Below, one piece after another: positions 1 to 64,000 of a stretch of DNA of 64,000 nucleotides. The notes under the pieces were generated by a model. It was not told the DNA's origin. It worked only from the letters and a program-made list of their open reading frames with translations, and did no database searches. Location: assembly GCF_014280875.1 (NCBI RefSeq), contig NZ_JACLAL010000001.1:124001-188000 (forward strand), in the 5' to 3' direction. The translations under genes were made by a program, and so were the position numbers. The stretch comes from Paenirhizobium daejeonense (GTDB taxonomy: Bacteria; Pseudomonadota; Alphaproteobacteria; Rhizobiales; Rhizobiaceae). How positions within the stretch are numbered: position 1 is the first letter of the stretch; every line of letters starts with the position of its first letter.

Positions 1-1
1 G

Positions 2-1018
<1,017 letters not shown>

Positions 1019-1042
1019 TCGGGGCTGGGTGACGCTTGACCG

Positions 1043-1056
1043 TGTCACATGTGACA
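1043..1056. promoter_or_regulatory. 14-bp perfect palindrome after katG
   Basis: TGTCACATGTGACA is a perfect inverted repeat with no spacer, 24 bases after the katG stop and just before the katG terminator stem. It could be a dimeric regulator site or a chance palindrome. No partner copy was noticed in the window. Confidence 0.3.
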
Positions 1057-1057
1057 T

Positions 1058-1102
1058 CCGGAGCCGCAGCGACACAGTTGCTGCGGCTCCGGTTTTGTTT
1101 TT
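1058..1102 (+). terminator. Rho-independent terminator of katG
   Basis: A perfect 13-bp GC-rich stem (1058-1070 with 1080-1092), a 9-base loop and a T-rich tail (TTTTGTTTTT) form a textbook intrinsic terminator 40 bases after the katG stop. Confidence 0.9.
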
Positions 1103-1210
1103 CCGCCTACGGTTAAATTGCGTTCTTTTCTTTTAGGGAAAAGCGCATAGAACCTCGTCTATGTGGCCTGATGCCGGCTTATGGGCCGGAAGCGGGTCAG
1201 GGACGGGAAG

Positions 1211-1843
1211 ATGACGTCGAAGAAAATCAGCAGCCGGCTTCAGTTGCGAAAGAAGCCGCAGCAGGAGCGTAGCATCCAGCGTCTGGATGCTATCATGGAA
1301 GCCGCTGTCGACCTCATCGCCGAGCACGGTGTCGCCAATCTCAAGATGACCGATATAGCGGCTCGCGCTGGCGTGCCGGTCGGTTCCCTCTACCAGTTCT
1401 TCCCGGAAAAAGCCGCGATTATCAGGGCCTTTCACGATCGCCATACGACGGTGGTGCAGGAGCACGCGACCGCAGCTTTTCCCGATGTCAAATCGACCGC
1501 CCAGGCGATCGATATGCTGTCGCGGCTTTTCGATGATTTCTACAAGATCTACCGGGCCGACCGCACCTATCTGTCTGTCTGGATGGCGGGTATGACGGAC
1601 CGCGATTTTCAGGTGCTCAACCTTGCGCATCTCGATCGTTTGACCGACATCGTTGTCGCTGCGCTACACCATCTTGTTGATCAAAAGCACCTGGAAGTCT
1701 TTCGACTGCGTGTTCATATGGTGCTTTATCTTAGCGGTGCGCTCGCCCGCTTTGCCATGGTGCGCGATGAGGCAAGCGCGCAGAAATACCTTGCCGAATG
1801 GAAAGCCATGGGCGCCCGAACCCTTTTCGAGTTCGACGGCTAG
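1211..1843 (+). CDS. TetR/AcrR-family transcriptional regulator
   Basis: A 210-residue protein with an N-terminal TetR helix-turn-helix at about residues 46-66 (MTDIAARAGVPVGSLYQFF) and a helical ligand-binding half typical of the family. I chose the ATG at 1211 because it has a purine-rich stretch (agggacgggaag) just upstream; an in-frame ATG at 1181 is possible but gives a basic, non-conserved extension. The ligand and target genes cannot be told from sequence. It lies alone between katG and a convergent LysR gene, so it may regulate a distant operon. Its TAG stop codon is the first three bases of a dispersed repeat. Confidence 0.88.
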   Translation: MTSKKISSRLQLRKKPQQERSIQRLDAIMEAAVDLIAEHGVANLKMTDIAARAGVPVGSLYQFFPEKAAIIRAFHDRHTTVVQEHATAAFPDVKSTAQAIDMLSRLFDDFYKIYRADRTYLSVWMAGMTDRDFQVLNLAHLDRLTDIVVAALHHLVDQKHLEVFRLRVHMVLYLSGALARFAMVRDEASAQKYLAEWKAMGARTLFEFDG

Positions 1844-1946
1844 AGCAATTCCGGCAAAAGTGGGAACCGGCTTTGCGTGAGGAATTGCGTAAAAACAAAA
1901 GGTTAGAGCATTGTAGGCGCCCCCGTTTTCGCCGCAAATGCTCTAG
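1841..1946. repeat. Dispersed rhizobial intergenic repeat, copy 1
   Basis: An element of about 106 bp that starts TAGAGCAATTCCGGCAAAAG and ends in CTCTAG, so its ends are inverted (TAGAGC...GCTCTA). It also contains inner complementary segments (GGAATTGCG, GGTTAGAGCAT). A full second copy lies at 32592-32696 and a half copy at 30489-30550. The element begins at the stop codon of the TetR gene. From memory, sequences of this type are scattered through Rhizobiaceae intergenic regions. Confidence 0.75.
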
Positions 1947-2000
1947 ATCTCCGTAACACAGCCACGACCGGGTGGCAGACTTGCTGGCGGTCTCCCGGCC

Positions 2001-2954
2001 TTACCAGCCGGGAATCATGTGGCCGGCACGCAGGCGCGGATAGTAACGCGGATAGGTTTTTACATCGCCGTCGAGATCATCTTCGACATTGGCGGGCGTG
2101 ATGTTGTCGAGGCAGGCAGTGATGTGATCGGTGATCGCGTTCATCAGCGAGCTCGAAAGGCCGGGCCGCTTCATGATGCCGATCTGTACCGGGGGGAGCG
2201 GGGGGAAGCCGTCGGCTTGGGTCAGTACCTTCATGCCGGTTCTTAGCGCCGATTCCGGCAGTATGGAGACGGCCATGCCGGCGAGGACTGCCGACGCAAC
2301 GACGGTAGACGACCAACTGGTGAACAGGATCTGGTATTCGCGCCCGTCCGCATCGAGCGCCGAGCAGGCAAGCTGGCGCCACTGGCAGTCACGCCGTCCG
2401 ACGGCAAGCGGCACGGGCGCGTCATCTTTCAGCGGATGGTTGGCCGAGCCAACCCAGCAGAGCGGTTCCGTCCGCACCACGTCGGACTGGCGCAGCTGCG
2501 GGTTATGGGTCACCAGCGCAATATCGAGTTCACCTTTCGACATCTTCTCCGAAAGATCCGCAGACGGTTCGCAGACGATATAGAGCTCGACATTGGGATG
2601 GGTCTTGGCAAAGCGGCCGATGATTTCCGGCATGTATCGGTCGGCATAGTCGTCCGGCGTGCCGATCCTGAGCGTTCCCTCGAGGCGGTTGTCGTCGAAG
2701 GCCGCAATCGCCTCGCTATTCAGACGGATGATCCGCCGCGCGTAATTCAGAAGCTTGTCGCCTTCGGCCGACAGTCGGTTGCCGCGGCCGTCCTTTATGA
2801 AGAGCTGCTTGCCGATCCGCTCTTCGAGCCGACGCATCTGCATCGAGACCGCCGATTGCGTCTTGAAGACACGCGCGGCTGCCTTGGTGAAGCTGCCCGT
2901 ATCCACGATCGCTATGAACGTTTGAAGCTGGTCGATATCGAGGGGTGCAGACAT
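2001..2954 (-). CDS. LysR-family regulator, possibly LsrB/VtlR-like
   Basis: A 317-residue LysR-type regulator. The N-terminal winged helix-turn-helix is at about residues 8-66 (LDIDQLQTFIAIVDTGSFTK, then SAVSMQMRRLEERIG), followed by a substrate-binding-like domain (LRIGTPDDYADRYMPEIIGR). The start is the ATG at 2954 (MSAPLDIDQL); 29 residues further upstream are open but not family-like. It is divergent from a DUF1127 gene at 3152. In alphaproteobacteria the LysR regulators LsrB/VtlR are known to control DUF1127 proteins and small RNAs. The sequence reminds me of that group, but this is recollection, not alignment. The shared 197-base gap probably holds its operator. Confidence 0.88.
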   Translation of the reverse strand: MSAPLDIDQLQTFIAIVDTGSFTKAAARVFKTQSAVSMQMRRLEERIGKQLFIKDGRGNRLSAEGDKLLNYARRIIRLNSEAIAAFDDNRLEGTLRIGTPDDYADRYMPEIIGRFAKTHPNVELYIVCEPSADLSEKMSKGELDIALVTHNPQLRQSDVVRTEPLCWVGSANHPLKDDAPVPLAVGRRDCQWRQLACSALDADGREYQILFTSWSSTVVASAVLAGMAVSILPESALRTGMKVLTQADGFPPLPPVQIGIMKRPGLSSSLMNAITDHITACLDNITPANVEDDLDGDVKTYPRYYPRLRAGHMIPGW

Positions 2955-3151
2955 GGGAACAATCCATAAGACGACTTGATGATAACTATTAGAAACATTC
3001 GTTGGACTGATCAATAGCCTTTCGGCATCCTCAGGCTGCAAATCAGTGCTTGTCGGAGAAGGGCCCCGAGCTCCTCCAATGGTTATGGTTCACCTCCGTT
3101 GCGGTTGCAGCGGGGAGCATTTTCTCGTGCCGAATCGAAAGGAAGACTGTC

Positions 3152-3451
3152 ATGAGCACGACCGAACGGATGATCGAACTCGATATCGCCCTGCCGCGGC
3201 AAACGCCAATTCAGCGTCTGGTTGCTGCCCTTGTGACGGTGCGATCCGTTTGGCATGCCATGCGCAACCGACGTGCTGCGAACTGCCTTGCCGAACTTGA
3301 CGATTTCCAGTTGCGCGACATCGGGCTGACCCGATCCGAAGTCAACCGGATCCTCGGCATGTCCGGCATCGCGGACGATCCTTCGCAGCAGCTTTCACAC
3401 GCGGCGCGCAATCATGCGCGCCGCGCCCTGCGAGGTCTGCCTGTCGATTGA
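3152..3451 (+). CDS. DUF1127 (YjiS-like) small protein
   Basis: A 99-residue protein whose central part carries the DUF1127 signature (LAELDDFQLRDIGLTRSEVN), a short Arg-rich helical domain common in alphaproteobacteria. Some DUF1127 proteins have been tied to RNA turnover, phosphate or stress responses and fucose uptake. The ATG at 3152 is preceded by a good ribosome binding site (AAAGGAAG). It is longer than the minimal 45-55-residue members, with an N-terminal extension and a His/Arg-rich tail (HAARNHARRALRG). It is transcribed away from the LysR gene, which suggests control by that regulator. Confidence 0.82.
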   Translation: MSTTERMIELDIALPRQTPIQRLVAALVTVRSVWHAMRNRRAANCLAELDDFQLRDIGLTRSEVNRILGMSGIADDPSQQLSHAARNHARRALRGLPVD

Positions 3452-3465
3452 GAGAACATGATTCT

Positions 3466-3486
3466 GCCGGGTGACTTTCACCCGGC
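3466..3486. other. Hairpin after the DUF1127 gene
   Basis: A perfect 9-bp inverted repeat (GCCGGGTGA, 3-base loop, TCACCCGGC) 14 bases after the DUF1127 stop, with no T run. It may stabilise the 3' end ahead of the true terminator at 3532. Confidence 0.5.
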
Positions 3487-3531
3487 CTTACTGATCCCCG
3501 CAGGGTGATAGCCAATAAACCCTGCTTACTT

Positions 3532-3565
3532 GCCCGGCGACGGAAGTTCCTCGCCGGGCTTTTTT
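3532..3565 (+). terminator. Rho-independent terminator after the DUF1127 gene
   Basis: The stem GCCCGGCGA/TCGCCGGGC (3532-3540 with 3551-3559) is followed by TTTTTT, a classic intrinsic terminator that separates the DUF1127 gene from the chemoreceptor gene. Confidence 0.9.
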
Positions 3566-3685
3566 ATGTGGATAGCGCTACCAATTGCCGAAGTTTTAGG
3601 CGGAGGTAACGGCTTGCTAACGTTGATATGGCAGCCATAGACGAATTGTGTCGATCTATGCCCGCCTTGTCACGGAGCCCTTCAG

Positions 3686-6163
3686 ATGCGCATTTCGCGA
3701 AAGCTGCCTGTTGCTGCCGCTCTCTTCACCCTGGTAAGCCTTTCGGCTTCCATGGCCATTAATCTTTATCTCGAACACCGCACGCTGACGGCTCAGGTCT
3801 ATCAGAAGCTGGAGGCCACGGCAGACGGTCGCCGTAACGAGGCGCGAGGCTACCTCGATGGTGTTCGCCTCGACCTCTCGGCTATTTCGACCAGCTTCAC
3901 CACGCAACAGTCGTTGTTTGCCTTCAGTGGTGGCATGAACTTCCTCGGCGACGATCCGGCCAAGGAGCTGCAGACGCGCTATATCGACGAGAATCCGAAT
4001 CCGGCAGGCGAGAAGTACAAGCTCGACACCGCCAAGAAGGATGCTTACGACCGCGCCCACAAGCAGTATCATCCTGCCTTTCTCAAGCACCTCCAGGGCC
4101 AGGGCTATTACGACCTGTTCCTGATCAATCCCGCCGGCACGATCGTATACTCGGTGATGAAGGAACGTGATTTCGGCACGAACCTGCTGACCGGGCCCTA
4201 CAAGGATACCGGTCTGGCCACCGTGTTCCAAAAGGCCTTGAAATCGAAGGGCGACGAGATCGCTATGTCGGAATTCGAGGCTTACGGTCCCTCGGGAGGC
4301 AATGCCGCATCCTTCGTGGCCACTCCGATCATGCAGAATGGCCGCGCGATCGGTGTCCTTGCCTACCAGCTTCCGAATGCCCGTTTCAATGTGATGTATT
4401 CGAACAAGAAGGGTCTGGGCGAAACGGGTGAGACAATCCTCGTCAGCACCAAGGGTGAGGTCATCAACGACAGCATCCATACCTCCGCGGACGATGCGCT
4501 CCACGTTGTCGTCAATTCGCCACTGGTCAAGGCTGCCGTTGACGGACAGGAAATGACCGGCAAGGTCGAAGGCTATCGTGACATGACGAGCTATGCGGCG
4601 GCTTCCCCGTTGGAATTCGCCGGTACGCGCTGGGCCGTCATCGCCCTGATCGGCGAGGATGAAATCGCCGCGAACCTCAGGACCACCACCCTGGTTTCGG
4701 TTGCCTTCGGTGGGCTCCTCATTCTGATCGGTTCGATTGTGGCGATCCTCTATTCGCGCACACTCACCCGCCCCATCTCCGCTCTGGTGAAGTCCATGGA
4801 GGACCTTGCCGGTGGCAATACCGATATCGATCTTCCGGGCGAAGACCGGAAGGACGAGATAGGCGATATGGTGCGCTCGGTTGCCGTCTTCCGCCGTGCT
4901 GAAATCGAGAAACGGGAGCTGGAAAGCGATGCCGAACGTCGCCGGATGGCCGGCGATCAGGAGCGCCGTTCCCGCGATGCGGAGAAGGCCGCGGAACAGG
5001 CCGAACTCACGGAAGCGATCGATGTGCTCGGCACGGCCCTGCAGAGGCTGGCGAGCGGCGATCTGACGGCGGTCATTCACAAGCCGCTGTCGAGTAATCT
5101 CGATCGTCTGCGCGTGGATTTCAACGCCTCGCTGCAACGGCTGTCGCACACCGTTTCCGCCGTTCATTCGAACGTCAACGAGATCAACCGCAAGAGCGGC
5201 AAGGTCGGTTCCTCGACGGCGGATCTTTCCCGCCGCACGGAACAGCAGGCCGCAGCACTCGAGCAGACGTCCGCCTCGATCCGTCAGATTATGGAGGCGA
5301 TACGCCAGTCGTCCGACCGCGCCGAGAACGCTTCGCAGCTCGCAAGCCAGGCGCGCGCCAATTCCGACCGCTCCAGCCAGATCGTCAGCGGTGCCGTCAA
5401 TGCGATGGAACGCATCGAGAATGCCTCGAGCGAGATCTCCAAGATCATCAACGTCATTGATGAAATCGCCTTCCAGACCAACCTTCTGGCGCTGAACGCC
5501 GGTGTCGAGGCGGCCCGTGCGGGTGAGGCTGGCAAGGGCTTTGCCGTCGTCGCACAGGAAGTGCGTGAACTCGCCCAGCGTTCAGCCAACGCCGCGAAGG
5601 ACATCAAGGCGCTGATCACCAAATCCGGAGAGGAAGTATCAAGCGGCGTGAGCCTCGTTCGGGATGCCGGCGGGGTTCTGTCCGACATCGCGGGTCAGGT
5701 GGTCGAAATCGGCGATCACATCCATTCCATCGCGGGTGCAGCCCGCGAACAATCGAGCAGCCTGAAGGAAATCAACTCTGCCGTCGGCCGGATGGAAGAC
5801 GTGACCCAGCAGAACGCCCGCGCCGCCGAGCAGACCAATGCCGAAATGACCGGCCTGTCGCGCGATGCGGAAATGCTAATGGGTCTCGTCGGTCAGTTCA
5901 CGGTCGAAAAAGGCGCGATCCCTTCGGAACAACGTTTCGCGGACCTGCGGGAAACCGGCTTCAGACGCACGGAAACGGTTGCACCCGCACCGGCGCCAGT
6001 CGCTAAACCGGTAACTAAGCTGCGGCTTGCATCGGCTAACACTCCGGCTCCCGCCCGTTCCGTGGCATCGCCGGCACGCGCCCTGCTGGACAAGCTGTCC
6101 TCCGGTATGGGCAAGGCGGGCACAGGGTCTAAGAGCAAGGACGAGAGCTGGGAAGAATTCTGA
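3686..6163 (+). CDS. Methyl-accepting chemotaxis protein with periplasmic Cache-like sensor
   Basis: An 825-residue chemoreceptor. A signal-anchor segment lies at about residues 8-28, then a periplasmic region of about 300 residues that looks like a Cache-type sensor, a second membrane segment at about 333-356, a HAMP domain at about 357-410 ([12 protein letters not shown]), a second HAMP-like linker, and the cytoplasmic signalling domain with the hairpin tip [20 protein letters not shown]. The protein ends in SWEEF, which fits the xWxxF pentapeptide that tethers CheR (and CheB) in high-abundance receptors. It should signal through CheA/CheW to the flagellar motor; no che genes are nearby. 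The ligand is unknown. Confidence 0.95.
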
Positions 6164-6295
6164 GCCCGTTGACAGGGCAATGAAGAGCCCGGCCATACCT
6201 CGGTGCGCAATACGATAATCTCGCGCTGAATGACATCAACAGTGGCTGCAAAGGGGCGGCCACGCCGGCTTTCCGGAAACAAGAATGAAACGGCG

Positions 6296-7216
6296 TCAGC
6301 CCTTCGGCGTATCCGGAGCCGCTTCGGGTGCGGTTGTCTTCGATGCTGCAAGATAGCTGTCGAAGATCTGCTCCATGCTTTTCTGGTAGTTCTTCTGCAC
6401 TTCCAGCCCGCTATCGAACATGACGTTGATCATGTCGTTGAGGTTGGCTCCCGCCTGGGACGCTGCCGCCTGCGGCTGCTCTTCCTGCGGTTTGGCGGCT
6501 GAAGCCTGCGTCTTGGCTGCGGGCGTTTCGGTCTGCATACCCGCTATCATCTCCTGAAACGCCTTGGCGAAAGGATTGTCGAAGAACGGATTGGTGGTGG
6601 CCGGCGCCGGCTGCGGTTTCGGTGCGCCGCCGCCCATCATCTCCTGAAAGGCGCGGGTGAACGGATTGTCGAAAAAATTCGGCTGGGGCTTGGGCTGCGC
6701 CTTCGGCTGAAAGCCGGTGCTCTCAAGCCATTGCTGCATCATCGCGCCCATCGGCGTTCCGGCAAAGACGTTGCTTTCCGGAAACTGCCCGGTGGTCTGC
6801 TTGAACAGGCCGCCCATGATGGTATCGGCCATTGCCGGCATCATCTTTTTCAGGATGTCTTGACCAATGCCGGTGAACTGCGCCGCCTGCGCTGCGATAG
6901 CCCGGGACACTTCCTTGGAGCCGAACAGCTTTTCCAGCACCTGATTGCCGTCATTGATGCCCTGCGGCGTAAACGCCTTGCTCATGTCCTCGAAGTATTT
7001 GCCGTAATTGCCCGAAGCCATGGCGCCGAGGAGGGCGGAGAAATCGTAAGGGTTGGTGACGTTGCGCTTGAAACCGGAGGAGAATGCCGGCATGAGGGCC
7101 GCGACGGCCTTTGCCGCCTGTTCCTGGGCAAGATTGAATTGCTTGGCCATGGCGTCCATAGCCATGCCGTTCTGCGCCTGCAACATCATCTCGAAAAGCG
7201 GCAACATCGTCGTCAT
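6296..7216 (-). CDS. DUF937-like protein with duplicated NPF segments
   Basis: A 306-residue protein of unknown function. The N-terminal 150 residues are helical with a Gly/Met pattern like DUF937 (YidB-like) proteins. A Pro/Gln-rich linker carries two near-identical segments, FFDNPFTRAFQEMMGG (about 181-196) and FFDNPFAKAFQEMIAG (about 211-226). The C-terminus has another amphipathic helix (MINVMFDSGLEVQKNYQKSM) of the kind seen in phasin-like proteins. There is no signal peptide or membrane segment, so it is probably cytoplasmic. It converges with the chemoreceptor gene and is monocistronic. The DUF937 assignment is from recollection. Confidence 0.75.
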   Translation of the reverse strand: MTTMLPLFEMMLQAQNGMAMDAMAKQFNLAQEQAAKAVAALMPAFSSGFKRNVTNPYDFSALLGAMASGNYGKYFEDMSKAFTPQGINDGNQVLEKLFGSKEVSRAIAAQAAQFTGIGQDILKKMMPAMADTIMGGLFKQTTGQFPESNVFAGTPMGAMMQQWLESTGFQPKAQPKPQPNFFDNPFTRAFQEMMGGGAPKPQPAPATTNPFFDNPFAKAFQEMIAGMQTETPAAKTQASAAKPQEEQPQAAASQAGANLNDMINVMFDSGLEVQKNYQKSMEQIFDSYLAASKTTAPEAAPDTPKG

Positions 7217-7377
7217 TCCCCCCGTGCTTGCAACGCATTGAAGCCACTATAGCGGGAAAATGACAGGCGAAAACCGATTTCTACGACAGGGTGAAGACGG
7301 CGACAGCTATTTTCGCTGTGAACACCTTCGGTTACGGGCGCTGATAGTGCCGCCATCATGCGATGGCGCCGAACGCG

Positions 7378-8751
7378 TCAGTACTGGAACTCTTCGAAGA
7401 CGTGGTCGATCTCACCGTTCCAACGGCCATGATAGAGCGCCAGAAGATCCTCGGCGAGCGTCGTCTTCTTGGCCAGAACCTCTTCGAGGGAGGCGAGGAA
7501 GATGCTCTCATCCTGACCTTCGCCGTTGAGGCGGGCACGTGCCTTCAGACCGCGGCTTGAAAGGTCGATCACATCGCGAGCGACGTCGAAAAGGCTGCGT
7601 CCGGCGATTGCTGCCTTGAGGCCCTGAACCGGCACGGCATCGCGAAGCGCATTGGCATCCGCAAAGGTCCATTGACGCGTCAGTTCGTCTGCCGCCTCGA
7701 GTGCATCGTCGTTGTACAGCAGGCCTACCCAGAAGGCGGGAAGAGCGCAGATACGGCGCCACGGGCCGCCATCGGCGCCACGCATTTCAAGAAAACGCTT
7801 CAGCCGCACGTCGGGGAAGAGCGTCGAGAGATGATTGGTCCAATCGCCGAGTGTTGGTTGCCAGTCCTTGAGCTCGCTCTTCAGTGCACCGGCCATGAAC
7901 TGGCGGAAGGTGATGTGGGTGCAGTCGTGATAGCGACCATCGCGCACCACGAAATACATCGGCACGTCGAGCGCCCATTCCACATAGTCACCGAAGCCGA
8001 AATCGTCGGAGAGCGAGAAAGGCAGAATGCCCGAGCGCGCATTGTCGGTATCGCGCCAGATCTCGCCGCGCCAAGATTGCAGGCCGTTCGGCTTGCCTTC
8101 GGTAAAGGGCGAGGAGGCAAACAGCGCCGTCGCCAGCGGCTGCAGCTTCATGCCGACGCGCATCTTGCGGCGCATGTCGGCTTCCGAGGAAAAGTCGAGG
8201 TTCACCTGGATCGTGCAGGTGCGATACATCATGTCGAGGCCGTGGCTGCCGACCTTCGGCATGTAGCGGGTCATGATGTCATAGCGCGACTTGGGCATGC
8301 GCGGTGTTTCGGCAAGGGTCCACTTCGGGCTGCCGCCGATGCCGAGGAAGCGGATGCCCATCGGCTCGGCGATCTCGCGCAACGTAGCAAGGTGACCGTT
8401 CGATTCAGCACAGGTCTGATGGATCGTCTCGAGCGGCGCACCGGACAGTTCGAACTGGCCGCCGGGCTCGATGGAGATCGCGCCCATGCCGGTGGGTTCG
8501 CCAAGCCCGATGATGTTCTCACCGTCCATGATCGGATCCCAGCCGAGTTTTTCCTGCATGCCCTTCAGCAGGGCGGAAATGCTGGCATCACCGAAATAGG
8601 GAACGGGGGAGTTGTCGGCCCGGAAGAAGACGAATTTCTCGTGTTCCGTTCCGATCCGGAACGCTTCCTCCGGCTTGCTGCCGGAAGCAAGATATTCGGC
8701 CATTTCCTCAACGGAGGTGAGGGGAGTATGGTCGGTGGTATCACGAGCCAT
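7378..8751 (-). CDS. gshA: Glutamate-cysteine ligase (plant/alphaproteobacterial type)
   Basis: The first enzyme of glutathione synthesis, joining L-glutamate and L-cysteine with ATP in the cytoplasm. The 457-residue product has the marks of the GCS2 family shared by plants and alphaproteobacteria: FRIGTEHEKFVF near the N-terminus, GLGEPTGMGAISIEPGGQFE, and MMYRTCTIQVNLDFSSE. The start is the ATG at 8751 with AAGGTG upstream; 17 more codons are open but not conserved. It lies downstream of rsmE in the same direction with a gap of about 160 bases, so it probably has its own promoter or is weakly coupled to pit-rsmE. Confidence 0.95.
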   Translation of the reverse strand: MARDTTDHTPLTSVEEMAEYLASGSKPEEAFRIGTEHEKFVFFRADNSPVPYFGDASISALLKGMQEKLGWDPIMDGENIIGLGEPTGMGAISIEPGGQFELSGAPLETIHQTCAESNGHLATLREIAEPMGIRFLGIGGSPKWTLAETPRMPKSRYDIMTRYMPKVGSHGLDMMYRTCTIQVNLDFSSEADMRRKMRVGMKLQPLATALFASSPFTEGKPNGLQSWRGEIWRDTDNARSGILPFSLSDDFGFGDYVEWALDVPMYFVVRDGRYHDCTHITFRQFMAGALKSELKDWQPTLGDWTNHLSTLFPDVRLKRFLEMRGADGGPWRRICALPAFWVGLLYNDDALEAADELTRQWTFADANALRDAVPVQGLKAAIAGRSLFDVARDVIDLSSRGLKARARLNGEGQDESIFLASLEEVLAKKTTLAEDLLALYHGRWNGEIDHVFEEFQY

Positions 8752-8908
8752 TGAGTACACCTTATCGGGTCTTGCCGGTGTGCGCACCGGTCCATTGGGC
8801 AAGGTGATTGGACTGGATTTCGGGACGGCGCAAGAAAAAATCTTTCAACGGCCGGTCAAAAAAATCCATCCGCGGCATGGAAATCCATCACGTTTGCGTT
8901 TCGTCATC

Positions 8909-9646
8909 TTATTGCCAGTCGCCAATGGCGGCCTGCACGACGGCGAGTGCCGCGACCGCTGCCGTATCGGCCCGAAGGATACGGGGACCAAGCGGAATGG
9001 CGGTGACGAAAGACAGACTGCGCAGCAGCCCCCGCTCCTCGTCCGAAAAGCCGCCTTCCGGGCCTACCAGCACGGCCAGATGCTTCTCCTCGATCGAGGA
9101 AAGCCGCGGTAGCGGGTTTTGCGTCGCGCTGTCTTCGTCGCAATAGATGATCCGGCGCTCGGCCGGCCAGCGTTCAAGCAGATCTTTCAGCCGCTGCGGG
9201 CCAAGCACCTGTGGAATGGCAAGAATTCCGCATTGTTCGGCCGCCTCGACCGCATTGGCCTGCAGCCGCTCTATGCTGGTGATCTTGCCCTGCACATGCT
9301 GGGTCATCACCGGCTGAAGCACCCCGGCTCCCATCTCGACTGCCTTCTGGATCAGGTAGTCCATTCGCCCGACCTTGAGGGGAGCGAACAGGAAACTGAG
9401 GTCGCAGTCTGCGGGTTGTGGGCGGGTCTGCTCAACGGGAAGAAGAACGATCTTCTTACGCGTAGGGAAGGTAAGCTTCGCCTTCCACTCACCGTCTCGA
9501 CCGTTGAACACGAGGATCTCGGTGTCCTCGCTGAGCCGGAGGACATTGGCGAGGTAGTTGAACTGGTCGGATGTCGTCTCGAACCCCTTGCCAGGTCTGA
9601 TATCGTTCTCGACGTGCAGTCGTTGCATCCGGTAATTCGCGCGCAT
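8909..9646 (-). CDS. rsmE: 16S rRNA m3U1498 methyltransferase RsmE
   Basis: An SPOUT-class RNA methyltransferase that adds a methyl group to N3 of U1498 in the 16S rRNA decoding region, using SAM. The 245-residue protein has an N-terminal PUA-like RNA-binding part (HYLANVLR-type motif, here [12 protein letters not shown]) and the C-terminal knot with [12 protein letters not shown] and [16 protein letters not shown], the hallmark SAM-binding motifs. I start it at the ATG at 9646 ([10 protein letters not shown]), preceded by GGAACGAGAA; the longer open frame runs into the pit gene. It begins 14 bases after the pit stop, so the two are very probably cotranscribed. Confidence 0.95.
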
Positions 9647-9660
9647 TTCTCGTTCCAGGG

Positions 9661-11166
9661 TTAAAGGAAGAGGTGGAACATAACCCAGAAGATCAGCGCT
9701 GCAAGTAGCGCGGAGGCCGGAACCGTAATACTCCATGCGGCGATGATGCTGAGAAAATGCGAACGGCGCACCAGACGGCGTCGGCGGGTTTCGACGGGAT
9801 CGTGCTCGCGCGTATCCTCGATTTCCCAGTGGTCGGCCTTCATCTTCATGTATTCGATGCGCCGTCGTGAGTGGCGTGTATACCATTCGCGGAAGAATCC
9901 GACGCCGAATACGGCGCCGACGGCGATATGGGTCGAGCTCACCGGAAAGCCGAACCAGGAAGCGAGAATGACGGTGGTCGCGGCCGATAGCGACACGCAG
10001 TAGGCCCGCATCGGATTGAGCTTGGTAATCTGCTCGCCGACGAGGCGGATGAGACGCGGGCCGTATAGAAGAAGACCCATCGAAATGCCGAAGGCGCCGA
10101 TGGCCGTTACCCAGATGGGAGGGATGGCCGCCGCGGCGATTTCCTGTACCCGAGTTGCATGCACCACCGCCACGACCGGTCCGATTGCGTTTGCCACGTC
10201 ATTGGCTCCATGCGCGAAGGAAAGCAACGCGGCCGAGAGAACGAGCGGCAGTCGAAAGAGTTTGCGCAGTGACTGGTTGCGGTTTTCGAGACCTCTCGAT
10301 TGCCGCCTTATCAGCGGAATGCTGCCGATCCAGGCCAGAAGTCCGCAGCCGGGACCCAGAAGCATCGCCTGCGTGCTGTCGACGCGAAACACTTGCCCGA
10401 TGCCCTTGATGGTGAGATAGGTGGCGAAAGCGCCTGTCATCACGCCGATCAGGACGGGCACCCAGCGTCGGGCGGCTGCGATCTTGTCTCTGCGATAGGT
10501 TATGAACTCCTCGATGAAATAGAGGATCAGCGCGGCGATCGCACCGCCCAGCAGGGGTGACAACATCCAGCTTGCGGTAATGCCGACCAGCGCGCTCCAG
10601 CTTACAGCGGAGAAACCGCCCGCCGCCACGCCTGCGCCCATCACTGCGCCGACGATCGAGTGTGTGGTTGAAATCGGAGCCTTTGCCCAGGTTGCGATAT
10701 TGATCCACAGGGCGGCGGCCAGAAGAGCTGACATCATTGCAAACGAGAAGGCCTGCGGCACCTCGATCCGGTCAGGCACAAGAATGCCTTCTGAGATCGT
10801 TGAAATGACGTTTCCGCCGGCAATCATTGCGCCGGCGATTTCGAAGGTCGCGGCAAGCGCCAAAGCGCCAGTGATTGAAATGGCCCGCGCCCCTACCGCT
10901 GCGCCGACATTGTTGGTTACATCATTCGCGCCGATGTTCATGGCCATGTAGGCGCCCATCGCCGATGCCGCGATCAAAAGAGTTGCACCGGGCTGGCCGG
11001 TTAAATAGATGCCCGAAAAAATCGTGACGATGACGAGGAAGAGAAGCCCTATGCCGAGGGGAATGATGCGCCGGGAAACCTGCTGCGCAGCCTGCTCGAC
11101 GTAAGTGACCTTGTCGAGGTCCTTATCGAGTGTCGGCTTGACGAGCGTCGGCGGAGGCTTAGCCAT
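9661..11166 (-). CDS. pit: PiT-family inorganic phosphate transporter
   Basis: A 501-residue inner-membrane permease of the PiT family, which moves metal-phosphate with protons. Both family signatures are present: [10 protein letters not shown] at about residue 79 and [10 protein letters not shown] at about residue 320, each in a repeat of roughly five membrane helices. A basic cytoplasmic loop (about 225-300) separates the halves. A long N-terminal cytoplasmic tail (about 35 residues) precedes the first helix, and a charged loop before the last helix is rich in Arg/His. No pho-type regulator is adjacent. It leads a likely operon with rsmE. The symbol is the generic family name. Confidence 0.93.
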
Positions 11167-11366
11167 CGGTCGGTTTGGTTCCTCTATGTCCCGGGCCCGT
11201 TTGCGCGCGTCCGTCGGGCTTGGTTATCAGCCAGTCCCGCGCTTCGCGCCGTGCCCTTTATTGTTCCCCGGGGAAGGTTATTCTTCGGGGCTTCGACGCA
11301 CCCTTATTGCCGTTTGCTATTAGCAAAGACGGGATAATTCAATATGATGTTTTTGTGACAGGCGCG

Positions 11367-11873
11367 TTATTCGCCGGCTTCCGGGATTGCTTGGGGCTGG
11401 ATGCCGGAAAACCTCTGGGCGAACTTGTGAAACAGTACCTTGAGTTCAGGTTCCTGTACGCGAGCGGCCGCCTCTTCGCAGTTCACCCATTCGCTACGGC
11501 GCATCCCCTTTTCGGGAAAGTCCTTCAGCTCGTTCTTGACCTCGAGCGTGTGCACCTGCACGCGGCAATGGATCTTAAGGCCGCCATCCATCCCCTTGAG
11601 ATAGTCGTAATGACCTATCGGCTTCTCCGCGACCTTGCCCTTCACGCCAGCTTCTTCATAAGCCTCGCGTTCCGCAACCGCATAGCCTTTCTTGCCGGAC
11701 ATGGGCCAACCCTTGGGAATGACCCATCGTCCGGTATCGCGACTGGTCAGCAGCAGTACCTCAGGTTCCGTCTGGTTCTTGCGCACACGGTAGCAAATGG
11801 CTGCATATTGCTGTCTTGGCGGACGACGCAGCATGAGTTGGACCTCATTGGCGATACGACTGACTATGGTCAA
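11367..11873 (-). CDS. Nudix hydrolase, DIPP-like
   Basis: A 168-residue Nudix protein. The Nudix helix is readable as GKKGYAVAEREAYEEAGVKG, with the REXXEEXG core (REAYEEAG) intact; the early Glu of the consensus is replaced by Lys, which I recall as common in alphaproteobacterial members preceded by IPKGWPM. The IPKGWP context suggests a diphosphoinositol-polyphosphate or diadenosine-polyphosphate hydrolase type, but the substrate cannot be fixed. The start is a TTG at 11873 with GAGGTG upstream; an in-frame ATG at 11834 is an alternative. The gene is monocistronic. Confidence 0.9.
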   Translation of the reverse strand: MTIVSRIANEVQLMLRRPPRQQYAAICYRVRKNQTEPEVLLLTSRDTGRWVIPKGWPMSGKKGYAVAEREAYEEAGVKGKVAEKPIGHYDYLKGMDGGLKIHCRVQVHTLEVKNELKDFPEKGMRRSEWVNCEEAAARVQEPELKVLFHKFAQRFSGIQPQAIPEAGE

Positions 11874-12043
11874 TTAAAGAGGCACCTCGATTCCTTATTC
11901 ATCTTCGGATTTTGTCGGTTCCGAAAATGTCACCTTTTTGACAATCTGGAGAATCGTTACGACAAAACCGCTTCTATTAGGTGGGGGTGTTGAACCCTTC
12001 GTCAAGCGATAGCTCAGTCGCGGCCTGGCTAAAGCTGGTCAAA

Positions 12044-12832
12044 TCAGTCGCGATCAACTGCTTTCGTATCTTTTTGCTCGCCTGACCAGTGTGCAAGCCC
12101 TTCGATCACCCCGTCAGCGGTACTTGCCCGTGCCCGGAAAATAGCGGTCTCGCGTTCCTTTGCGAGGCTTGTCAGTTCCGCCAGCCCGTTGGCCGGGATG
12201 ATGCCTCGAACGCCTTCCATCAGGAACATGCTGCGATCATTGCCGGTGTCGCCTGCCACGATCACCTCGTCTGGAGCCACATCTATCCGCTCGCAGAGCC
12301 ACGCCAATGCCGACCCCTTGTCGGCATTGGCGGGCAGAATGTCGAGGTCGCGATTGCTCGAATAGACGATGCGTACAGAAAGCCCTTCATCGCTTAGCTT
12401 CCCCAGCAGGTTTTCGAGTTCCTGCGGGCTGGCATCATGCAGGAACCAACTGGATTTGAAACGGTGCTGATAACGCTCCGGCTGACGCGTGATGCCACGT
12501 TCCGCGCCGACGAGTGCCTCGATCCGTTCGACGTCGTAACCCGTTTCGGCAAGCGTTCGGTCGAAGTCCTCTCCTATGTCGGGTAAAGAGCGGGAGGCGA
12601 GCATGGTGCCGACGCCCCCGATCATTGCGTCCGCCCGGGGCAGTTCCTCCTGCTCCGTGAAGGCAACGATGTCGTCGATGAGTCGACCGCTATTGTAGAC
12701 AAGCAGCGGACGCTCCGACGGTTCTAAGCTTTGCCAGTAACGGCTGAACCGGCGAGAGCCCTCCCTGTCGCCGGCGAGCGTTCCGTCCAAGTCTGCGGAG
12801 AACAGTCGAAAAGGCATCTCAGTCGCCATCAT
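12044..12832 (-). CDS. mfppB: Mannosylfructose-phosphate phosphatase (sucrose-phosphatase-like HAD)
   Basis: A HAD-superfamily IIB phosphatase of the sucrose-phosphatase type, about 262 residues. Motif I is FSADLDGTLAGD near the N-terminus, motif II LVYNSGR and motif IV IVAGDTGNDRSMF. It overlaps the end of the upstream glycosyltransferase gene, so the two are translationally coupled. In Agrobacterium this pair makes mannosylfructose, a compatible solute: MfpsA joins GDP-mannose and fructose-6-phosphate, then this phosphatase removes the phosphate. The start is uncertain among ATGs at 12832, 12829 and 12817, all within the overlap. A plain sucrose-phosphate phosphatase is the alternative. Confidence 0.88.
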   Translation of the reverse strand: MMATEMPFRLFSADLDGTLAGDREGSRRFSRYWQSLEPSERPLLVYNSGRLIDDIVAFTEQEELPRADAMIGGVGTMLASRSLPDIGEDFDRTLAETGYDVERIEALVGAERGITRQPERYQHRFKSSWFLHDASPQELENLLGKLSDEGLSVRIVYSSNRDLDILPANADKGSALAWLCERIDVAPDEVIVAGDTGNDRSMFLMEGVRGIIPANGLAELTSLAKERETAIFRARASTADGVIEGLAHWSGEQKDTKAVDRD

Positions 12833-14150
12833 TCCAGGGCTCGGCCCAGTCGGCCTCGTCGAGTGCCTGCGCGACGGGGCGTCCTTCCACCAGAGCCACC
12901 AGTTGTTGCGCGATGCCGGTCCAGGTGAAGAGGCTGCGGGCCTTGTGCGCACCCATGCGCGAAAGTCGACCATAGAGCCGTGGATGCTTGAACGGCTTCA
13001 TCATGGTAATGCCGAGATCTTCCCGGTCGAATGGATCGGCAAACAGTGCATGTCGACCGTAACTGACCGCCCGGAAAAGCCCGCCATGGATGGTGACGAC
13101 GGTCGGCGTGCCGCTCGCCATCGCCTCGACGGCGGTCATGCCGAAGGGTTCGTAGCGGCTCGACAGTACAAAAAGATCGGCGGCCCTGTAGTAATCGGGT
13201 AACTCCTCATCCGGAATGAAGCTCGAGAATTCCACCCGCTCCGAAAGTCCCAGTTCAGCAACCTGATCCTTGAGCTTTTGCAGGATGGCCGTTTCCTGCG
13301 CATCCATGTTCTCTCCACCGAGCGCTAGCCGAAGCCGCGCCTCCGGCACACGCTCCGCCAATACTGAGAAGCCATCTATCAGAAGATCATAACCCTTGTT
13401 GGTCGCAAGCCGTCCGAGCGCCAGCACGGTCTTGCCGGTGAAGCCGAGCCGATTGCGGATCATCTGACGGGAGGACTCGGAAACGGGGTAGAAGCGGTTG
13501 TCGTCATATCCCGGCGGGATCATGTGCACCCGGTTGCGGTTCAGCCCGTAATCCTCGATCAGCATGTCGAGTTGGATCGGCGTGGTTGCGATCACCAGCT
13601 GGCAGCTTCGGTAGACGATCAGTTCATGTTGGATGCGCTCCTTGAAGTTGAACTCCAGCTCGAACTTGTCGGCCCGTTCCGGATAGTCCGTCTCCATCTG
13701 CCGTTTCTTCCATAGGCCGAGCGAATGCGGCGTATGGACGTGGGGAATGTTCAGCGCTTCGGAAAGCCGCTGGCCCGCGACGCCGGCATCCCAGTAGTGG
13801 CTGTTGATGAAGAGATACGACAGGTTCTCCCGGCGGATAAAGCGCAGGGCCTTCTCGTTCCATTCGTTGAGGTGGCGGTGGAGATATTCCTTCGGAATGA
13901 AATCGCGCCCGCCGCAGGGGATGCGGATCACCCGGACGTCGTCGTCCACCGTATCGATTTCCGGCTGGTCCTCGAAGCGGCGGGTATAGATGTCGACCTT
14001 GTGACCGAGCTGCGCGAGCTTCTTGGCAAGCTCCAGCACATAGACAACTTGACCGCCGGTATCGGCGGCGCCAAGCGGCGGATGGGCGGCTACGTAGCCA
14101 TGGGTGGAGACCAGCGCAATGCGCGGCGTCTCGTGAACGTCCAGCACCAT
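12819..14150 (-). CDS. mfpsA: Mannosylfructose-phosphate synthase (GT4, sucrose-phosphate-synthase-like)
   Basis: A 443-residue GT-B glycosyltransferase of family GT4. The N-terminal domain has the acceptor-side motif PPLGAADTGGQVVYVLELA, typical of sucrose-synthase/sucrose-phosphate-synthase relatives, and HVHTPHSLG. The C-terminal domain has the donor motif SSRYEPFGMTAVEAMASGTP with the GT4 E-x7-E. In Agrobacterium the orthologue with a linked phosphatase makes mannosylfructose-6-phosphate from GDP-mannose and fructose-6-phosphate, used in osmotic protection. The linked mfppB supports that over sucrose synthesis, but donor choice cannot be proven from sequence. It leads the two-gene operon. 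Confidence 0.88.
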   Translation of the reverse strand: MVLDVHETPRIALVSTHGYVAAHPPLGAADTGGQVVYVLELAKKLAQLGHKVDIYTRRFEDQPEIDTVDDDVRVIRIPCGGRDFIPKEYLHRHLNEWNEKALRFIRRENLSYLFINSHYWDAGVAGQRLSEALNIPHVHTPHSLGLWKKRQMETDYPERADKFELEFNFKERIQHELIVYRSCQLVIATTPIQLDMLIEDYGLNRNRVHMIPPGYDDNRFYPVSESSRQMIRNRLGFTGKTVLALGRLATNKGYDLLIDGFSVLAERVPEARLRLALGGENMDAQETAILQKLKDQVAELGLSERVEFSSFIPDEELPDYYRAADLFVLSSRYEPFGMTAVEAMASGTPTVVTIHGGLFRAVSYGRHALFADPFDREDLGITMMKPFKHPRLYGRLSRMGAHKARSLFTWTGIAQQLVALVEGRPVAQALDEADWAEPWNDGD

Positions 14151-14298
14151 ATCAAACCCCTATTGAGCAATTACGTTTCGCAAGAACGGAAAACGAACGC
14201 TCAAAACGGGGCAATGTTCCCTCGAATGAGAAAAAAACTCCGCCGTCTGCCTCTTCATCCATTCTTTCTATGGCCAAAGAGACAGGCGGAAGAAGGAC

Positions 14299-15570
14299 TT
14301 AGTGCCCTTCGGAGTGGCTTTTGCGGATGCGCCGGACCACCCACCAGACGCCGAGAACGGCGATCGGCACCGACACACCGGTGATGACCGCTGGATCGAC
14401 CGGCAGCAGGTCGTGGCTGACAGCCTTCGATGCGTAGCCTACGAGGCCGACGATGTAATAGGAGATCGCCGCCACAGACAGACCTTCGACGGTCTGTTGC
14501 AGGCGCAATTGCATTTCGGCGCGGCGGTTCATTGTGTTCAGAAGGTCGGAGTTCTGGCGCTCCAGTTCCACGTCGATCCAGCTTCTGACGAGGCCGGTCG
14601 CTCGCGACAGCTTGCGCGAAAGGTTGGCCTGCCGCTCCTCGACCGACTGACAGGTGCGCATCGCAGGGGCAAGTCGGCGCTCCAGGAAGGAGCCGAGCGT
14701 TTCGTAACCGGGCACAGGCGCCTCGTCGAGTGTCTTGATGCGCTCGCCGACAATTCCGTCATAGGCGCGGCTTGCGCCGAAGCGATAGAGGCTGAGCGCC
14801 GCATTGGCCTCGAGTTCGGCGGCAAGCCGGGTGATTTCGGCCAGAATGCCGTCGGCCTCTGCGCGCGCATGCATCTTCATCTGCTGCGTGACGCCGGTCA
14901 GGCCATCCTCGATCCGCCGGATTTCGGGTGAAAGCGTCTGCGCCAGCGGTAGGCCGAGCATGGCGAGCGTGCGGTAGGTCTCGATGTCGAGCAGGCGTTG
15001 TACCAGCGCGCCGCGTCCGGCTTCCGTCAGGCTGCGGTCGATGAGCAGGATGCGTGTCAGCCCATCGCCATCCTGCCGGAAGTCGGTCAGCACCGAGGCC
15101 TGCCCGTTCTTCAGGTGGCTATAACAGAGGCTCGCGGGGTCGAACATGGTCATGGCCTCGTCCGTCTCCGGACCTTCCGGCCGGATCTCCAGCCGAATAC
15201 CGGACATCAGCGGGCCGGGCGGTGAAAAGCCGTCGCCAAACGGGTGGGAAATCACCTCGCCGCCGAATTTCTCCGGCAGCGGCCCGTCCCAGAACCAGGT
15301 CGAAAACTCGGTGTGCCGCTCCCAGCGTAGCGTTCCCTGTCCCCATGGCATGGCATGGTGGCGGGCGTTCTTGTCCGGCGGCGCAACGCCGCGGGCGCGC
15401 GAGACTTCCGTCAGAACGCTATGATGCACCGCCGAGCCGCCATCCATGGTGAAGGCGAGTTGGAAGATGACACGAGAGGATTTGACCAGAGCATAAGGCC
15501 GTGCGTGAATTTCCCCGAGCGCCAGCGCCCGTTCCGGCGCGACCGGAAATGCGAAGTTCCCCTTTGACAT
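14299..15570 (-). CDS. DUF3422 membrane-anchored protein
   Basis: A 423-residue conserved alphaproteobacterial protein of unknown function matching the DUF3422 type. The N-terminal part is soluble (RALALGEIHARPYALV, HHAMPWGQGTLRWERHTEFS), the middle is helical and probably coiled, and the C-terminus has one or two membrane segments (about 372-412) before a basic tail (RRIRKSHSEGH). Such a layout suggests a cytoplasmic domain tethered to the inner membrane. The ATG at 15570 has GGAGG six bases upstream, which fixes the start. It is monocistronic between mfpsA and the divergent lactate regulator gene. Confidence 0.85.
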   Translation of the reverse strand: MSKGNFAFPVAPERALALGEIHARPYALVKSSRVIFQLAFTMDGGSAVHHSVLTEVSRARGVAPPDKNARHHAMPWGQGTLRWERHTEFSTWFWDGPLPEKFGGEVISHPFGDGFSPPGPLMSGIRLEIRPEGPETDEAMTMFDPASLCYSHLKNGQASVLTDFRQDGDGLTRILLIDRSLTEAGRGALVQRLLDIETYRTLAMLGLPLAQTLSPEIRRIEDGLTGVTQQMKMHARAEADGILAEITRLAAELEANAALSLYRFGASRAYDGIVGERIKTLDEAPVPGYETLGSFLERRLAPAMRTCQSVEERQANLSRKLSRATGLVRSWIDVELERQNSDLLNTMNRRAEMQLRLQQTVEGLSVAAISYYIVGLVGYASKAVSHDLLPVDPAVITGVSVPIAVLGVWWVVRRIRKSHSEGH

Positions 15571-15741
15571 CAATTGCCTCCATGCGCCGACAGTCCTGAT
15601 CTCCTTAGCAAATGTCAGATAGGGATGTCAGCGGTCTGTTTGCCGCACCGCAGCAGAATGACGCGGGAATGCGTCATTGCCACACTCCGGGCAACACTTG
15701 GGCCAACACCCGTCAAGCGCATGGACGGCCCACGGCGAAAG

Positions 15742-15760
15742 TGGACAAATAATTTGACCA
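15742..15760. promoter_or_regulatory. Candidate operator of the GntR/FadR-type lactate regulator
   Basis: TGGACAAATAATTTGACCA is an imperfect inverted repeat: two 9-base arms around one central base match at 8 of 9 positions. It sits 46 bases before the TTG start of the regulator and lutABC operon. FadR-type GntR regulators such as LldR and PdhR bind sites with a TGG...CCA outline, so this is a likely autoregulatory site. Confidence 0.5.
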
Positions 15761-15805
15761 ATTCGCTTTCCGCTTGCTAGATAGCGCATCTGAGGAGGAC
15801 GTGGG

Positions 15806-16660
15806 TTGAGCGAGAGGGACGAGGGGCTTTTTGCCCAGATCAGCCATAGCCGGACAGCGGCTGAAGTGGTTCAGCAGATCGAGAGCCTGATCCTCGACGG
15901 GGTCTTGCGCGATGGCGACCGGCTGCCGGGAGAGCGCGACATGGCGCAGGCCTTCGACGTTTCCCGGCCGATTCTGCGCGAGGCGCTGAAGGAACTGGAA
16001 GCGCGTGGCCTCGTCGTCAGTCATCACGGGGGCGGCACCTATATCGCCGATATCATCGGCCAGGTGTTCTCGAAGCCGATCACCGAACTGATCTCCCGGC
16101 ACGCAAGGGCGACACGCGACTATCTCGAATATCGCCGCGAACTCGAAGGACTGACGGCGGAACTTGCCGCGCGCCGCGCCACCGATACCGACCGGGCGCT
16201 TCTGTCGCGCATCGTAGATGACATGAAGCGGGCACATGAAAGTGGCAGTGCGGAAGATGAGCTTGCCGCCGATGTGGAGTTTCACAATGCCATCGGCGAA
16301 GCCGCGCACAACATTATCCTTCTGCACACCATGCGGGCATGCTACCGCCTGCTTTCCGAGGGCATCTTCTACAATCGCAAAGCGGTCTTCGCGCTGTCCA
16401 ATGCCCGCGAACGCCTGCTCGAACAACACCTTGCGATTCATGATGCCATCGTCGGCGGTCAGGCGGACGAAGCCAAGAAGGCAGCCCAGTCGCACATAGA
16501 TTTCGTCATGCAGGCTGTCGATGAGTCCGTCCGCGCCGACGAGTGGGGGCGTGTCGCGAAGCTTCGCCTGATCCGCCGCGATGGCAATTCATCCCAGGGA
16601 CGCGGGTCCCGAAACAACAATCAACTCAAGACAAACGACAAGCCGGAGGCTTCATCATGA
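15806..16660 (+). CDS. GntR/FadR-family regulator of lactate oxidation (LldR-like)
   Basis: A 284-residue regulator with an N-terminal GntR winged helix (DRLPGERDMAQAFDVSRPIL then REALKELEARGLV) and a C-terminal all-helical FCD effector domain; the metal-ligand pattern is visible as D-x3-H (DVEFHNAI) and later His residues. It starts at a TTG preceded by GAGGAGG seven bases upstream; no ATG fits better. Its stop overlaps the lutA start (ATGA), so regulator and lactate genes form one operon. It probably represses the operon until L-lactate binds, by analogy with LldR/LutR. A Gln/Asn/Lys-rich tail follows the FCD domain. Confidence 0.9.
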   Translation: MSERDEGLFAQISHSRTAAEVVQQIESLILDGVLRDGDRLPGERDMAQAFDVSRPILREALKELEARGLVVSHHGGGTYIADIIGQVFSKPITELISRHARATRDYLEYRRELEGLTAELAARRATDTDRALLSRIVDDMKRAHESGSAEDELAADVEFHNAIGEAAHNIILLHTMRACYRLLSEGIFYNRKAVFALSNARERLLEQHLAIHDAIVGGQADEAKKAAQSHIDFVMQAVDESVRADEWGRVAKLRLIRRDGNSSQGRGSRNNNQLKTNDKPEASS

Positions 16661-17436
16661 TCCCGGAAAACCAGTCGACGCGACCGCGTGTCGGCCTCTT
16701 TGCCACCTGTCTGGTCGATCTCTTCCGCCCGAGCGTCGGATTTTCCGCCGCGAAGCTGATCGAGGATGCGGGCTGCGAGGTGCATGTGCCGATGGCGCAG
16801 ACCTGTTGCGGTCAGCCGGCTTATAATTCCGGCGACCGCAAGGATGCGCGGGATCTGGCGATCCAGGTGATCGAACTGTTCGAAGGCTACGACTATGTCG
16901 TCGTACCCTCCGGCTCCTGCGGCGCCATGCTGAAGCATCACTATCCCGAGATCTTCAAGGGCGATGCGAAATGGGAAGAGCGCTGTCGGCGCTTCTCGGA
17001 CAAGGTGTTCGAACTCGTTTCATTCCTGACCGACATCAGAGGCGTGGCCGGCGTCGAAGCCTGTCTTTCCGGCAGCGTCACCTATCACGACAGCTGTTCG
17101 GGCCTGCGTGAACTCGGCGTGCAGAAGCAGCCGCGCAAGCTCCTGGCGTCCGTCGAGGGGCTGGAGCTGAAGGAAATGGCCGGCAGCGATGTCTGCTGCG
17201 GTTTCGGCGGCACTTTCTGCGTCAAATATTCCGATATCTCCGGCACTATCGTCGGCAAGAAAACCGCGACCATCGAGGCGACGGGTGCAGACATGCTGCT
17301 CGCCGGCGATATGGGATGTCTGATGAACATGGCCGGCAAGCTGAAGCGCGAGGGCTCGAAGGTGGAGGTTCGCCACGTCGCGGAGGTGCTGGCAGGCATG
17401 ACGGATACGGCGCCGATCGCCGGCACAGGGAAGTAA
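16657..17436 (+). CDS. lutA: L-lactate oxidation protein LutA, (Fe-S)-binding
   Basis: A 259-residue CCG-domain protein, the LutA/YkgE component of the LutABC L-lactate oxidising system, which feeds electrons to the respiratory chain and yields pyruvate. Two CCG modules are visible: TCCGQPAYNSG near residue 46 and DVCCGFGGTFCVKYSDIS in the second half; such motifs bind [4Fe-4S] clusters or resemble heterodisulfide reductase subunit B. The start is the ATG at 16657, overlapping the regulator's stop and preceded by CCGGAGGC. It is followed after 15 bases by lutB. Confidence 0.93.
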   Translation: MIPENQSTRPRVGLFATCLVDLFRPSVGFSAAKLIEDAGCEVHVPMAQTCCGQPAYNSGDRKDARDLAIQVIELFEGYDYVVVPSGSCGAMLKHHYPEIFKGDAKWEERCRRFSDKVFELVSFLTDIRGVAGVEACLSGSVTYHDSCSGLRELGVQKQPRKLLASVEGLELKEMAGSDVCCGFGGTFCVKYSDISGTIVGKKTATIEATGADMLLAGDMGCLMNMAGKLKREGSKVEVRHVAEVLAGMTDTAPIAGTGK

Positions 17437-17451
17437 GGGGAGGGAGAGCCC

Positions 17452-18882
17452 ATGCAGTTTACTGCGCCGCAGTTCAAGGAAAATTCCGCCCGCGCGCTTC
17501 ACGATCCGCAGCTCCAGAAGGCGCTGAAGAATGTCGAGCAGGGCTTCATCGCCAAGCGCGCCGCAGCCGTTGCGGCGCTTCCGGAGTTCGATCAACTGCG
17601 CGACCACGCCCGCGAGATCAAGAACCACACGCTCGCCCATCTCGATCTTTATCTCGAAGCCTATGAGCGCAAGGTGATCGCGGCCGGCGGGCATGTGCAC
17701 TGGGCGGAAAGCGCCGAGGATGCGCGCCGCATCGTCATGGACATCTGTCGCAGGGTGAAGGCGAAGACCGTCACCAAGGGCAAGTCGATGATTACCGAGG
17801 AAATCAACCTCAACGAATATCTCGAGGCGCACGGTGTCCAGCCGGTCGAGACCGATCTCGGCGAATACATCATCCAGCTGCGTGGCGAACATCCGAGCCA
17901 CATCATCGCGCCGGCCGTTCACCTGAACAAGGAGCAGGTGGAGGAGGATTTTCGTCGCGTCCACACCCATCTCGATGCGAGACGCGATCTGACCGCGCCG
18001 GAAACACTGCTGGCGGAAGCCCGCGAAGTGCTGCGCAAGCGCTACTTTCAGGCCGATGTCGGCATTACCGGCGCGAATTTCCTGGTCGCCGAAACCGGCT
18101 CGTCGGTCATCGTCACCAATGAGGGCAATGGCGATCTTACCCAGACGCTGGGCAAGGTGCATGTGGTCGTCGCGTCCATCGAAAAGATCGTGCCGACGCT
18201 GGAGGACTGTTCGCAGATCCTCCGCCTGCTTGCCCGTTCCGCCACCGGTCAGGACATGTCGGTCTACACCACCTTCTCTACAGGTCCGAAGCGGGCGGAA
18301 GATCCCGATGGTCCCGAAGAATATCACGTCGTGCTGCTCGACAATGGCCGCACCTCGATGCTCGGCACAGATTTCGAGGAGATGCTGCGCTGCATACGCT
18401 GCGGCGCCTGCATGAACCACTGTCCAGTCTATCACGCTGTCGGCGGCCACGCCTATGGCTCGGTCTATCCCGGTCCGATGGGCGCGGTGCTGACGCCGTC
18501 GCTCTTCGGGATCGACAAATCGGGCCATCTGCCGAATGCATCGACCTTTTGCGGGCGCTGCGAAAGCGTCTGCCCCATGCGCATTCCGCTGCCGAAGATG
18601 ATGCGTCATTGGCGCGAGCGCGAATTCGAGCGCCATCTTGCGCCGGCCGCAAGCCGCTATGGCCTCTCGGTGTGGGCCTTCTTCGCGAGAAGGCCGAAGC
18701 TTTACCGGATGGCGACCTCGCTTGGGGCAAGCGTTCTTTCCGCGCTCGGCGGCAGCAGGCACCGTATCGCAGCGCTGCCGCTGGCTGGCGGCTGGACGAA
18801 ATACCGCGACCTTCCAGCGCCGGAAGGCGGCACATTCATGCAGCAATGGGCGGCGCGGCAGGCGGGCAAACGGGGAGCATGA
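17452..18882 (+). CDS. lutB: L-lactate oxidation iron-sulfur protein LutB
   Basis: A 476-residue protein of the LutB/YkgF family. The N-terminal part is a LUD domain (VTKGKSMITEEINLNEYLE, ETGSSVIVTNEGNGDLTQT). Two ferredoxin-type [4Fe-4S] motifs follow, with Cys at residues 314, 317, 320 and 324 (CIRCGACMNHCP) and 367, 370 and 374 (CGRCESVCP), then a basic C-terminal part. It should carry electrons between LutA/LutC and the membrane quinone pool. The start has GGGGAGGGAGAG upstream. Its stop overlaps the lutC start (ATGA), which couples their translation. Confidence 0.95.
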   Translation: MQFTAPQFKENSARALHDPQLQKALKNVEQGFIAKRAAAVAALPEFDQLRDHAREIKNHTLAHLDLYLEAYERKVIAAGGHVHWAESAEDARRIVMDICRRVKAKTVTKGKSMITEEINLNEYLEAHGVQPVETDLGEYIIQLRGEHPSHIIAPAVHLNKEQVEEDFRRVHTHLDARRDLTAPETLLAEAREVLRKRYFQADVGITGANFLVAETGSSVIVTNEGNGDLTQTLGKVHVVVASIEKIVPTLEDCSQILRLLARSATGQDMSVYTTFSTGPKRAEDPDGPEEYHVVLLDNGRTSMLGTDFEEMLRCIRCGACMNHCPVYHAVGGHAYGSVYPGPMGAVLTPSLFGIDKSGHLPNASTFCGRCESVCPMRIPLPKMMRHWREREFERHLAPAASRYGLSVWAFFARRPKLYRMATSLGASVLSALGGSRHRIAALPLAGGWTKYRDLPAPEGGTFMQQWAARQAGKRGA

Positions 18883-19568
18883 CCATGAACAGCAAGGAAG
18901 CCATCCTCCACAAGATCCGCTCCTCGCTGAAGGTGCCGTCGAACGATACCGTTCGCGAGGCAAGCGTTGCCGCGCGTCTCGCGGACCACCCGACCGGCGT
19001 CATCCCGGCGCGCGGCCAGTTGCCGCCGGAAGAGCGCCTCGCTCTCTTCGTGTCCATGGCGGAAAAGTACAGCGCGACGACGGAAAGGATCGAGACGCTC
19101 GATGCCCTGCCGGCGGCGGTCAGCGACTATCTCAAGCGCCGCAACCTGCCGGCCACGATCCGCATCGGTGCCGATCCCCGGCTTGCCGCAGCGCCGTGGT
19201 CGAGTGAAGCGACGCTCGAAATCCGGCACGGCGCTTCGGACGGGCATGATCTCGCCACCGTCAGCCACGCCTTTGGAGCTTTCGCCGAAACCGGCACGCT
19301 GGCGCTTCTGTCCGGCCCGGACAACCCGGTGACGCTGACCTTCCTGCCTGAGCACCATATCGTCGTGCTGCGCGCCGACGAGATTTCCGGCGATATGGAA
19401 AGCGTATGGGCGCGGTTCCGCTCCGTTCGCGGCGGCGACATGTCCCGCACGGTGAATTTCGTCACGGGACCCTCGCGCTCGGCCGATATCGAGCAGACCT
19501 TGCTGCTCGGGGCTCATGGTCCCCGCGCGCTGCACATCGTCATCGTCGGGCGGGCCGCCGTGAACTGA
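18879..19568 (+). CDS. lutC: L-lactate oxidation protein LutC (LUD domain)
   Basis: A 229-residue LUD-domain protein of the LutC/YkgG family, third component of the L-lactate oxidation complex. Conserved blocks include ADEISGDMESVW, FVTGPSRSADIEQTLLLGAHGP and HIVIVGR near the C-terminus. The ATG at 18879 overlaps the lutB stop as ATGA; a second in-frame ATG at 18885 is a possible start. It ends the regulator-lutA-lutB-lutC operon and converges closely (7 bases) on a LysR gene. No lactate permease is linked, so uptake must be encoded elsewhere. Confidence 0.93.
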   Translation: MTMNSKEAILHKIRSSLKVPSNDTVREASVAARLADHPTGVIPARGQLPPEERLALFVSMAEKYSATTERIETLDALPAAVSDYLKRRNLPATIRIGADPRLAAAPWSSEATLEIRHGASDGHDLATVSHAFGAFAETGTLALLSGPDNPVTLTFLPEHHIVVLRADEISGDMESVWARFRSVRGGDMSRTVNFVTGPSRSADIEQTLLLGAHGPRALHIVIVGRAAVN

Positions 19569-19575
19569 AAGGGCT

Positions 19576-20472
19576 TTATTGCTCCCAATAGGGCACGGGG
19601 CCGTAGAGTTCGGCGAGATAGTCGATGAACAGGCGCACCTTGGCCGGCAGGAACTGCCGGCTGGGGTAGACGGCGGATAGCGTAACATTGTGCGAGCCCT
19701 CATAGGCTGGCAGCACCTGCACGAGCCGGCCGGTCTTCAGCTCCTCGCCGATGTCCCAGGTGGAGCGTAATGCGATGCCGAGGCCGGCGATCACTGCCTC
19801 GCGGATGACTTCGCTGGAATTGGTGATCAGCATGCCTTCCGGCCGGATGTTGAGCGTGCCCTTCGGTCCCTCCAGTCGCCAGACGTCGTGGTTGTGGGCG
19901 GGCAGGCAGCGGTGCCGTTTCAGGTCGTCGATGTTCCGAGGCATGCCGTGCGCCGTGATGTAATCCGGCGAGGCGCAGAGCAGACGTCGGACGGGGGCGA
20001 GCCGCTTCGCCACCAGTGTCGAGTCGGTCAGTTCCGCTATGCGGATCGCCAGATCGAAACCGCCGCCGACGATGTCAGTGAATTCGTCGGACAGTACCAA
20101 CTGGATGGCGAGATCCGGATGTGCATCCATGAAGGCCTTGAGATGCGGTGCGATATGCATGCGGCCGAAGGAGGTGGGTGCGGAAATCTTGAGTGTGCCC
20201 GAGACCTCCGAGGCGCGTCCGGAGGCATAGGTTTCCGCCTCCTCAATGCCGGCAAGGACGGCAAGGATGCGCTGGTGAAAGCCTTGTCCCGCCTCCGTCA
20301 ACGAGATCTGCCGGGTTGTACGCTGCAGGAGCCGCGTTCCCAGCCGGTCCTCCAGCCGCTTGATGCGCTTCGACACAACGGCAGGTGACAGCCCCAGATC
20401 GCGCGCCGCCATCGACATGCTGCCTGTCGCGATAACCCTGGCGAAGACTTCGAGGTCGCCGAGATTCGTCAT
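19576..20472 (-). CDS. LysR-family regulator, probably of the glc operon
   Basis: A 298-residue LysR regulator of the DNA-binding subgroup that looks like YafC/DsdC-type proteins (GSMSMAARDLGLSPAVVSKR then IKRLEDRLGTRLLQRTTRQI). The effector domain is complete (GTLKISAPTSFGRMHIAPHL). It is transcribed away from glcD across a 139-base AT-rich gap, the usual arrangement for a LysR activator and its target, so glycolate or a related acid is a reasonable effector guess. It is not the GntR-type GlcC known from E. coli. Effector and target are inference. Confidence 0.9.
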   Translation of the reverse strand: MTNLGDLEVFARVIATGSMSMAARDLGLSPAVVSKRIKRLEDRLGTRLLQRTTRQISLTEAGQGFHQRILAVLAGIEEAETYASGRASEVSGTLKISAPTSFGRMHIAPHLKAFMDAHPDLAIQLVLSDEFTDIVGGGFDLAIRIAELTDSTLVAKRLAPVRRLLCASPDYITAHGMPRNIDDLKRHRCLPAHNHDVWRLEGPKGTLNIRPEGMLITNSSEVIREAVIAGLGIALRSTWDIGEELKTGRLVQVLPAYEGSHNVTLSAVYPSRQFLPAKVRLFIDYLAELYGPVPYWEQ

Positions 20473-20611
20473 GAGTATTCCATATTGTTTCCAATTTTGT
20501 CATAAGTGTATAGCATTTGCACGACCTTGGTTGAAGTGGTAAAGAAACAATACCAGTTGATGAGGCGGCTGGGCGGATGTATCGCTGAAACGTCCGCGCT
20601 TGGGGGGAGAC

Positions 20612-22045
20612 ATGACCGAGGCGATTGCGTTTTTGCAGCCGAATGCCGCCATTCTCGCGCGGCGCAAGGAGATCGTTGCCGATCTCGCCGAACTCGTGCC
20701 TGCCGAGCGGCTGGTGCATGAGCCGGTCGAACTCGTTCCCTTCGAAACCGATGGCTTCCTCGCCTATCGCCGCCGGCCTCTTGCAGTGGTGTTGCCCGAG
20801 ACGACGGCGCAGGTCGCATCCGTGATGAAATACTGTCATCGCTATGGCATTCCGATCGTGCCGCGTGGTGCCGGCACCTCTCTTTCGGGTGGCGCCATTC
20901 CGCAGGAGGATGCGGTTGTTCTGGGCCTTTCAGCCATGACACGAATTCTCGAGGTCGATTACGCCAATCGATGCGCCACCGTTCAGGCGGGTGTCACCAA
21001 CCTCTCCATTTCCGATGCCGTCAGTGCCGATGGCTTCTTCTATGCGCCCGATCCCAGCTCCCAGCTCGCCTGCACGATCGGCGGCAACATCGCCATGAAC
21101 TCGGGTGGTGCACACTGTCTGAAATACGGCGTCACCACCAATAACCTGCTCGGCGTGAAGATGGTGCTGGTCGATGGTACGGTGATCGAGCTCGGCGGCA
21201 AGGCGCTGGATGCAGCGGGTTACGATCTGCTCGGTCTCGTCTGCGGCTCGGAAGGCCAGCTTGGCATCGTCACCGAGGCGACGGTGCGGCTGCTCGCCAA
21301 GCCGGAAGGCGCGCGGCCCGTCCTGTTCGGCTTCGACAGCGCGGAAGCCGCCGGTTCCTGTGTCGCCGATGTCATCGGCGCAGGCATCGTTCCGGTTGCC
21401 ATCGAATTCATGGACAAGCCTGCGATCGGCATCTGCGAGGCCTTTGCCAAGGCCGGTTATCCGCTCGATGTCGAAGCGCTGCTGATCGTCGAGGTGGAAG
21501 GTTCCGAAGCGGAGATGGACGCCATGCTGGCCGATATCTGCGATATCGCCCGCAAGCACGGCGTGAAGACTGTGCGTGAGTGCCAGTCGGCAACTGAGGC
21601 GGCTCTGATCTGGAAGGGTCGAAAATCGGCTTTCGGAGCGACTGGCCGCATCGCCGACTATATCTGCATGGATGGCACGGTGCCGCTCAGCCAGCTTGCC
21701 GATGTGCTGCGGAAAACCTCCGAGATCACCGATCGCTACGGTCTTCGCGTCGCCAATGTCTTCCATGCCGGCGACGGCAACATGCATCCGCTGATCCTCT
21801 ACAATATCAACGATCCCGAAGATGCAGCCCGCGCCGAGGCTGCAGGCATGGAAATCCTCAAGCTCTGCGTCGATGCTGGCGGCTGTCTCACCGGAGAGCA
21901 TGGCGTGGGCATCGAGAAGCGCGACCTCATGCGCCACCAGTATGCCGAGGCCGATCTCGCCCAGCAGATGGCCGCACGCGCCGCCTTCGACCCGACCTGG
22001 ATCCTCAACCCTTCCAAGGTCTTTCCGCTGGAGGGCCGGGGGTGA
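20612..22045 (+). CDS. glcD: Glycolate oxidase FAD subunit GlcD
   Basis: A 477-residue FAD-linked oxidase. The PCMH-type FAD domain shows PRGAGTSLSGGAIPQ (about 89-103) and IGGNIAMNSGGAHCLKYGVT; the C-terminal FAD-oxidase domain shows VFHAGDGNMHPLILY and GGCLTGEHGVGIEKR. With GlcE and GlcF it oxidises glycolate (and often D-lactate) to glyoxylate and passes electrons to the respiratory chain. The start is the ATG at 20612 with GGGGGGAGA just upstream. The gene heads glcD-glcE-small membrane protein-glcF and is divergent from a LysR gene. Confidence 0.95.
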   Translation: MTEAIAFLQPNAAILARRKEIVADLAELVPAERLVHEPVELVPFETDGFLAYRRRPLAVVLPETTAQVASVMKYCHRYGIPIVPRGAGTSLSGGAIPQEDAVVLGLSAMTRILEVDYANRCATVQAGVTNLSISDAVSADGFFYAPDPSSQLACTIGGNIAMNSGGAHCLKYGVTTNNLLGVKMVLVDGTVIELGGKALDAAGYDLLGLVCGSEGQLGIVTEATVRLLAKPEGARPVLFGFDSAEAAGSCVADVIGAGIVPVAIEFMDKPAIGICEAFAKAGYPLDVEALLIVEVEGSEAEMDAMLADICDIARKHGVKTVRECQSATEAALIWKGRKSAFGATGRIADYICMDGTVPLSQLADVLRKTSEITDRYGLRVANVFHAGDGNMHPLILYNINDPEDAARAEAAGMEILKLCVDAGGCLTGEHGVGIEKRDLMRHQYAEADLAQQMAARAAFDPTWILNPSKVFPLEGRG

Positions 22046-22097
22046 CGGATTTGTTTGTTGCACCTGTAAGTGCTTTCCCTCACCCGATTGTCCGCTT

Positions 22098-22123
22098 CTT
22101 CTGCCTGATCCATCCGGCAGAAG
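22098..22123. repeat. Degenerate palindromic element in the glcD-glcE gap
   Basis: CTTCTGCC and GGCAGAAG form a perfect 8-bp stem with a 10-base loop in the 109-base space between glcD and glcE. The surrounding text resembles the palindromes ending in AGAAGGT that are scattered in rhizobial genomes. It could modulate relative expression of the two subunits. Confidence 0.4.
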
Positions 22124-22154
22124 GTAAGTGCGCGGGACATCCCGGAGGCATTCC

Positions 22155-23363
22155 ATGCTGATCCCGCAGTCGGAAATCGAGGCTTCGGCGATGATCCGCG
22201 CCCATGCCGAAAAGGCCGTGCCGCTCGCCATATCGGGCGGCGGAACGCGCGCCGGTCTAGGCAACGCCGTTTTGGGTGCTGCCGAGCTGCGATCGACCGG
22301 GCTTACCGGTATCGTTACTTACAATCCGGCGGAAATGGTCCTGACCGCGCGAGCCGGAACGCCGCTTGCCTATATCGAATCGGCGATATCCGTTCATGGC
22401 CAGTCACTGGCCTTCGAACCCGCCGATCATCGGGGCATGATGGGAACCATGGGCCAGCCGACGATTGGCGGGGTCTTCGCCACCAATACTTCCGGTCCCC
22501 GCCGGTTCACTGCCGGCGCCGCGCGCGACCATCTGCTCGGAGTCCGCTTCGTCAATGGTCACGGGGAAGTCATCAAGGCCGGCGGCCGGGTGATGAAGAA
22601 CGTCACCGGTCTCGATCTGGTCAAGCTGATGGCCGGATCCCATGGCACGCTCGGCCTGCTGACGGAGGTGACCTTCAAGGTGTTGCCGCAGCCCAAGACG
22701 GCCGTGACGATCGTGGTGTCAGGTCTCGAAGATGCCGAGGCGGCAAAGGCGATGGCGGAAGCCATGGCGCTGTCGGTCGAGGTGTCGGGGGCCGCTCACC
22801 TGCCGGAAACCGTCCGTAGTCGCTTCATCGGCGGGGCGCTGAAGGATGGCCCGGCCACCGTCCTCAGGCTGGAAGGTATCGAAGCCTCCGTTGCCGTCCG
22901 GGCCGACAAGCTCGCGATGGCGCTCACATCGCACGGTCCCGTATCGCGGCTCGATCCGGAACAGACGGCCTGGCTCTGGCGCGAAATTCGTGATGTCCAT
23001 CCTTATGCCGATGGCACGGAGCGGCCGCTCTGGCGTGTGTCTGTCGCCCCCTCGGAAGGCTGGAAGCTCGTTGCCGCACTTCGGTTGGAAGCCGGCATCG
23101 ATGCATTCTACGACTGGCAGGGCGGTCTTGTGTGGATGCGCATGGAAGCCGATCCCGAGGCGGATCTGTTGCGGCGTTACGTGAAGGCCGCTGGCGGCGG
23201 TCATGCTACGCTGATGAGAGCCCGCCCCTCGGCCCGTGCCGGTGTGTCCGCCTTCGAGCCGCTATCACCTGCGGTTGCCTTGCTTTCGGAGCGGGTCCGG
23301 GAGAAATTCGACCCGCGCGGCATATTCAACCCCGGCCGCATGGTCAAAGGAGATATGAAATGA
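22155..23363 (+). CDS. glcE: Glycolate oxidase FAD-binding subunit GlcE
   Basis: A 402-residue PCMH-type FAD-binding protein. The ATG at 22155 is preceded by CGGAGG. Family blocks include LAISGGGTRAGLGN (about 28-41), GMMGTMGQPTIGGVFATNTS, and AGGRVMKNVTGLDLVKLMAG, the typical GlcE signature. It pairs with GlcD as the second flavin subunit of the three-part glycolate oxidase. The C-terminus (KFDPRGIFNPGRM) is the usual end of the FAD-oxidase family. Its stop overlaps the start of the following small membrane-protein gene as ATGA. Confidence 0.93.
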   Translation: MLIPQSEIEASAMIRAHAEKAVPLAISGGGTRAGLGNAVLGAAELRSTGLTGIVTYNPAEMVLTARAGTPLAYIESAISVHGQSLAFEPADHRGMMGTMGQPTIGGVFATNTSGPRRFTAGAARDHLLGVRFVNGHGEVIKAGGRVMKNVTGLDLVKLMAGSHGTLGLLTEVTFKVLPQPKTAVTIVVSGLEDAEAAKAMAEAMALSVEVSGAAHLPETVRSRFIGGALKDGPATVLRLEGIEASVAVRADKLAMALTSHGPVSRLDPEQTAWLWREIRDVHPYADGTERPLWRVSVAPSEGWKLVAALRLEAGIDAFYDWQGGLVWMRMEADPEADLLRRYVKAAGGGHATLMRARPSARAGVSAFEPLSPAVALLSERVREKFDPRGIFNPGRMVKGDMK

Positions 23364-23740
23364 CGGATCCGATCTCGCCACTTCCCGGCTCTGAGCGCCC
23401 GGACGGCTGGCTGGAACCCGGCAAGCTCAATGTCCAGCTTGTCTATGCCCTTTATCTCCTCGGCTTCGTCATCGGCATCAGCACCATCATCGGCGTCATC
23501 TTCGCCTATCTCAACCGCGGCAAGGCAGGCGGCTGGGTCGACACGCACTACACCTGGGCCATTCGCACCTTCTGGATCGGTCTGCTCTACGGTGTGATTT
23601 CCATACTGCTGACCATCGCCGTGATCGGCGTTCTACTCGGCATCGCCACGGTCGTCTGGGTCGTCGTCCGCTGCATCATCGGCCTTCAGAAAGCTTCGGC
23701 CGGCCAGCCCATCGACAAGCCGTTGAGTTGGTGGATCTGA
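23360..23740 (+). CDS. Small polytopic membrane protein in the glc operon (DUF4870-like)
   Basis: A 126-residue protein with a polar N-terminus, then about three hydrophobic segments (roughly 28-50, 68-90 and 85-105) and a short cytoplasmic C-terminus ending PLSWWI. It resembles the DUF4870-type small membrane proteins of alphaproteobacteria (NVQLVYALYLLGFVIGI, YTWAIRTFWIGLLYG); this is recollection. Its ATG overlaps the glcE stop, so it is translationally coupled into the glycolate oxidase operon, between glcE and glcF. That position suggests a membrane partner or an unrelated passenger; no function is established. Confidence 0.85.
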   Translation: MTDPISPLPGSERPDGWLEPGKLNVQLVYALYLLGFVIGISTIIGVIFAYLNRGKAGGWVDTHYTWAIRTFWIGLLYGVISILLTIAVIGVLLGIATVVWVVVRCIIGLQKASAGQPIDKPLSWWI

Positions 23741-23804
23741 CACTGGATACACAGGAACACGCGGGAGCAAGGCGAGGGAGCCGCCGCCCGCTGGGAGGCA
23801 GGAC

Positions 23805-25103
23805 GTGCAAACCAATTTCACCGCAGAACAGCTGACGGATCCGCATATCGCCGAGGCGGAGAGCATTCTGCGTAAATGCGTCCATTGCGGGTTCTGCACG
23901 GCCACCTGTCCCACCTATGTGACGCTCGGCAACGAACTGGACAGCCCTCGTGGCCGTATCTACCTCATCAAGGACATGCTGGAAAACAGCAGGCCGGCCG
24001 ACAAGGATCTGGTGACCCATATCGACCGCTGTCTTTCCTGCCTTGCCTGCACGACGACCTGTCCCTCCGGCGTCGACTACATGCATCTGGTCGATCATGC
24101 CCGCATTCACATCGAAAAGACCTATCGCCGCCCGCTGGTGAACCGGCTGACCCGCGCCGTGCTGGCGATGACCCTTCCTTATCCTGCACGGTTCCGCGCC
24201 GCTCTCCGGCTTGCGCGGCTCGGGCGTCCGTTCGCCGGTCTCCTGAAACGGGTGCCGGCATTGCGACCGCTCGGCGCCATGCTGGACCTTGCGCCAGCTT
24301 CCGTGCCTCCGGTTTCGGCAATCGCCCGACCGGCGGTGCATCCGGCGGCAGGAGCGCGCCACGGCCGGGTTGCGATCCTCACCGGCTGTGCCCAGGGCGT
24401 CCTCGACCCGGGCATCAACGCCGCGACGGTTCGTCTGCTGACGCGTCTCGGCATAGAGGTCGTCGTGCCGGAAGGGGAGGGCTGTTGCGGTGCTCTGGTT
24501 CACCATATGGGGCGCGAGGAGCAGGCTCTTGCCAGTGCGAGACGCAATGTCGACGTCTGGATCCGCGAAATCGAGGATGGCGGGCTGGACGCCATCGTCA
24601 TCACCGCGTCTGGCTGCGGCACGACGATCAAGGATTATGGCCACATGCTGCGTCTCGACCCGCATTATGCGGGCAAGGCGGAGCGCGTATCCGCCCTGGC
24701 AAAGGACGTAACCGAATATCTCTCGACACTCGAACTGCCGGTGCAGGAGCGGAAGAACCTGACGGTCGCCTATCACTCTGCCTGTTCGCTGCAGCACGGG
24801 CAGAAGGTGACCATGGCGCCGAAGACGCTTTTGAAAAATGCGGGTTTCACGGTCCGCGATCCGGCCGAAGGTCATCTCTGCTGCGGTTCCGCCGGCACCT
24901 ACAACATCATGCAGTCGGAGATTTCGGCCAAACTCAAGGCCCGCAAGGTGAAAAACCTTGAAGCGACCAAGCCCGACGTGATCGTCGCCGGCAATATCGG
25001 CTGCCTCACCCAGATCGGCTCGGGAACATCAGTCCCGATCGTGCACACGGTCGAGCTATTGGACTGGGCCTATGGCGGGGAGAAGCCCCCAGGATTGGCC
25101 TGA
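23805..25103 (+). CDS. glcF: Glycolate oxidase iron-sulfur subunit GlcF
   Basis: A 432-residue protein with two [4Fe-4S] ferredoxin motifs, Cys 25, 28, 31 and 35 (CVHCGFCTATCP) and Cys 76, 79, 82 and 86 (CLSCLACTTTCP), followed by two CCG-type modules (EGEGCCGALVHHMG and HLCCGSAGTYNIMQ). This is the electron-transfer subunit that links GlcDE to the quinone pool. The start is a GTG at 23805 with GGGAGG upstream. A 64-base gap follows the small membrane-protein gene, so it belongs to the same transcript. No glcG, glcB or glcA homologue follows. Confidence 0.94.
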   Translation: MQTNFTAEQLTDPHIAEAESILRKCVHCGFCTATCPTYVTLGNELDSPRGRIYLIKDMLENSRPADKDLVTHIDRCLSCLACTTTCPSGVDYMHLVDHARIHIEKTYRRPLVNRLTRAVLAMTLPYPARFRAALRLARLGRPFAGLLKRVPALRPLGAMLDLAPASVPPVSAIARPAVHPAAGARHGRVAILTGCAQGVLDPGINAATVRLLTRLGIEVVVPEGEGCCGALVHHMGREEQALASARRNVDVWIREIEDGGLDAIVITASGCGTTIKDYGHMLRLDPHYAGKAERVSALAKDVTEYLSTLELPVQERKNLTVAYHSACSLQHGQKVTMAPKTLLKNAGFTVRDPAEGHLCCGSAGTYNIMQSEISAKLKARKVKNLEATKPDVIVAGNIGCLTQIGSGTSVPIVHTVELLDWAYGGEKPPGLA

Positions 25104-25194
25104 CGGTTCGGCCTGATCATTCATGCTTTTTAAGGCAATGCTGATGCAAACTTCTTCCGCCGGGACATGATTGCCGACCGGAAGGAAAGATCGA

Positions 25195-25656
25195 ATGCGT
25201 GTCGTAACCGTTGGCCTCGCCATCCTGCTGCTTGCCGCATTCTCGCCGGTTCACGCTGCGGAACGCCTTTATTGCGCGGCCGCTGACGAGGTCCTGAGGC
25301 TGTCGATCGAAAGCGATATCAGCGCAAGCGATAAGGGCAAGCTGGTGAACTTCCGGGGCGTGGTCGGTATCAAGGATGAAAAGGTGCCGCCGGCGTTTCG
25401 TCACCTGCGTTTCGATACTCCCGTACTCGCCCAGCAGTCGATGAACGACCAAGAGCTTCGCCTGCAACTATCGTCGGACCTGCAGGACAAACAACTGGTC
25501 GGCAGTTTCGAACTGACGATCTTCGTCACGTCCACCCGGAAGAATGAACGTTTCCAGGGCGATTACGACATCAGGATATCGACGTCGACAGATAACAAAA
25601 CCCCGCGCGACATTGTCCTGTCACACGGGGCTTCGGTCGTCTGCGATTTGCACTAG
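25195..25656 (+). CDS. Secreted hypothetical protein
   Basis: I do not recognise this family. The 153-residue product starts at the ATG at 25195, preceded by GGAAGGAAAG, and has a clear Sec signal peptide (MRVVTVGLAILLLAAFSPVH, then AA before the likely cleavage site). The mature part of about 130 residues has only two Cys, near its start (LYCAAAD) and end (VVCDLH), which could form a disulfide. The pattern of short beta segments (LVGSFELTIFVTST) suggests a small periplasmic beta-rich domain. It stands alone between glcF and a convergent outer-membrane protein gene, and shares a bidirectional terminator with it. Confidence 0.8.
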   Translation: MRVVTVGLAILLLAAFSPVHAAERLYCAAADEVLRLSIESDISASDKGKLVNFRGVVGIKDEKVPPAFRHLRFDTPVLAQQSMNDQELRLQLSSDLQDKQLVGSFELTIFVTSTRKNERFQGDYDIRISTSTDNKTPRDIVLSHGASVVCDLH

Positions 25657-25675
25657 CCCCTTCGAGGAAGGGGCT
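25655..25675. terminator. Bidirectional hairpin between convergent genes
   Basis: AGCCCCTT (25655-25662) pairs with AAGGGGCT (25668-25675) around a 5-base loop, overlapping the stop of the secreted-protein gene and lying just beyond the stop of the outer-membrane protein gene. No long T run is present on either strand, so efficiency is uncertain. Confidence 0.65.
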
Positions 25676-25682
25676 CCGCATC

Positions 25683-26345
25683 TTAGAAGTGGAAGGTGAT
25701 ACCGGCGTTGACCGCATTGGTCATGACGTCAGTCTTCAGCGAAGCGCCGCTGTCGATGTCGACGTCAACCCACGAGTAGTTGCCCTTGTATTCTACGAAG
25801 GCCGACCAACGGTCGGTGAACTGGTAAGCCACGCCGGCCTGCGCCTGAATGGTCGCGCCGCCGACCTGGAATTCCGAGGTAACGCCCGACGGACGGGTAA
25901 CTTCGACATGCGGGATGTTGATACCAGCGCCGGCGCCGACGTAAGGCACGAACTTGGTGCCTTCGATCGGGAAGCGGTAAAGCGCGTTCAGGGTCAGCAG
26001 GTTCAGGCCGTCGGTGAATTCGAAGTGGCTCCAGCCGGCTTCGGCGCGGGTGCTGTCGTTGCTGTAGACCTTGGCATGGCTGTAGTCGATCGAGACGCCG
26101 AGGTTCGGCTGGCCGAGATCTTCCAGCCACCAGGTGCCACGGAAACCGTAGTAGGGAGGCATGGAGAAGGACTTGCCTTCCCAACCGGCGGTGAAATCCG
26201 GCTGGTCGGAGACTTCAACATCGCTGTGGGGTGCTGACTGGGCGCCGCCATAAGCGGAGATCGTCATTTCTGCATGGGCGAGCGACGCAGACAGAGCGAC
26301 GGCGGCAGCCGATGCACAGAGCAGGAAACGAAGTTTGATGTTCAT
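25683..26345 (-). CDS. Outer-membrane beta-barrel protein, LpxQ (lipid A oxidase)-like
   Basis: A 220-residue protein with a signal peptide (about 1-25, cleaved after SLAHA) and an eight-strand-barrel look: alternating hydrophobic strands, a strand pair PYVGAGAGINIPHVEV, and the terminal strand ending in Phe (NAGITFHF) needed for outer-membrane insertion. The segments APHSDVEV, GWEGKSFSMPPYYGFRGTWW and YSHAKVYSND recall the rhizobial lipid A oxidase LpxQ, which oxidises the proximal glucosamine to aminogluconate in the outer membrane. That link is from memory. A generic porin-like barrel is the alternative. It is monocistronic. Confidence 0.8.
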   Translation of the reverse strand: MNIKLRFLLCASAAAVALSASLAHAEMTISAYGGAQSAPHSDVEVSDQPDFTAGWEGKSFSMPPYYGFRGTWWLEDLGQPNLGVSIDYSHAKVYSNDSTRAEAGWSHFEFTDGLNLLTLNALYRFPIEGTKFVPYVGAGAGINIPHVEVTRPSGVTSEFQVGGATIQAQAGVAYQFTDRWSAFVEYKGNYSWVDVDIDSGASLKTDVMTNAVNAGITFHF

Positions 26346-26532
26346 GGTGGCGACCCGAAAAATCTAGTTATGACTGACAAGTTTTATATGGGAATTTCGG
26401 CGGCAAGTCTGTTTCCATTTTGCATCACCAGTCCGTGAAAGCGGCGGCTGACGTCTGGCAAACAGCCTTTTGTCAAGGTGAGCGACGCGCTTGGCGGATG
26501 GTGAAGCCAGAATTGGCCGCGGCAGCCCATGC

Positions 26533-26562
26533 CGGCAGGCGGGCATGGGATGCCGCCTGCCG
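26533..26562. terminator. Strong hairpin downstream of the first L,D-transpeptidase gene
   Basis: A 12-bp GC-rich stem with one bulged G (26533-26545 with 26551-26562) lies 21 bases beyond the stop of the minus-strand L,D-transpeptidase gene. It lacks a T run, so it may only stabilise the mRNA end. The rest of the 26346-26582 gap, which must hold the promoter of the barrel gene, shows nothing else I can identify. Confidence 0.45.
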
Positions 26563-26582
26563 TGATTCGGTTGTCTCAGGCC

Positions 26583-27269
26583 TCAGCCGCCGAGGATCGT
26601 GCGCAGGATGTCGATGCCGCGGTCCTCGAAGCTCACATCGCCCTGCTTGTTGCCGGGACCGACCACGATGACCTTCGAGCCGATGTCTGCACGCTCGTAG
26701 AGGTGCTCGACATCCTTGTTCATCATACGGATGCAGCCAGAAGACATGTTCAGGCCGATGGTCCAGGGCTGGTTGGTGCCGTGGATGCGGAAGATCGTGT
26801 CGCGGCCACCCTTGAACAGATACATGGCGCGCGCGCCGAGCGGATTGTCGACGCCGCCTTCCTGAACGACCGGAAGCATATGGCCCTTCTTGGCCTCGCG
26901 GGCGCGCATTTCAGCCGGCGGACGCCAGCTCGGCCATTCTTCCTTGCGGCCGATCTTGACCACGCCCGACCAGCCGAAACCTTCACGGCCGACGCCCACG
27001 CCATAACGGGTCGCGCGGTTGTTGCCTTCGACATAGTAAAGGAACTTGTTGTTGGTATCGATGATGATCGTTCCGGGCTTTTCGTCGGTCACGAGACGGA
27101 CGACGCGCCGCTTGAACTTTTCTGCCACCTGCTTCGGCTGAGTTGCCGCCAGCGTCACGTCGCTGGTCGTCGCCGGACGATTGCCGCTGAAGGCCTGGGC
27201 CTCGATCGGAGCCAGCGCGCTTGTCGCCATGATCGTCGCTGCCGCAAGCACATTCACGTATTTCTGCAT
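26583..27269 (-). CDS. L,D-transpeptidase (YkuD/ErfK family)
   Basis: A 228-residue exported protein with a signal peptide (about 1-26, ending EAQA) and a YkuD catalytic domain. The active-site block is readable as FRIHGTNQPWTIGLNMSSGC plus IRM, giving the His and the nucleophilic Cys of the H-x(n)-S-x-G-C-R motif. These enzymes make 3-3 peptidoglycan cross-links, or attach proteins to peptidoglycan, in the periplasm; rhizobia carry many copies. The start is the ATG at 27269; five more codons upstream are open. A paralogue lies immediately upstream in the same direction. Confidence 0.93.
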   Translation of the reverse strand: MQKYVNVLAAATIMATSALAPIEAQAFSGNRPATTSDVTLAATQPKQVAEKFKRRVVRLVTDEKPGTIIIDTNNKFLYYVEGNNRATRYGVGVGREGFGWSGVVKIGRKEEWPSWRPPAEMRAREAKKGHMLPVVQEGGVDNPLGARAMYLFKGGRDTIFRIHGTNQPWTIGLNMSSGCIRMMNKDVEHLYERADIGSKVIVVGPGNKQGDVSFEDRGIDILRTILGG

Positions 27270-27401
27270 GATGAGATCCCCCAAATCACGGAAACGCGAG
27301 CCTATCCGACTCCCGTCTCAATGCAAGCCTTTCAGCATTTGCTCATAAGAAATAGCGGCAATGCACGGCCATTTGCAGGACTATCACTCATGCTGTGTGA
27401 T

Positions 27402-28190
27402 TTACATCACGATGACTTTCGTGCCCACGCCGACCCGTTCGTAGAGATCGACGACGTCTTCATTGCGCATGCGGATGCAGCCGGATGAGACGCCGTTGCC
27501 GATGGTCCAGGGCGCGTTGGTGCCGTGAATACGGTAGAGCGTGGAGCCGAGATACATGGCGCGGGCGCCGAGCGGGTTTTCCGGTCCACCATCCATTCGC
27601 GCCGGCAGGTAGTGGCCCTTGGCAGCTTCGCGGGAGATCATTTCCTTCGGCGGTGTCCAGTCCGGCCATTCCTTCTTGGCGGTGATCTTGTGGGTGCCGG
27701 CCCATTCGAAGCCCGGTTTGCCGACGCCGACGCCGTAGCGCTTGGCCTGTCCGTTACCGGTCACGAGATAGAGAAAACGGTTGTTGGTATCGATGACGAT
27801 GGTGCCCGGCTTGTGTGGAGTGTCGTAGGCGACCATCTGCGGCAGGAATACCGGATCGATCTGTGTCTTCATTGGCTGGTTTGGACGCATGGCGGCCGGC
27901 TGCACTATCTGCGGCTGGGTGGCCTGCGGCATCGGCGTCCTGCGCTGAGCCACGGGGCGCTGCTGGACCGGGCGTTGCTGGTAGGTGCGGACCTGCTGGC
28001 GCGGTTGCTGCACCGGGTTCGGCGCATAGACGACCGGGCGCGTGGCGCCGCCGAGCTGCATCACCCACGGGGCCGAAAGGTCGGGGCTGACGATCACCGG
28101 CGGGCGCGTCTGGTACCGGTCATCGGCAAGGGAGGGCGTTGCGGCAATCAGGCCGGCACAGGCGGCCAGGAATATCGACTTCTTCAACAT
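27402..28190 (-). CDS. L,D-transpeptidase with Pro/Gln-rich linker
   Basis: A 262-residue exported YkuD protein. After a signal peptide (about 1-23, SLAD) comes a low-complexity region of about 90 residues rich in Pro, Gln and Arg (YQQRPVQQRPVAQRR), which may span or bind the cell wall, then the catalytic domain with YRIHGTNAPWTIGNGVSSGC. The domain is closely similar to its neighbour at 26583-27269 (KPGTIVIDTNNRFLYLVTGN versus KPGTIIIDTNNKFLYYVEGN), so the two arose by duplication. The start at 28190 is the ATG before MLKKSIFLAA; 63 more open codons upstream are not protein-like. Confidence 0.92.
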   Translation of the reverse strand: MLKKSIFLAACAGLIAATPSLADDRYQTRPPVIVSPDLSAPWVMQLGGATRPVVYAPNPVQQPRQQVRTYQQRPVQQRPVAQRRTPMPQATQPQIVQPAAMRPNQPMKTQIDPVFLPQMVAYDTPHKPGTIVIDTNNRFLYLVTGNGQAKRYGVGVGKPGFEWAGTHKITAKKEWPDWTPPKEMISREAAKGHYLPARMDGGPENPLGARAMYLGSTLYRIHGTNAPWTIGNGVSSGCIRMRNEDVVDLYERVGVGTKVIVM

Positions 28191-28396
28191 CGGACGACTC
28201 GCTACATTTTTCCGAAAACAGGGGCCGAGCGGCCTCGTTGACGCGATCGTGCCAGCCGCGTCGCCACAATTGGTAAATGCGTGTTCATTAAAAGGCCGCC
28301 TGTGCCGTAAACCTTTCGTCAGGGTTAGCGGTCGGTTTGGAAAATTAGTGAACAAATGGTAAACGTCTGGCCGATTCAATCGGAAAATGGAAAAAG

Positions 28397-29029
28397 ATGG
28401 AAAAGACGGGACTGATTACGGGCGAAGACGGGCTGACGCGCTGCTTCTGGCATGGCGGCCTCGAGGACTACCGGCGCTATCATGACGAGGAGTGGGGCAG
28501 GCCGGTTACCGACGATTTCCGCCTGTTCGAAAAGATCTGCCTCGAGGGTTTCCAGTCCGGTCTCTCCTGGCTCACCATCCTCCGGAAGCGGGAGAATTTC
28601 CGCGCCGGTTTTGCAGGTTTCGATTTCCACAAGGTGGCGCTGTTCGATGATGGCGACATCGCCCGCCTGCTCGCCGATGCCGGCATCATCCGCCATCGCG
28701 GCAAGATCGTCTCGACCATCAACAATGCCCGCCATGCCGTCGATCTCAAGGCGGAATTCGGCAGCCTTGCCCGCTATTTCTGGAGCTTCGAGCCCGGCCC
28801 CGAGGAGCGACCTGCAAGCATGGACTACGAGACGCTTCGCGCCAATCCGACCTCTCCGACATCTGTGCGCCTGTCGAAAGACCTGAAGAAGCGCGGCTGG
28901 AGCTTCGTTGGCCCGACCACCGTCTACGCCTTCATGCAGGCCATGGGCATGGTCAACGATCACATCGAGGGCTGCTGCTGCCGGCCACAGGTGGAACAAT
29001 TGAGGACGGAATTCGTCCGGCCTGTTTGA
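28397..29029 (+). CDS. tag: DNA-3-methyladenine glycosylase I
   Basis: A 210-residue HhH-fold base-excision enzyme that removes 3-methyladenine from alkylated DNA. The zinc-snap ligands of Tag are visible: Cys and His near the N-terminus (LTRCFWHGG and YRRYHDEEWG) and H-x3-C near the C-terminus (DHIEGCCC). The catalytic-pocket block YHDEEWGRPV and the FQSGLSWLTILRKRENFR helix are intact. The ATG at 28397 is preceded by AAAAAGATGG. It is divergent from an L,D-transpeptidase gene and converges with a Tag-like paralogue only 36 bases away. Confidence 0.95.
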   Translation: MEKTGLITGEDGLTRCFWHGGLEDYRRYHDEEWGRPVTDDFRLFEKICLEGFQSGLSWLTILRKRENFRAGFAGFDFHKVALFDDGDIARLLADAGIIRHRGKIVSTINNARHAVDLKAEFGSLARYFWSFEPGPEERPASMDYETLRANPTSPTSVRLSKDLKKRGWSFVGPTTVYAFMQAMGMVNDHIEGCCCRPQVEQLRTEFVRPV

Positions 29030-29065
29030 GTCTGATCAAATTGAAAGCGGGACCACACGCCGCCT

Positions 29066-29734
29066 TCAGTCGATGCTGATCCCGAGCACGCGGCTGATCT
29101 CTGTCAGCGAACGCCCGGATTCGGCGCGCCATGTGTTGAAGGCTGCCTGCACGGCGGCCTTTTCCTTGGCCGAGGAAGGGGCCTTTTCGACGATGCCTTC
29201 CGCAATCAGGCGGTTCACCACGCTCTGGGAGAGGATGAAGCTGTCGACACCGGAAAAACGCAGGAAATACTGGCCAGTATTGCCGCCGAGCCGCGATCCC
29301 CGCTTCTTCAGGAGATCGGTAAGGCCGAGATAATTGTCCGCCGGCCAATCGGCGAAGAAGCGGCCGGCGCTGCCATGTTCCCTTGCCAGGTCGGAGAGAA
29401 AGACCGCGTTCTCCTGCACCGAGCGGATCTTCGGCCCATGCCGCACGATCCGGCTATCGGAAACCAGCCGCTCGAAATCCTCGTCATGCAGCATGGCGCA
29501 ACGCGCAATGTCGAAGCCGTCGAAAGCGGCCTCGAAACCGGGCCACATGGCATCCACGACTTTCCAGTTGAAGCCCGACTGAAAGATGCATCTGGTCATC
29601 ATCGACAGGAACCGGTCGTCGGGTGTTTCAGCGATTTCGTCGCGCGTCTTCGGATATTGCAGCGCGGCCTCTACCGCTGTGTCTCCTCCCTTGCGCCCGG
29701 CCGCAATCGCCCAAATCTCGTTGAAGCTGTGCAT
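29066..29734 (-). CDS. Divergent Tag-like DNA glycosylase without zinc ligands
   Basis: A 222-residue protein with the core fold of the Tag family: MTRCIFQSGFNWKVVDAMWP parallels the FQSGLSW helix of true Tag, and FVGPTT-like elements become LGGNTGQYFLRFSG. However, the N-terminal C/H and the C-terminal H-x3-C zinc ligands, and the YHDEEWG substrate loop, are missing. The C-terminus adds a short helical domain (SLTEISRVLGISID). It may therefore recognise another lesion, bind DNA without catalysis, or be a divergent helper. It ends 36 bases from the tag stop, on the opposite strand, and is followed downstream by nothing in its own direction. Confidence 0.85.
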   Translation of the reverse strand: MHSFNEIWAIAAGRKGGDTAVEAALQYPKTRDEIAETPDDRFLSMMTRCIFQSGFNWKVVDAMWPGFEAAFDGFDIARCAMLHDEDFERLVSDSRIVRHGPKIRSVQENAVFLSDLAREHGSAGRFFADWPADNYLGLTDLLKKRGSRLGGNTGQYFLRFSGVDSFILSQSVVNRLIAEGIVEKAPSSAKEKAAVQAAFNTWRAESGRSLTEISRVLGISID

Positions 29735-29750
29735 CCCTGTCTCCGCTTTT

Positions 29751-30455
29751 TCAGCCGATGTCCGTAATGAGTTTCGGCAGTTCGCCGAGATGGGCGATTT
29801 CGCGGAAACGCGGTGCCTGTTCCGGCTTGTCCACCTGTTCCAGCACCCATGTCAGCTGGTGGGGGACGAACACGCCCCAGGCGCCGGCGGCAATCGCGGG
29901 TACGACATCGGACTTCAGCGAATTGCCTATCATCATCGCCCGTTCTGGCCCGTCGGGCGTCTTGCCGAAGATGCGCCGATAGGTGGTCGCCGTCTTGTCG
30001 GAGACGATCTCCACCGCGTCGAAATAATCGCCAAGGCCGGACTGGGCGAGTTTCCGCTCCTGGTCGAACAGGTCGCCCTTGGTGATCAGCACTAGATAAT
30101 ATTCACCCGCCAGCGTCTCCAGCACATCGCGGGCATGCGGCATGGTCTCGACGGGATGGCTGAGCAGGTTGCGCCCGATCGAAAGGATCTCGTTGATCAC
30201 CTTCCCCGGAGCTCGTCCCTCGGTGATCTCCAGCGCGGTCTCGATCATCGACAGCGTGAAGCCCTTGATTCCGAAGCCGTACTGGGCAAGGTTGCGCCGC
30301 TCCGCCTCCAGCAGGCGTTCGGAGACATGCTCGCCCTCGGCGAAATCGGCGAGCAAGTCGCGGAAATGCTCTTCCGTCAGCCGGTAATACTGTTCGTTTT
30401 GCCAGAGCGTGTCGTCGGCATCGAAGCCGATGACGGCGAGAGAGCGCGTATTCAT
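29751..30455 (-). CDS. HAD-family hydrolase
   Basis: A 234-residue HAD phosphatase. Motif I is FDADDTLWQNEQYY (Asp nucleophile and the acid/base Asp two residues on), motif II LVLITKGD, the conserved Lys is in VSDKTATTYRRIF, and motif IV is MIGNSLKSDVVPAIAAG. The helical cap is between motifs I and II, so it is subfamily I. The substrate is unknown; relatives act on small phosphoesters. It starts 16 bases upstream of the Tag-like gene's start in the same direction, so the two are probably cotranscribed. A half copy of the dispersed repeat lies in its 5' region. Confidence 0.9.
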   Translation of the reverse strand: MNTRSLAVIGFDADDTLWQNEQYYRLTEEHFRDLLADFAEGEHVSERLLEAERRNLAQYGFGIKGFTLSMIETALEITEGRAPGKVINEILSIGRNLLSHPVETMPHARDVLETLAGEYYLVLITKGDLFDQERKLAQSGLGDYFDAVEIVSDKTATTYRRIFGKTPDGPERAMMIGNSLKSDVVPAIAAGAWGVFVPHQLTWVLEQVDKPEQAPRFREIAHLGELPKLITDIG

Positions 30456-30488
30456 CGTGATGTCTCTTCCTGCGATTGGTCGCCAGAA

Positions 30489-30550
30489 TAGAGCAATTCC
30501 AGCAAAAATGGGAACCGGTTTTGCGCCTGGAATTGCGCGCAGACAATGCT
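30489..30550. repeat. Dispersed rhizobial intergenic repeat, partial copy 2
   Basis: TAGAGCAATTCCAGCAAAAA and the following 40 bases match the left half of the elements at 1841 and 32592, including the GGAACCGG and TTTTGCG blocks. The right half is missing. It lies between the HAD gene and the YeiH-like gene, upstream of the HAD start. Confidence 0.7.
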
Positions 30551-30591
30551 GCTGCGTCTTCGAGTTTTGACGACGCCGTCGCAGGGCGAGT

Positions 30592-31599
30592 TCACATGAT
30601 GCCGATGGCGAGGATCATCGTCATGCTGATCCCGCAAAGCGCCATCAGCGAGGCGAAGGCCGCCAGCACCACCCGGCCGCCCGATTTCCTCAGGGACCTG
30701 ATATCGACGGAAAGCCCGAGACCGGCCATGGCGACCGTCGTGCAGATGGTGGAAAGATTGGAAAGGCGGGCAAGCAGCGGTTCGCCAAGGATACCTGCGG
30801 ACCTGAGCATCACCATGATGGCGAAGCCAACGATGAACCACGGCAGCATGTGGCGAAGCGAGATACGCTGCCCCGAAGCGCCCCGCACCAGCCCGACGAC
30901 GAAGAGAAGCGGCCCGAGCATCAGCACCCGGATGAGCTTGACCAGCGTCCCCGTCTGCAGGCTGACGACGCCGATCGGGGCGGTGGCCGCCAGCACCTGC
31001 GGCACGGCATAAACGGTCAGGCCGGCGAACACCCCATACTGCACGGCGCTGAGATTGAGCGCGATGCTGACAAGCGGCATGAGCAGCACGGCGGCGACCC
31101 CGAGCACAGCGGTAAAGGCGATGGACGCAGCGACATCCTCCGGGTCCGCTCCCACCACCGGAGCGGAGGCGGCGATTGCGGAGTTGCCGCAGATCGAATT
31201 TCCGAAGGCGACGAGAAAGGCGAGTTTTGGCGAAAGGCCGAAGAGCCGTCCGATGGTGAAGCTGACGGCGATCGACAGCAGGACGACCGATGCGATAGCC
31301 GCGACCAGCAGCGGCCCGGCAGCGCTTATGGCCTCCACACTGATCGAGGCGCCGAGCAGCACGATCGCGCATTCCAGAACGAAGTGGGCGGAAAATGTGA
31401 TGCCGGCGTCGAACGAGGCGGGCAACCTGATGCTGGACCGCAGCGCGACCCCGATCAGGATGGCGAAGACGAGGCTTTCCAGCGGCCGCGCGCCGATCAG
31501 CAGAACTTCCACATGCTCCAGCGCAAGGCCGGATGCGGCAACGGCAAGACAGAGGGCGAGACCCGGAAGGATGGCGGATGGAGCTTGAAACGGTTTCAT
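30592..31599 (-). CDS. YeiH-family (UPF0324) membrane protein, putative sulfate/anion exporter
   Basis: A 335-residue polytopic inner-membrane protein with about ten hydrophobic segments. The family signature FGNSICGNSAIAASAPVVGA is intact, as are FSAHFVLECAIVLLGA and GLGLSVDIRSLRKSGGR. Members are annotated as putative sulfate exporters, and E. coli YeiH sits beside the sulfite-responsive LysR regulator YeiE; the same divergent pairing is seen here with the LysR gene at 31704. I start it at the ATG at 31599, nine bases after AGGTG; a GTG at 31611 is also in frame. The transported ion is not proven. Confidence 0.9.
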   Translation of the reverse strand: MKPFQAPSAILPGLALCLAVAASGLALEHVEVLLIGARPLESLVFAILIGVALRSSIRLPASFDAGITFSAHFVLECAIVLLGASISVEAISAAGPLLVAAIASVVLLSIAVSFTIGRLFGLSPKLAFLVAFGNSICGNSAIAASAPVVGADPEDVAASIAFTAVLGVAAVLLMPLVSIALNLSAVQYGVFAGLTVYAVPQVLAATAPIGVVSLQTGTLVKLIRVLMLGPLLFVVGLVRGASGQRISLRHMLPWFIVGFAIMVMLRSAGILGEPLLARLSNLSTICTTVAMAGLGLSVDIRSLRKSGGRVVLAAFASLMALCGISMTMILAIGIM

Positions 31600-31703
31600 A
31601 GCGGCGGACACCTGTGGTTGACAGGCGAATTATCGGTCGCTTGATTATCGACTTCCATCGCATAATAAGTCATATTTCATTCGATAAAAACGAACGTTTG
31701 ACG

Positions 31704-32594
31704 ATGACCTTCGAGCAACTTTCCATCTTCGTCGCCGTTGCCGAACGCGAGCACCTGACGCGGGCTGCCGAGGCCATCGGTCTCACGCCCTCGGCCGTCA
31801 GCGCCGCGATCCGCAATCTGGAGGCTTATTACCGTGTGGCCCTGTTCAACCGGGTCGGGCGACGCATCGAACTGACCATGGAAGGCCGCCTGTTTCTCGA
31901 CGAGGCCCGCGCCACGCTCGCCCGCGCCCGCTCAGCCGAACTGATGCTGTCGGAGCTTGGGGGATTATCACGCGGCCGGCTTGCGGTTCAGGCAAGCCAG
32001 ACGGTGGCGAGCTATTGGCTGCCGCCTCTGCTAATGCGGTTTCATGCGGAATATCCGGGCATCGAACTGGAATTCACCATCGGCAACACCCGTTCGGTGG
32101 CTCAGGCGGTGAATGCCGGCACTGCCGATATCGGCTTCGCCGAGGGAGCGGTCGATGATCCCGCGCTTGCGGTTATGAAGGTGGCAGACGACGCGCTTCT
32201 GGCAGTCGTTGCGCCGGGACATGCGTTTTCCAACGGCCAGTCGCTTTCCGCCAGTCAACTGGCCGAGGAAACGGGCTGGATCATGCGCGAGAAGGGGTCG
32301 GGCACGCGCGCTGCGTTCGAGGATACGCTTCGCGGTCTCGGCGTCGATCCGGCTCTTTTGAGAAATGTGCTGACCTTGCCATCCAACGAGGCCGTGCTGT
32401 CGGCCGTCGCCGCCGGTCCCTGCGCGGCCGTTGTCTCGGGCATCGCGGCGGCTGGCCGGCTGGCAAGCGGTGAACTGGTAGCCGTGAACTTCTCGCTGCC
32501 GGTCCGGCAGTTTTCCATCCTGCGGCACAAGGAACGCCGCCCCAGCCGGGCGGCGTCCATGCTGGAAAGGATGAGCCTCGAGCAGGCGGGCTAG
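31704..32594 (+). CDS. LysR-family regulator, YeiE/CysB-like
   Basis: A 296-residue LysR regulator. The N-terminal helix-turn-helix is in MTFEQLSIFVAVAEREHLTR and SAVSAAIRNLEAYYRVALFN; the effector domain has the YeiE/CbbR-type start (GRLAVQASQTVASYWLPPLL). It is divergent from a YeiH-like exporter gene across about 100 AT-rich bases, which carry ATTATCG and CGCATAAT half sites of LysR character. By analogy with E. coli YeiE it may sense sulfite or a related anion and activate the exporter. The start is the ATG at 31704. Its TAG stop is the first three bases of a dispersed repeat. Confidence 0.9.
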   Translation: MTFEQLSIFVAVAEREHLTRAAEAIGLTPSAVSAAIRNLEAYYRVALFNRVGRRIELTMEGRLFLDEARATLARARSAELMLSELGGLSRGRLAVQASQTVASYWLPPLLMRFHAEYPGIELEFTIGNTRSVAQAVNAGTADIGFAEGAVDDPALAVMKVADDALLAVVAPGHAFSNGQSLSASQLAEETGWIMREKGSGTRAAFEDTLRGLGVDPALLRNVLTLPSNEAVLSAVAAGPCAAVVSGIAAAGRLASGELVAVNFSLPVRQFSILRHKERRPSRAASMLERMSLEQAG

Positions 32595-32696
32595 AGCATT
32601 TCCAGCAAAAGTGCGAAGCGGTTTTGCGTACGGAAATGCGTAAGAACAAGAAGGTAGAGGGTTTTCGCGATTCGGAGAAAAGCGGAAACGCTCTAG
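32592..32696. repeat. Dispersed rhizobial intergenic repeat, copy 3
   Basis: A full-length copy (about 105 bp) of the element at 1841-1946, from TAGAGCATTTCCAGCAAAAG to CTCTAG, with matching inner blocks (GGTTTTGCGT, GGAAATGCGTAAGAACAA, AGGTAGAGG). As in copy 1, its first TAG is the stop codon of the preceding gene. Confidence 0.78.
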
Positions 32697-32713
32697 CCCG
32701 AGGCTCCTCTGTT

Positions 32714-33112
32714 TTACTGGCCGTGCTTGGCGAGCCATTCCTTCATCATGGCGATCTCGCCTTCCTGGGCCTTGATGACCTCTTCGGCGAGTTTGCGAAT
32801 TTCCGGATCTTTGCCGTATTGCAACTCGATTTTCGCCATGTCGATTGCGCCCTGATGATGCGGGATCATGCCGCGAACGAAGTCGACATCGGTGTCGCCG
32901 GTGTATTCGATCGCCATGTCGCCATGCATCCTGGCGTTTGCCTCAGCAAATGCCTGGCTGGAAGGCGACTGGTCGCCCGCCGGCTGATCCCCCGCCGGCT
33001 GATCCATGGTCATGCCGCTCATGTTCATATGGTCATGGGACATGGTTTCCTGGGCGTAAGCGGAGCTTGCGAGAAGAATGGCGGATGCCGTGAAGAGTGC
33101 CTTGAATAGCAT
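32714..33112 (-). CDS. DUF305 periplasmic protein
   Basis: A 132-residue exported protein with a signal peptide (about 1-20, SAYA), a Met/His-rich spacer ([13 protein letters not shown]) and the DUF305 four-helix domain, recognised by [23 protein letters not shown]305 proteins often sit next to copper-handling genes, and the Met/His clusters could bind copper or silver; this is inference. The duplicated [11 protein letters not shown] in the spacer is a tandem 12-base repeat. The gene is preceded on the same strand by a second small Met/His/Cys-rich protein gene. Confidence 0.88.
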
Positions 33113-33185
33113 TGGGGTTTTCCTTGTCGTTCAGACGGAATCTGTTTCGGCCTTGGGCCGTTATCGGTTCGAAAAAGAAGCGTCT

Positions 33186-33575
33186 TCAGGCGCGGGGAGG
33201 GGGAGTAAGCGGCGCCGATGGCTGCGAATGCAAAGCTGTGACAAGGGAGATAGCCTCGGCGGAACGGGTCGGCGAGCCCGCATCGGCAATGACGAGGCTG
33301 GCGGGCAGCGTCAGGCAGGCGGAACAGTGGGCGGAGCGGTCGGTCTTGCCCGGATGCGGACAATCGGCGTCTGTGCTTGCCGTCTCGGCGTGCTTAGCCT
33401 TGGCCGTGTCGTGCTTCATGCGCCCATGCATGGCATGGGCGGGTTCGTCTGCCTGTGTTGCCGTTACTGCAGCCATCTGCATGGACGCACCAACGGGCAT
33501 CGCCATGCCGGTAAAGGGCATGGCGCCATAAGCCAGCGCGGCAAGCAGCAGAAAGGCACGAAGTAGCAACGTCAT
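33186..33575 (-). CDS. Small membrane or secreted protein with Met/His/Cys-rich region
   Basis: A 129-residue product when started at the ATG at 33575 (MTLLLRAFLLLAALAYGAMP). The N-terminal hydrophobic stretch is a signal peptide or anchor. It is followed by Met/His-rich text (HAMHGRMKHDTAKAKH), two Cys pairs (DADCPHPGK and HCSACLTLP) and a second moderately hydrophobic stretch, ending Pro-rich. I do not recognise the family, though similar proteins near copper genes carry a C-x2-C such as HCSAC. The longer open frame overlaps the upstream gene and is probably not used. Its neighbour DUF305 gene supports a metal-related role. Confidence 0.6.
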   Translation of the reverse strand: MTLLLRAFLLLAALAYGAMPFTGMAMPVGASMQMAAVTATQADEPAHAMHGRMKHDTAKAKHAETASTDADCPHPGKTDRSAHCSACLTLPASLVIADAGSPTRSAEAISLVTALHSQPSAPLTPPPRA

Positions 33576-33657
33576 GGCAACGAAGGTAGGGGCGATTTCG
33601 TCGAAAGCAAGGCCGATGTCGGAAACGGTCAGCCGACGGTCGAAATGAGGCGCACCA

Positions 33658-34410
33658 TCAGGCGATGACCTTGTGCACGATGCGGTAGTCCTTGCTTTCT
33701 TCGCCCTGTGGCACCACCGGCCACTCCCATTCGGCGCGATGAACAGGCACGTCGACGCCATGCAGCAGGTCGAATGTCTCGTGCCGTTTGCCGGTCCAGT
33801 CGATCACTTCATAGGAAATGTCGGTGACGAGAAGGCTTTGGCAGGGCAGGCCGGCAAGGCCGTCGATATGCGCCCGGATCAGCCGGGGCAGCGTGTCTTC
33901 CGGCATTGATGCCGGCGGTTCCCGTTCCAGCCGTTTCATGGCCCCGGTGCCGATCTGCGACAGGAGATTGGCCGAGACGACGAAATCAAGGAAAGGCACC
34001 TGCCTGAGAAAAGCGAGAGGCTCTGATTCCTGTCCGGCTTTCAGCGCATCGTAGCCGCCAAGATCGCGCTCGATCAGCCGCACGTTCTTCAGGCCCTTGA
34101 GCATGAGCCAGCCGCGAATGCTGGCAAGATGCACCAGATCGACCAGCACCACGGTATCGAATGCCCGCGAAAGCGCGATGATCGGGACATCGCGCAGCAG
34201 GCCGGAGCCGAGCACGACAGCTGTGCGCCGCTGTTTCAGCGCGCCCATGGCCGCGATGATGGCCGCCTTGCTGTTTCCCTCATGCTCCCGCCAGGCCGCA
34301 GCACAGCGTCCCGCCCGCGACCACAGATTGACCGAATAGCGGATGGCCTCTCGATGGGCCGGCATCGTCAACGGCCATGTGGCGGCATAGTTCAGGGCTT
34401 CGAGGATCAT
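33658..34410 (-). CDS. Conserved hypothetical protein with Rossmann-like core
   Basis: A 250-residue protein that I do not assign to a named family. The region AVVLGSGLLRDVPIIALSRA followed by VVLVDLVHLASIRG looks like the first two strands of a methyltransferase-like Rossmann fold (VLGSGLLRDVP in place of the usual GxGxG, then an acidic VDL). The late part (LLVTDISYEVIDWTGKRHET) also resembles such enzymes. There is no signal peptide. It lies 26 bases downstream of the GyrI-like gene on the same strand, so the two may be coexpressed. Confidence 0.72.
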   Translation of the reverse strand: MILEALNYAATWPLTMPAHREAIRYSVNLWSRAGRCAAAWREHEGNSKAAIIAAMGALKQRRTAVVLGSGLLRDVPIIALSRAFDTVVLVDLVHLASIRGWLMLKGLKNVRLIERDLGGYDALKAGQESEPLAFLRQVPFLDFVVSANLLSQIGTGAMKRLEREPPASMPEDTLPRLIRAHIDGLAGLPCQSLLVTDISYEVIDWTGKRHETFDLLHGVDVPVHRAEWEWPVVPQGEESKDYRIVHKVIA

Positions 34411-34436
34411 CGCGGCCTTGTCTCCATGGCCTTGCC

Positions 34437-34880
34437 TCAGCCGAGCAGAAGCGGCTGCGGTTCCAGCGCGACGTGGAGTTCGTGGCGGGTATCGGTGAGG
34501 CCGGGCGTGTAGCCGAAGTCGAGCTTCAGGTCGCCTGTTCTCTGACCGCTCGCCGCCGCATGGTCGTAGAGGCGCTGGAAACCCGAGGCGATGCCCGAGA
34601 GTGGACCTTCATAGTGGAGGCGTAGGTAAGGCCGTGCCGGCAGAAGGAGCTTCGTCATGCCATCGGGTATCTCGGTCGATCCTGCGGCAAGAAACCCCAC
34701 CAGTTCCCGGAAACGGCCCTCCGCCGGTTCGCTCGATACTTCGAGAAACGACGTCGCGCCGGTATCGGCAGCGAATAGCCTTTGCCAGAGTTTAGGCATG
34801 AGAGTGGCCAGGTCCTGCCAGTCTGCTTCAATCTCGTAGCCGATGCAGACGAGTTCCGGCAGTTCCACGATTTCGATCAT
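34437..34880 (-). CDS. GyrI-like/AraC effector-binding domain protein
   Basis: A 147-residue stand-alone GyrI-like domain. The pattern of two beta-alpha-beta units (VCIGYEIEADWQDLATLMPK and PYLRLHYEGPLSGIASGFQR) matches SOUL/GyrI small-molecule-binding proteins, which are found alone or fused to AraC/MerR regulators. The DNA-binding part is absent here. It may bind or sequester a hydrophobic or cationic compound. It is the first gene of a minus-strand pair and is divergent from hisS, with a 179-base gap that shows no clear RNA element. Confidence 0.72.
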   Translation of the reverse strand: MIEIVELPELVCIGYEIEADWQDLATLMPKLWQRLFAADTGATSFLEVSSEPAEGRFRELVGFLAAGSTEIPDGMTKLLLPARPYLRLHYEGPLSGIASGFQRLYDHAAASGQRTGDLKLDFGYTPGLTDTRHELHVALEPQPLLLG

Positions 34881-35059
34881 CGGCTCTCCTCGCCTCCTTC
34901 GGCAGGCTTCATTCGCCGCCGAACTAGCCGCAGAAGGGCAAAAAACGCAAGCGCGACAAGTATAAAGACCGGATGTCCCCGATCAATATACTTGCCGCCC
35001 AAACCTTGATCCTCTAAGACACCGGCAACCTGAAAACACAAGAATTCCCGGTTCCCACC

Positions 35060-36586
35060 ATGAGCGACAAGTCCAAGAAACCGCAGAAACTCAAAGCCCG
35101 CCTGCCACGGGGCTTTGTCGATCGTGAGGCTGCCGATATCCGCGCCGTCAACGAAATGACCGCGAAGATCCGTGAAGTCTATGAGCGCTATGGTTTCGAT
35201 CCGGTCGAGACGCCGCTGTTCGAATATACCGACGCGCTCGGCAAGTTCCTGCCGGATGCCGACCGACCCAACGAAGGTGTCTTCTCGCTGCAGGACGACG
35301 ACGACCAGTGGATGTCGCTGCGCTACGACCTGACCGCGCCGCTGGCCCGCCATGTCGCGGAAAATTTCAACGAGATCCAGCTTCCCTACCGCACCTACCG
35401 CGCCGGCTACGTGTTCCGCAACGAGAAGCCCGGCCCGGGCCGTTTCCGCCAGTTCATGCAGTTCGATGCCGACTCGGTCGGTGCGCCGGGCGTTCAGGCC
35501 GATGCCGAAATGTGCATGATGATGGCCGATACGCTGGAAGCCCTTGGCATCCAGCGCGGCGACTACGTGATCCGTGTCAACAACCGCAAGGTTCTCGACG
35601 GCGTGATGGAAGCGATCGGTGTCGGTGGTGACGAAAACGCCGCTCGCCGTCTGTCGGTTCTGCGCGCCATCGACAAGCTGGACAAGTTCGGCACCGAAGG
35701 CGTGAAGCTCCTGCTCGGCGAAGGCCGCAAGGACGAGTCCGGCGACTTCACCAAAGGCGCGGGGCTCGATGCCGAGCAGATCCGCAAGGTGCTGTTCTTC
35801 GTCGGCATCACCGATTACGCCGAGAGCGCGGTACATCTGGCCGAACTCGTCGCGGGCACCGAAAAGGGCACCGAGGGCGTCGACGAACTTAACACCATCC
35901 GCAGCCTCGTTCTGGGCGCGGGCTATGGCCCTGATCGCATCAAGATCGATCCTTCCGTCGTCCGCGGCCTCGAATATTACACAGGCCCGGTTTACGAAGC
36001 TGAACTCAGCTTCGACGTGACCAACGAAAAGGGCGAAAAGGTCGTCTTCGGCTCCGTCGGCGGAGGCGGTCGTTATGACGGTCTCGTATCGCGCTTCATG
36101 GGCCAGCCGGTGCCGGCCACCGGCTTCTCCATCGGCGTCTCGCGCCTGATGACGGCGCTCAAGAACCTCGGCAAGCTCGGTCAGGACGACGTGGTCGCGC
36201 CGGTTCTGGTCACCGTCATGGACGGCGATGTCGAGAGCATGGGCCGTTACCAGAAGTTCACGCAAGCGCTGCGTGCCGCCGGTGTCCGCGCCGAGATGTA
36301 TCAGGGCAACTGGAAGAAGTTCGGCAACCAGCTGAAATACGCCGACCGTCGCGGTTCGCCCCTCGCCATCATTCAGGGCGGCGACGAGCGCGCAGAGGGC
36401 GTGGTGCAGATCAAGGACCTGATCGAGGGCAAGCGCCTCTCGGGCGAGATCACAGACAATGCCGAATGGCGTGAGGCCCGCGTCGCCCAGGCCGTGGTGC
36501 CGGAGGGCGAACTGGTCGAGAAGGTTCTGGAAATTCTCGCAGCCCAGGCGGAAGACCGTCGTCGGGCGAAGCAGGCCGATGTCTGA
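35060..36586 (+). CDS. hisS: Histidyl-tRNA synthetase
   Basis: A 508-residue class II synthetase that charges tRNA-His. Motif 2 is [20 protein letters not shown], the histidine-binding block is [15 protein letters not shown], the second histidine motif is GGGGRYDGL, and motif 3 is near [10 protein letters not shown]. Class II bacterial HisRS is usually about 420-430 residues; the longer length and the motif-2 text are those of the alphaproteobacterial type, which I recall as matching a tRNA-His lacking the extra G-1. An N-terminal basic tail ([13 protein letters not shown]) is also present. It is followed by hisZ and hisG, so tRNA charging and histidine synthesis genes are adjacent. Confidence 0.95.
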
Positions 36587-36610
36587 TTTTGTGGACTTTC
36601 CCCTCCCCAA

Positions 36611-36631
36611 CCCTCCCCGCAAGGGGGAGGG
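36611..36631. repeat. GC-rich palindromic repeat after hisS
   Basis: CCCTCCCC and GGGGAGGG form an 8-bp stem with a short loop, 24 bases after the hisS stop, within a longer C-rich then G-rich stretch. This is one of the palindromes I remember as common between rhizobial genes. It may also act as a weak transcription barrier. Confidence 0.6.
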
Positions 36632-36756
36632 GGCAGGTCGGTGTTTGCCGTCCCCGATGCTTACCGTTTTGTCAGTCTGCAGTTCTCTGCATCAAAAAAC
36701 GGGGCAAGGTGTATCGGGCGCTCGCATTGCCATTGGTATGAGCGCGCGCGGCGAAT

Positions 36757-36800
36757 CCTCTCCCCCCTTGTGGGGGAGATGGCCGGCAGGCCAGAGGGGG
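36757..36800. repeat. Composite palindromic repeat upstream of hisZ
   Basis: Two adjacent hairpins: TCTCCCCC/GGGGGAGA (36759-36766 with 36772-36779) and GGCC-GGCA-GGCC (36781-36792), flanked by CCTCTCC and CCAGAGGGGG. The element ends 30 bases before the hisZ start. From memory, closely similar elements are repeated many times in rhizobial genomes. Confidence 0.65.
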
Positions 36801-36829
36801 TATGCCGTCTCCGCGGAAAGAGCTTATCC

Positions 36830-37951
36830 ATGCCCCTGATCAACATGCCGGATTTCGCCGACACCATTCTTGAGGAATTCTCGGCGCGTTCGACCGTTCG
36901 GGTCGATACGCCCGTGATCCAGCCTGCCGAGCCTTTCCTCGACATGGCGGGCGAAGATCTGCGCCGGCGCATCTTCATGACGGAGAACGAGCGCGGCGAA
37001 AGCCTGTGCCTGCGGCCGGAATTCACCATTCCGGTCTGCCTGCGCCACATCGAGACCGCGACCGGCACGCCGAAGCGTTATGCCTATCTCGGCGAGGTCT
37101 TTCGACAGCGCCGCGACGGCGCCAACGAGTTCTATCAGGCCGGCATCGAGGATCTCGGTAATACCGGTATCGCCGCCGCCGACGCCCGTGCGATCGGCGA
37201 TGCCTATGCCATCCTCGCGCGTCTGCTGCCGGGCAGGGAACTGACCGTCATGCTGGGTGACCAGGCGGTGTTCGAGGCCGTGGTCAAGGCGCTCGGCCTG
37301 CCGGCGGGCTGGCAGAAGCGCCTCATTCAGGCCTTCGGCAACGCCGACCAGATCGAGCAATTGCTGAAGCGTCTCGGCAGCCCCAATCCTGTCGAAGGAT
37401 TGAACCCGATGGTCTCGGACCTGCTGGCCTCCGGCGACGATGCGGCGCTGGTCGCGCATATCGACGAAACCATGCAGGCGACAGGCTATTCCACCAATGC
37501 CAGCCGTTCGCCGGTGGAGATCGCAAGGCGGCTCAAGGAAAAGCAGGAACTGGCTGAAACCCGGCTCGACGGCGCGGCCCTCATCCTGCTCAGGGAGTTC
37601 CTGTCGCTGGAACTCCCGTTGCCGGAAGCGACTTCGGCGCTCGCCGGCTTTGCCGATGCTGCCGGCCTGAAGCTCGGTGCTGCCATCTCCCGTTTCGACG
37701 AGCGCGTTGCGGCCCTTGCCAATGCCGGGCTCGATCTCGCAAGCATCACCTATCGTGCGGCCTTCGGCCGTCCACTCGACTATTACACCGGCCTCGTCTT
37801 CGAAGTCGCGGCGAAGGACCATCCGGCAGTGCTTGCCGGCGGCGGTCGCTTCGATCACCTCCTGACCTTGCTCGGTGCCGAAAGCCGCATTCCGGCGGTC
37901 GGCTTTTCGCTCTGGCTCGACCGGATCGAGGCGGAAGGAAAACGTTCATGA
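36830..37951 (+). CDS. hisZ: ATP phosphoribosyltransferase regulatory subunit HisZ
   Basis: A 373-residue HisRS-like protein without synthetase activity that completes the short form of HisG, carrying the feedback site for histidine. Class II features are recognisable ([66 protein letters not shown]). The start is the ATG at 36830 ([11 protein letters not shown]) or the ATG at 36845; the upstream open frame runs through the palindromic repeat and is not conserved. Its stop overlaps the hisG start (ATGA), so the two subunits are translationally coupled. Confidence 0.94.
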
Positions 37952-38646
37952 CGATTACCATCGGATTGCCCTCCAAGGGCCGAATGAAGGAAGACTCCTC
38001 TGCCGTCCTCGAACGCGCCGGGCTGAAGATCGTTGCCGTCGGCAACGACCGCTCCTATCGGGGGCGGGTCGAGGGCTTCGACGATGTCGAGATCGCTTTC
38101 CTCTCCGCCTCCGAGATTGCGCGCGAAATCGGTGCGGGAACGGTGGACTTCGGCGTCACCGGTGAGGACCTGATCCGCGAAGGGCTGGCTGAGGCCGACA
38201 AGCGCGTCGAAATCTGCGCCCGCCTTGGTTTCGGCCATGCCGATGTCGTCGTCGCCGTGCCGGAAATCTGGCTGGATGTCGATACCATGGCCGACCTCGG
38301 TGATGTCGCTGCGGACTTCCGCAGCCGCCATGGCCGGCGTCTGGCGATTGCCACGAAATATTGGCGCCTCACCCAGCAGTTCTTCTCGGGAAGCCACGGC
38401 ATCCAGCTTTATCGCATCGTCGAAAGCCTTGGTGCGACGGAAGGGGCTCCCGCGGCCGGGCAGGCGGATATCATCGTCGATATCACCTCCACCGGTTCGA
38501 CACTGCGCGCCAACCATCTGAAGATCCTTTCCGATGGCGTGATCCTGCGTTCCGAGGCCTGCCTCGTGCGTGCGCGCAAGCCGGAACACGAGGGCAATGC
38601 CCGGGTGGCCGAGATCGTCGCGGCCGTCCAGGCGGCGCTTCGGTAA
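37948..38646 (+). CDS. hisG: ATP phosphoribosyltransferase, short form HisG
   Basis: The first enzyme of histidine synthesis: ATP plus PRPP gives phosphoribosyl-ATP. At 232 residues it is the short form, lacking the C-terminal ACT-like regulatory domain of the long (about 300-residue) form, and so requires HisZ. Family blocks are [10 protein letters not shown] at the N-terminus, [15 protein letters not shown], and the PRPP loop [20 protein letters not shown]. The start overlaps the hisZ stop. A methyltransferase gene follows after 4 bases. Confidence 0.95.
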
Positions 38647-38650
38647 AGCC

Positions 38651-39250
38651 ATGGGCGAGGCGGACCATGTCGTCGGCCTCTACGAGCGTCATGCGCGTGC
38701 CTTCGACCGCCTGCGGTCGAAGCATTTCTTCGAAAGATCCTGGATCGACCGTTTCGCTGGGCAACTGGCGGAAGGTTCCCCCGTGCTGGACCTTGGCTGC
38801 GGCTCCGGCGAACCCTTGGCGGCTTGCCTGCTGGAGCGGGGAATGAAGGTGACTGGTATCGACTCGTCGCCGACATTGATCGATCTGTGTCGTGAGCGGT
38901 TGCCTCAAGGCGATTGGCAGGTGGCCGATATGCGCGAGCTTTCGCTCGCCCGCACTTTCGATGGCATTATGGCCTGGCACAGCTTCTTTCACCTGACGCC
39001 GGATGCCCAGCGCGCGATGTTCCCGCTTTTCGCTGCCCATGCCGCCAGGCGTGCGATGCTGATGTTCACGTCAGGGCCATCGGAGGGCGTGGCCATGGGA
39101 ACCTTCGAGGGCGAACCGCTCTATCACGCCAGCCTTTCCCCCGAAGAATACCGTCAACTCCTTGGAGAGAACGGCTTCGAGGTGATCGCCCATGTGGCGG
39201 AAGATCCGCAATGCGGCGGGGCAACTGTCTGGCTTGCACGCAAGGTCTGA
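38651..39250 (+). CDS. SAM-dependent methyltransferase, class I
   Basis: A 199-residue Rossmann-fold methyltransferase. Motif I is VLDLGCGSGEPLA, the acidic residue after strand 2 is in VTGIDSSPTLIDLC, motif II is DWQVADMREL and motif III FDGIMAWHSFFHLTPDAQ. The substrate is unknown; similar small proteins are often called trans-aconitate-like or generic methyltransferases. The ATG at 38651 is 4 bases after the hisG stop, so it is in the hisZ-hisG transcript, though a role in histidine synthesis is not implied. A bidirectional terminator follows. Confidence 0.9.
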   Translation: MGEADHVVGLYERHARAFDRLRSKHFFERSWIDRFAGQLAEGSPVLDLGCGSGEPLAACLLERGMKVTGIDSSPTLIDLCRERLPQGDWQVADMRELSLARTFDGIMAWHSFFHLTPDAQRAMFPLFAAHAARRAMLMFTSGPSEGVAMGTFEGEPLYHASLSPEEYRQLLGENGFEVIAHVAEDPQCGGATVWLARKV

Positions 39251-39272
39251 TTTCATTGTATGGTCGGAAAAC

Positions 39273-39306
39273 AAAAAGCCCGGCGGAAGGATCCGCCGGG
39301 CCTTTT
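39273..39306. terminator. Bidirectional terminator between the methyltransferase and DoxX genes
   Basis: A 10-bp stem GCCCGGCGGA/TCCGCCGGGC (39278-39287 with 39292-39301), with AAAAA on the left and CTTTT on the right, can stop transcription from both converging genes. Confidence 0.88.
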
Positions 39307-39328
39307 GTTGCTTGGGAGCAGGGAACTA

Positions 39329-39772
39329 TCAGGCCGTAGCGAGAACGCCGCGGCGTGCGTCGACCGAGTATGCGCCCGGGCCGTAAGTGGCGAGCAGGAT
39401 GTAGGCGCCGGCGAGCGTGATATTCTTCATCAGCATGATGCCGTTCAGCGCATTGATCCAGCCAAGAGCACCTTCCGGCCAGCCTTCGATGGCAACGGTG
39501 CCGCTGTGGAAGACGAGAGCGGTGAATACGCAGAAAAGGGCGAGCGCCCAGCCGACGATCCGGGTCTGGAAGCCGACGAGGACGGCGAGGCCGGTGACCA
39601 GTTCGAACAGGCCAGCGAGATAGGCAAGCGCGGTGGCGGCCGGGAGGCCAGCGCCGGTAATCATGCCGGCGGTGCCGCTCGGGTCGGTCAGCTTGCCGAA
39701 GCCGGCATAGATGAACATGAAGGAAAGAAGGATGCGGGCGATCAGGATGATCGCGTTGTTGCTATTGGACAT
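39329..39772 (-). CDS. DoxX-family membrane protein
   Basis: A 147-residue inner-membrane protein with four hydrophobic helices (about 7-25, 46-68, 74-92 and 110-130). The DoxX signature is ILLSFMFIYAGFGKLTDPSG at the first helix, with GLFELVTGLAVLVGF at the second. DoxX-type proteins are linked to oxidative stress or redox-linked membrane functions in some bacteria; the exact role here is unknown. It is divergent from a glutathione S-transferase gene, which suggests shared control from the 171-base gap. Confidence 0.9.
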   Translation of the reverse strand: MSNSNNAIILIARILLSFMFIYAGFGKLTDPSGTAGMITGAGLPAATALAYLAGLFELVTGLAVLVGFQTRIVGWALALFCVFTALVFHSGTVAIEGWPEGALGWINALNGIMLMKNITLAGAYILLATYGPGAYSVDARRGVLATA

Positions 39773-39888
39773 CGGAAGCTCCTATGTATCGTGTGGCCGG
39801 GCTCCGCAGACCGGCAAGGCGTTAAAACTTTCCCTCGTTTAATGCCCGTTTTTGATTGTCCCGCATAGTTGGACGATGCTTGACTATT

Positions 39889-39907
39889 CGTTCGATAATT
39901 GAGAACG
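39889..39907. promoter_or_regulatory. Inverted repeat between the divergent doxX-like and GST genes
   Basis: CGTTCGATAATTGAGAACG has perfect 5-base arms (CGTTC/GAACG) around an AT-rich centre, 37 bases before the GST start. It is a candidate operator for both genes. No adjacent regulator is present. Confidence 0.3.
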
Positions 39908-39943
39908 ACGTCGGACTAGTCCTTCCCCCCAAAGGAGAAAATA

Positions 39944-40651
39944 ATGGCTGATCTATCGAGCTTTCCCATCACGAAGAAATGGCCCGCCAAAGACCCGTCC
40001 GTCATCCAGCTCTATTCCTTGCCGACACCAAATGGCGTGAAGGTATCGATCGCATTGGAAGAGCTTGGACTGCCTTATGAGGCGCATCTCGTTTCGTTCG
40101 GCACCAACGAGCAGAAGTCACCGGAGTTCGTATCGCTGAACCCGAACGGTCGTATTCCCGCAATCATAGATCCGAATGGCCCGGATGGAAAGCCGATTGG
40201 CGTTTTCGAGTCTGGCGCGATTCTGATCTATCTGGCGGAGAAGACCGGCAAGCTTTTGCCGAGAGACGCCGCAGGACGCTACTCGGTGCTGCAGTGGCTG
40301 ATGTTCCAGATGGGCGGCGTCGGCCCGATGTTTGGTCAGTTCGGGCATTTCTACAAATACGCCGCCGATAAGGTCGCCAACAATCCCTATCCGATGGAGC
40401 GTTATCGCGACGAAGCGCGCCGACTGCTGGGTGTGCTGGAAGGCGAGCTTGCGACCCGCCCGTGGATGGCTGGCGACGAGTACACGATTGCCGACATCGC
40501 CACCTTCCCGTGGGTGCGCGGACTGAAGGTCGGTTATGAAGCGGCAGACGTGATCGGGCTGGAAAACTATCCCAAGGTCATGGAGTGGGTTGCGCGGGCT
40601 GAAAACCGGCCGGCGAGCCAGAAGGGCCTCAACGTTCCGGCGCGACCCTGA
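39944..40651 (+). CDS. Glutathione S-transferase, YfcG/YghU-like
   Basis: A 235-residue GST of the Nu class. The thioredoxin-like N-terminal domain has IQLYSLPTPNGVKVSIALEE, where TPNG replaces the usual catalytic Tyr/Ser/Cys, and the glutathione-binding block VFESGAILIYLAEKTG. The helical C-terminal domain has DEYTIADIATFPWVRG. E. coli YfcG and YghU relatives have disulfide-bond reductase activity with glutathione. The N-terminal extension (about 20 residues) is as in YghU. The ATG at 39944 follows AAAGGAGAAA. gshA, which makes its cofactor precursor, is elsewhere in the window but is not linked. Confidence 0.92.
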   Translation: MADLSSFPITKKWPAKDPSVIQLYSLPTPNGVKVSIALEELGLPYEAHLVSFGTNEQKSPEFVSLNPNGRIPAIIDPNGPDGKPIGVFESGAILIYLAEKTGKLLPRDAAGRYSVLQWLMFQMGGVGPMFGQFGHFYKYAADKVANNPYPMERYRDEARRLLGVLEGELATRPWMAGDEYTIADIATFPWVRGLKVGYEAADVIGLENYPKVMEWVARAENRPASQKGLNVPARP

Positions 40652-40671
40652 GCCCGCCGCGTCCAAAAACG

Positions 40672-40696
40672 AAAGCGGCCGGATCGGCCGCTTTTT
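40672..40696. terminator. Bidirectional terminator after the GST gene
   Basis: AAAGCGGCCG and CGGCCGCTTT (40672-40681 with 40685-40694) form a perfect 10-bp stem with a GAT loop, followed by TT on the plus strand; the A-rich left side (CCAAAAACG, further out) supplies Ts for the minus-strand gene. It serves the convergent GST and PAS-like genes. Confidence 0.85.
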
Positions 40697-40719
40697 CTGC
40701 TTCCCGATTGTGAGGAAGT

Positions 40720-41088
40720 TTAGCCGTAGCTGCGCAGATGCGCGCCGGGCGCAAGCTTGAAGCGCGGAAATACGAAGAGGCCGAGCATGCTGCCGTCACT
40801 GTCCTGCTCCAGGCCGACGGATTCACCGATGCAGAATACCGGCTGGCGATGTCCGTCATTATGCAGAATCGTCGTCGAATAGCAGAAACGCGATGACGAG
40901 GTAGCTGCCTGCTCGAAAAGCTCGAGAATGTGAGCGCGGTCATTTGGCTCATAGCAACGCATCATGCTGAGCAGGCCGCATTCTGCCGTTGCCAAGCCGT
41001 GCAGCGCGGTCGCCCGCTCTCCCAGCTTGATGACACCATTCGAAAGATCGCCCTCCCAGCTTTCCGAGACGGTGAACTGCGAAACCAT
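40720..41088 (-). CDS. PAS-like small protein
   Basis: A 122-residue protein when started at the ATG at 41088 (MVSQFTVSESWEGDL); a TTG at 41178 gives 30 more residues but has no ribosome binding site, whereas GAGGAAG lies upstream of the ATG, somewhat far. The pattern (GVIKLGERATALHGL, then helix RAHILELFEQAATSS, strand FCYSTTILHNDGHRQPVFCI, and FVFPRFKL) matches a single PAS fold, with no output domain attached. It may bind a small ligand or act as a signalling adaptor. It is monocistronic and is bordered upstream by a long gene-poor gap. Confidence 0.7.
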   Translation of the reverse strand: MVSQFTVSESWEGDLSNGVIKLGERATALHGLATAECGLLSMMRCYEPNDRAHILELFEQAATSSSRFCYSTTILHNDGHRQPVFCIGESVGLEQDSDGSMLGLFVFPRFKLAPGAHLRSYG

Positions 41089-42012
41089 AGTGGACTCGTC
41101 TTCCTCTGCCTCTGGAAAGGCATGGGAGTGGGAGGTAGGGGTATTGGCTCTGGCAATCTTAAACAAGGCGGTCCTCAAGTCGAAAGCCGAATTGAAGCGT
41201 AGTGCTCTCGGAGTAGTTTCAGTATTGACGGTGTAACCGGAAACCCGGTGCGGGACTCAAACTGTTTTGCATTCCCCCGCGCGTCAGCGGATCCCAGAGG
41301 GACGATGATCGCTCGAGACTGTATAATTTTACCAGTTACTTATATTTTGCCAAAGTACAAGTACATACTTCGCGCATAAGTTTCATTCGGTGTTCTCGCC
41401 CGATGGCTTCCTTCTGGCAGGATGGTTACCAAGGGTAGTGTACCGTCCCGTTGGACTCGGGGACGCACCGGTTGACTCGCGAAGGGTTATTAACTTTTTG
41501 TTTTCTTCGCAATGGATTTTTTTGAATGATATGCGGAATCTTGTAGTTGAATAAAGACGAAAATAAACCTGCTGCATACCCCTATCGAATTAGGGATTTC
41601 TGGAGTCGATATCATGTTTTTCGCAGGGTGAAAACGGTTGCCCCTCAGTCGGGTCCGAAGATTTCGTCAAGTGACCTGTTTTTCTCACACAAATTGCACC
41701 CTTTCGCTGTGTCGTTTTGAAGCATTTCTGAACGGGTCGGAAGCGACAAGAAGAAATCCAGAGATTTAATTAGAATATTTACATAAATAAATAAACGAAA
41801 TACTGTAAGTGACGTGTGGTTGCATAAGGCGGGTTTGACTGCTGCCCGTCCCGTTCGGTCGCCTCTTGCGAAGACTGATTTCCTGGAGCGGTCGCAAACG
41901 GGCCAACGAAGGCCTGATCCGCTTTCATCATACCCGTCTGATGGCTTCTTGAGCCCGGCTCGGTTGAGGTGTCCGATCAACTGAGCCTGACTGACACCGT
42001 ACAGCGAATAGG

Positions 42013-42030
42013 GACGACCCGAAGGTCGTC
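42013..42030 (-). terminator. Distal UUCG-loop hairpin downstream of groEL
   Basis: On the minus strand, GACGACC-TTCG-GGTCGTC forms a 7-bp stem with a UUCG tetraloop. It resembles the proximal groEL terminator at 42162 and lies in the duplicated block, but it lacks a strong T run. Confidence 0.5.
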
Positions 42031-42161
42031 TTTCTGAATTTTGAGCTGAGTGGCTCAGATATGAGACATCGGCTTCATGTCGTGTGCATGCCGAACCACG
42101 ACCCGGGCGCTCATGCTAAGCCGCTTGAAGTCGCTGATCCCGTTTAGAGGTTTGCTGAACG

Positions 42162-42187
42162 AAAAAGGGCGACCCGAAGGCCGCCCT
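42162..42187 (-). terminator. Rho-independent terminator of groESL
   Basis: Read on the minus strand, AGGGCGGCC-TTCG-GGTCGCCCT is a 9-bp stem with one mismatch and a UUCG tetraloop, followed by TTTTTC. It lies about 150 bases beyond the groEL stop and is the best terminator for the operon. Confidence 0.75.
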
Positions 42188-42227
42188 CTCGCAAGACTGA
42201 ACCGGATGGCTCAGATGTGCAGGCTTT

Positions 42228-42255
42228 CGCCTATCACATCATGTCCATGCCGCCC
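42228..42255 (-). repeat. Exact 28-bp copy of the groEL 3' end
   Basis: These 28 bases are identical to 42331-42358, which carry the last codons and stop of groEL (reading ...GGMDMM-stop on the minus strand) plus six bases beyond. The copy lies 103 bases downstream of the original. Flanking text is not groEL, so this is a remnant or duplication, not a gene. Confidence 0.8.
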
Positions 42256-42280
42256 GTTCAGCGCGTCAAACGCGCTGAAC
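42256..42280. other. Perfect 11-bp hairpin downstream of groEL
   Basis: GTTCAGCGCGT and ACGCGCTGAAC (42256-42266 with 42270-42280) form a perfect stem with a CAA loop. It abuts the 28-bp groEL copy. There is no T run. Confidence 0.65.
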
Positions 42281-42320
42281 CACTTCAAGTGCATGGGCGA
42301 AGCTTTATGGTCATGGCTGC

Positions 42321-42336
42321 GATAGGCTGGCGCCTA

Positions 42337-42338
<2 letters not shown>
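42321..42338. other. 7-bp hairpin overlapping the groEL stop
   Basis: GATAGGC and GCCTATC pair around TGGC, directly at the groEL stop codon. It may protect the mRNA 3' end. Confidence 0.5.
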
Positions 42339-44001
<1,663 letters not shown>

Positions 44002-44036
44002 TCAGCGATATGTCGATGAAGGCAAAAGGCTGGAAA

Positions 44037-44333
44037 TCAGCCGATGATGCCCATGATGTCGGCTTCCTTCATGATCAGAAGGTCAACGCCGTCGAGCTTG
44101 ACTTCGGTGCCCGACCACTTGCCGAACAGAACGCGGTCGCCGACCTTGACGTCGAGAGCTACGGCCTTGCCGTTTTCGTCGCGGGCGCCCGGGCCGACGG
44201 CAACGATTTCGCCTTCAGCAGGCTTTTCCTTGGCGGTGTCCGGAATGATGATGCCACCCTTGGTCTTCTCTTCGGACTCGACGCGCTTTACGACAACGCG
44301 ATCGTGCAGGGGGCGGAAAGATGTGCTTGCCAT
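44037..44333 (-). CDS. groES: Co-chaperonin GroES
   Basis: A 98-residue GroES that caps the GroEL ring. The family blocks [33 protein letters not shown] (the mobile loop that binds GroEL) and [20 protein letters not shown] are present. It is the first gene of groES-groEL. Upstream lie a promoter at about 44426-44455 and the CIRCE operator at 44392-44418, so repression by HrcA and heat-shock induction are expected. Confidence 0.97.
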
Positions 44334-44391
44334 TGTCTAATCCCTCGATCAAATGACATTGACGGACCGTAGTGGATCCGCACGGAAATTG

Positions 44392-44418
44392 TTAGCACTC
44401 CCTCCGAGAGAGTGCTAG
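44392..44418 (-). promoter_or_regulatory. CIRCE operator (HrcA binding site)
   Basis: Read on the minus strand it is CTAGCACTC, nine bases, GAGTGCTAA, which matches the CIRCE consensus TTAGCACTC-N9-GAGTGCTAA with one mismatch. It lies just downstream of the -10 box of the groES promoter, the expected place for HrcA repression. Confidence 0.95.
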
Positions 44419-44425
44419 CGGCGTT

Positions 44426-44455
44426 GAGATAGGGGTGGCCTTGGGATGAGTCAAG
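44426..44455 (-). promoter_or_regulatory. Predicted groESL promoter
   Basis: On the minus strand, CTTGACT (44455-44449) and TATCTC (44431-44426) are separated by 17 bases, giving a -35/-10 pair immediately upstream of CIRCE. The CTTG and CCTATCT pieces also recall the alphaproteobacterial heat-shock sigma (RpoH) consensus, though with an 18-base spacer. The rest of the gap to the HAD gene (44456-44698) shows nothing else identifiable. Confidence 0.7.
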
Positions 44456-44698
44456 CGCGACCCACGGAAAAAATTTCACCTCACAACGTTAACATCGCTG
44501 CGTGACAGAACGTATGACATGAAGCGCGTCTTCACGCTGGCTGGATGATTTCACGTTGGGTGCATCGGTCGCTGACGCGCTCGGCCCGTCATCACATCCT
44601 TGCACATCAGCTATTTCGCCGGGGGAGCTGCAAAGCCCCTTGCCATGGCGGCTATCCTTTGCAATGTCACCGCTGACATAAATTGAAATCGGGAAATC

Positions 44699-45553
44699 AT
44701 GATGGCCGAACGCATCTCCAATCTGAGCGACGTCAGCAAGAACTACGACGTCATTCTCTGCGATGTCTGGGGCGTGCTGCACAACGGTATTGATGCATTC
44801 CCGTCTGCCTCGGAGGCATTGACCGCGGCGCGGGAGGCAGGCACCACCGTGGTGCTCATCACCAATTCGCCACGCCCGTCGCCCGATGTCGTCAGCCAGT
44901 TGAAGATGATCGGTGTCGCGGACACGGCCTTCGACGGGATCGTCAGCTCCGGTGACGTGACCCGCACACTGATCGCCGCCGGCCCGAAGAAAATCTTCTT
45001 CCTCGGTCCCGATCGTGATTTTCCCCTGCTGAACGGGCTCGCCGTCGAGAGGGTTTCTGCGGATGAAGCGGAGGCTATCGTCTGCACCGGCTTCTTCGAC
45101 GATGAGACCGAAATGCCTGAAGACTATCATGACATGCTGGTCGCCTTTCGGAAGCGTGGCGTGCCGCTGATCTGCGCCAATCCCGACCTGATCGTCGAGC
45201 GCGGTTCGCGCATGATCCCCTGCGCGGGCGCTGTCGCGGCCTATTACGAGCAACTGGGCGGCGAAACCCGGGTAGCCGGAAAACCCTATCGCCCGATTTA
45301 CGATACAGCCATGGCGGCGGCGGGGAAGATCAGGGGCGGCGAGACTGCGAAAACCCGCGTGCTGGCCATTGGTGACGGCATGCCCACCGATGTCCGTGGC
45401 GCTCTCGATGCCGGTCTGGATCTCCTCTATATCTCCGGTGGCATTCATGCCGCGGAATACACCGTCAACGGCAAGCCGGACGAGGCGATCCTGAACGCCT
45501 ATCTGAAGCGTGAGAACGCTGCTCCCAAATACTGGATGCAGAGGCTCGCCTGA
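44699..45553 (+). CDS. HAD-IIA hydrolase (TIGR01459-type)
   Basis: A 284-residue HAD-superfamily IIA phosphatase. Motif I is VILCDVWGVLHNG (Asp nucleophile; the acid/base position is in WGVLHNG), motif II is VVLITNSPRPS and motif IV VLAIGDGMPTDVRGALDAG. The conserved Lys is in VAGKPYRPIYDTAM. It resembles the alphaproteobacterial family with sugar- or nucleotide-phosphatase annotations. It has tandem ATG codons at 44699 and 44702. It lies directly upstream of ribF with a 14-base gap, so both are probably in one transcript; relatives often neighbour ribF. Confidence 0.9.
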   Translation: MMAERISNLSDVSKNYDVILCDVWGVLHNGIDAFPSASEALTAAREAGTTVVLITNSPRPSPDVVSQLKMIGVADTAFDGIVSSGDVTRTLIAAGPKKIFFLGPDRDFPLLNGLAVERVSADEAEAIVCTGFFDDETEMPEDYHDMLVAFRKRGVPLICANPDLIVERGSRMIPCAGAVAAYYEQLGGETRVAGKPYRPIYDTAMAAAGKIRGGETAKTRVLAIGDGMPTDVRGALDAGLDLLYISGGIHAAEYTVNGKPDEAILNAYLKRENAAPKYWMQRLA

Positions 45554-45567
45554 ACCGGGACCCGGAC

Positions 45568-46548
45568 ATGACTGTTTTCCATCGCAACGAGAAGAAGAAT
45601 CCGCTGCCCGAGAGCCTGAAAGGTGGCGTCATCGCCATCGGCAATTTCGACGGGGTTCATCGCGGCCATCAGACGGTTTTGAACCGTGCGCTGGATCTGT
45701 CGAGGGAACGTGGCGTTCCCGCGCTTGTGCTGACTTTCGAGCCCCATCCGCGATCGGTCTTCAGGCCGGACCAGCCGGTGTTTCGCCTGACGCCGCCCCC
45801 GCTCAGGGCGCGCTTGCTGGAGGCGATGGGTTTTCACTCGGTCATCGAATATCCCTTCGATCGCGAGTTTTCGAACCGCTCGGCCGAGGAGTTCGTTCAC
45901 TCCATACTGGTCGAATGGCTTGGCGCGTCGGAGGTGGTCACAGGCTTCGATTTTCATTTCGGCAAGGGCAGGGAAGGCGGCCCGGCCTTCATGATGGAGT
46001 CCGGCAGGCGCTACGGCTTCGGTGTCACGTTGATCGATGCCTTCCGTGACGAGGGTTCCGAGGTGGTCTCTTCGAGCCGTATCCGCAGCCTTCTGCGGGA
46101 TGGCGATGTCGCGCAGGCCGCCGGATTGCTGGGCTATCGCTTCACGGTCGAGGCCGAGGTCATCAAGGGCCAGCAGCTTGGCCGCACGCTCGGCTTCCCA
46201 ACTGCCAACATGGCGTTGCCTCCGGAAGCCGAGTTGAAGCCGGGCATCTATGCCGTGCGGTTGCGCCGGCCCGATGGTTCCTTGCACGACGGTGTCGCGA
46301 GCTTCGGCTATCGCCCGACCGTGACCGACGACGGCGCGGCCCTGCTGGAGACCTTCGTGTTCGACTTTTCCGGCAGCCTTTATGGCGAGCACTGTCGCGT
46401 CTCCTTCTTCGGCCATCTGCGCGACGAGTTGAAGTTTGCCGGACTGGAGCCACTGGTCGAGCAGATCCGCAAGGACGAGGAGGAGGCAAGAGCGCTTCTC
46501 GCTGGCGTCGCCCCGATCAGCCCGCTCGACGCGGAAATCGCGTTCTGA
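45568..46548 (+). CDS. ribF: Bifunctional riboflavin kinase/FAD synthetase
   Basis: A 326-residue enzyme that makes FMN and then FAD from riboflavin and ATP. The N-terminal FAD-synthetase domain is a nucleotidylyltransferase with the IGNFDGVHRGHQ motif, and the C-terminal flavokinase domain has GRTLGFPTANMALPPEAELK and the strand LPPEAELKPGIYAV. Flavins are needed by the GlcD/GlcE subunits encoded earlier. The gene follows the HAD gene closely and is separated from ileS by a 299-base region that carries a hairpin and a possible leader peptide. Confidence 0.94.
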   Translation: MTVFHRNEKKNPLPESLKGGVIAIGNFDGVHRGHQTVLNRALDLSRERGVPALVLTFEPHPRSVFRPDQPVFRLTPPPLRARLLEAMGFHSVIEYPFDREFSNRSAEEFVHSILVEWLGASEVVTGFDFHFGKGREGGPAFMMESGRRYGFGVTLIDAFRDEGSEVVSSSRIRSLLRDGDVAQAAGLLGYRFTVEAEVIKGQQLGRTLGFPTANMALPPEAELKPGIYAVRLRRPDGSLHDGVASFGYRPTVTDDGAALLETFVFDFSGSLYGEHCRVSFFGHLRDELKFAGLEPLVEQIRKDEEEARALLAGVAPISPLDAEIAF

Positions 46549-46608
46549 GCGGGTGGCGCGTTACGCAGGGCGGCGCGAGTTGGCGCTTCCAGTCAGTAGG
46601 CATGGATT

Positions 46609-46633
46609 CGCGCCGCGACAAACTTGCGGCGCG
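46609..46633. terminator. Hairpin after ribF, possible terminator
   Basis: CGCGCCGC and GCGGCGCG (46609-46616 with 46626-46633) pair around a 9-base loop, followed by CCTCTTCCTTTTCG. It is a plausible, imperfect terminator for the ribF transcript. Confidence 0.5.
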
Positions 46634-46675
46634 CCTCTTCCTTTTCGCGGCAAAACCGCTTAAAGAACCGCCACC

Positions 46676-46738
46676 ATGAACAGGGTTCGGCTGACCAAGT
46701 CCCTTCGAATTATTGGCCCGGCCTTTCGCGCTCTTTGA
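46676..46738 (+). CDS. Candidate ileS leader peptide with tandem isoleucine codons
   Basis: A 20-codon ORF, ATG at 46676 to TGA at 46738, reading MNRVRLTKSLRIIGPAFRAL. Codons 12 and 13 are both ATT (46709-46714), notable in a GC-rich genome that prefers ATC. The ribosome binding site is weak (AAAGAA). The ORF runs into a long hairpin at 46717-46757 and lies 109 bases before ileS. The layout resembles amino-acid attenuation leaders; this is inference, and the short ORF could be chance. Confidence 0.35.
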   Translation: MNRVRLTKSLRIIGPAFRAL

Positions 46739-46762
46739 AAGAGCCGAAGGGTCCGGGATTTT
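46717..46762 (+). terminator. Long terminator-like hairpin upstream of ileS
   Basis: CCCGG/CCGGG at the base, then CCTTTCG/CGAAGGG (one G-U pair), then GCTCTT/AAGAGC, give an 18-bp stem with single-base bulges. It is followed by ATTTT. The 5' arm starts three bases after the tandem Ile codons of the candidate leader peptide, so a ribosome stalled there would mask it. It could instead be a simple ribF terminator. Confidence 0.55.
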
Positions 46763-46847
46763 GGCGCTTCCCTCGCGAGCGCTACCGCCACCTTGAATTC
46801 CAAGACATTATTCGCGACCCGCTCCGGGCGCCTTCGATGGCAAGATC

Positions 46848-49730
46848 ATGACCGATACCGTTGAAAAAGTTGACTACTCTTCCACTCTCTACCTGCCCCA
46901 GACCGATTTCCCCATGCGCGCCGGCTTGCCGCAGAAGGAACCGGAAATGGTCAAGCGCTGGCAGGAGATGAGCCTTTATAAAAAGCTGCGCGCTTCCGCC
47001 GCCGGCCGCGAGAAGTTCGTCCTGCACGACGGACCTCCCTATGCCAACGGCAACATCCATATCGGCCACGCGCTGAACAAGATCCTGAAGGACGTCATCA
47101 CCCGTTCCTTCCAGATGCGTGGTTTCGACGCTAACTACGTTCCCGGCTGGGACTGCCACGGCCTTCCGATCGAATGGAAGATCGAGGAAAAGTATCGCGA
47201 GAAGGGCAAGAACAAGGACGAGGTTCCGGTCAACGAATTCCGTCAGGAATGCCGCGACTTCGCCGCCAACTGGATCAGCATCCAGTCACAGGAGTTCAAG
47301 CGCCTCGGTATCGAGGGCGACTTCGAAAACCCCTACACCACGATGAACTTCCATGCTGAAGCCCGCATCGCCGGCGAACTCCTGAAGATCGCGAAAAGCG
47401 GCCAGCTCTATCGCGGCTCCAAGCCGGTCATGTGGTCTGTGGTCGAACGCACTGCACTGGCGGAAGCCGAAGTCGAATATGCCGACGTCGAAAGCGACAC
47501 GATCTGGGTGAAGTTCCCGGTCGTGGAGGGTGCCGAAGATCTCAAGGGCAACTCCGTCGTCATCTGGACTACCACGCCCTGGACCATTCCGGGCAATAGG
47601 GCCATCTCCTTCTCATCGCGCTTTCCCTACGGCCTCTATGAGGTGGAAAGCGCCACGAACGATTTCGGCCCCCAGCCGGGTGAGAAGCTGATCTTCGCGA
47701 CCCGCCTCGCCGACGAGGCGGCTGCCAAGGCCAAGCTCACGTTGAAGTTCCTGCGCGACGTTGCGCCGGAAGAGCTTGCCGCGATCACCGCAGCCCACCC
47801 GCTGGCCGATCTGGGCTACGATTTCCCGGTTCCGCTCCTTGACGGCGATCACGTCACCGACGATGCGGGCACCGGTTTCGTGCATACTGCGCCGGGCCAC
47901 GGCCGCGAGGACTTTGATGCATGGATGGCGTCTGCCCGCGAACTGGAAGCGCGCGGCATCTCGTCCCGCATCCCCTTCACCGTCGATGACGCAGGCTTCT
48001 ACACCGCCGATGCTCCCGGCTTCGACGGTGCCCGCGTCATGGACGACAATGGCAAGAAGGGCGACGCCAACGACCGCGTCATCAAGGCGCTGATCGCTGC
48101 CGACAAGCTCTTTGCCCGCGGCCGCCTGAAGCACTCCTATCCGCATTCCTGGCGTTCCAAGAAGCCGGTCATTTTCCGCAACACGCCGCAGTGGTTCGTC
48201 TACATGGACAAGGACCTCGGCGATGCGACGACGCTGCGCACCCGCGCACTGGCCGCCATCGACGACACGCGCTTCGTGCCCGCCGGTGGCCAGAACCGGC
48301 TGCGCGCCATGATCGAGACGCGTCCGGACTGGGTTCTGTCGCGTCAGCGCGCGTGGGGCGTTCCGATCGCCGTCTTCGTCAATGAAAATGGCGAAGTTTT
48401 GCTGGACGATGCCGTCAACGCCCGCATCCTTGAAGCCTTTGAGGCCGAAGGCGCCGATGCATGGTTTGCCGACGGCGCCCGCGAGCGCTTCCTTGGCGCC
48501 CGCGCTTCGGAAGGCTGGACCCAGGTCCGCGACATTCTCGATGTGTGGTTCGACTCCGGTTCGACCCATTCATTCGTACTGGAAGATCGCCCCGACCTGA
48601 AATGGCCGGCCGATGTCTATCTCGAAGGCTCCGACCAGCATCGCGGCTGGTTCCACTCGTCGCTGCTCGAAAGCTGTGCGACGCGCGGACGTGCGCCTTA
48701 TAATGCGGTCGTCACTCATGGCTTCACCATGGACGAGCAGGGCCGCAAGATGTCGAAGTCGCTCGGCAATACCGTGGTCCCGCAGGACGTCATGAAGGAA
48801 TCGGGCGCGGATATCCTGCGTCTCTGGGTCATGACCACCGACTACTGGGAAGACCAGCGCCTCGGCAAGACCATCATCCAGACCAACATCGACGCTTATC
48901 GCAAGCTGCGCAATACGGTCCGCTGGATGCTCGGTACGCTCGCCCACGACACCGGCGAGGAAATCGCCCTTGCCGACATGCCGGAACTGGAACAGCTGAT
49001 GCTGCATCGGCTGGCGGAGCTCGACAAGGTCGTGCGCGAGGGCTACGACGGCTTCGATTTCAAAAAGATCACCCGTTCGCTGATCGACTTCTCCAACGTC
49101 GAGCTTTCGGCCTTTTATTTCGACGTTCGCAAGGATGCGCTCTACTGCGATGCGCCGTCGAGCCTGAAGCGCCGCTCGGCGCTTGCCGTGATCCGCAAGC
49201 TGTTCGATTGCCTCGTCACCTGGCTTGCGCCCATGCTGCCTTTCACCATGGAAGAGGCATGGCTGTCGCGCAATCCGTCGGCCGTCTCTGTGCATCTGGA
49301 GCAGTTCCCGTCCGTTCCGGCCGAATGGCTCAACCCTGCTCTGGATGAGAAGTGGGAAAAGATCCGCAAGGTCCGCACGGTCGTCACCGGCGCTCTGGAG
49401 ATCGAGCGTCGCGAGAAGCGTATCGGCTCCTCGCTGGAAGCCGCACCCGTCGTTCACGTCGGCGACGCTGAACTGTTCAAGGCGCTGGAAGGTCAGGATT
49501 TCGCAGAGATCTGCATCACCTCGGCCATCTCCGTCGTTGCTGATGAAGGTCCGGTGGATGCCTTCCGCCTCGCGGAAGTGGGCAAGGTTTCGGTCGAGCC
49601 CAGGCTTGCCGAAGGCCGCAAATGCGCCCGCTCGTGGAAGATCACGCCGGACGTGGGTTCGGATCCGGAATACCCGGATGTTTCCGCCCGCGATGCGGCA
49701 GCGCTGCGTGAACTGGCTGCGCGCCATTAA
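46848..49730 (+). CDS. ileS: Isoleucyl-tRNA synthetase
   Basis: A 960-residue class I synthetase. HIGH is at residues 71-74 ([12 protein letters not shown]), the KMSKS loop at 634-638 ([10 protein letters not shown]), and the editing domain is recognised by [18 protein letters not shown] and [17 protein letters not shown]. The C-terminus has lost most of the zinc-binding Cys pattern of bacterial IleS ([13 protein letters not shown], with Ser where the next Cys should be, and no Cys pair afterward), which I recall as a feature of alphaproteobacterial IleS. It is preceded by a possible leader peptide and hairpin, so Ile-dependent attenuation is conceivable. Confidence 0.97.
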
Positions 49731-49737
49731 CGAAATG

Positions 49738-49775
49738 TTACCGGATGATTTGCGCTTTCGCCTGTCATCCGGTAA
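49738..49775 (+). terminator. Hairpin after ileS, possible terminator
   Basis: TTACCGGATGA and TCATCCGGTAA form a perfect 11-bp stem with a 16-base loop, seven bases after the ileS stop. There is no T run, so it may act as a 3'-end stabiliser or a rho-type boundary. Confidence 0.5.
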
Positions 49776-49865
49776 ATGTGCCTGAAAATGGCCGGAATTT
49801 CCTATCACGCGGGGTGATAGTATATTCGGCACAAGCATAATCAGCGGCGAGGCTCGAAGGCATTC

Positions 49866-50495
49866 ATGAAATCGGCAGATCTGTTCAGAGTTGGCGTCGG
49901 AATGGCCGGCCTCCTGCTCGCATGTTCCGCATTGACCGGTTGCGTTGGCAGCCCGACCTACGGTACCGACAAGACGGCTATGGAGCAGCTCGTCGATGAC
50001 GTCGGCTCGGCGGTGTCCATCGGTTCCAATCCCAACAAGAATGCGAATGCCAAGTACAATCCCCGCCCGGCGTTGGTCATGCCGCCTAAGGGGGATCAGA
50101 ACACTCTGGTCGCTCCGCAGCAGTCGCTTGCCAGCAAGTCGAACCCGGAATGGCTGGAAGCGCCGGAAGACGCTCGTGCTCGACTGGTTGCAGAAGCCGA
50201 CGCCAACGCGAACAATCCGCGCTACCGCTCTCCGCTGCTCGCCGGCTACGGCACCAACGGCACAATGACGGAAACGCAGAAGTGGGAAGCCTTCCGCGAG
50301 GCGCGCAAGCAGCAGAAGGGCGCCTATCTCGATCAGCGCCGTTTCCTGTCTGATCCGCCGGCTGAATACCGGCAGGCCGATGAGTCCACGCTGACGGATC
50401 TCGGTGAACCGGAAGCCAAGAAGGAAAAGCGCCGCAAGAAGGAAGCCAAGGCTGCGAAACAGGGTTCGTCTTCCTGGTGGATGCCGTTCCAATAA
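49866..50495 (+). CDS. Conserved lipoprotein
   Basis: A 209-residue protein with a signal peptide ending in a lipobox (LACSALTGC, lipidated Cys at about residue 26), so it is anchored to a membrane by its N-terminus. The mature part is polar, rich in Asn, Ala and Arg, with a Lys-rich stretch (KKEKRRKKEAKAAKQ) and an unusual aromatic end, SSSWWMPFQ. It has no recognised domain; similar lipoproteins occur in other rhizobia, from recollection. It is monocistronic, with an intrinsic terminator at 50565. Confidence 0.82.
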   Translation: MKSADLFRVGVGMAGLLLACSALTGCVGSPTYGTDKTAMEQLVDDVGSAVSIGSNPNKNANAKYNPRPALVMPPKGDQNTLVAPQQSLASKSNPEWLEAPEDARARLVAEADANANNPRYRSPLLAGYGTNGTMTETQKWEAFREARKQQKGAYLDQRRFLSDPPAEYRQADESTLTDLGEPEAKKEKRRKKEAKAAKQGSSSWWMPFQ

Positions 50496-50564
50496 TCCTG
50501 AACTGGAGCATTTTCGGCGATCTCGTGTTCACCGGGAATGTTCAGGGTTAAATCGAATTTTTGG

Positions 50565-50590
50565 GGCAGGCCGGAAACGACCTGCCTTTT
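50565..50590 (+). terminator. Terminator after the lipoprotein gene
   Basis: GGCAGG and CCTGCC (50565-50570 with 50581-50586) pair around a 10-base loop and are followed by TTTT. It sits about 70 bases after the lipoprotein stop and just before the GNAT gene. Confidence 0.7.
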
Positions 50591-50620
50591 CCGTATCTGA
50601 ACTTCCAAGGGAATTGCCCG

Positions 50621-51100
50621 ATGACGTTTGCCATACGGGATGCTGTGCCCGATGACGTCGGCACCATCCTGCGCTTCATCACCGAACTCGCTGTTTTTGA
50701 GAACGCCGGCCATGAGGTGGAGGCGACGGAGGAAAGCCTGAGGGAAAGTCTGTTCGGGCCGGGTTCCGTCACCGGGGCGACGATTATCGAGGCTGATGGT
50801 GAGCCTGTCGGTTCTGCAATCTGGTTCTTTAATTATTCCACCTGGCAGGCCCGCAACGGCCTTTATCTGGAAGATCTTTACATCACTCCCGATTACCGGC
50901 GCTCCGGCGCCGGCAGGATGCTTCTGCGCCACCTCGCGAACATTGCGGTTGAAAAGGGATGCGGCCGGTTCGAGTGGAGCGTGCTCGATTGGAACGAGCC
51001 GGCGATCCGTGCCTACGACTCGATCGGCGCCGAGCCTCAGAAGGAATGGATCCGCTACAGGCTCGCCGGCGAAAAGCTGAAGGAATTTGCCGCAGGCTGA
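50621..51100 (+). CDS. GNAT-family N-acetyltransferase, diamine acetyltransferase-like
   Basis: A 159-residue GNAT enzyme. The acetyl-CoA-binding loop is in DYRRSGAGRMLLRHLANIAV, strand 4 is NGLYLEDLYITPDYR, and the C-terminal motif B is in CGRFEWSVLDWNEPAIRAYD. The LYLEDLYI text recalls the spermidine/spermine (diamine) acetyltransferases, so polyamines are a plausible but unproven substrate. The ATG at 50621 is preceded by AAGGGA. It is monocistronic. Confidence 0.9.
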   Translation: MTFAIRDAVPDDVGTILRFITELAVFENAGHEVEATEESLRESLFGPGSVTGATIIEADGEPVGSAIWFFNYSTWQARNGLYLEDLYITPDYRRSGAGRMLLRHLANIAVEKGCGRFEWSVLDWNEPAIRAYDSIGAEPQKEWIRYRLAGEKLKEFAAG

Positions 51101-51201
51101 TTATTCATCCGTCGGGGCTGCGCGGAAGGCAAACGTCAGAAGGGCTTTCTTGCCAGATCAACATCACGTAACGTTAACCTGCGCTGCCCATAAGGTACGG
51201 C

Positions 51202-52002
51202 ATGTTTCGGGTCAGCAGGAAAACGGCGTTAAAGGCAGCGATCGTCACGGGGGCATCCGTGGTGGCCTCGGTCTCCATTTGCCTCCTGTTGGTGCCCATG
51301 CTGGGCGGCCACCCTGACGGCCCAGGTTTCTGGATGAGTGTGTTCTGCCCGCTGGTGATCGCGGGCCCGGCCACCACCTGGCAATTCCACCAGACCGAAG
51401 TGATCGGACGTCAGCGTGACGAGATTGCGCGCATGCATGTCGAACTCGAAGACATGCATGCCGAACTGCGGTTGCTTCACGAAGACCTGCGGATCAGGGC
51501 TCGCAGGGATGCCCTGACCGGCGGCCTCAACCGCGGCGCGTTGTTTTCGGCCCTCGAAGAGATAGCCCCGTCCTATGAGGGGCCGGCGGCGCTGCTGATT
51601 GCCGATGCCGATCATTTCAAGAAGATCAATGATGGCTTCGGCCATCTGGTTGGCGACGAAGCGTTGCGGTCCATCGCGGCGGCGATTTCGAATGCGGTCG
51701 ATGACAATGATCTGTGGGGCCGCATCGGTGGCGAAGAGTTCCTCGTTTTCCTTCACGCCACGACGCGCACCCGCGCGGCCGCCATTGCCGATGGGATAAG
51801 GCGGGCGGTTGTCGAAGCCGATCTCGTCGTCGATGGACGCAAGGTCCCTCTCAGCGTCAGTATCGGCGTTGCTTCAGTCAACGGTGTTTTCGATCCCGTG
51901 GATCTTTTCCGTCAGGCTGACGACTATCTCTATCGGGCCAAATCGGGCGGTCGTGATTGCATCGTTTTCGACGGGCTGGAAGTCGGCCGACAGCCGGCCT
52001 GA
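51202..52002 (+). CDS. Membrane-anchored diguanylate cyclase (GGEEF)
   Basis: A 266-residue protein with two N-terminal membrane segments (about 8-32 and 43-60), a short coiled coil (about 63-97) and a GGDEF domain of about 165 residues. The active-site loop reads GRIGGEEFLVF, a functional variant of GGDEF, and the substrate pocket has ADADHFKKINDGFGHLVGDE. The allosteric I-site (R-x-x-D five residues before GGEEF) is absent: the corresponding residues are DDND. It probably makes c-di-GMP without product inhibition at that site. It converges with tadA. Confidence 0.93.
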   Translation: MFRVSRKTALKAAIVTGASVVASVSICLLLVPMLGGHPDGPGFWMSVFCPLVIAGPATTWQFHQTEVIGRQRDEIARMHVELEDMHAELRLLHEDLRIRARRDALTGGLNRGALFSALEEIAPSYEGPAALLIADADHFKKINDGFGHLVGDEALRSIAAAISNAVDDNDLWGRIGGEEFLVFLHATTRTRAAAIADGIRRAVVEADLVVDGRKVPLSVSIGVASVNGVFDPVDLFRQADDYLYRAKSGGRDCIVFDGLEVGRQPA

Positions 52003-52070
52003 TAAAGGCACGGCAAGGCCGTTTGCATTGACTGTCTATGCCCGCTGCGGCAAGTCCGCGGCTTCAGTCT

Positions 52071-52529
52071 TCAATGGCTCTCGCGCCTGTCCCTGAAAAA
52101 GCCGCGCAGGATCTCGGCTGATTCCATTTCGGCAATGCCGGAATAGACCTCCGGCACATGGTGGCATGTGGGTTGCCGGTAGAAACGCACGCCATTGTCG
52201 ACGCCGCCCCCTTTGGGGTCTTCCGCGCCATAATAGAGACGACGAATGCGTGCAAACGAAATGGCCGCCGCGCACATCGTACAGGGCTCCAGCGTCACAT
52301 AGAGGTCTGCGCCGGATAGTCTTTCGTCTCCGATCGTCTCTGCCGCACGTCGAATGGCAAGGATTTCGGCATGGGCCGTGATGTCGCGCAGCGCCCGCGT
52401 CTCGTTTCCCGCTCGCGCAACGATCGATCCTTCATGGACGACGACGGCTCCGATAGGCACCTCTCCACGGCCTCCCGCAGCCCGCGCTTCCTCAAGGGCG
52501 GCCTCCATGAAGCCGTTTGTCTCCGTCAT
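52071..52529 (-). CDS. tadA: tRNA-specific adenosine deaminase TadA
   Basis: A 152-residue zinc enzyme of the CDA fold that converts A34 of tRNA-Arg(ACG) to inosine. The catalytic His-Ala-Glu block is ITAHAEILAIRRAA and the zinc Cys pair is in VTLEPCTMCAAAISF. The C-terminal helix (AEMESAEILRGFFRDRR) contacts the anticodon loop in the family. It is divergent from a pseudouridine synthase gene with a 69-base gap, so two RNA-modification genes share a promoter region. Confidence 0.95.
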   Translation of the reverse strand: MTETNGFMEAALEEARAAGGRGEVPIGAVVVHEGSIVARAGNETRALRDITAHAEILAIRRAAETIGDERLSGADLYVTLEPCTMCAAAISFARIRRLYYGAEDPKGGGVDNGVRFYRQPTCHHVPEVYSGIAEMESAEILRGFFRDRRESH

Positions 52530-52598
52530 CGAACAACTTTCCTCTTAACCAAGGCCGCGTGACCTGATACGACAGCCCAAACGACAGGCAAACAGCAA

Positions 52599-54650
52599 AT
52601 GACATTTAAAGACAAGTCCAGGCGACCGACGGGCAAACCCACCGATCGCAGCGGCAAGCCGCTCACCCGCAAACCGGCCGGCGCCGACAGGAAGCCGGAG
52701 CCAAAGGCTGCACGCAGCACGACTGAGGTTTCCGGCGACGAGGCGATGAAGCCCGAACGCATTTCGAAACTGCTCGCGCGCGCAGGCGTGGCCTCGCGCC
52801 GCGATATCGAGCGGATGATCATGGAAGGCCGCGTGAGCCTGAACGGCAAGGTGCTCGACACCCCGGTCGTCAACGCTACGCTTGCAGACCGGATCGAAGT
52901 TGACGGCAAAGTGATCCGGGGCATCGAACGCACGCGGCTCTGGCTCTATCACAAGCAGGCGGGACTGGTGACCACCAACTCCGATCCGGAGGGCCGCCCG
53001 ACCGTCTTCGACAACCTGCCGGAAGAACTGCCGCGCGTGATGTCCATCGGCCGTCTCGATATCAACACCGAAGGCCTGTTGCTGCTGACCAATGATGGCG
53101 GTCTGGCGCGCGTGCTCGAGCTGCCGACCACCGGCTGGCTGCGCCGCTACCGCGTGCGCGCCCATGGCGAGATCGACCAGCCCGCACTCGACAAGCTCAA
53201 GGAAGGCATCGCCGTCGACGGCGTGCTCTATGGTTCCATCGACGCGACGCTCGACCGTACCCAGGGTCGCAACGTCTGGATCACCATGGGCCTGCGCGAA
53301 GGCAAGAACCGCGAAATCAAGAACGTGCTCGGCGCGCTCGGTCTCGATGTGAACCGCCTGATCCGCATTTCCTACGGTCCGTTCCAGCTCGGTGACCTGC
53401 CGGAAGGCAAGGTCGTTGAGGTTCGCGGCCGCATGCTGCGCGACCAGCTTGGGCCGCGCCTGATCGAGGACGCCAAGGCGAACTTCGATGCGCCGATCTA
53501 TGAACACGGGTCGTCCGACGAAGAGGAGGCACCGGTCAGCCAGAAGGCTGCGAGGTCCGATTGGTCGCGCGAGGAAAACCCGCGTGGCGACCGACGTCGC
53601 GAAGACAGTCGCGAGCGGGCGCTCGAGCGCCTCGACACCCGCCGTGAGGAAACACGCGGCAAGCCCCAAGGTAAACGTGATGGCGGCAAGCGCGGCTTTG
53701 GCGATCGCCCCGGACGCGATGAGGACCGTGGAGGCTTTGCCGACCGTCCCAAGCGTGCGCCGGCTTTGAAGTCGCGCACAGCCAATGTATGGATGGCCCC
53801 TGGTGCCCGTCCGGTTGCCGAGAAGAAGACTGGTGAAGGCGCTGACGCCGAAAGGCAACCGCATACCCGTCGCGAAGGGGCGCCTCCCAGCAACCGCTAC
53901 GGCCGCGGCAAGGACGGCAAGCCGACGAAGGCCTCGACCCGTTTCGACCCTGACCGCAAGGGCGGTTCCGATTTCGCCCGCCGCGATGACGGTCCGCGTG
54001 TGCAGGTCAGCCGTGCGCGTGACGAAGAGGGTGAATGGATCCGAGCCGAAGGCCCGGATCGTTCGTCGAAGGATCGTGGCGAAGGTTTCGGAGCCAAGCG
54101 AGGCTTTGGTGATCGCCCCGAAAGAGGCGACCGTGCGGCCCGTCCGGCTCGCACCGGCGGAGATCGCGCCTTCGGTGATCGTCCTCGTTTTGACAGGCCT
54201 CGTGAGGATCGTCCTCGCGATGACCGTCCCAGAGGTGAACGGCCTTTCGGTGACAAGCCTCGCGGTGACCGTCCCCGTGACGACCGCCCCCGTGACGATC
54301 GCCCAAGAGGCGAACGGAATTTCGGTGAACGGCCGTTTGGCGATAAGCCGCGGGGTCCCCGCAGTGCCGACAGCCGTCCGGCCGGCGACCGTCCGTTCGG
54401 AGGCAAGCCGAAGGGTGGCAAGCCTTTTGGAGCCAGGGATGGCGCAGGAAGCGGTGAACGAGCCGGCGGTCCCGGCGGCTTCTCCGGCAAGCCGCGTGGT
54501 GATCGCCCGAGCGGTGGCAAGGGTCCCGGTGGCAAGACTTTTGGCGGCAAGAGCTTCGGCGGTAAAGGCCCCGGTGGCAAGAGCTTTGGCGGAAAACCCT
54601 CCGGTGGCAAGCCTTCCGGCGGGCGTGGTCCCGCCAGGGGCAAGAGGTAA
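52599..54650 (+). CDS. RluB/RsuA-family pseudouridine synthase with very long repetitive tail
   Basis: A 683-residue protein. A short basic N-terminal region is followed by an S4 RNA-binding domain (about 51-95; ISKLLARAGVASRRDIERMI) and a pseudouridine synthase domain with the catalytic Asp in GRLDINTEGLLLLTNDG and REGKNREIKNVLGALG near its end. This part (about 300 residues) is like RluB, which acts on 23S rRNA U2605, or RsuA. The rest, about 370 residues, is disordered and rich in Arg, Gly, Asp and Lys, with repeats of the type DDRPRGERPFGDKPRG and GGKSFGGKGPGGK. Such tails may bind RNA or ribosomes. rsmD follows after 6 bases. Confidence 0.92.
   Translation: MTFKDKSRRPTGKPTDRSGKPLTRKPAGADRKPEPKAARSTTEVSGDEAMKPERISKLLARAGVASRRDIERMIMEGRVSLNGKVLDTPVVNATLADRIEVDGKVIRGIERTRLWLYHKQAGLVTTNSDPEGRPTVFDNLPEELPRVMSIGRLDINTEGLLLLTNDGGLARVLELPTTGWLRRYRVRAHGEIDQPALDKLKEGIAVDGVLYGSIDATLDRTQGRNVWITMGLREGKNREIKNVLGALGLDVNRLIRISYGPFQLGDLPEGKVVEVRGRMLRDQLGPRLIEDAKANFDAPIYEHGSSDEEEAPVSQKAARSDWSREENPRGDRRREDSRERALERLDTRREETRGKPQGKRDGGKRGFGDRPGRDEDRGGFADRPKRAPALKSRTANVWMAPGARPVAEKKTGEGADAERQPHTRREGAPPSNRYGRGKDGKPTKASTRFDPDRKGGSDFARRDDGPRVQVSRARDEEGEWIRAEGPDRSSKDRGEGFGAKRGFGDRPERGDRAARPARTGGDRAFGDRPRFDRPREDRPRDDRPRGERPFGDKPRGDRPRDDRPRDDRPRGERNFGERPFGDKPRGPRSADSRPAGDRPFGGKPKGGKPFGARDGAGSGERAGGPGGFSGKPRGDRPSGGKGPGGKTFGGKSFGGKGPGGKSFGGKPSGGKPSGGRGPARGKR
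54180..54646 (+). repeat. Tandem and degenerate repeats encoding the RG/GK-rich tail
   Basis: Two blocks of short in-frame repeats encode the last part of the pseudouridine synthase tail: roughly 54180-54350 repeats the codons for DRPR(D/G)ER and GDKPRG, and 54480-54640 repeats GGKSFGGK and GPGGK. The same texture gives long open frames in other phases, which I treat as artefacts. Confidence 0.7.
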
Positions 54651-54656
54651 CGGGCG

Positions 54657-55217
54657 GTGCGGATCGTCGGCGGAGAGTTCCGCGGCCGGTCACTGGCCGC
54701 TCCGAAGACCAATGCCATCCGGCCGACCATCGACCGGACGCGCGAAAGTCTGTTCAACATCCTGTCCCATGCCCATCCGGGTTCGCTGGACGGTACCCGC
54801 GTGCTCGATCTTTTCGCGGGCACGGGCGCCGTCGGCATAGAGGCGCTGTCGCGTGGCTGTCGCTCTGCGCTCTTCGTCGAGAATAGCGTCGAGGGTCGCA
54901 GCCTGCTGTGGGAAAACATCGATGCGCTCGGCCTGCATGGTCGCGCCAAGATCCTGCGCCGCGACGCGACGGACCTCGGGACGGCATCCAACATCGAACC
55001 TTTCCAATTGCTCTTCGCCGATCCGCCCTATGGTCAGGGTCTCGGCGAAAAGGCCTTCGAGGCCGCTCATAAGGGCGGCTGGCTGGCGCCTGACGCTCTG
55101 GCCATTCTGGAAGAGCGTGCCGATGTGACCGTCTCTGTTGGTCCCGCCTTCGCGTTCCTGGAGGAGCGCACCTTCGGTGACACGAAAATGTACTTCTTCT
55201 CCTATAGGCCATCCTGA
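54657..55217 (+). CDS. rsmD: 16S rRNA m2G966 methyltransferase RsmD
   Basis: A 186-residue SAM-dependent methyltransferase that modifies G966 of 16S rRNA. It shows the family's N-terminal MRIVGGEFRGRSLAAPKT and RPTIDRTRESLFNIL, motif I VLDLFAGTGAVGIEALSRG and the catalytic DPPY in LLFADPPYGQGL. The start is a GTG at 54657, 6 bases after the stop of the pseudouridine synthase gene, so the two rRNA-modification genes form an operon; the Arg/Gly-rich tail gene thus precedes it directly. Confidence 0.95.
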   Translation: MRIVGGEFRGRSLAAPKTNAIRPTIDRTRESLFNILSHAHPGSLDGTRVLDLFAGTGAVGIEALSRGCRSALFVENSVEGRSLLWENIDALGLHGRAKILRRDATDLGTASNIEPFQLLFADPPYGQGLGEKAFEAAHKGGWLAPDALAILEERADVTVSVGPAFAFLEERTFGDTKMYFFSYRPS

Positions 55218-55242
55218 TCTCGTCTGACGAAAGCAGGTTACC

Positions 55243-56127
55243 ATGAACGATGCAGGCGCGTTGACCATCTCCCCGAAGCGGACGGACGAAAGGGGAATGC
55301 CAACCGTCGGACTTGCTCTGGGCGCCGGCGGCGCGCGGGGCTTTGCCCATATCCCCGTGATCGAGGCTCTGGATGAGATGGGCATCCGCCCGGTAGCGAT
55401 TGCCGGCTCCTCCATGGGCGCGATTATTGGGGCCGGCATGGCGGCGGGCATGACGGGGGCGGAGATCCGTCAGTATGTGCTGGAGACCATCGGCAAGCGC
55501 TCGATCATCGCCAACCGGTTGTGGAGCCTCGGGCCCGCGACCATGCGCGATGCGCTCGGCGGCTTCAAATTCGGCCAGTTCAACCTGCATCGTATCCTCG
55601 AAGCCTTCCTGCCGGAAGCCATTCCCGCCGATTTTGCCGCGCTCGGCATCCCGCTGAAGATCATCGTTACCGATTATTACGGCCAGCACGAAGTCGTCTG
55701 CGAGAAGGGAAACCTCTTCGAGGCGATCGCTGCATCCTCCGCCTTACCGGCCCTTTTCATGCCCGTCCATCTCGGCGGCCGGGTGATGATCGATGGTGGC
55801 ATCTTCAACCCCGTTCCCTATGACCACCTGAGCGATGCGGTCGACATCGTGATCGGCGTCGATGTCGTCGGCGGGCCGGAGGGCGAGCCGAGCCAGTCCC
55901 CGAACCGTATTGACAGCTTGTTCGGTGCCTCGCAGTTGATGATGCAATCGAACATAGCGCTGAAGCTGAAGCTCGGTGCGCCGGATATCTTTCTGCGTCC
56001 GAACGTCAATGCCTTCCGCGTTCTGGATTTTTTGAAGGCGCGCCAGGTCATAGAGGCGACCGAAAGCATCAAGGATGTGCTGAAGCGCGATCTGGACGCT
56101 CGTATTGAGGATTTCCTGCGCCGGTGA
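55243..56127 (+). CDS. Patatin-like phospholipase family protein
   Basis: A 294-residue lipid hydrolase. The oxyanion hole is in LALGAGGARGFAHIPVIEAL, the nucleophile elbow G-x-S-x-G is in AIAGSSMGAIIGAG (about residue 60), and the catalytic Asp is in VMIDGGIFNPVPYD. There is no signal peptide, so it acts in the cytoplasm or at the inner membrane. The family hydrolyses phospholipids or other acyl esters; substrate unknown. It follows rsmD with a 25-base gap on the same strand and converges with the Kef-type antiporter gene. Confidence 0.93.
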   Translation: MNDAGALTISPKRTDERGMPTVGLALGAGGARGFAHIPVIEALDEMGIRPVAIAGSSMGAIIGAGMAAGMTGAEIRQYVLETIGKRSIIANRLWSLGPATMRDALGGFKFGQFNLHRILEAFLPEAIPADFAALGIPLKIIVTDYYGQHEVVCEKGNLFEAIAASSALPALFMPVHLGGRVMIDGGIFNPVPYDHLSDAVDIVIGVDVVGGPEGEPSQSPNRIDSLFGASQLMMQSNIALKLKLGAPDIFLRPNVNAFRVLDFLKARQVIEATESIKDVLKRDLDARIEDFLRR

Positions 56128-56148
56128 AGGCCGGACAGCAGCTCCCGC

Positions 56149-57981
56149 TCAGTCTGGAACCGCTACAACGTCCTGCGGTTGCTGCAGGCCGACATCGGCG
56201 GCGAAGCCATCGGCGGCAACGCGTTTCGGCTTGACCAGCGGTTCCGGGCGCACCGGCCGGTTGAGCAGCATGTCCCTTCCCGCCTGGATACCTTCGGTCG
56301 CCTGCAGCTTCAGTCGTTCCTCATCACGCCGGCGAATGTCCTCGCCGATCTTGTATGCCTCATCCTCGCTGGCGCCCAGTGCCTCGATGGTTCGGCGGCC
56401 GAAGAGCAAGCCCGATTCCAGCGTCTCGCGAAGTTCGTATTCGACGTCGCGGGCGCGAAGCGACAGGCTGTGAATGCGGTCATAAGAACGCACGAAGAGA
56501 CGGGCATCAGGATATTCCGCGCTGATGAGATCGACGATCTTGTCGGTCACTTCCTTCTTCTGCGTACAGATCGCGACGACCTTGGCCTTTTCGACACCGG
56601 CCGCCCGCAACACGTCGAGCCGAGTACCGTCGCCGAAATAGATACGGAAGCCGAAGGAGGCGGCCTGCCGGATACGGTCGGCGGAATCGTCGATGATCGT
56701 CACATCGCGGCCGCTTGCGAGCAGGATCTGCGCGGCGATCTGGCCGAAACGAGAGAAGCCGATCATCAGTACGTCCGCGCCGGCGCCCTCGAAATCCTCT
56801 TCCAGTTCCTCCCGAACTTCGCTGCGGCCCACCAGCCGGCGGGCAAGAAGCGTGGCAAGCGGCGTGAGCGCCATCGTCAGAGTGACGATGGAAATGAGCA
56901 ACGAGGATTTGGCGCCGTCGATGAGGCCTGAGGCAGCCGCCGTGGTGAACAGCACGAAACCGAATTCACCGCCCTGAGGCAGAAGCAACGCGATGCGCAC
57001 CGCGTCGTCGCGGTCCGAGCCGCCAGCGCGGCACAGGACGTAGAGCATAATGGCCTTGATGACCATCAGTGTGGGGACGGCGACGGCGATGGTCCAGATA
57101 TTCTCGACGATGACGCCGAGCTCCATCGACAGGCCGACGGCCATGAAGAACAGTGCGAGCAGAATACCGCGGAACGGCTCGATATCCGCTTCGAGCTCGT
57201 GGCGATAGGAGGATTCGGCCAGCATCACCCCGGAGAGGAATGCGCCCATGGCCATGGACAGGCCGCTGGCCTGCATCAGCAGCGCCGATCCCATCACCAC
57301 GAAGAGCGCGGCGGCAATCATCACCTCGCGCGCGCCGGTGCGGGCGATGATCTGGAAGAGCGGTGTCAGCAGGTAACGGCCGGCCATGACCATCGCGACG
57401 ATCGCGATGATGGCGAAACCGAAATCGGCAAGTGCCGCCTGGCTGCTTTCCGTCTGGTTGCTGCCGAGAATGGACACCAAGGCCAGCAGCGGCACGATGG
57501 CCAGATCCTGAAAAAGGAGAACGGAGAACGCCCGCTGGCCGTAGCGACTGTTCATGTCGCCCTGGTCGTTGAGGATTTGCAGGGCAAACGCAGTGGAGGA
57601 CAGCGCCAGCCCGAAGCCTGCCACCAGCGCGCCGCGCCATTCCATAAGGCCCGTATAGACGGCGGCGGCGGCAAGGATGAGGCCGGTCACCAGAACCTGC
57701 GCCGTGCCGAGGCCGAAGATATCCTTGCGCATGGTCCACAGGCGCGACGGCTTCAGTTCGAGGCCAATGACGAACAGCAGGAACACGACGCCAAGTTCGG
57801 CAACGCCGAGCACCTGTTCGGAATCGGTGATGAGATGCATCGTCGGTCCGATGACCACACCTGCCGCGAGATAGCCGAGAACCGTGCCGAGGCCGAGCTT
57901 GCGGAACAGCGGTGCGGCGACGACGGCGCCACCCAGCAGCAACAAGGTTTCAGAGAAAAGCGCCTGCGGTGCGGTCGACAA
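56149..57981 (-). CDS. Kef-type K+/H+ antiporter (CPA2) with RCK domain
   Basis: A 610-residue protein with about twelve N-terminal membrane helices of the Na+/H+-exchanger fold (GVVFLLFVIGLELKPSRLW, ALSSTAFALQILNDQGDMNS) and a C-terminal RCK/TrkA-N nucleotide-binding domain (VLMIGFSRFGQIAAQILLAS, VTIIDDSADRIRQA). This matches KefB/KefC, which release K+ when glutathione adducts form, and gshA is present elsewhere in the window, though not linked. Glutathione gating cannot be confirmed from this sequence. It is divergent from pmbA. Confidence 0.93.
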   Translation of the reverse strand: MSTAPQALFSETLLLLGGAVVAAPLFRKLGLGTVLGYLAAGVVIGPTMHLITDSEQVLGVAELGVVFLLFVIGLELKPSRLWTMRKDIFGLGTAQVLVTGLILAAAAVYTGLMEWRGALVAGFGLALSSTAFALQILNDQGDMNSRYGQRAFSVLLFQDLAIVPLLALVSILGSNQTESSQAALADFGFAIIAIVAMVMAGRYLLTPLFQIIARTGAREVMIAAALFVVMGSALLMQASGLSMAMGAFLSGVMLAESSYRHELEADIEPFRGILLALFFMAVGLSMELGVIVENIWTIAVAVPTLMVIKAIMLYVLCRAGGSDRDDAVRIALLLPQGGEFGFVLFTTAAASGLIDGAKSSLLISIVTLTMALTPLATLLARRLVGRSEVREELEEDFEGAGADVLMIGFSRFGQIAAQILLASGRDVTIIDDSADRIRQAASFGFRIYFGDGTRLDVLRAAGVEKAKVVAICTQKKEVTDKIVDLISAEYPDARLFVRSYDRIHSLSLRARDVEYELRETLESGLLFGRRTIEALGASEDEAYKIGEDIRRRDEERLKLQATEGIQAGRDMLLNRPVRPEPLVKPKRVAADGFAADVGLQQPQDVVAVPD

Positions 57982-58073
57982 TGCAGCGTTCTCCTGTTGT
58001 CTGTCGTGCCGTTATCGGGAATCGCGGTTCCGACCCTTGATGCATCCTGTAATGCACAATAAATGGAGCGGGA

Positions 58074-59435
58074 ATGAAAGGCCAAATCATGTCCAGCCAA
58101 ATTGATTCCGCCAGCCTTCTCTCACGCGCCGAGCAACTTGTCGACCTCGCTTTAAAGGTAGGTGCGGACAGTGCGGATGCCGTGGTAGTGCGCTCCCGCT
58201 CGAAGTCCGTCAGCGTTCGTCTCGGCAAGGTCGAGCAGACGGATTCCTCCGAAAGCGACGACTTCTCGCTCCGTGTCTTGATCGGTAGGCAGGTGGCGAG
58301 CGTGTCCGCCAACCCGGGCTTCGACCTGAAGCAGTTGGCCGAGCGCGCTGTCGCCATGGCCAAGGTCTCTCCCGAAGATCCCTTCGCCGGTCTCGCCGAT
58401 AAGGCCGACATCGCCTTGAGTTACCCGGACCTCGATCTCTTCGATCCGACCGAAGTATCGAGCGAAGCGCTCGCGGACGCGGCTCTTGCTGCTGAAGCAG
58501 CGGCACTTGCCGTCAAAGGTGTCAGCAATTCGGTGGGCGCCGGAGCATCCGCCGGCATGGGCGGACTGGTCCTCGTGACCTCCCACGGCTTCTCCGGCAG
58601 CTATGCCGCTTCGCGTTTTTCCCGTTCGGTCGGCGTGATTGCCGGCGAGGGCACGCGCATGGAGCGCGATCACGATTACGACAGCCGCCTGTTCTTCGCT
58701 GATCTCGACAACGCCGAAGAAATCGGCCGCCGGGCCGGAGAGCGCACGGTCAAGCGCCTCAATCCGCGTCAGGTCCCGACCGGCAAGAACGTGACCGTGG
58801 TCTTCGATCCACGCGTTGCGCGTGGCTTCGTCGGACACATTGCAGGCGCAATCAATGGAGCCTCCGTTGCCCGCAAGACCTCGTTCCTGCGCGAGAGGAT
58901 GGGTGAGCAGGTGCTGAAGGCCGGCCTCAACATCACAGACGATCCGTTGAAGGTCCGCGGCTCGTCGTCGCGTCCGTTCGATGGCGAAGGCGTGAGCGGC
59001 AAGGCGATGACGATGATTGAGGACGGCGTGCTGAAGCACTGGTTCCTGTCTTCGTCCGCGGCCCGCGAGCTTGGCCTCCACACCAATGGCCGAGGTGTGC
59101 GTGGCGGCACGACGGTTTCCCCGTCCTCCACCAATCTCGCGCTGGAACCGGGAGACATTTCGCCCGAGGAATTGATCCGCAGCATTGGTACGGGTTTCTA
59201 CGTGACCGAGTTGATCGGGCAGGGCGTGGACATGCTCACCGGCGAATACAGCCGTGGCGCGACCGGTTTCTGGATCGAGAACGGCGAACTGGCTTTCCCG
59301 GTTTCCGAGGTGACCATCGCGTCCAACCTCAAGGACATGTTCATGCGCGTGACCGCCGCAAATGATATCGACCGCAAGTTCGGTGTCGCCGCTCCGACCA
59401 TTGCCATCGAGGGCATGACGCTCGCAGGGCGCTGA
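58074..59435 (+). CDS. pmbA: TldD/PmbA-family protein, PmbA-like protease subunit
   Basis: A 453-residue protein of the TldD/PmbA family, subunits of a zinc protease that trims peptides such as microcin B17 precursor or the CcdA antitoxin. It has the PmbA-like features QTDSSESDDFSLRVLIG near the N-terminus and SSRPFDGEGVSGKAMTMIED, HTNGRGVRGGTTVSPSSTNL in the C-terminal part. The metal HExxxH motif belongs to the TldD partner, which is not in this window. The start is the ATG at 58074, after GGAG; MSSQ at 58089 is an alternative. It begins a run of genes that continues through waaA and lpxK. Confidence 0.92.
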   Translation: MKGQIMSSQIDSASLLSRAEQLVDLALKVGADSADAVVVRSRSKSVSVRLGKVEQTDSSESDDFSLRVLIGRQVASVSANPGFDLKQLAERAVAMAKVSPEDPFAGLADKADIALSYPDLDLFDPTEVSSEALADAALAAEAAALAVKGVSNSVGAGASAGMGGLVLVTSHGFSGSYAASRFSRSVGVIAGEGTRMERDHDYDSRLFFADLDNAEEIGRRAGERTVKRLNPRQVPTGKNVTVVFDPRVARGFVGHIAGAINGASVARKTSFLRERMGEQVLKAGLNITDDPLKVRGSSSRPFDGEGVSGKAMTMIEDGVLKHWFLSSSAARELGLHTNGRGVRGGTTVSPSSTNLALEPGDISPEELIRSIGTGFYVTELIGQGVDMLTGEYSRGATGFWIENGELAFPVSEVTIASNLKDMFMRVTAANDIDRKFGVAAPTIAIEGMTLAGR

Positions 59436-59467
59436 GAGGCGGGAGCCGGGTGGCAGAGGAAAATGAA

Positions 59468-60277
59468 ATGACCGCCGATAAGGGGTTCGACTGGCAGGCT
59501 GACCTGGATCTGATTTCGGCCGCCGCCCGGGAAGCGGGAGAGATAGCGCTCGGCTTTTTCGGCCAGTCGCCTGAAGTCTGGTGGAAGAACGAGGGTCAGT
59601 CCCCGGTCAGCGCTGCGGATTACGCCGCCAACAAGTGTCTCGAAGAACGGCTTCGCGCGGCCCGCCCGGATTATGGCTGGCTGTCGGAAGAGACCGACGA
59701 CGACCCGGCGCGCCTTGGCCGCAGAACCGTGTTCGTCGTCGATCCTATCGACGGCACACGCGCCTTCATCGGCGGGCGCAAGACATGGTGCGTCAGCGTC
59801 GCAGTGGTGCATGACGGACGCCCTGTCGCAGGCGTGCTCGTCGCGCCGGCGCTGGAGGAGACCTTCGCTGCTGTGGCAGGTTTGCCTTCCACCAGAAATG
59901 GACAGCCTATCCGCGTTTCCGACGCCCGACCGGGCGAGAAACTGCGGGTGGCGACGCCGCAGGATATCGTGGCCGGTTTCGATGAAGAGGCGCAGTCCCG
60001 CATCGAGCGCGTCGAGCATATCCCGTCGCTTGCCTATCGGCTGGCGCTGGTTGCAGATGGCCGGATCGATGCGACGCTGGTCAAGCGCAACGCCCATGAC
60101 TGGGATCTCGCTGCCGCCGACCTCATTCTGCAGAATGCCGGTGGCAGACTCACTGATCTGAAGGGTGAGGCGCTCCTTTATAATCGCCCGGACGTCAGTC
60201 ATGGAGAGCTGTGCGCAGCCACGATTTCCGAGCTTTACACCCTGTTGAAACACCTGTTTCCCAAGCCTCGTAGTTGA
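59468..60277 (+). CDS. Inositol-phosphatase-family enzyme (CysQ-like)
   Basis: A 269-residue magnesium-dependent phosphatase of the IMPase/FBPase/PAP-phosphatase superfamily. Metal-binding motifs are visible as WLSEETDDD (first acidic ligand), VVDPIDGTRAFIGG (DPIDGT) and HDWDLAAADLIL near the C-terminus. It is either an inositol monophosphatase or a 3'(2'),5'-bisphosphate nucleotidase; the latter name is often used for this position in rhizobial gene clusters. I start it at the ATG at 59468 with AGAGGA upstream; a GTG at 59450 is an alternative. It lies 32 bases after pmbA. Confidence 0.9.
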   Translation: MTADKGFDWQADLDLISAAAREAGEIALGFFGQSPEVWWKNEGQSPVSAADYAANKCLEERLRAARPDYGWLSEETDDDPARLGRRTVFVVDPIDGTRAFIGGRKTWCVSVAVVHDGRPVAGVLVAPALEETFAAVAGLPSTRNGQPIRVSDARPGEKLRVATPQDIVAGFDEEAQSRIERVEHIPSLAYRLALVADGRIDATLVKRNAHDWDLAAADLILQNAGGRLTDLKGEALLYNRPDVSHGELCAATISELYTLLKHLFPKPRS

Positions 60278-60339
60278 CCTTTGCGTCAAAATCGATCACA
60301 GGAAAGAGGGAGGCGAATTTGAATGGAAAGAGACCGGAA

Positions 60340-60591
60340 ATGACGGATTCCAACGATAAGAAACAGCTTCTGCACCTCGTCTTCGGCGGTGAATTGTCGA
60401 ACCTCGAAGAGGTCCAATTCCGCAATTTGAACGACCTTGATATCGTTGGTATTTTCCCGGATTATGCCTCCGCTCTCGTTGCTTGGAAGTCGAAGGCCCA
60501 GCAGACGGTCGATAACGCGCACATGCGTTACTTTATCGTCCACATGCACCGGTTGCTTACCCCAGGTGATACGGCCTCTGCCAAGGGCTGA
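60340..60591 (+). CDS. DUF4170 protein
   Basis: An 83-residue protein matching DUF4170 as I remember it (LLHLVFGGELSNLEEVQFRN, LDIVGIFPDYASALVAWKSK, VDNAHMRYFIVHMHRLL). It is a small alpha/beta protein of unknown function that in rhizobia usually lies between the inositol-phosphatase-like gene and waaA, as here. The ATG at 60340 has AAAGAGACCGG upstream. It may be linked in expression to lipopolysaccharide synthesis by position only. Confidence 0.85.
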   Translation: MTDSNDKKQLLHLVFGGELSNLEEVQFRNLNDLDIVGIFPDYASALVAWKSKAQQTVDNAHMRYFIVHMHRLLTPGDTASAKG

Positions 60592-60749
60592 CGAATGGAT
60601 TTCCACAGGCGATCGCGGGCTTGTTTCGGCTTTTGGTGATCGCCGATGTCACGTTTTGAACTCAGTTATCTCGCATTCCGTAGTTTTTGCACCGCCGGCT
60701 CCTGAAAGGGCGACATGGCATTAATGACGAACATGAATGGTTTCGGCCC

Positions 60750-62075
60750 ATGGCGATGAGTGACGGATTGGCATCCCTTGCCATCGCCTGCTACGGTTGG
60801 GCGGGTATTGCGGCTTATCCATTGACGGGGCCGTTGCTCGCCTTCCGCGCGGCCAAGGGCAAGGAGGACCGTTCCCGTCGCCTCGAGCGCTTCGGTTATC
60901 CCGCCGTCGATCGTCCGCAAGGACCGCTGGTCTGGCTGCATGCCGCAAGCGTCGGTGAAACGCTCGCAGTCGTTCCCCTCATGCGTGAGCTACGTCGTCG
61001 CGACATCAACGTGCTTTTGACTACTGGCACCGTGACTTCTGCAGAAATCGCCCGCTACAGGCTGAAGGATGAGGTGCTGCATCAGTATGTTCCGCTCGAT
61101 GTAAAGCCGGCGGTGCGCCGTTTCCTCGATTACTGGCAGCCCGATGTGGCGCTGTCGGTCGAGTCGGAAATCTGGCCGACCACGCTGATGGAGCTGCACA
61201 AGCGGCACATTCCGCAGATCCTCGTCAACGCACGTATTTCCGACCGTTCCTTCGAGCGCTGGCAGCGGCATCAGGCGATTGCCGAAGCGCTGCTCGGCAA
61301 ACTGTCGATGGTGATTGCCCAGTCGGATGTGGACGCCGAACGTTACCGCGATCTCGGCGCCTGGCCGGTCATCGTCTCTGGCAACATCAAGGTGGACAGC
61401 GATGCGCCGCCCTGCGATCCGGTGGTGCTGGACCGCTACAAGCAGCAGATCGGCGACCGGAAGACCTGGGCTGCGATTTCGACGTTCGAGGGCGAGGAAA
61501 AGATCGCAACCATGGTGCATCGGGCGCTACGCGCCCATACCGGCCTGCTAACGGTCGTGGTGCCGCGCCATCCGGAACGTTCCGATGAAATTGAGGCGAT
61601 GATGGTGGAGCGCGGCATGAAGGTTGCCCGTCGCACCCGCAACGATCCGATCACGCCGGACACCGATGTCCTGCTCGGCGATACCATCGGCGAGATGGGT
61701 CTTTACCTGCGCCTTGCGGAAATCGCTTTCGTCGGCCGTTCGCTGACGGCGGAAGGTGGGCAAAATCCGCTGGAACCAGCCATGCTCGGCTGTGCTGTGC
61801 TGTCCGGTCCGCAGGTCGGCAATTTCCGCGAGAGTTATCAGCGGCTCGTGCGCAACGGCAATGCCCGTATCGTCCGCGACGCCGAAATGCTGGCCAAGGC
61901 GGTTCATTTCCTGATGACGAACGACCTTGCCCGTCACAAGATGATTGATGCGGGCATGGAAAGCATGCAGGAGATGCGCGGCGCGCTGACCGCGACGATG
62001 AAGGGCCTCGAACCCTATATCAATCCCCTGACCGTGCAGGCACGGCTTGAACCGCGCATCGTAAGCCAGGGCTGA
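60750..62075 (+). CDS. waaA: 3-deoxy-D-manno-octulosonic acid (Kdo) transferase
   Basis: A 441-residue glycosyltransferase that attaches Kdo to lipid IVA at the inner face of the inner membrane. The N-terminal membrane-binding segment (about 1-30) and the block LVWLHAASVGETLAVVPLMR with the catalytic Glu are typical, as are ALSVESEIWPTTL (GT30 acceptor part), HPERSDEI and FVGRSLTAEGGQNPLEPAML (donor CMP-Kdo part). The start is the ATG at 60750 or the ATG at 60756. It lies upstream of a HAD gene and lpxK, so the lipid A core genes are clustered. Confidence 0.95.
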   Translation: MAMSDGLASLAIACYGWAGIAAYPLTGPLLAFRAAKGKEDRSRRLERFGYPAVDRPQGPLVWLHAASVGETLAVVPLMRELRRRDINVLLTTGTVTSAEIARYRLKDEVLHQYVPLDVKPAVRRFLDYWQPDVALSVESEIWPTTLMELHKRHIPQILVNARISDRSFERWQRHQAIAEALLGKLSMVIAQSDVDAERYRDLGAWPVIVSGNIKVDSDAPPCDPVVLDRYKQQIGDRKTWAAISTFEGEEKIATMVHRALRAHTGLLTVVVPRHPERSDEIEAMMVERGMKVARRTRNDPITPDTDVLLGDTIGEMGLYLRLAEIAFVGRSLTAEGGQNPLEPAMLGCAVLSGPQVGNFRESYQRLVRNGNARIVRDAEMLAKAVHFLMTNDLARHKMIDAGMESMQEMRGALTATMKGLEPYINPLTVQARLEPRIVSQG

Positions 62076-62099
62076 CGGTCGGCCGATTGAGGGGGACGT

Positions 62100-62807
62100 A
62101 TGATTGATACCAATGACATCGCCGGAATCCTGTTCGACAAGGACGGCACGCTGCTGGATTTCGACGCAAGCTGGGCGCCGGTCAACCGGACGGTGGCGCT
62201 GCTGGCGGCCGACGGTGACGCTGGACTGGCCGACCGCCTGCTGCAGGCCTGCGGCATGGACCCAGAAACAGGCCATCTTGTGCCAGACAGCCTGCTTGCC
62301 GCAGGAAATACGCGCGAGATCGCCGAAGGCCTTGCCGCCGCCGGTTCTCCGTTTTCTGCCGAGGCGCTGGTGCCGCAGATCGATGCGCTCTTTGCAGGTG
62401 CGGCCGAGCAGTCCGTTCCGGTCGCTGAACTGGCCCCTCTCTTTGCCAAGCTGCATGGCCGCGGTCTGAAGCTCGGTATTGCCTCCAGCGACAATGAAAA
62501 ATCGATCCGGGTCACCATCGACCGCTTCGGCATCGGCCCGTATGTCGATTTCGTTGCCGGCTATGACAGCGGTCACGGTACCAAACCCCAACCGGGAATG
62601 GTCCTTGGCTTTTGCGCTGCAACGGGCCTTGCACCCAGCCAGGTCGCAGTCGTCGGGGACAACAATCACGATCTTCACATGGGACGTAATGCCGGGGCCG
62701 GATTGAAGGTCGCGGTTCTCACCGGTACGGGTTCACGTCAGTCCCTTCAGGAAGCCTGCGATGTCCTTCTGAACGACATCACCGAACTCGAAGCCGTGCT
62801 CGGCTGA
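62100..62807 (+). CDS. HAD-family hydrolase, phosphoglycolate phosphatase-like
   Basis: A 235-residue HAD-superfamily IA phosphatase. Motif I is [16 protein letters not shown] (the Lys between the Asp residues is a common variant), motif II is [12 protein letters not shown], the conserved Lys is in [12 protein letters not shown], and motif IV is [20 protein letters not shown]. The phosphoglycolate-phosphatase-like family acts on several small phosphates. It lies between waaA and lpxK, so a role in Kdo-8-phosphate or another LPS precursor dephosphorylation is possible but not indicated; the spacing (24 and 115 bases) suggests one transcript. Confidence 0.9.
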
Positions 62808-62922
62808 GCGCCGGGCGAGGTTCCCTGTCATGTCGCGACTTGACGAAACCCCTTCTCCTGCGTTTTCTTGGCCGCGGATATGGCCGTGGGGACGGTCGGG
62901 GAGAAGAGGGGAACGCGCGGCC

Positions 62923-63963
62923 ATGGTATCGGATGCCCCGCCATTCTGGTGGACGAAAGCCGACTGGCGGGCTTTTTGCCTTTTGCCTTTCTCCCTCATT
63001 TATGGACGGGTGGCGGGCTGGCGCATGGGCCGCAAGCGCCGCCATGCCCCCCCGGTTCCCGTCGTCTGCGTCGGCAATTTCACGGTTGGCGGCGCTGGCA
63101 AGACGCCGACCGCGCTGACGCTTGCGCGCGCGGCCAAGGCCAAGGGATTGAAGCCCGGCTTTCTCAGCCGTGGTTATGGCGGCTCCCTCGATGTCACCAC
63201 CGTCGTCGATACCCATCACCACAGGGCCGCGGATGTCGGAGACGAGCCGCTGCTGCTGGCTCAGGAAGCGTTGACCGTCATCTCCCGCCGCCGTGTCGCA
63301 GGAGCTGAGCGACTGGTGAAGGAAGGCGTCGATATCATTATCATGGACGATGGCTTCCAGAGCGCCCGGCTTACGGTCGATTTTGCCCTGGTGGTGATTG
63401 ATACGGTGCGCGGCATCGGCAATGGCCACCTCGTACCGAGTGGCCCCGTACGGGCACCGATCGCGATCCAGATGCGCCATCTCGATGCCATCCTGAAAGT
63501 GGGCAACGGAAACGCCGCCGACAGGCTGGTGCGTCAGGCGGCGCGCGCGGGCAAGGCGGTCATGGTTGCCGCCCTGAAACCGAAAGGCGATGCCGGTCTC
63601 GCCGGCAAGCGGGTGCTGGCATTCGCCGGCATTGCCGATCCCATGAAGTTCCAGCGCACACTGGAAGGTCTGGGTGCTGTCGTTGCAGAGTTGCGGCCTT
63701 TCCCCGATCACCATCACCTGACCGACGATGAGGTCGACGCCCTGATGGCCGATGCGGACAAGCAGGATCTGCTGCTGGCGACCACTGCGAAGGATATCGT
63801 CCGGCTCGCTGGCGGACACGGACGTTCAGCCGAACTTGCCAGTCGATGCCATGTGGTCGAGGTCGAGATGGCCTTCGGCGATCCGCAGGCTCCGGCCTAT
63901 GTGCTCGATCGCGCGATCGAGGCCTTCCGGGCACGCAAGCTGAAGGAAAAGAGCAAGGCTTGA
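62923..63963 (+). CDS. lpxK: Tetraacyldisaccharide 4'-kinase LpxK
   Basis: A 346-residue inner-membrane-associated kinase that phosphorylates the 4' position of tetraacyldisaccharide-1-phosphate in lipid A synthesis. A membrane-binding N-terminus is followed by the P-loop [20 protein letters not shown], the SRGYGG block, and [19 protein letters not shown] and [20 protein letters not shown]. The C-terminus carries [11 protein letters not shown] start it at the ATG at 62923 ([10 protein letters not shown]) after GAAGAGGGG; the longer open frame from 62830 is Arg/Trp-rich and not conserved. It ends 37 bases before the window edge. Confidence 0.95.
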
Positions 63964-64000
63964 AGAAGAGGCGGGATCAGCGCCTCTGGTTCGGCAGTGC

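Follow-up and report, generated by a model that had tools for sequence, protein, structure and literature searches.

In the window, that is, the whole stretch of 64,000 nucleotides analysed here, a short leader lies in the gap between ribF and ileS, both genes being confirmed by family models. The features are listed in Table 1. A preliminary description of this locus had proposed an isoleucine-responsive attenuator, composed of a 20-codon ORF running into an 18-bp hairpin, with ATTTT and then 85 nt to ileS. This layout was confirmed by translation of the ORF and by the MFE fold, in which the hairpin has a 3-nt loop and one unpaired base in each arm, and the ileS ATG begins 85 nt past ATTTT. 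Folding of a 261-nt region was better than that of 200/200 dinucleotide shuffles (z -3.8). CCCGG begins 11 nt from the first base of the CGA codon. The ORF holds codons for the amino acid of the proposed regulated gene, as in an attenuator, and its translation is predicted from the sequence. A small second hairpin (about 46759-46786, GGCGC...GCGCT) lies right behind the putative U-tract, and similar sequence is found in many relatives.

Table 1. Features at the ileS locus (positions in the window)
Feature	Position	Strand	Remarks
Leader ORF, 20 codons, ATG...TGA, MNRVRLTKSLRIIGPAFRAL	46676..46738	+	stop codon sits in the hairpin loop
CGA-ATT-A core: CGA codon (proposed P site), ATT specifier codon (proposed A site)	46706..46712	+	
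Putative attenuator hairpin, 18 pairs	46717..46757	+	MFE fold
Hairpin arms: outer 5' arm CCCGG; 3' arm GGTCCGGG	46717-46721; 46750-46757		3' arm with unpaired T
ATTTT, short U-tract of putative terminator	46758..46762	+	
TTAAAG, weak candidate -10	46660..46665	+	partly conserved block 5' of the leader ATG
ileS, isoleucine--tRNA ligase, proposed regulated gene	46848..49730	+	TIGR00392, above its cut-off

By IleS, Ciceribacter sichuanensis and Rhizobium cremeum are the closest relatives that bear a name. The exact pattern occurs once in the genome to which the window belongs, at ileS; a stem pattern has five matches there and looks real at ileS only. No Rfam match at gathering was obtained for the window and seven loci searched, and a further Rfam scan returned three matches (E 0.46 to 4.4), all under their gathering scores.

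It had also been considered that the hairpin is simply the terminator of ribF, with the ORF occurring by chance. Its location in the ribF-ileS gap and the ATTTT behind it are in keeping with that explanation. However, a separate, perfect GC-rich hairpin at 46609-46633, followed by CCTCTTCCTTTT, lies 5' of the leader and is likely the better candidate for the ribF terminator; a consensus terminator scan requiring 5 T of 8 calls it and misses the hairpin at 46717-46757. Moreover, the element is present where the upstream gene is not ribF (L025, by eye), and also before leuA and genes of a family labelled ACT-like. A mere ribF terminator is therefore very improbable.

Conservation and distribution of the element

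The best 80 loci of an IleS scan, which are Rhizobiaceae by title or relatives, were compared. CGAATTA-NN-[GA]GCCCGGC and the 3' arm GGTCCGGG are present in 80/80 of them, 131-241 nt upstream of ileS. Among 69 distinct 75-nt segments from these loci, CGAATTA and GCCCGGC display zero variation, but the two bases 3' of CGAATTA vary, indicating that the second codon of the Ile pair is not conserved. The tandem Ile codons of the preliminary description are thus present in the window (ATT ATT, 46709-46714), but the second is Ile, Ser, Thr or Met in relatives; the key of the leader is the single ATT after an invariant CGA. Both codons are rare in the first 900 ileS codons of the 80 loci, where CGA represents 0.8% of 4975 Arg codons and ATT, correctly described as uncommon, 4.5% of 3556 Ile codons. 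In an Ectorhizobium quercum assembly, ileS and its leader occur on two contigs (L041, L042) that are identical in the compared stretch, either a duplication or an assembly artefact.

An upstream ATG shares its frame with the CGA codon in 48/48 distinct sampled ileS elements, in comparison with 3 and 4 for the other frames; among the 80 closest loci, which have 67 distinct elements, this holds for 67/67 (other frames, 1 and 7). The 48 elements comprise 15 from the window's own genus and 33 from outside it; 45 were gathered by a pattern fixing CGAATTA and CCCG, and L189, L212 and L222 by relaxed patterns, while L236 (TCG-ATT-AGC) was excluded from the frame count. The frame was also kept in 61/61 "pattern" elements, a biased set hand-picked from inspected loci, so that the 48-element set is the fairer test. 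As the patterns behind the frame sets fix the core, invariance of CGA and ATT was judged on a mismatch-tolerant scan of ileS loci. There, no element has a synonymous Arg codon and one (L189) has ATC, while CGC and ATC are far commoner than CGA and ATT in ileS. A stop codon lies 6-13 codons past CGA, in or near the hairpin, in 161/176 elements. The weak Shine-Dalgarno sequence of the leader, pointed out earlier, proved typical: among 176 elements, 30 have an SD-like string, weak ones included, ahead of the ATG closest to CGA.

These codon data bear on the explanation that a nascent peptide with the motif R-[ILV]-x-x-P arrests ribosomes on an amino-acid cue. Arg, a branched-chain residue and Pro do recur at fixed spacing, though the later search patterns impose them. 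The lack of any synonymous Arg codon and the single ATC argue against selection on the peptide, given how common CGC and ATC are in ileS, and the two residues between [ILV] and P vary. An arrest peptide is accordingly considered improbable.

For the wider distribution, ileS loci from relatives and the class were sampled regardless of the motif; 158 of 159 were usable, L255 being dropped for want of an ileS match. In the 450 nt upstream of ileS, the sense-strand match closest to CGAATTANNNGCCCGG has 0 mismatches in 43 loci, 1 in 10 and 2 in 5, in comparison with 0, 0 and 1 loci, respectively, on the opposite strand of the same 158. The window's genome and its genus account for 23 of the 43 exact loci. 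In the other 135, 20 exact matches and 12 elements with 1-2 mismatches, real by inspection, amount to about 32/135; L189 and L236 have 3 mismatches each and still look real. About 100 of these 135 ileS loci have no element (103 by the analyst's criterion), which counts against the attenuator reading. On this sampling, the element is widespread but patchy, and it is not limited to rhizobia. The preliminary description would have been refuted by a lack of conservation of the ORF or Ile codons; instead, ORF, frame, one Ile codon and hairpin are kept throughout the 80 closest loci and, with gaps, in the class at large. By pattern alone, CGAATTANNNGCCCGG occurs in 78/385 class genomes and CGAATTANNNNCCCGG in 110/199 genomes of the order, of which some matches are chance, since reversed-pattern controls also match, far less often. 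Matches inside rho (e.g. L118, L132, L271 and L287, recognised by eye) were set aside as chance.

Specifier codon and downstream genes

The middle codon behaves as a specifier in the loci compared: CGA-CTT-A (Leu) goes with leuA, and CGA-ATT-A with ileS or an ACT-like gene. A class search for CGA-[C/G/T]TT-A with GCCCGG yielded 53 matches, about equal to the reversed-pattern control, so that most are chance and the evidence lies in the association of CTT with leuA. Among 12 CGACTTA matches, 8 lie upstream of leuA (L323, L328, L329, L341-L345; leuA verified by family model in L329 and by eye in the others), with Leu-rich leaders such as MTIRTDTGLLGLRLIGPAS, and none of the 12 lies before ileS. 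The remaining ones are found in the tandem leader of L336 and at three loci without a leader ORF (L312, L315, L340). Conversely, of 70 CGAATTA loci (L111-L140, L270-L309), 37 precede ileS, 16 precede an ACT-like gene, 15 are chance or unclear and two related ones (L300, L301) precede something else; leuA was seen downstream in 0/70. The element CGAATTAGC of L300 and L301 has stem and leader; in L300 the ORF next downstream, inspected by eye, resembles a kinase and is no obvious branched-chain gene. In L336 and L337, a single ORF carries both CGA-CTT-A and CGA-GTT-A (RLT..., RVTGPV) before a small ACT-like gene, the Val unit being supported by these two loci of one family.

In a codon-agnostic search of 115 genomes (CGA-any codon-A-NNN-GCCCGG with a CCGGG partner), which gave at least 150 rows, 146 distinct matches were used after two nested rows were removed and two duplicates merged. 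Among the matches listed, NTT occurs in 23/42 with a stem score of at least 8 (20 ATT, 2 CTT, 1 GTT) and in 0/104 with a weaker stem; ATC, CTG and GTC are absent from the 42. The other 19 of these 42 carry 16 other codons, which counts against the attenuator reading; L350 was inspected and the rest were judged chance by eye. L350 itself, CGA-AAT with a 12-pair stem, has no recognisable gene start close by. Of 28 CGATTTA (Phe) matches, 15 were inspected: 10 have no in-frame ATG, and L310, L319, L325, L331 and L332 are not, by eye, a leader and stem before an aromatic gene. Of 13 CGAGTTA (Val) matches, 11 were inspected, and only L336 and L337 look real.

The codons 5' of the core follow the specifier. 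Within up to eight codons 5' of CGA, Ile leaders contain 15.0% Ile (178/1183), and nine Leu units contain 34.8% Leu (23/66) and 1.5% Ile. The upstream Ile codons of Ile leaders (n=197) are ATA 75, ATC 74 and ATT 48, and CTA makes up 13/24 Leu codons of Leu leaders; in Rhizobiaceae ileS, ATA is 0.6% and CTA 0.5%, the leader counts also including other families. The use of rare synonyms suggests that decoding matters here, and not the peptide or the shape of the RNA. RNA shape is central to another explanation, that of a structured RNA to which a protein or tRNA binds directly, with CGANTTA as a 7-nt ligand site and an incidental ORF. Invariance at the nucleotide level, including the wobble bases and the A after the specifier, would be expected of such an RNA. 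The frame kept in all 48 sampled elements, the Ile or Leu enrichment with rare ATA and CTA codons 5' of the core, and a specifier that matches the downstream pathway are at odds with it, leaving little probability for direct binding.

The ACT-like proteins, of about 90-140 aa, are encoded just 3' of the element. The loci are L112, L114, L115, L126, L133, L135/L351, L138, L272, L273, L277, L283, L288, L292/L353, L298/L354, L299, L302, L336/L352 and L337. Genes and elements were first assigned by eye, and the ACT-like gene was later confirmed by a profile of 11 of the proteins, which has a downstream match in 16/16 loci, eight of them outside the profile (E 9e-35 to 3e-13); in L117, a weaker match (7e-10) is located after the element and ahead of ileS. 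The members scanned match nothing in Pfam or NCBIfam with an E of 0.01 or lower. Against PDB, the profile shows a faint likeness to small subunits of acetolactate synthase, which make up all of the five top matches (best E 0.075), and the family is possibly a branched-chain regulator, "ACT-like" being only a label. The ACT-like gene is followed by ilvA (threonine deaminase) in L288 and by cimA (citramalate synthase) in L112; both names derive from the top match to a fragment, the first 100-120 residues, which is why the scores fall short of the cut-offs for whole proteins. Two tandem Ile elements lie 182-200 nt apart before the ACT-like gene in L299 and L302, and another tandem Ile pair, as pattern matches only, is at G072:C1:64974 and 65174.

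In nine of the ACT-like loci (L133, L135, L138, L272, L273, L292, L298, L336, L337), the leader ORF meets no stop codon within the hairpin and continues until it overlaps the start of the next gene. These run-on ORFs extend 87-102 nt past CGA, as does that of L323 before leuA, which does not overlap its next gene. The overlap suggests possible translational coupling in the nine loci, perhaps with a different sign of control.

Hairpin, promoter and proposed mechanism

Outside Rhizobiaceae, stems of at least 9 pairs form in 70/94 elements, in comparison with 28-29% after 3' parts were swapped between elements. The inner pairs covary, with CG, GC, UA, AU and GU all used, whereas the outer four are invariant, partly because they are fixed by the search pattern, and say nothing about pairing. 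In Rhizobiaceae, the corresponding figures are 75/82 and 83-84%, the arms being too conserved there for the swap test to apply. Behind the stem, at least 3 T within 6 nt after GGTCCGGG are found in 81/82 distinct Rhizobiaceae elements, the window included, while 71/85 distinct tails outside the family have 0-2 T in 6 nt. With the U-tract mostly missing elsewhere, intrinsic termination is plausible in the window and not general. TTYGYC follows the stem outside Rhizobiaceae in 21/85 tails against 8.0 in shuffles, but the shuffle maximum is also 21 and this post hoc motif is not relied on.

These tails bear on a further explanation, namely that the same sensor has another output, such as Rho-dependent termination, pausing, processing of the RNA or translation of the gene that follows, at least outside Rhizobiaceae. 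The T-poor tails favour it, and the nine ACT-like loci, where the leader reads through the hairpin and overlaps the next start, fit translational coupling; the T-rich tails of Rhizobiaceae, window included, speak against it there. Another output, which would be compatible with the attenuator reading, is regarded as possible but somewhat unlikely.

The promoter consensus is CTTGAC-N16-19-CTATAT-like and is scored out of 12. Outside Rhizobiaceae, a score of at least 8/12 ending 3-16 nt 5' of the leader ATG is found in 68/89 elements versus 14% of shuffles, and at least 9/12 in 44 versus 2.3%. In 35 of these 44 the promoter ends at a distance of 7-11 nt from the ATG, a spacing from which a leaderless or near-leaderless mRNA would result. 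By this scoring, a sigma-70-like promoter abuts the leader ATG outside Rhizobiaceae. In Rhizobiaceae leaders, the same consensus finds no support (6/76 versus 9.4% of shuffles), which counts against the attenuator reading.

The leader is read here as a ribosome-mediated attenuator that would report charged tRNA-Ile to ileS, with a probability of about 0.8. The attenuator proposed earlier upstream of ileS gains support from the ORF, its frame, one Ile codon, the conserved hairpin and the change of specifier with the downstream gene. As an anatomy, a leader-peptide attenuator with invariant CGA and exchangeable NTT specifier is well supported by conservation, frame, specifier swap and stem covariation; from it we infer the regulation, that is, stalling, occlusion, termination, the sign of control and the wobble rationale. 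The short leader would be transcribed, perhaps from the leader AUG or a few bases 5' of it, and a ribosome following the polymerase would translate it. When Ile-tRNA is scarce, the ribosome would stall at the core, CGA occupying the P site and ATT the A site, and would cover CCCGG with its leading edge. The base of the hairpin would stay open and transcription would continue into ileS. When Ile-tRNA is plentiful, the ribosome would reach the stop codon in the loop and depart, the hairpin would close and, with the U-tract, transcription would terminate in Rhizobiaceae. CGA is read via I-A wobble and ATT via G-U wobble, and these slow codons, together with upstream ATA, could make the pause sensitive to Ile-tRNA.

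The hairpin is placed where a stalled ribosome can interfere, as spacing, blocked fold and covariation indicate. The leading edge of a ribosome lies ~15-16 nt from the first P-site base, and with ATT in the A site the footprint spans 16 nt, from CGA through CCCGG. When it is blocked in the fold, five outer pairs are lost while the inner stem persists, at -23.4 kcal/mol in comparison with -40.2 kcal/mol unblocked. Loss of stem pairs beside a U-tract should prevent intrinsic termination, and as the footprint removes these pairs, termination should fail. Against the attenuator reading, the inner pairs can still form under a stalled ribosome, and a ribosome at the stop codon blocks the hairpin even more, until released. 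The window's U-tract is short, most elements outside Rhizobiaceae have none, and the hairpin is passed over by the terminator scan. Furthermore, only one codon is invariant, in contrast to the codon runs of classical attenuators, and the fixed wobble bases and the A after the specifier are not predicted by simple codon sensing.

A broader reading, tentative and given somewhat less than even odds, is that CGA-NTT-A serves the ribosome as a modular sensor of branched-chain amino acids. I-A wobble in the P site would make decoding of the wobble-read NTT in the A site hypersensitive to the matching aminoacyl-tRNA, a single codon would replace a run, and a one-base change would retune the sensor among Ile, Leu and Val. 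The sensor would then be to the ribosome what the specifier codon is to the T-box, acting on leaderless mRNAs in a large part of the Alphaproteobacteria. If so, ileS, leuA and, via the ACT-like gene, ilvA and cimA would come under one type of codon-keyed RNA switch, which would occur in the well-studied genera Sinorhizobium (L083), Rhizobium (L105) and Agrobacterium (L071). The invariant CGA raises the question of whether a P-site wobble pair tunes A-site sensitivity to charged tRNA.

Comparison with known systems

T-boxes, a family included in the Rfam library, bind tRNA directly, without an ORF, and their specifier codon matches the amino acid of the regulated gene. The latter is the likeness to the element studied here; in contrast, the specifier in the window lies within a conserved reading frame, and neither the window nor the seven loci searched gave an Rfam match at gathering. 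Translational T-boxes have been described before ileS in Actinobacteria (PMC1262725). No description of the CGA-NTT-A leader element was found in the open-access literature searched; Vitreschak 2004, on proteobacterial attenuators, may report some of the leuA leaders. Like the E. coli trp leader and the Caulobacter ilv leader (PMC4117421), the element sets the regulatory codons of a short ORF directly against a hairpin, ahead of a gene that serves the same amino acid, and stalling would favour read-through. Unlike them, the element has a single invariant pair of rare codons, CGA-NTT, in place of a codon run, no antiterminator helix was identified in single-sequence folds of the window, and the ORF is probably near-leaderless outside Rhizobiaceae.

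The S. meliloti trp leader carries a run of Trp codons. Named peTrpL / rnTrpL and located before trpE, it is a leaderless leader peptide with an attenuator (PMC10117765). A leader peptide with attenuator in Rhizobiaceae is thus shared, and it differs in being a Trp leader before trpE; ileS is absent from the main text of that source. Leaderless mRNAs are frequent in Caulobacter (PMC4117421). A figure legend of the same ribosome-profiling paper names CCNA_03934 of Caulobacter crescentus "ileS leader CDS", used there as a negative control in a plate assay; it is likewise an ileS leader CDS in an alphaproteobacterium, likened here by name, not by sequence. As outlined in PMC8632094, uORFC-8-2 is a uORF attenuator candidate upstream of cysS in Rhodobacterales, which shares with the present element a position before an aminoacyl-tRNA synthetase gene in Alphaproteobacteria. 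It differs in having Cys codons in tandem, a pair of stems and a U-run throughout, and in serving a single gene, with no CGA-NTT core in the description given there (PMC8632094). In the window, the core is CGA-ATT-A and the gene is ileS, instead of tandem Cys codons before cysS.
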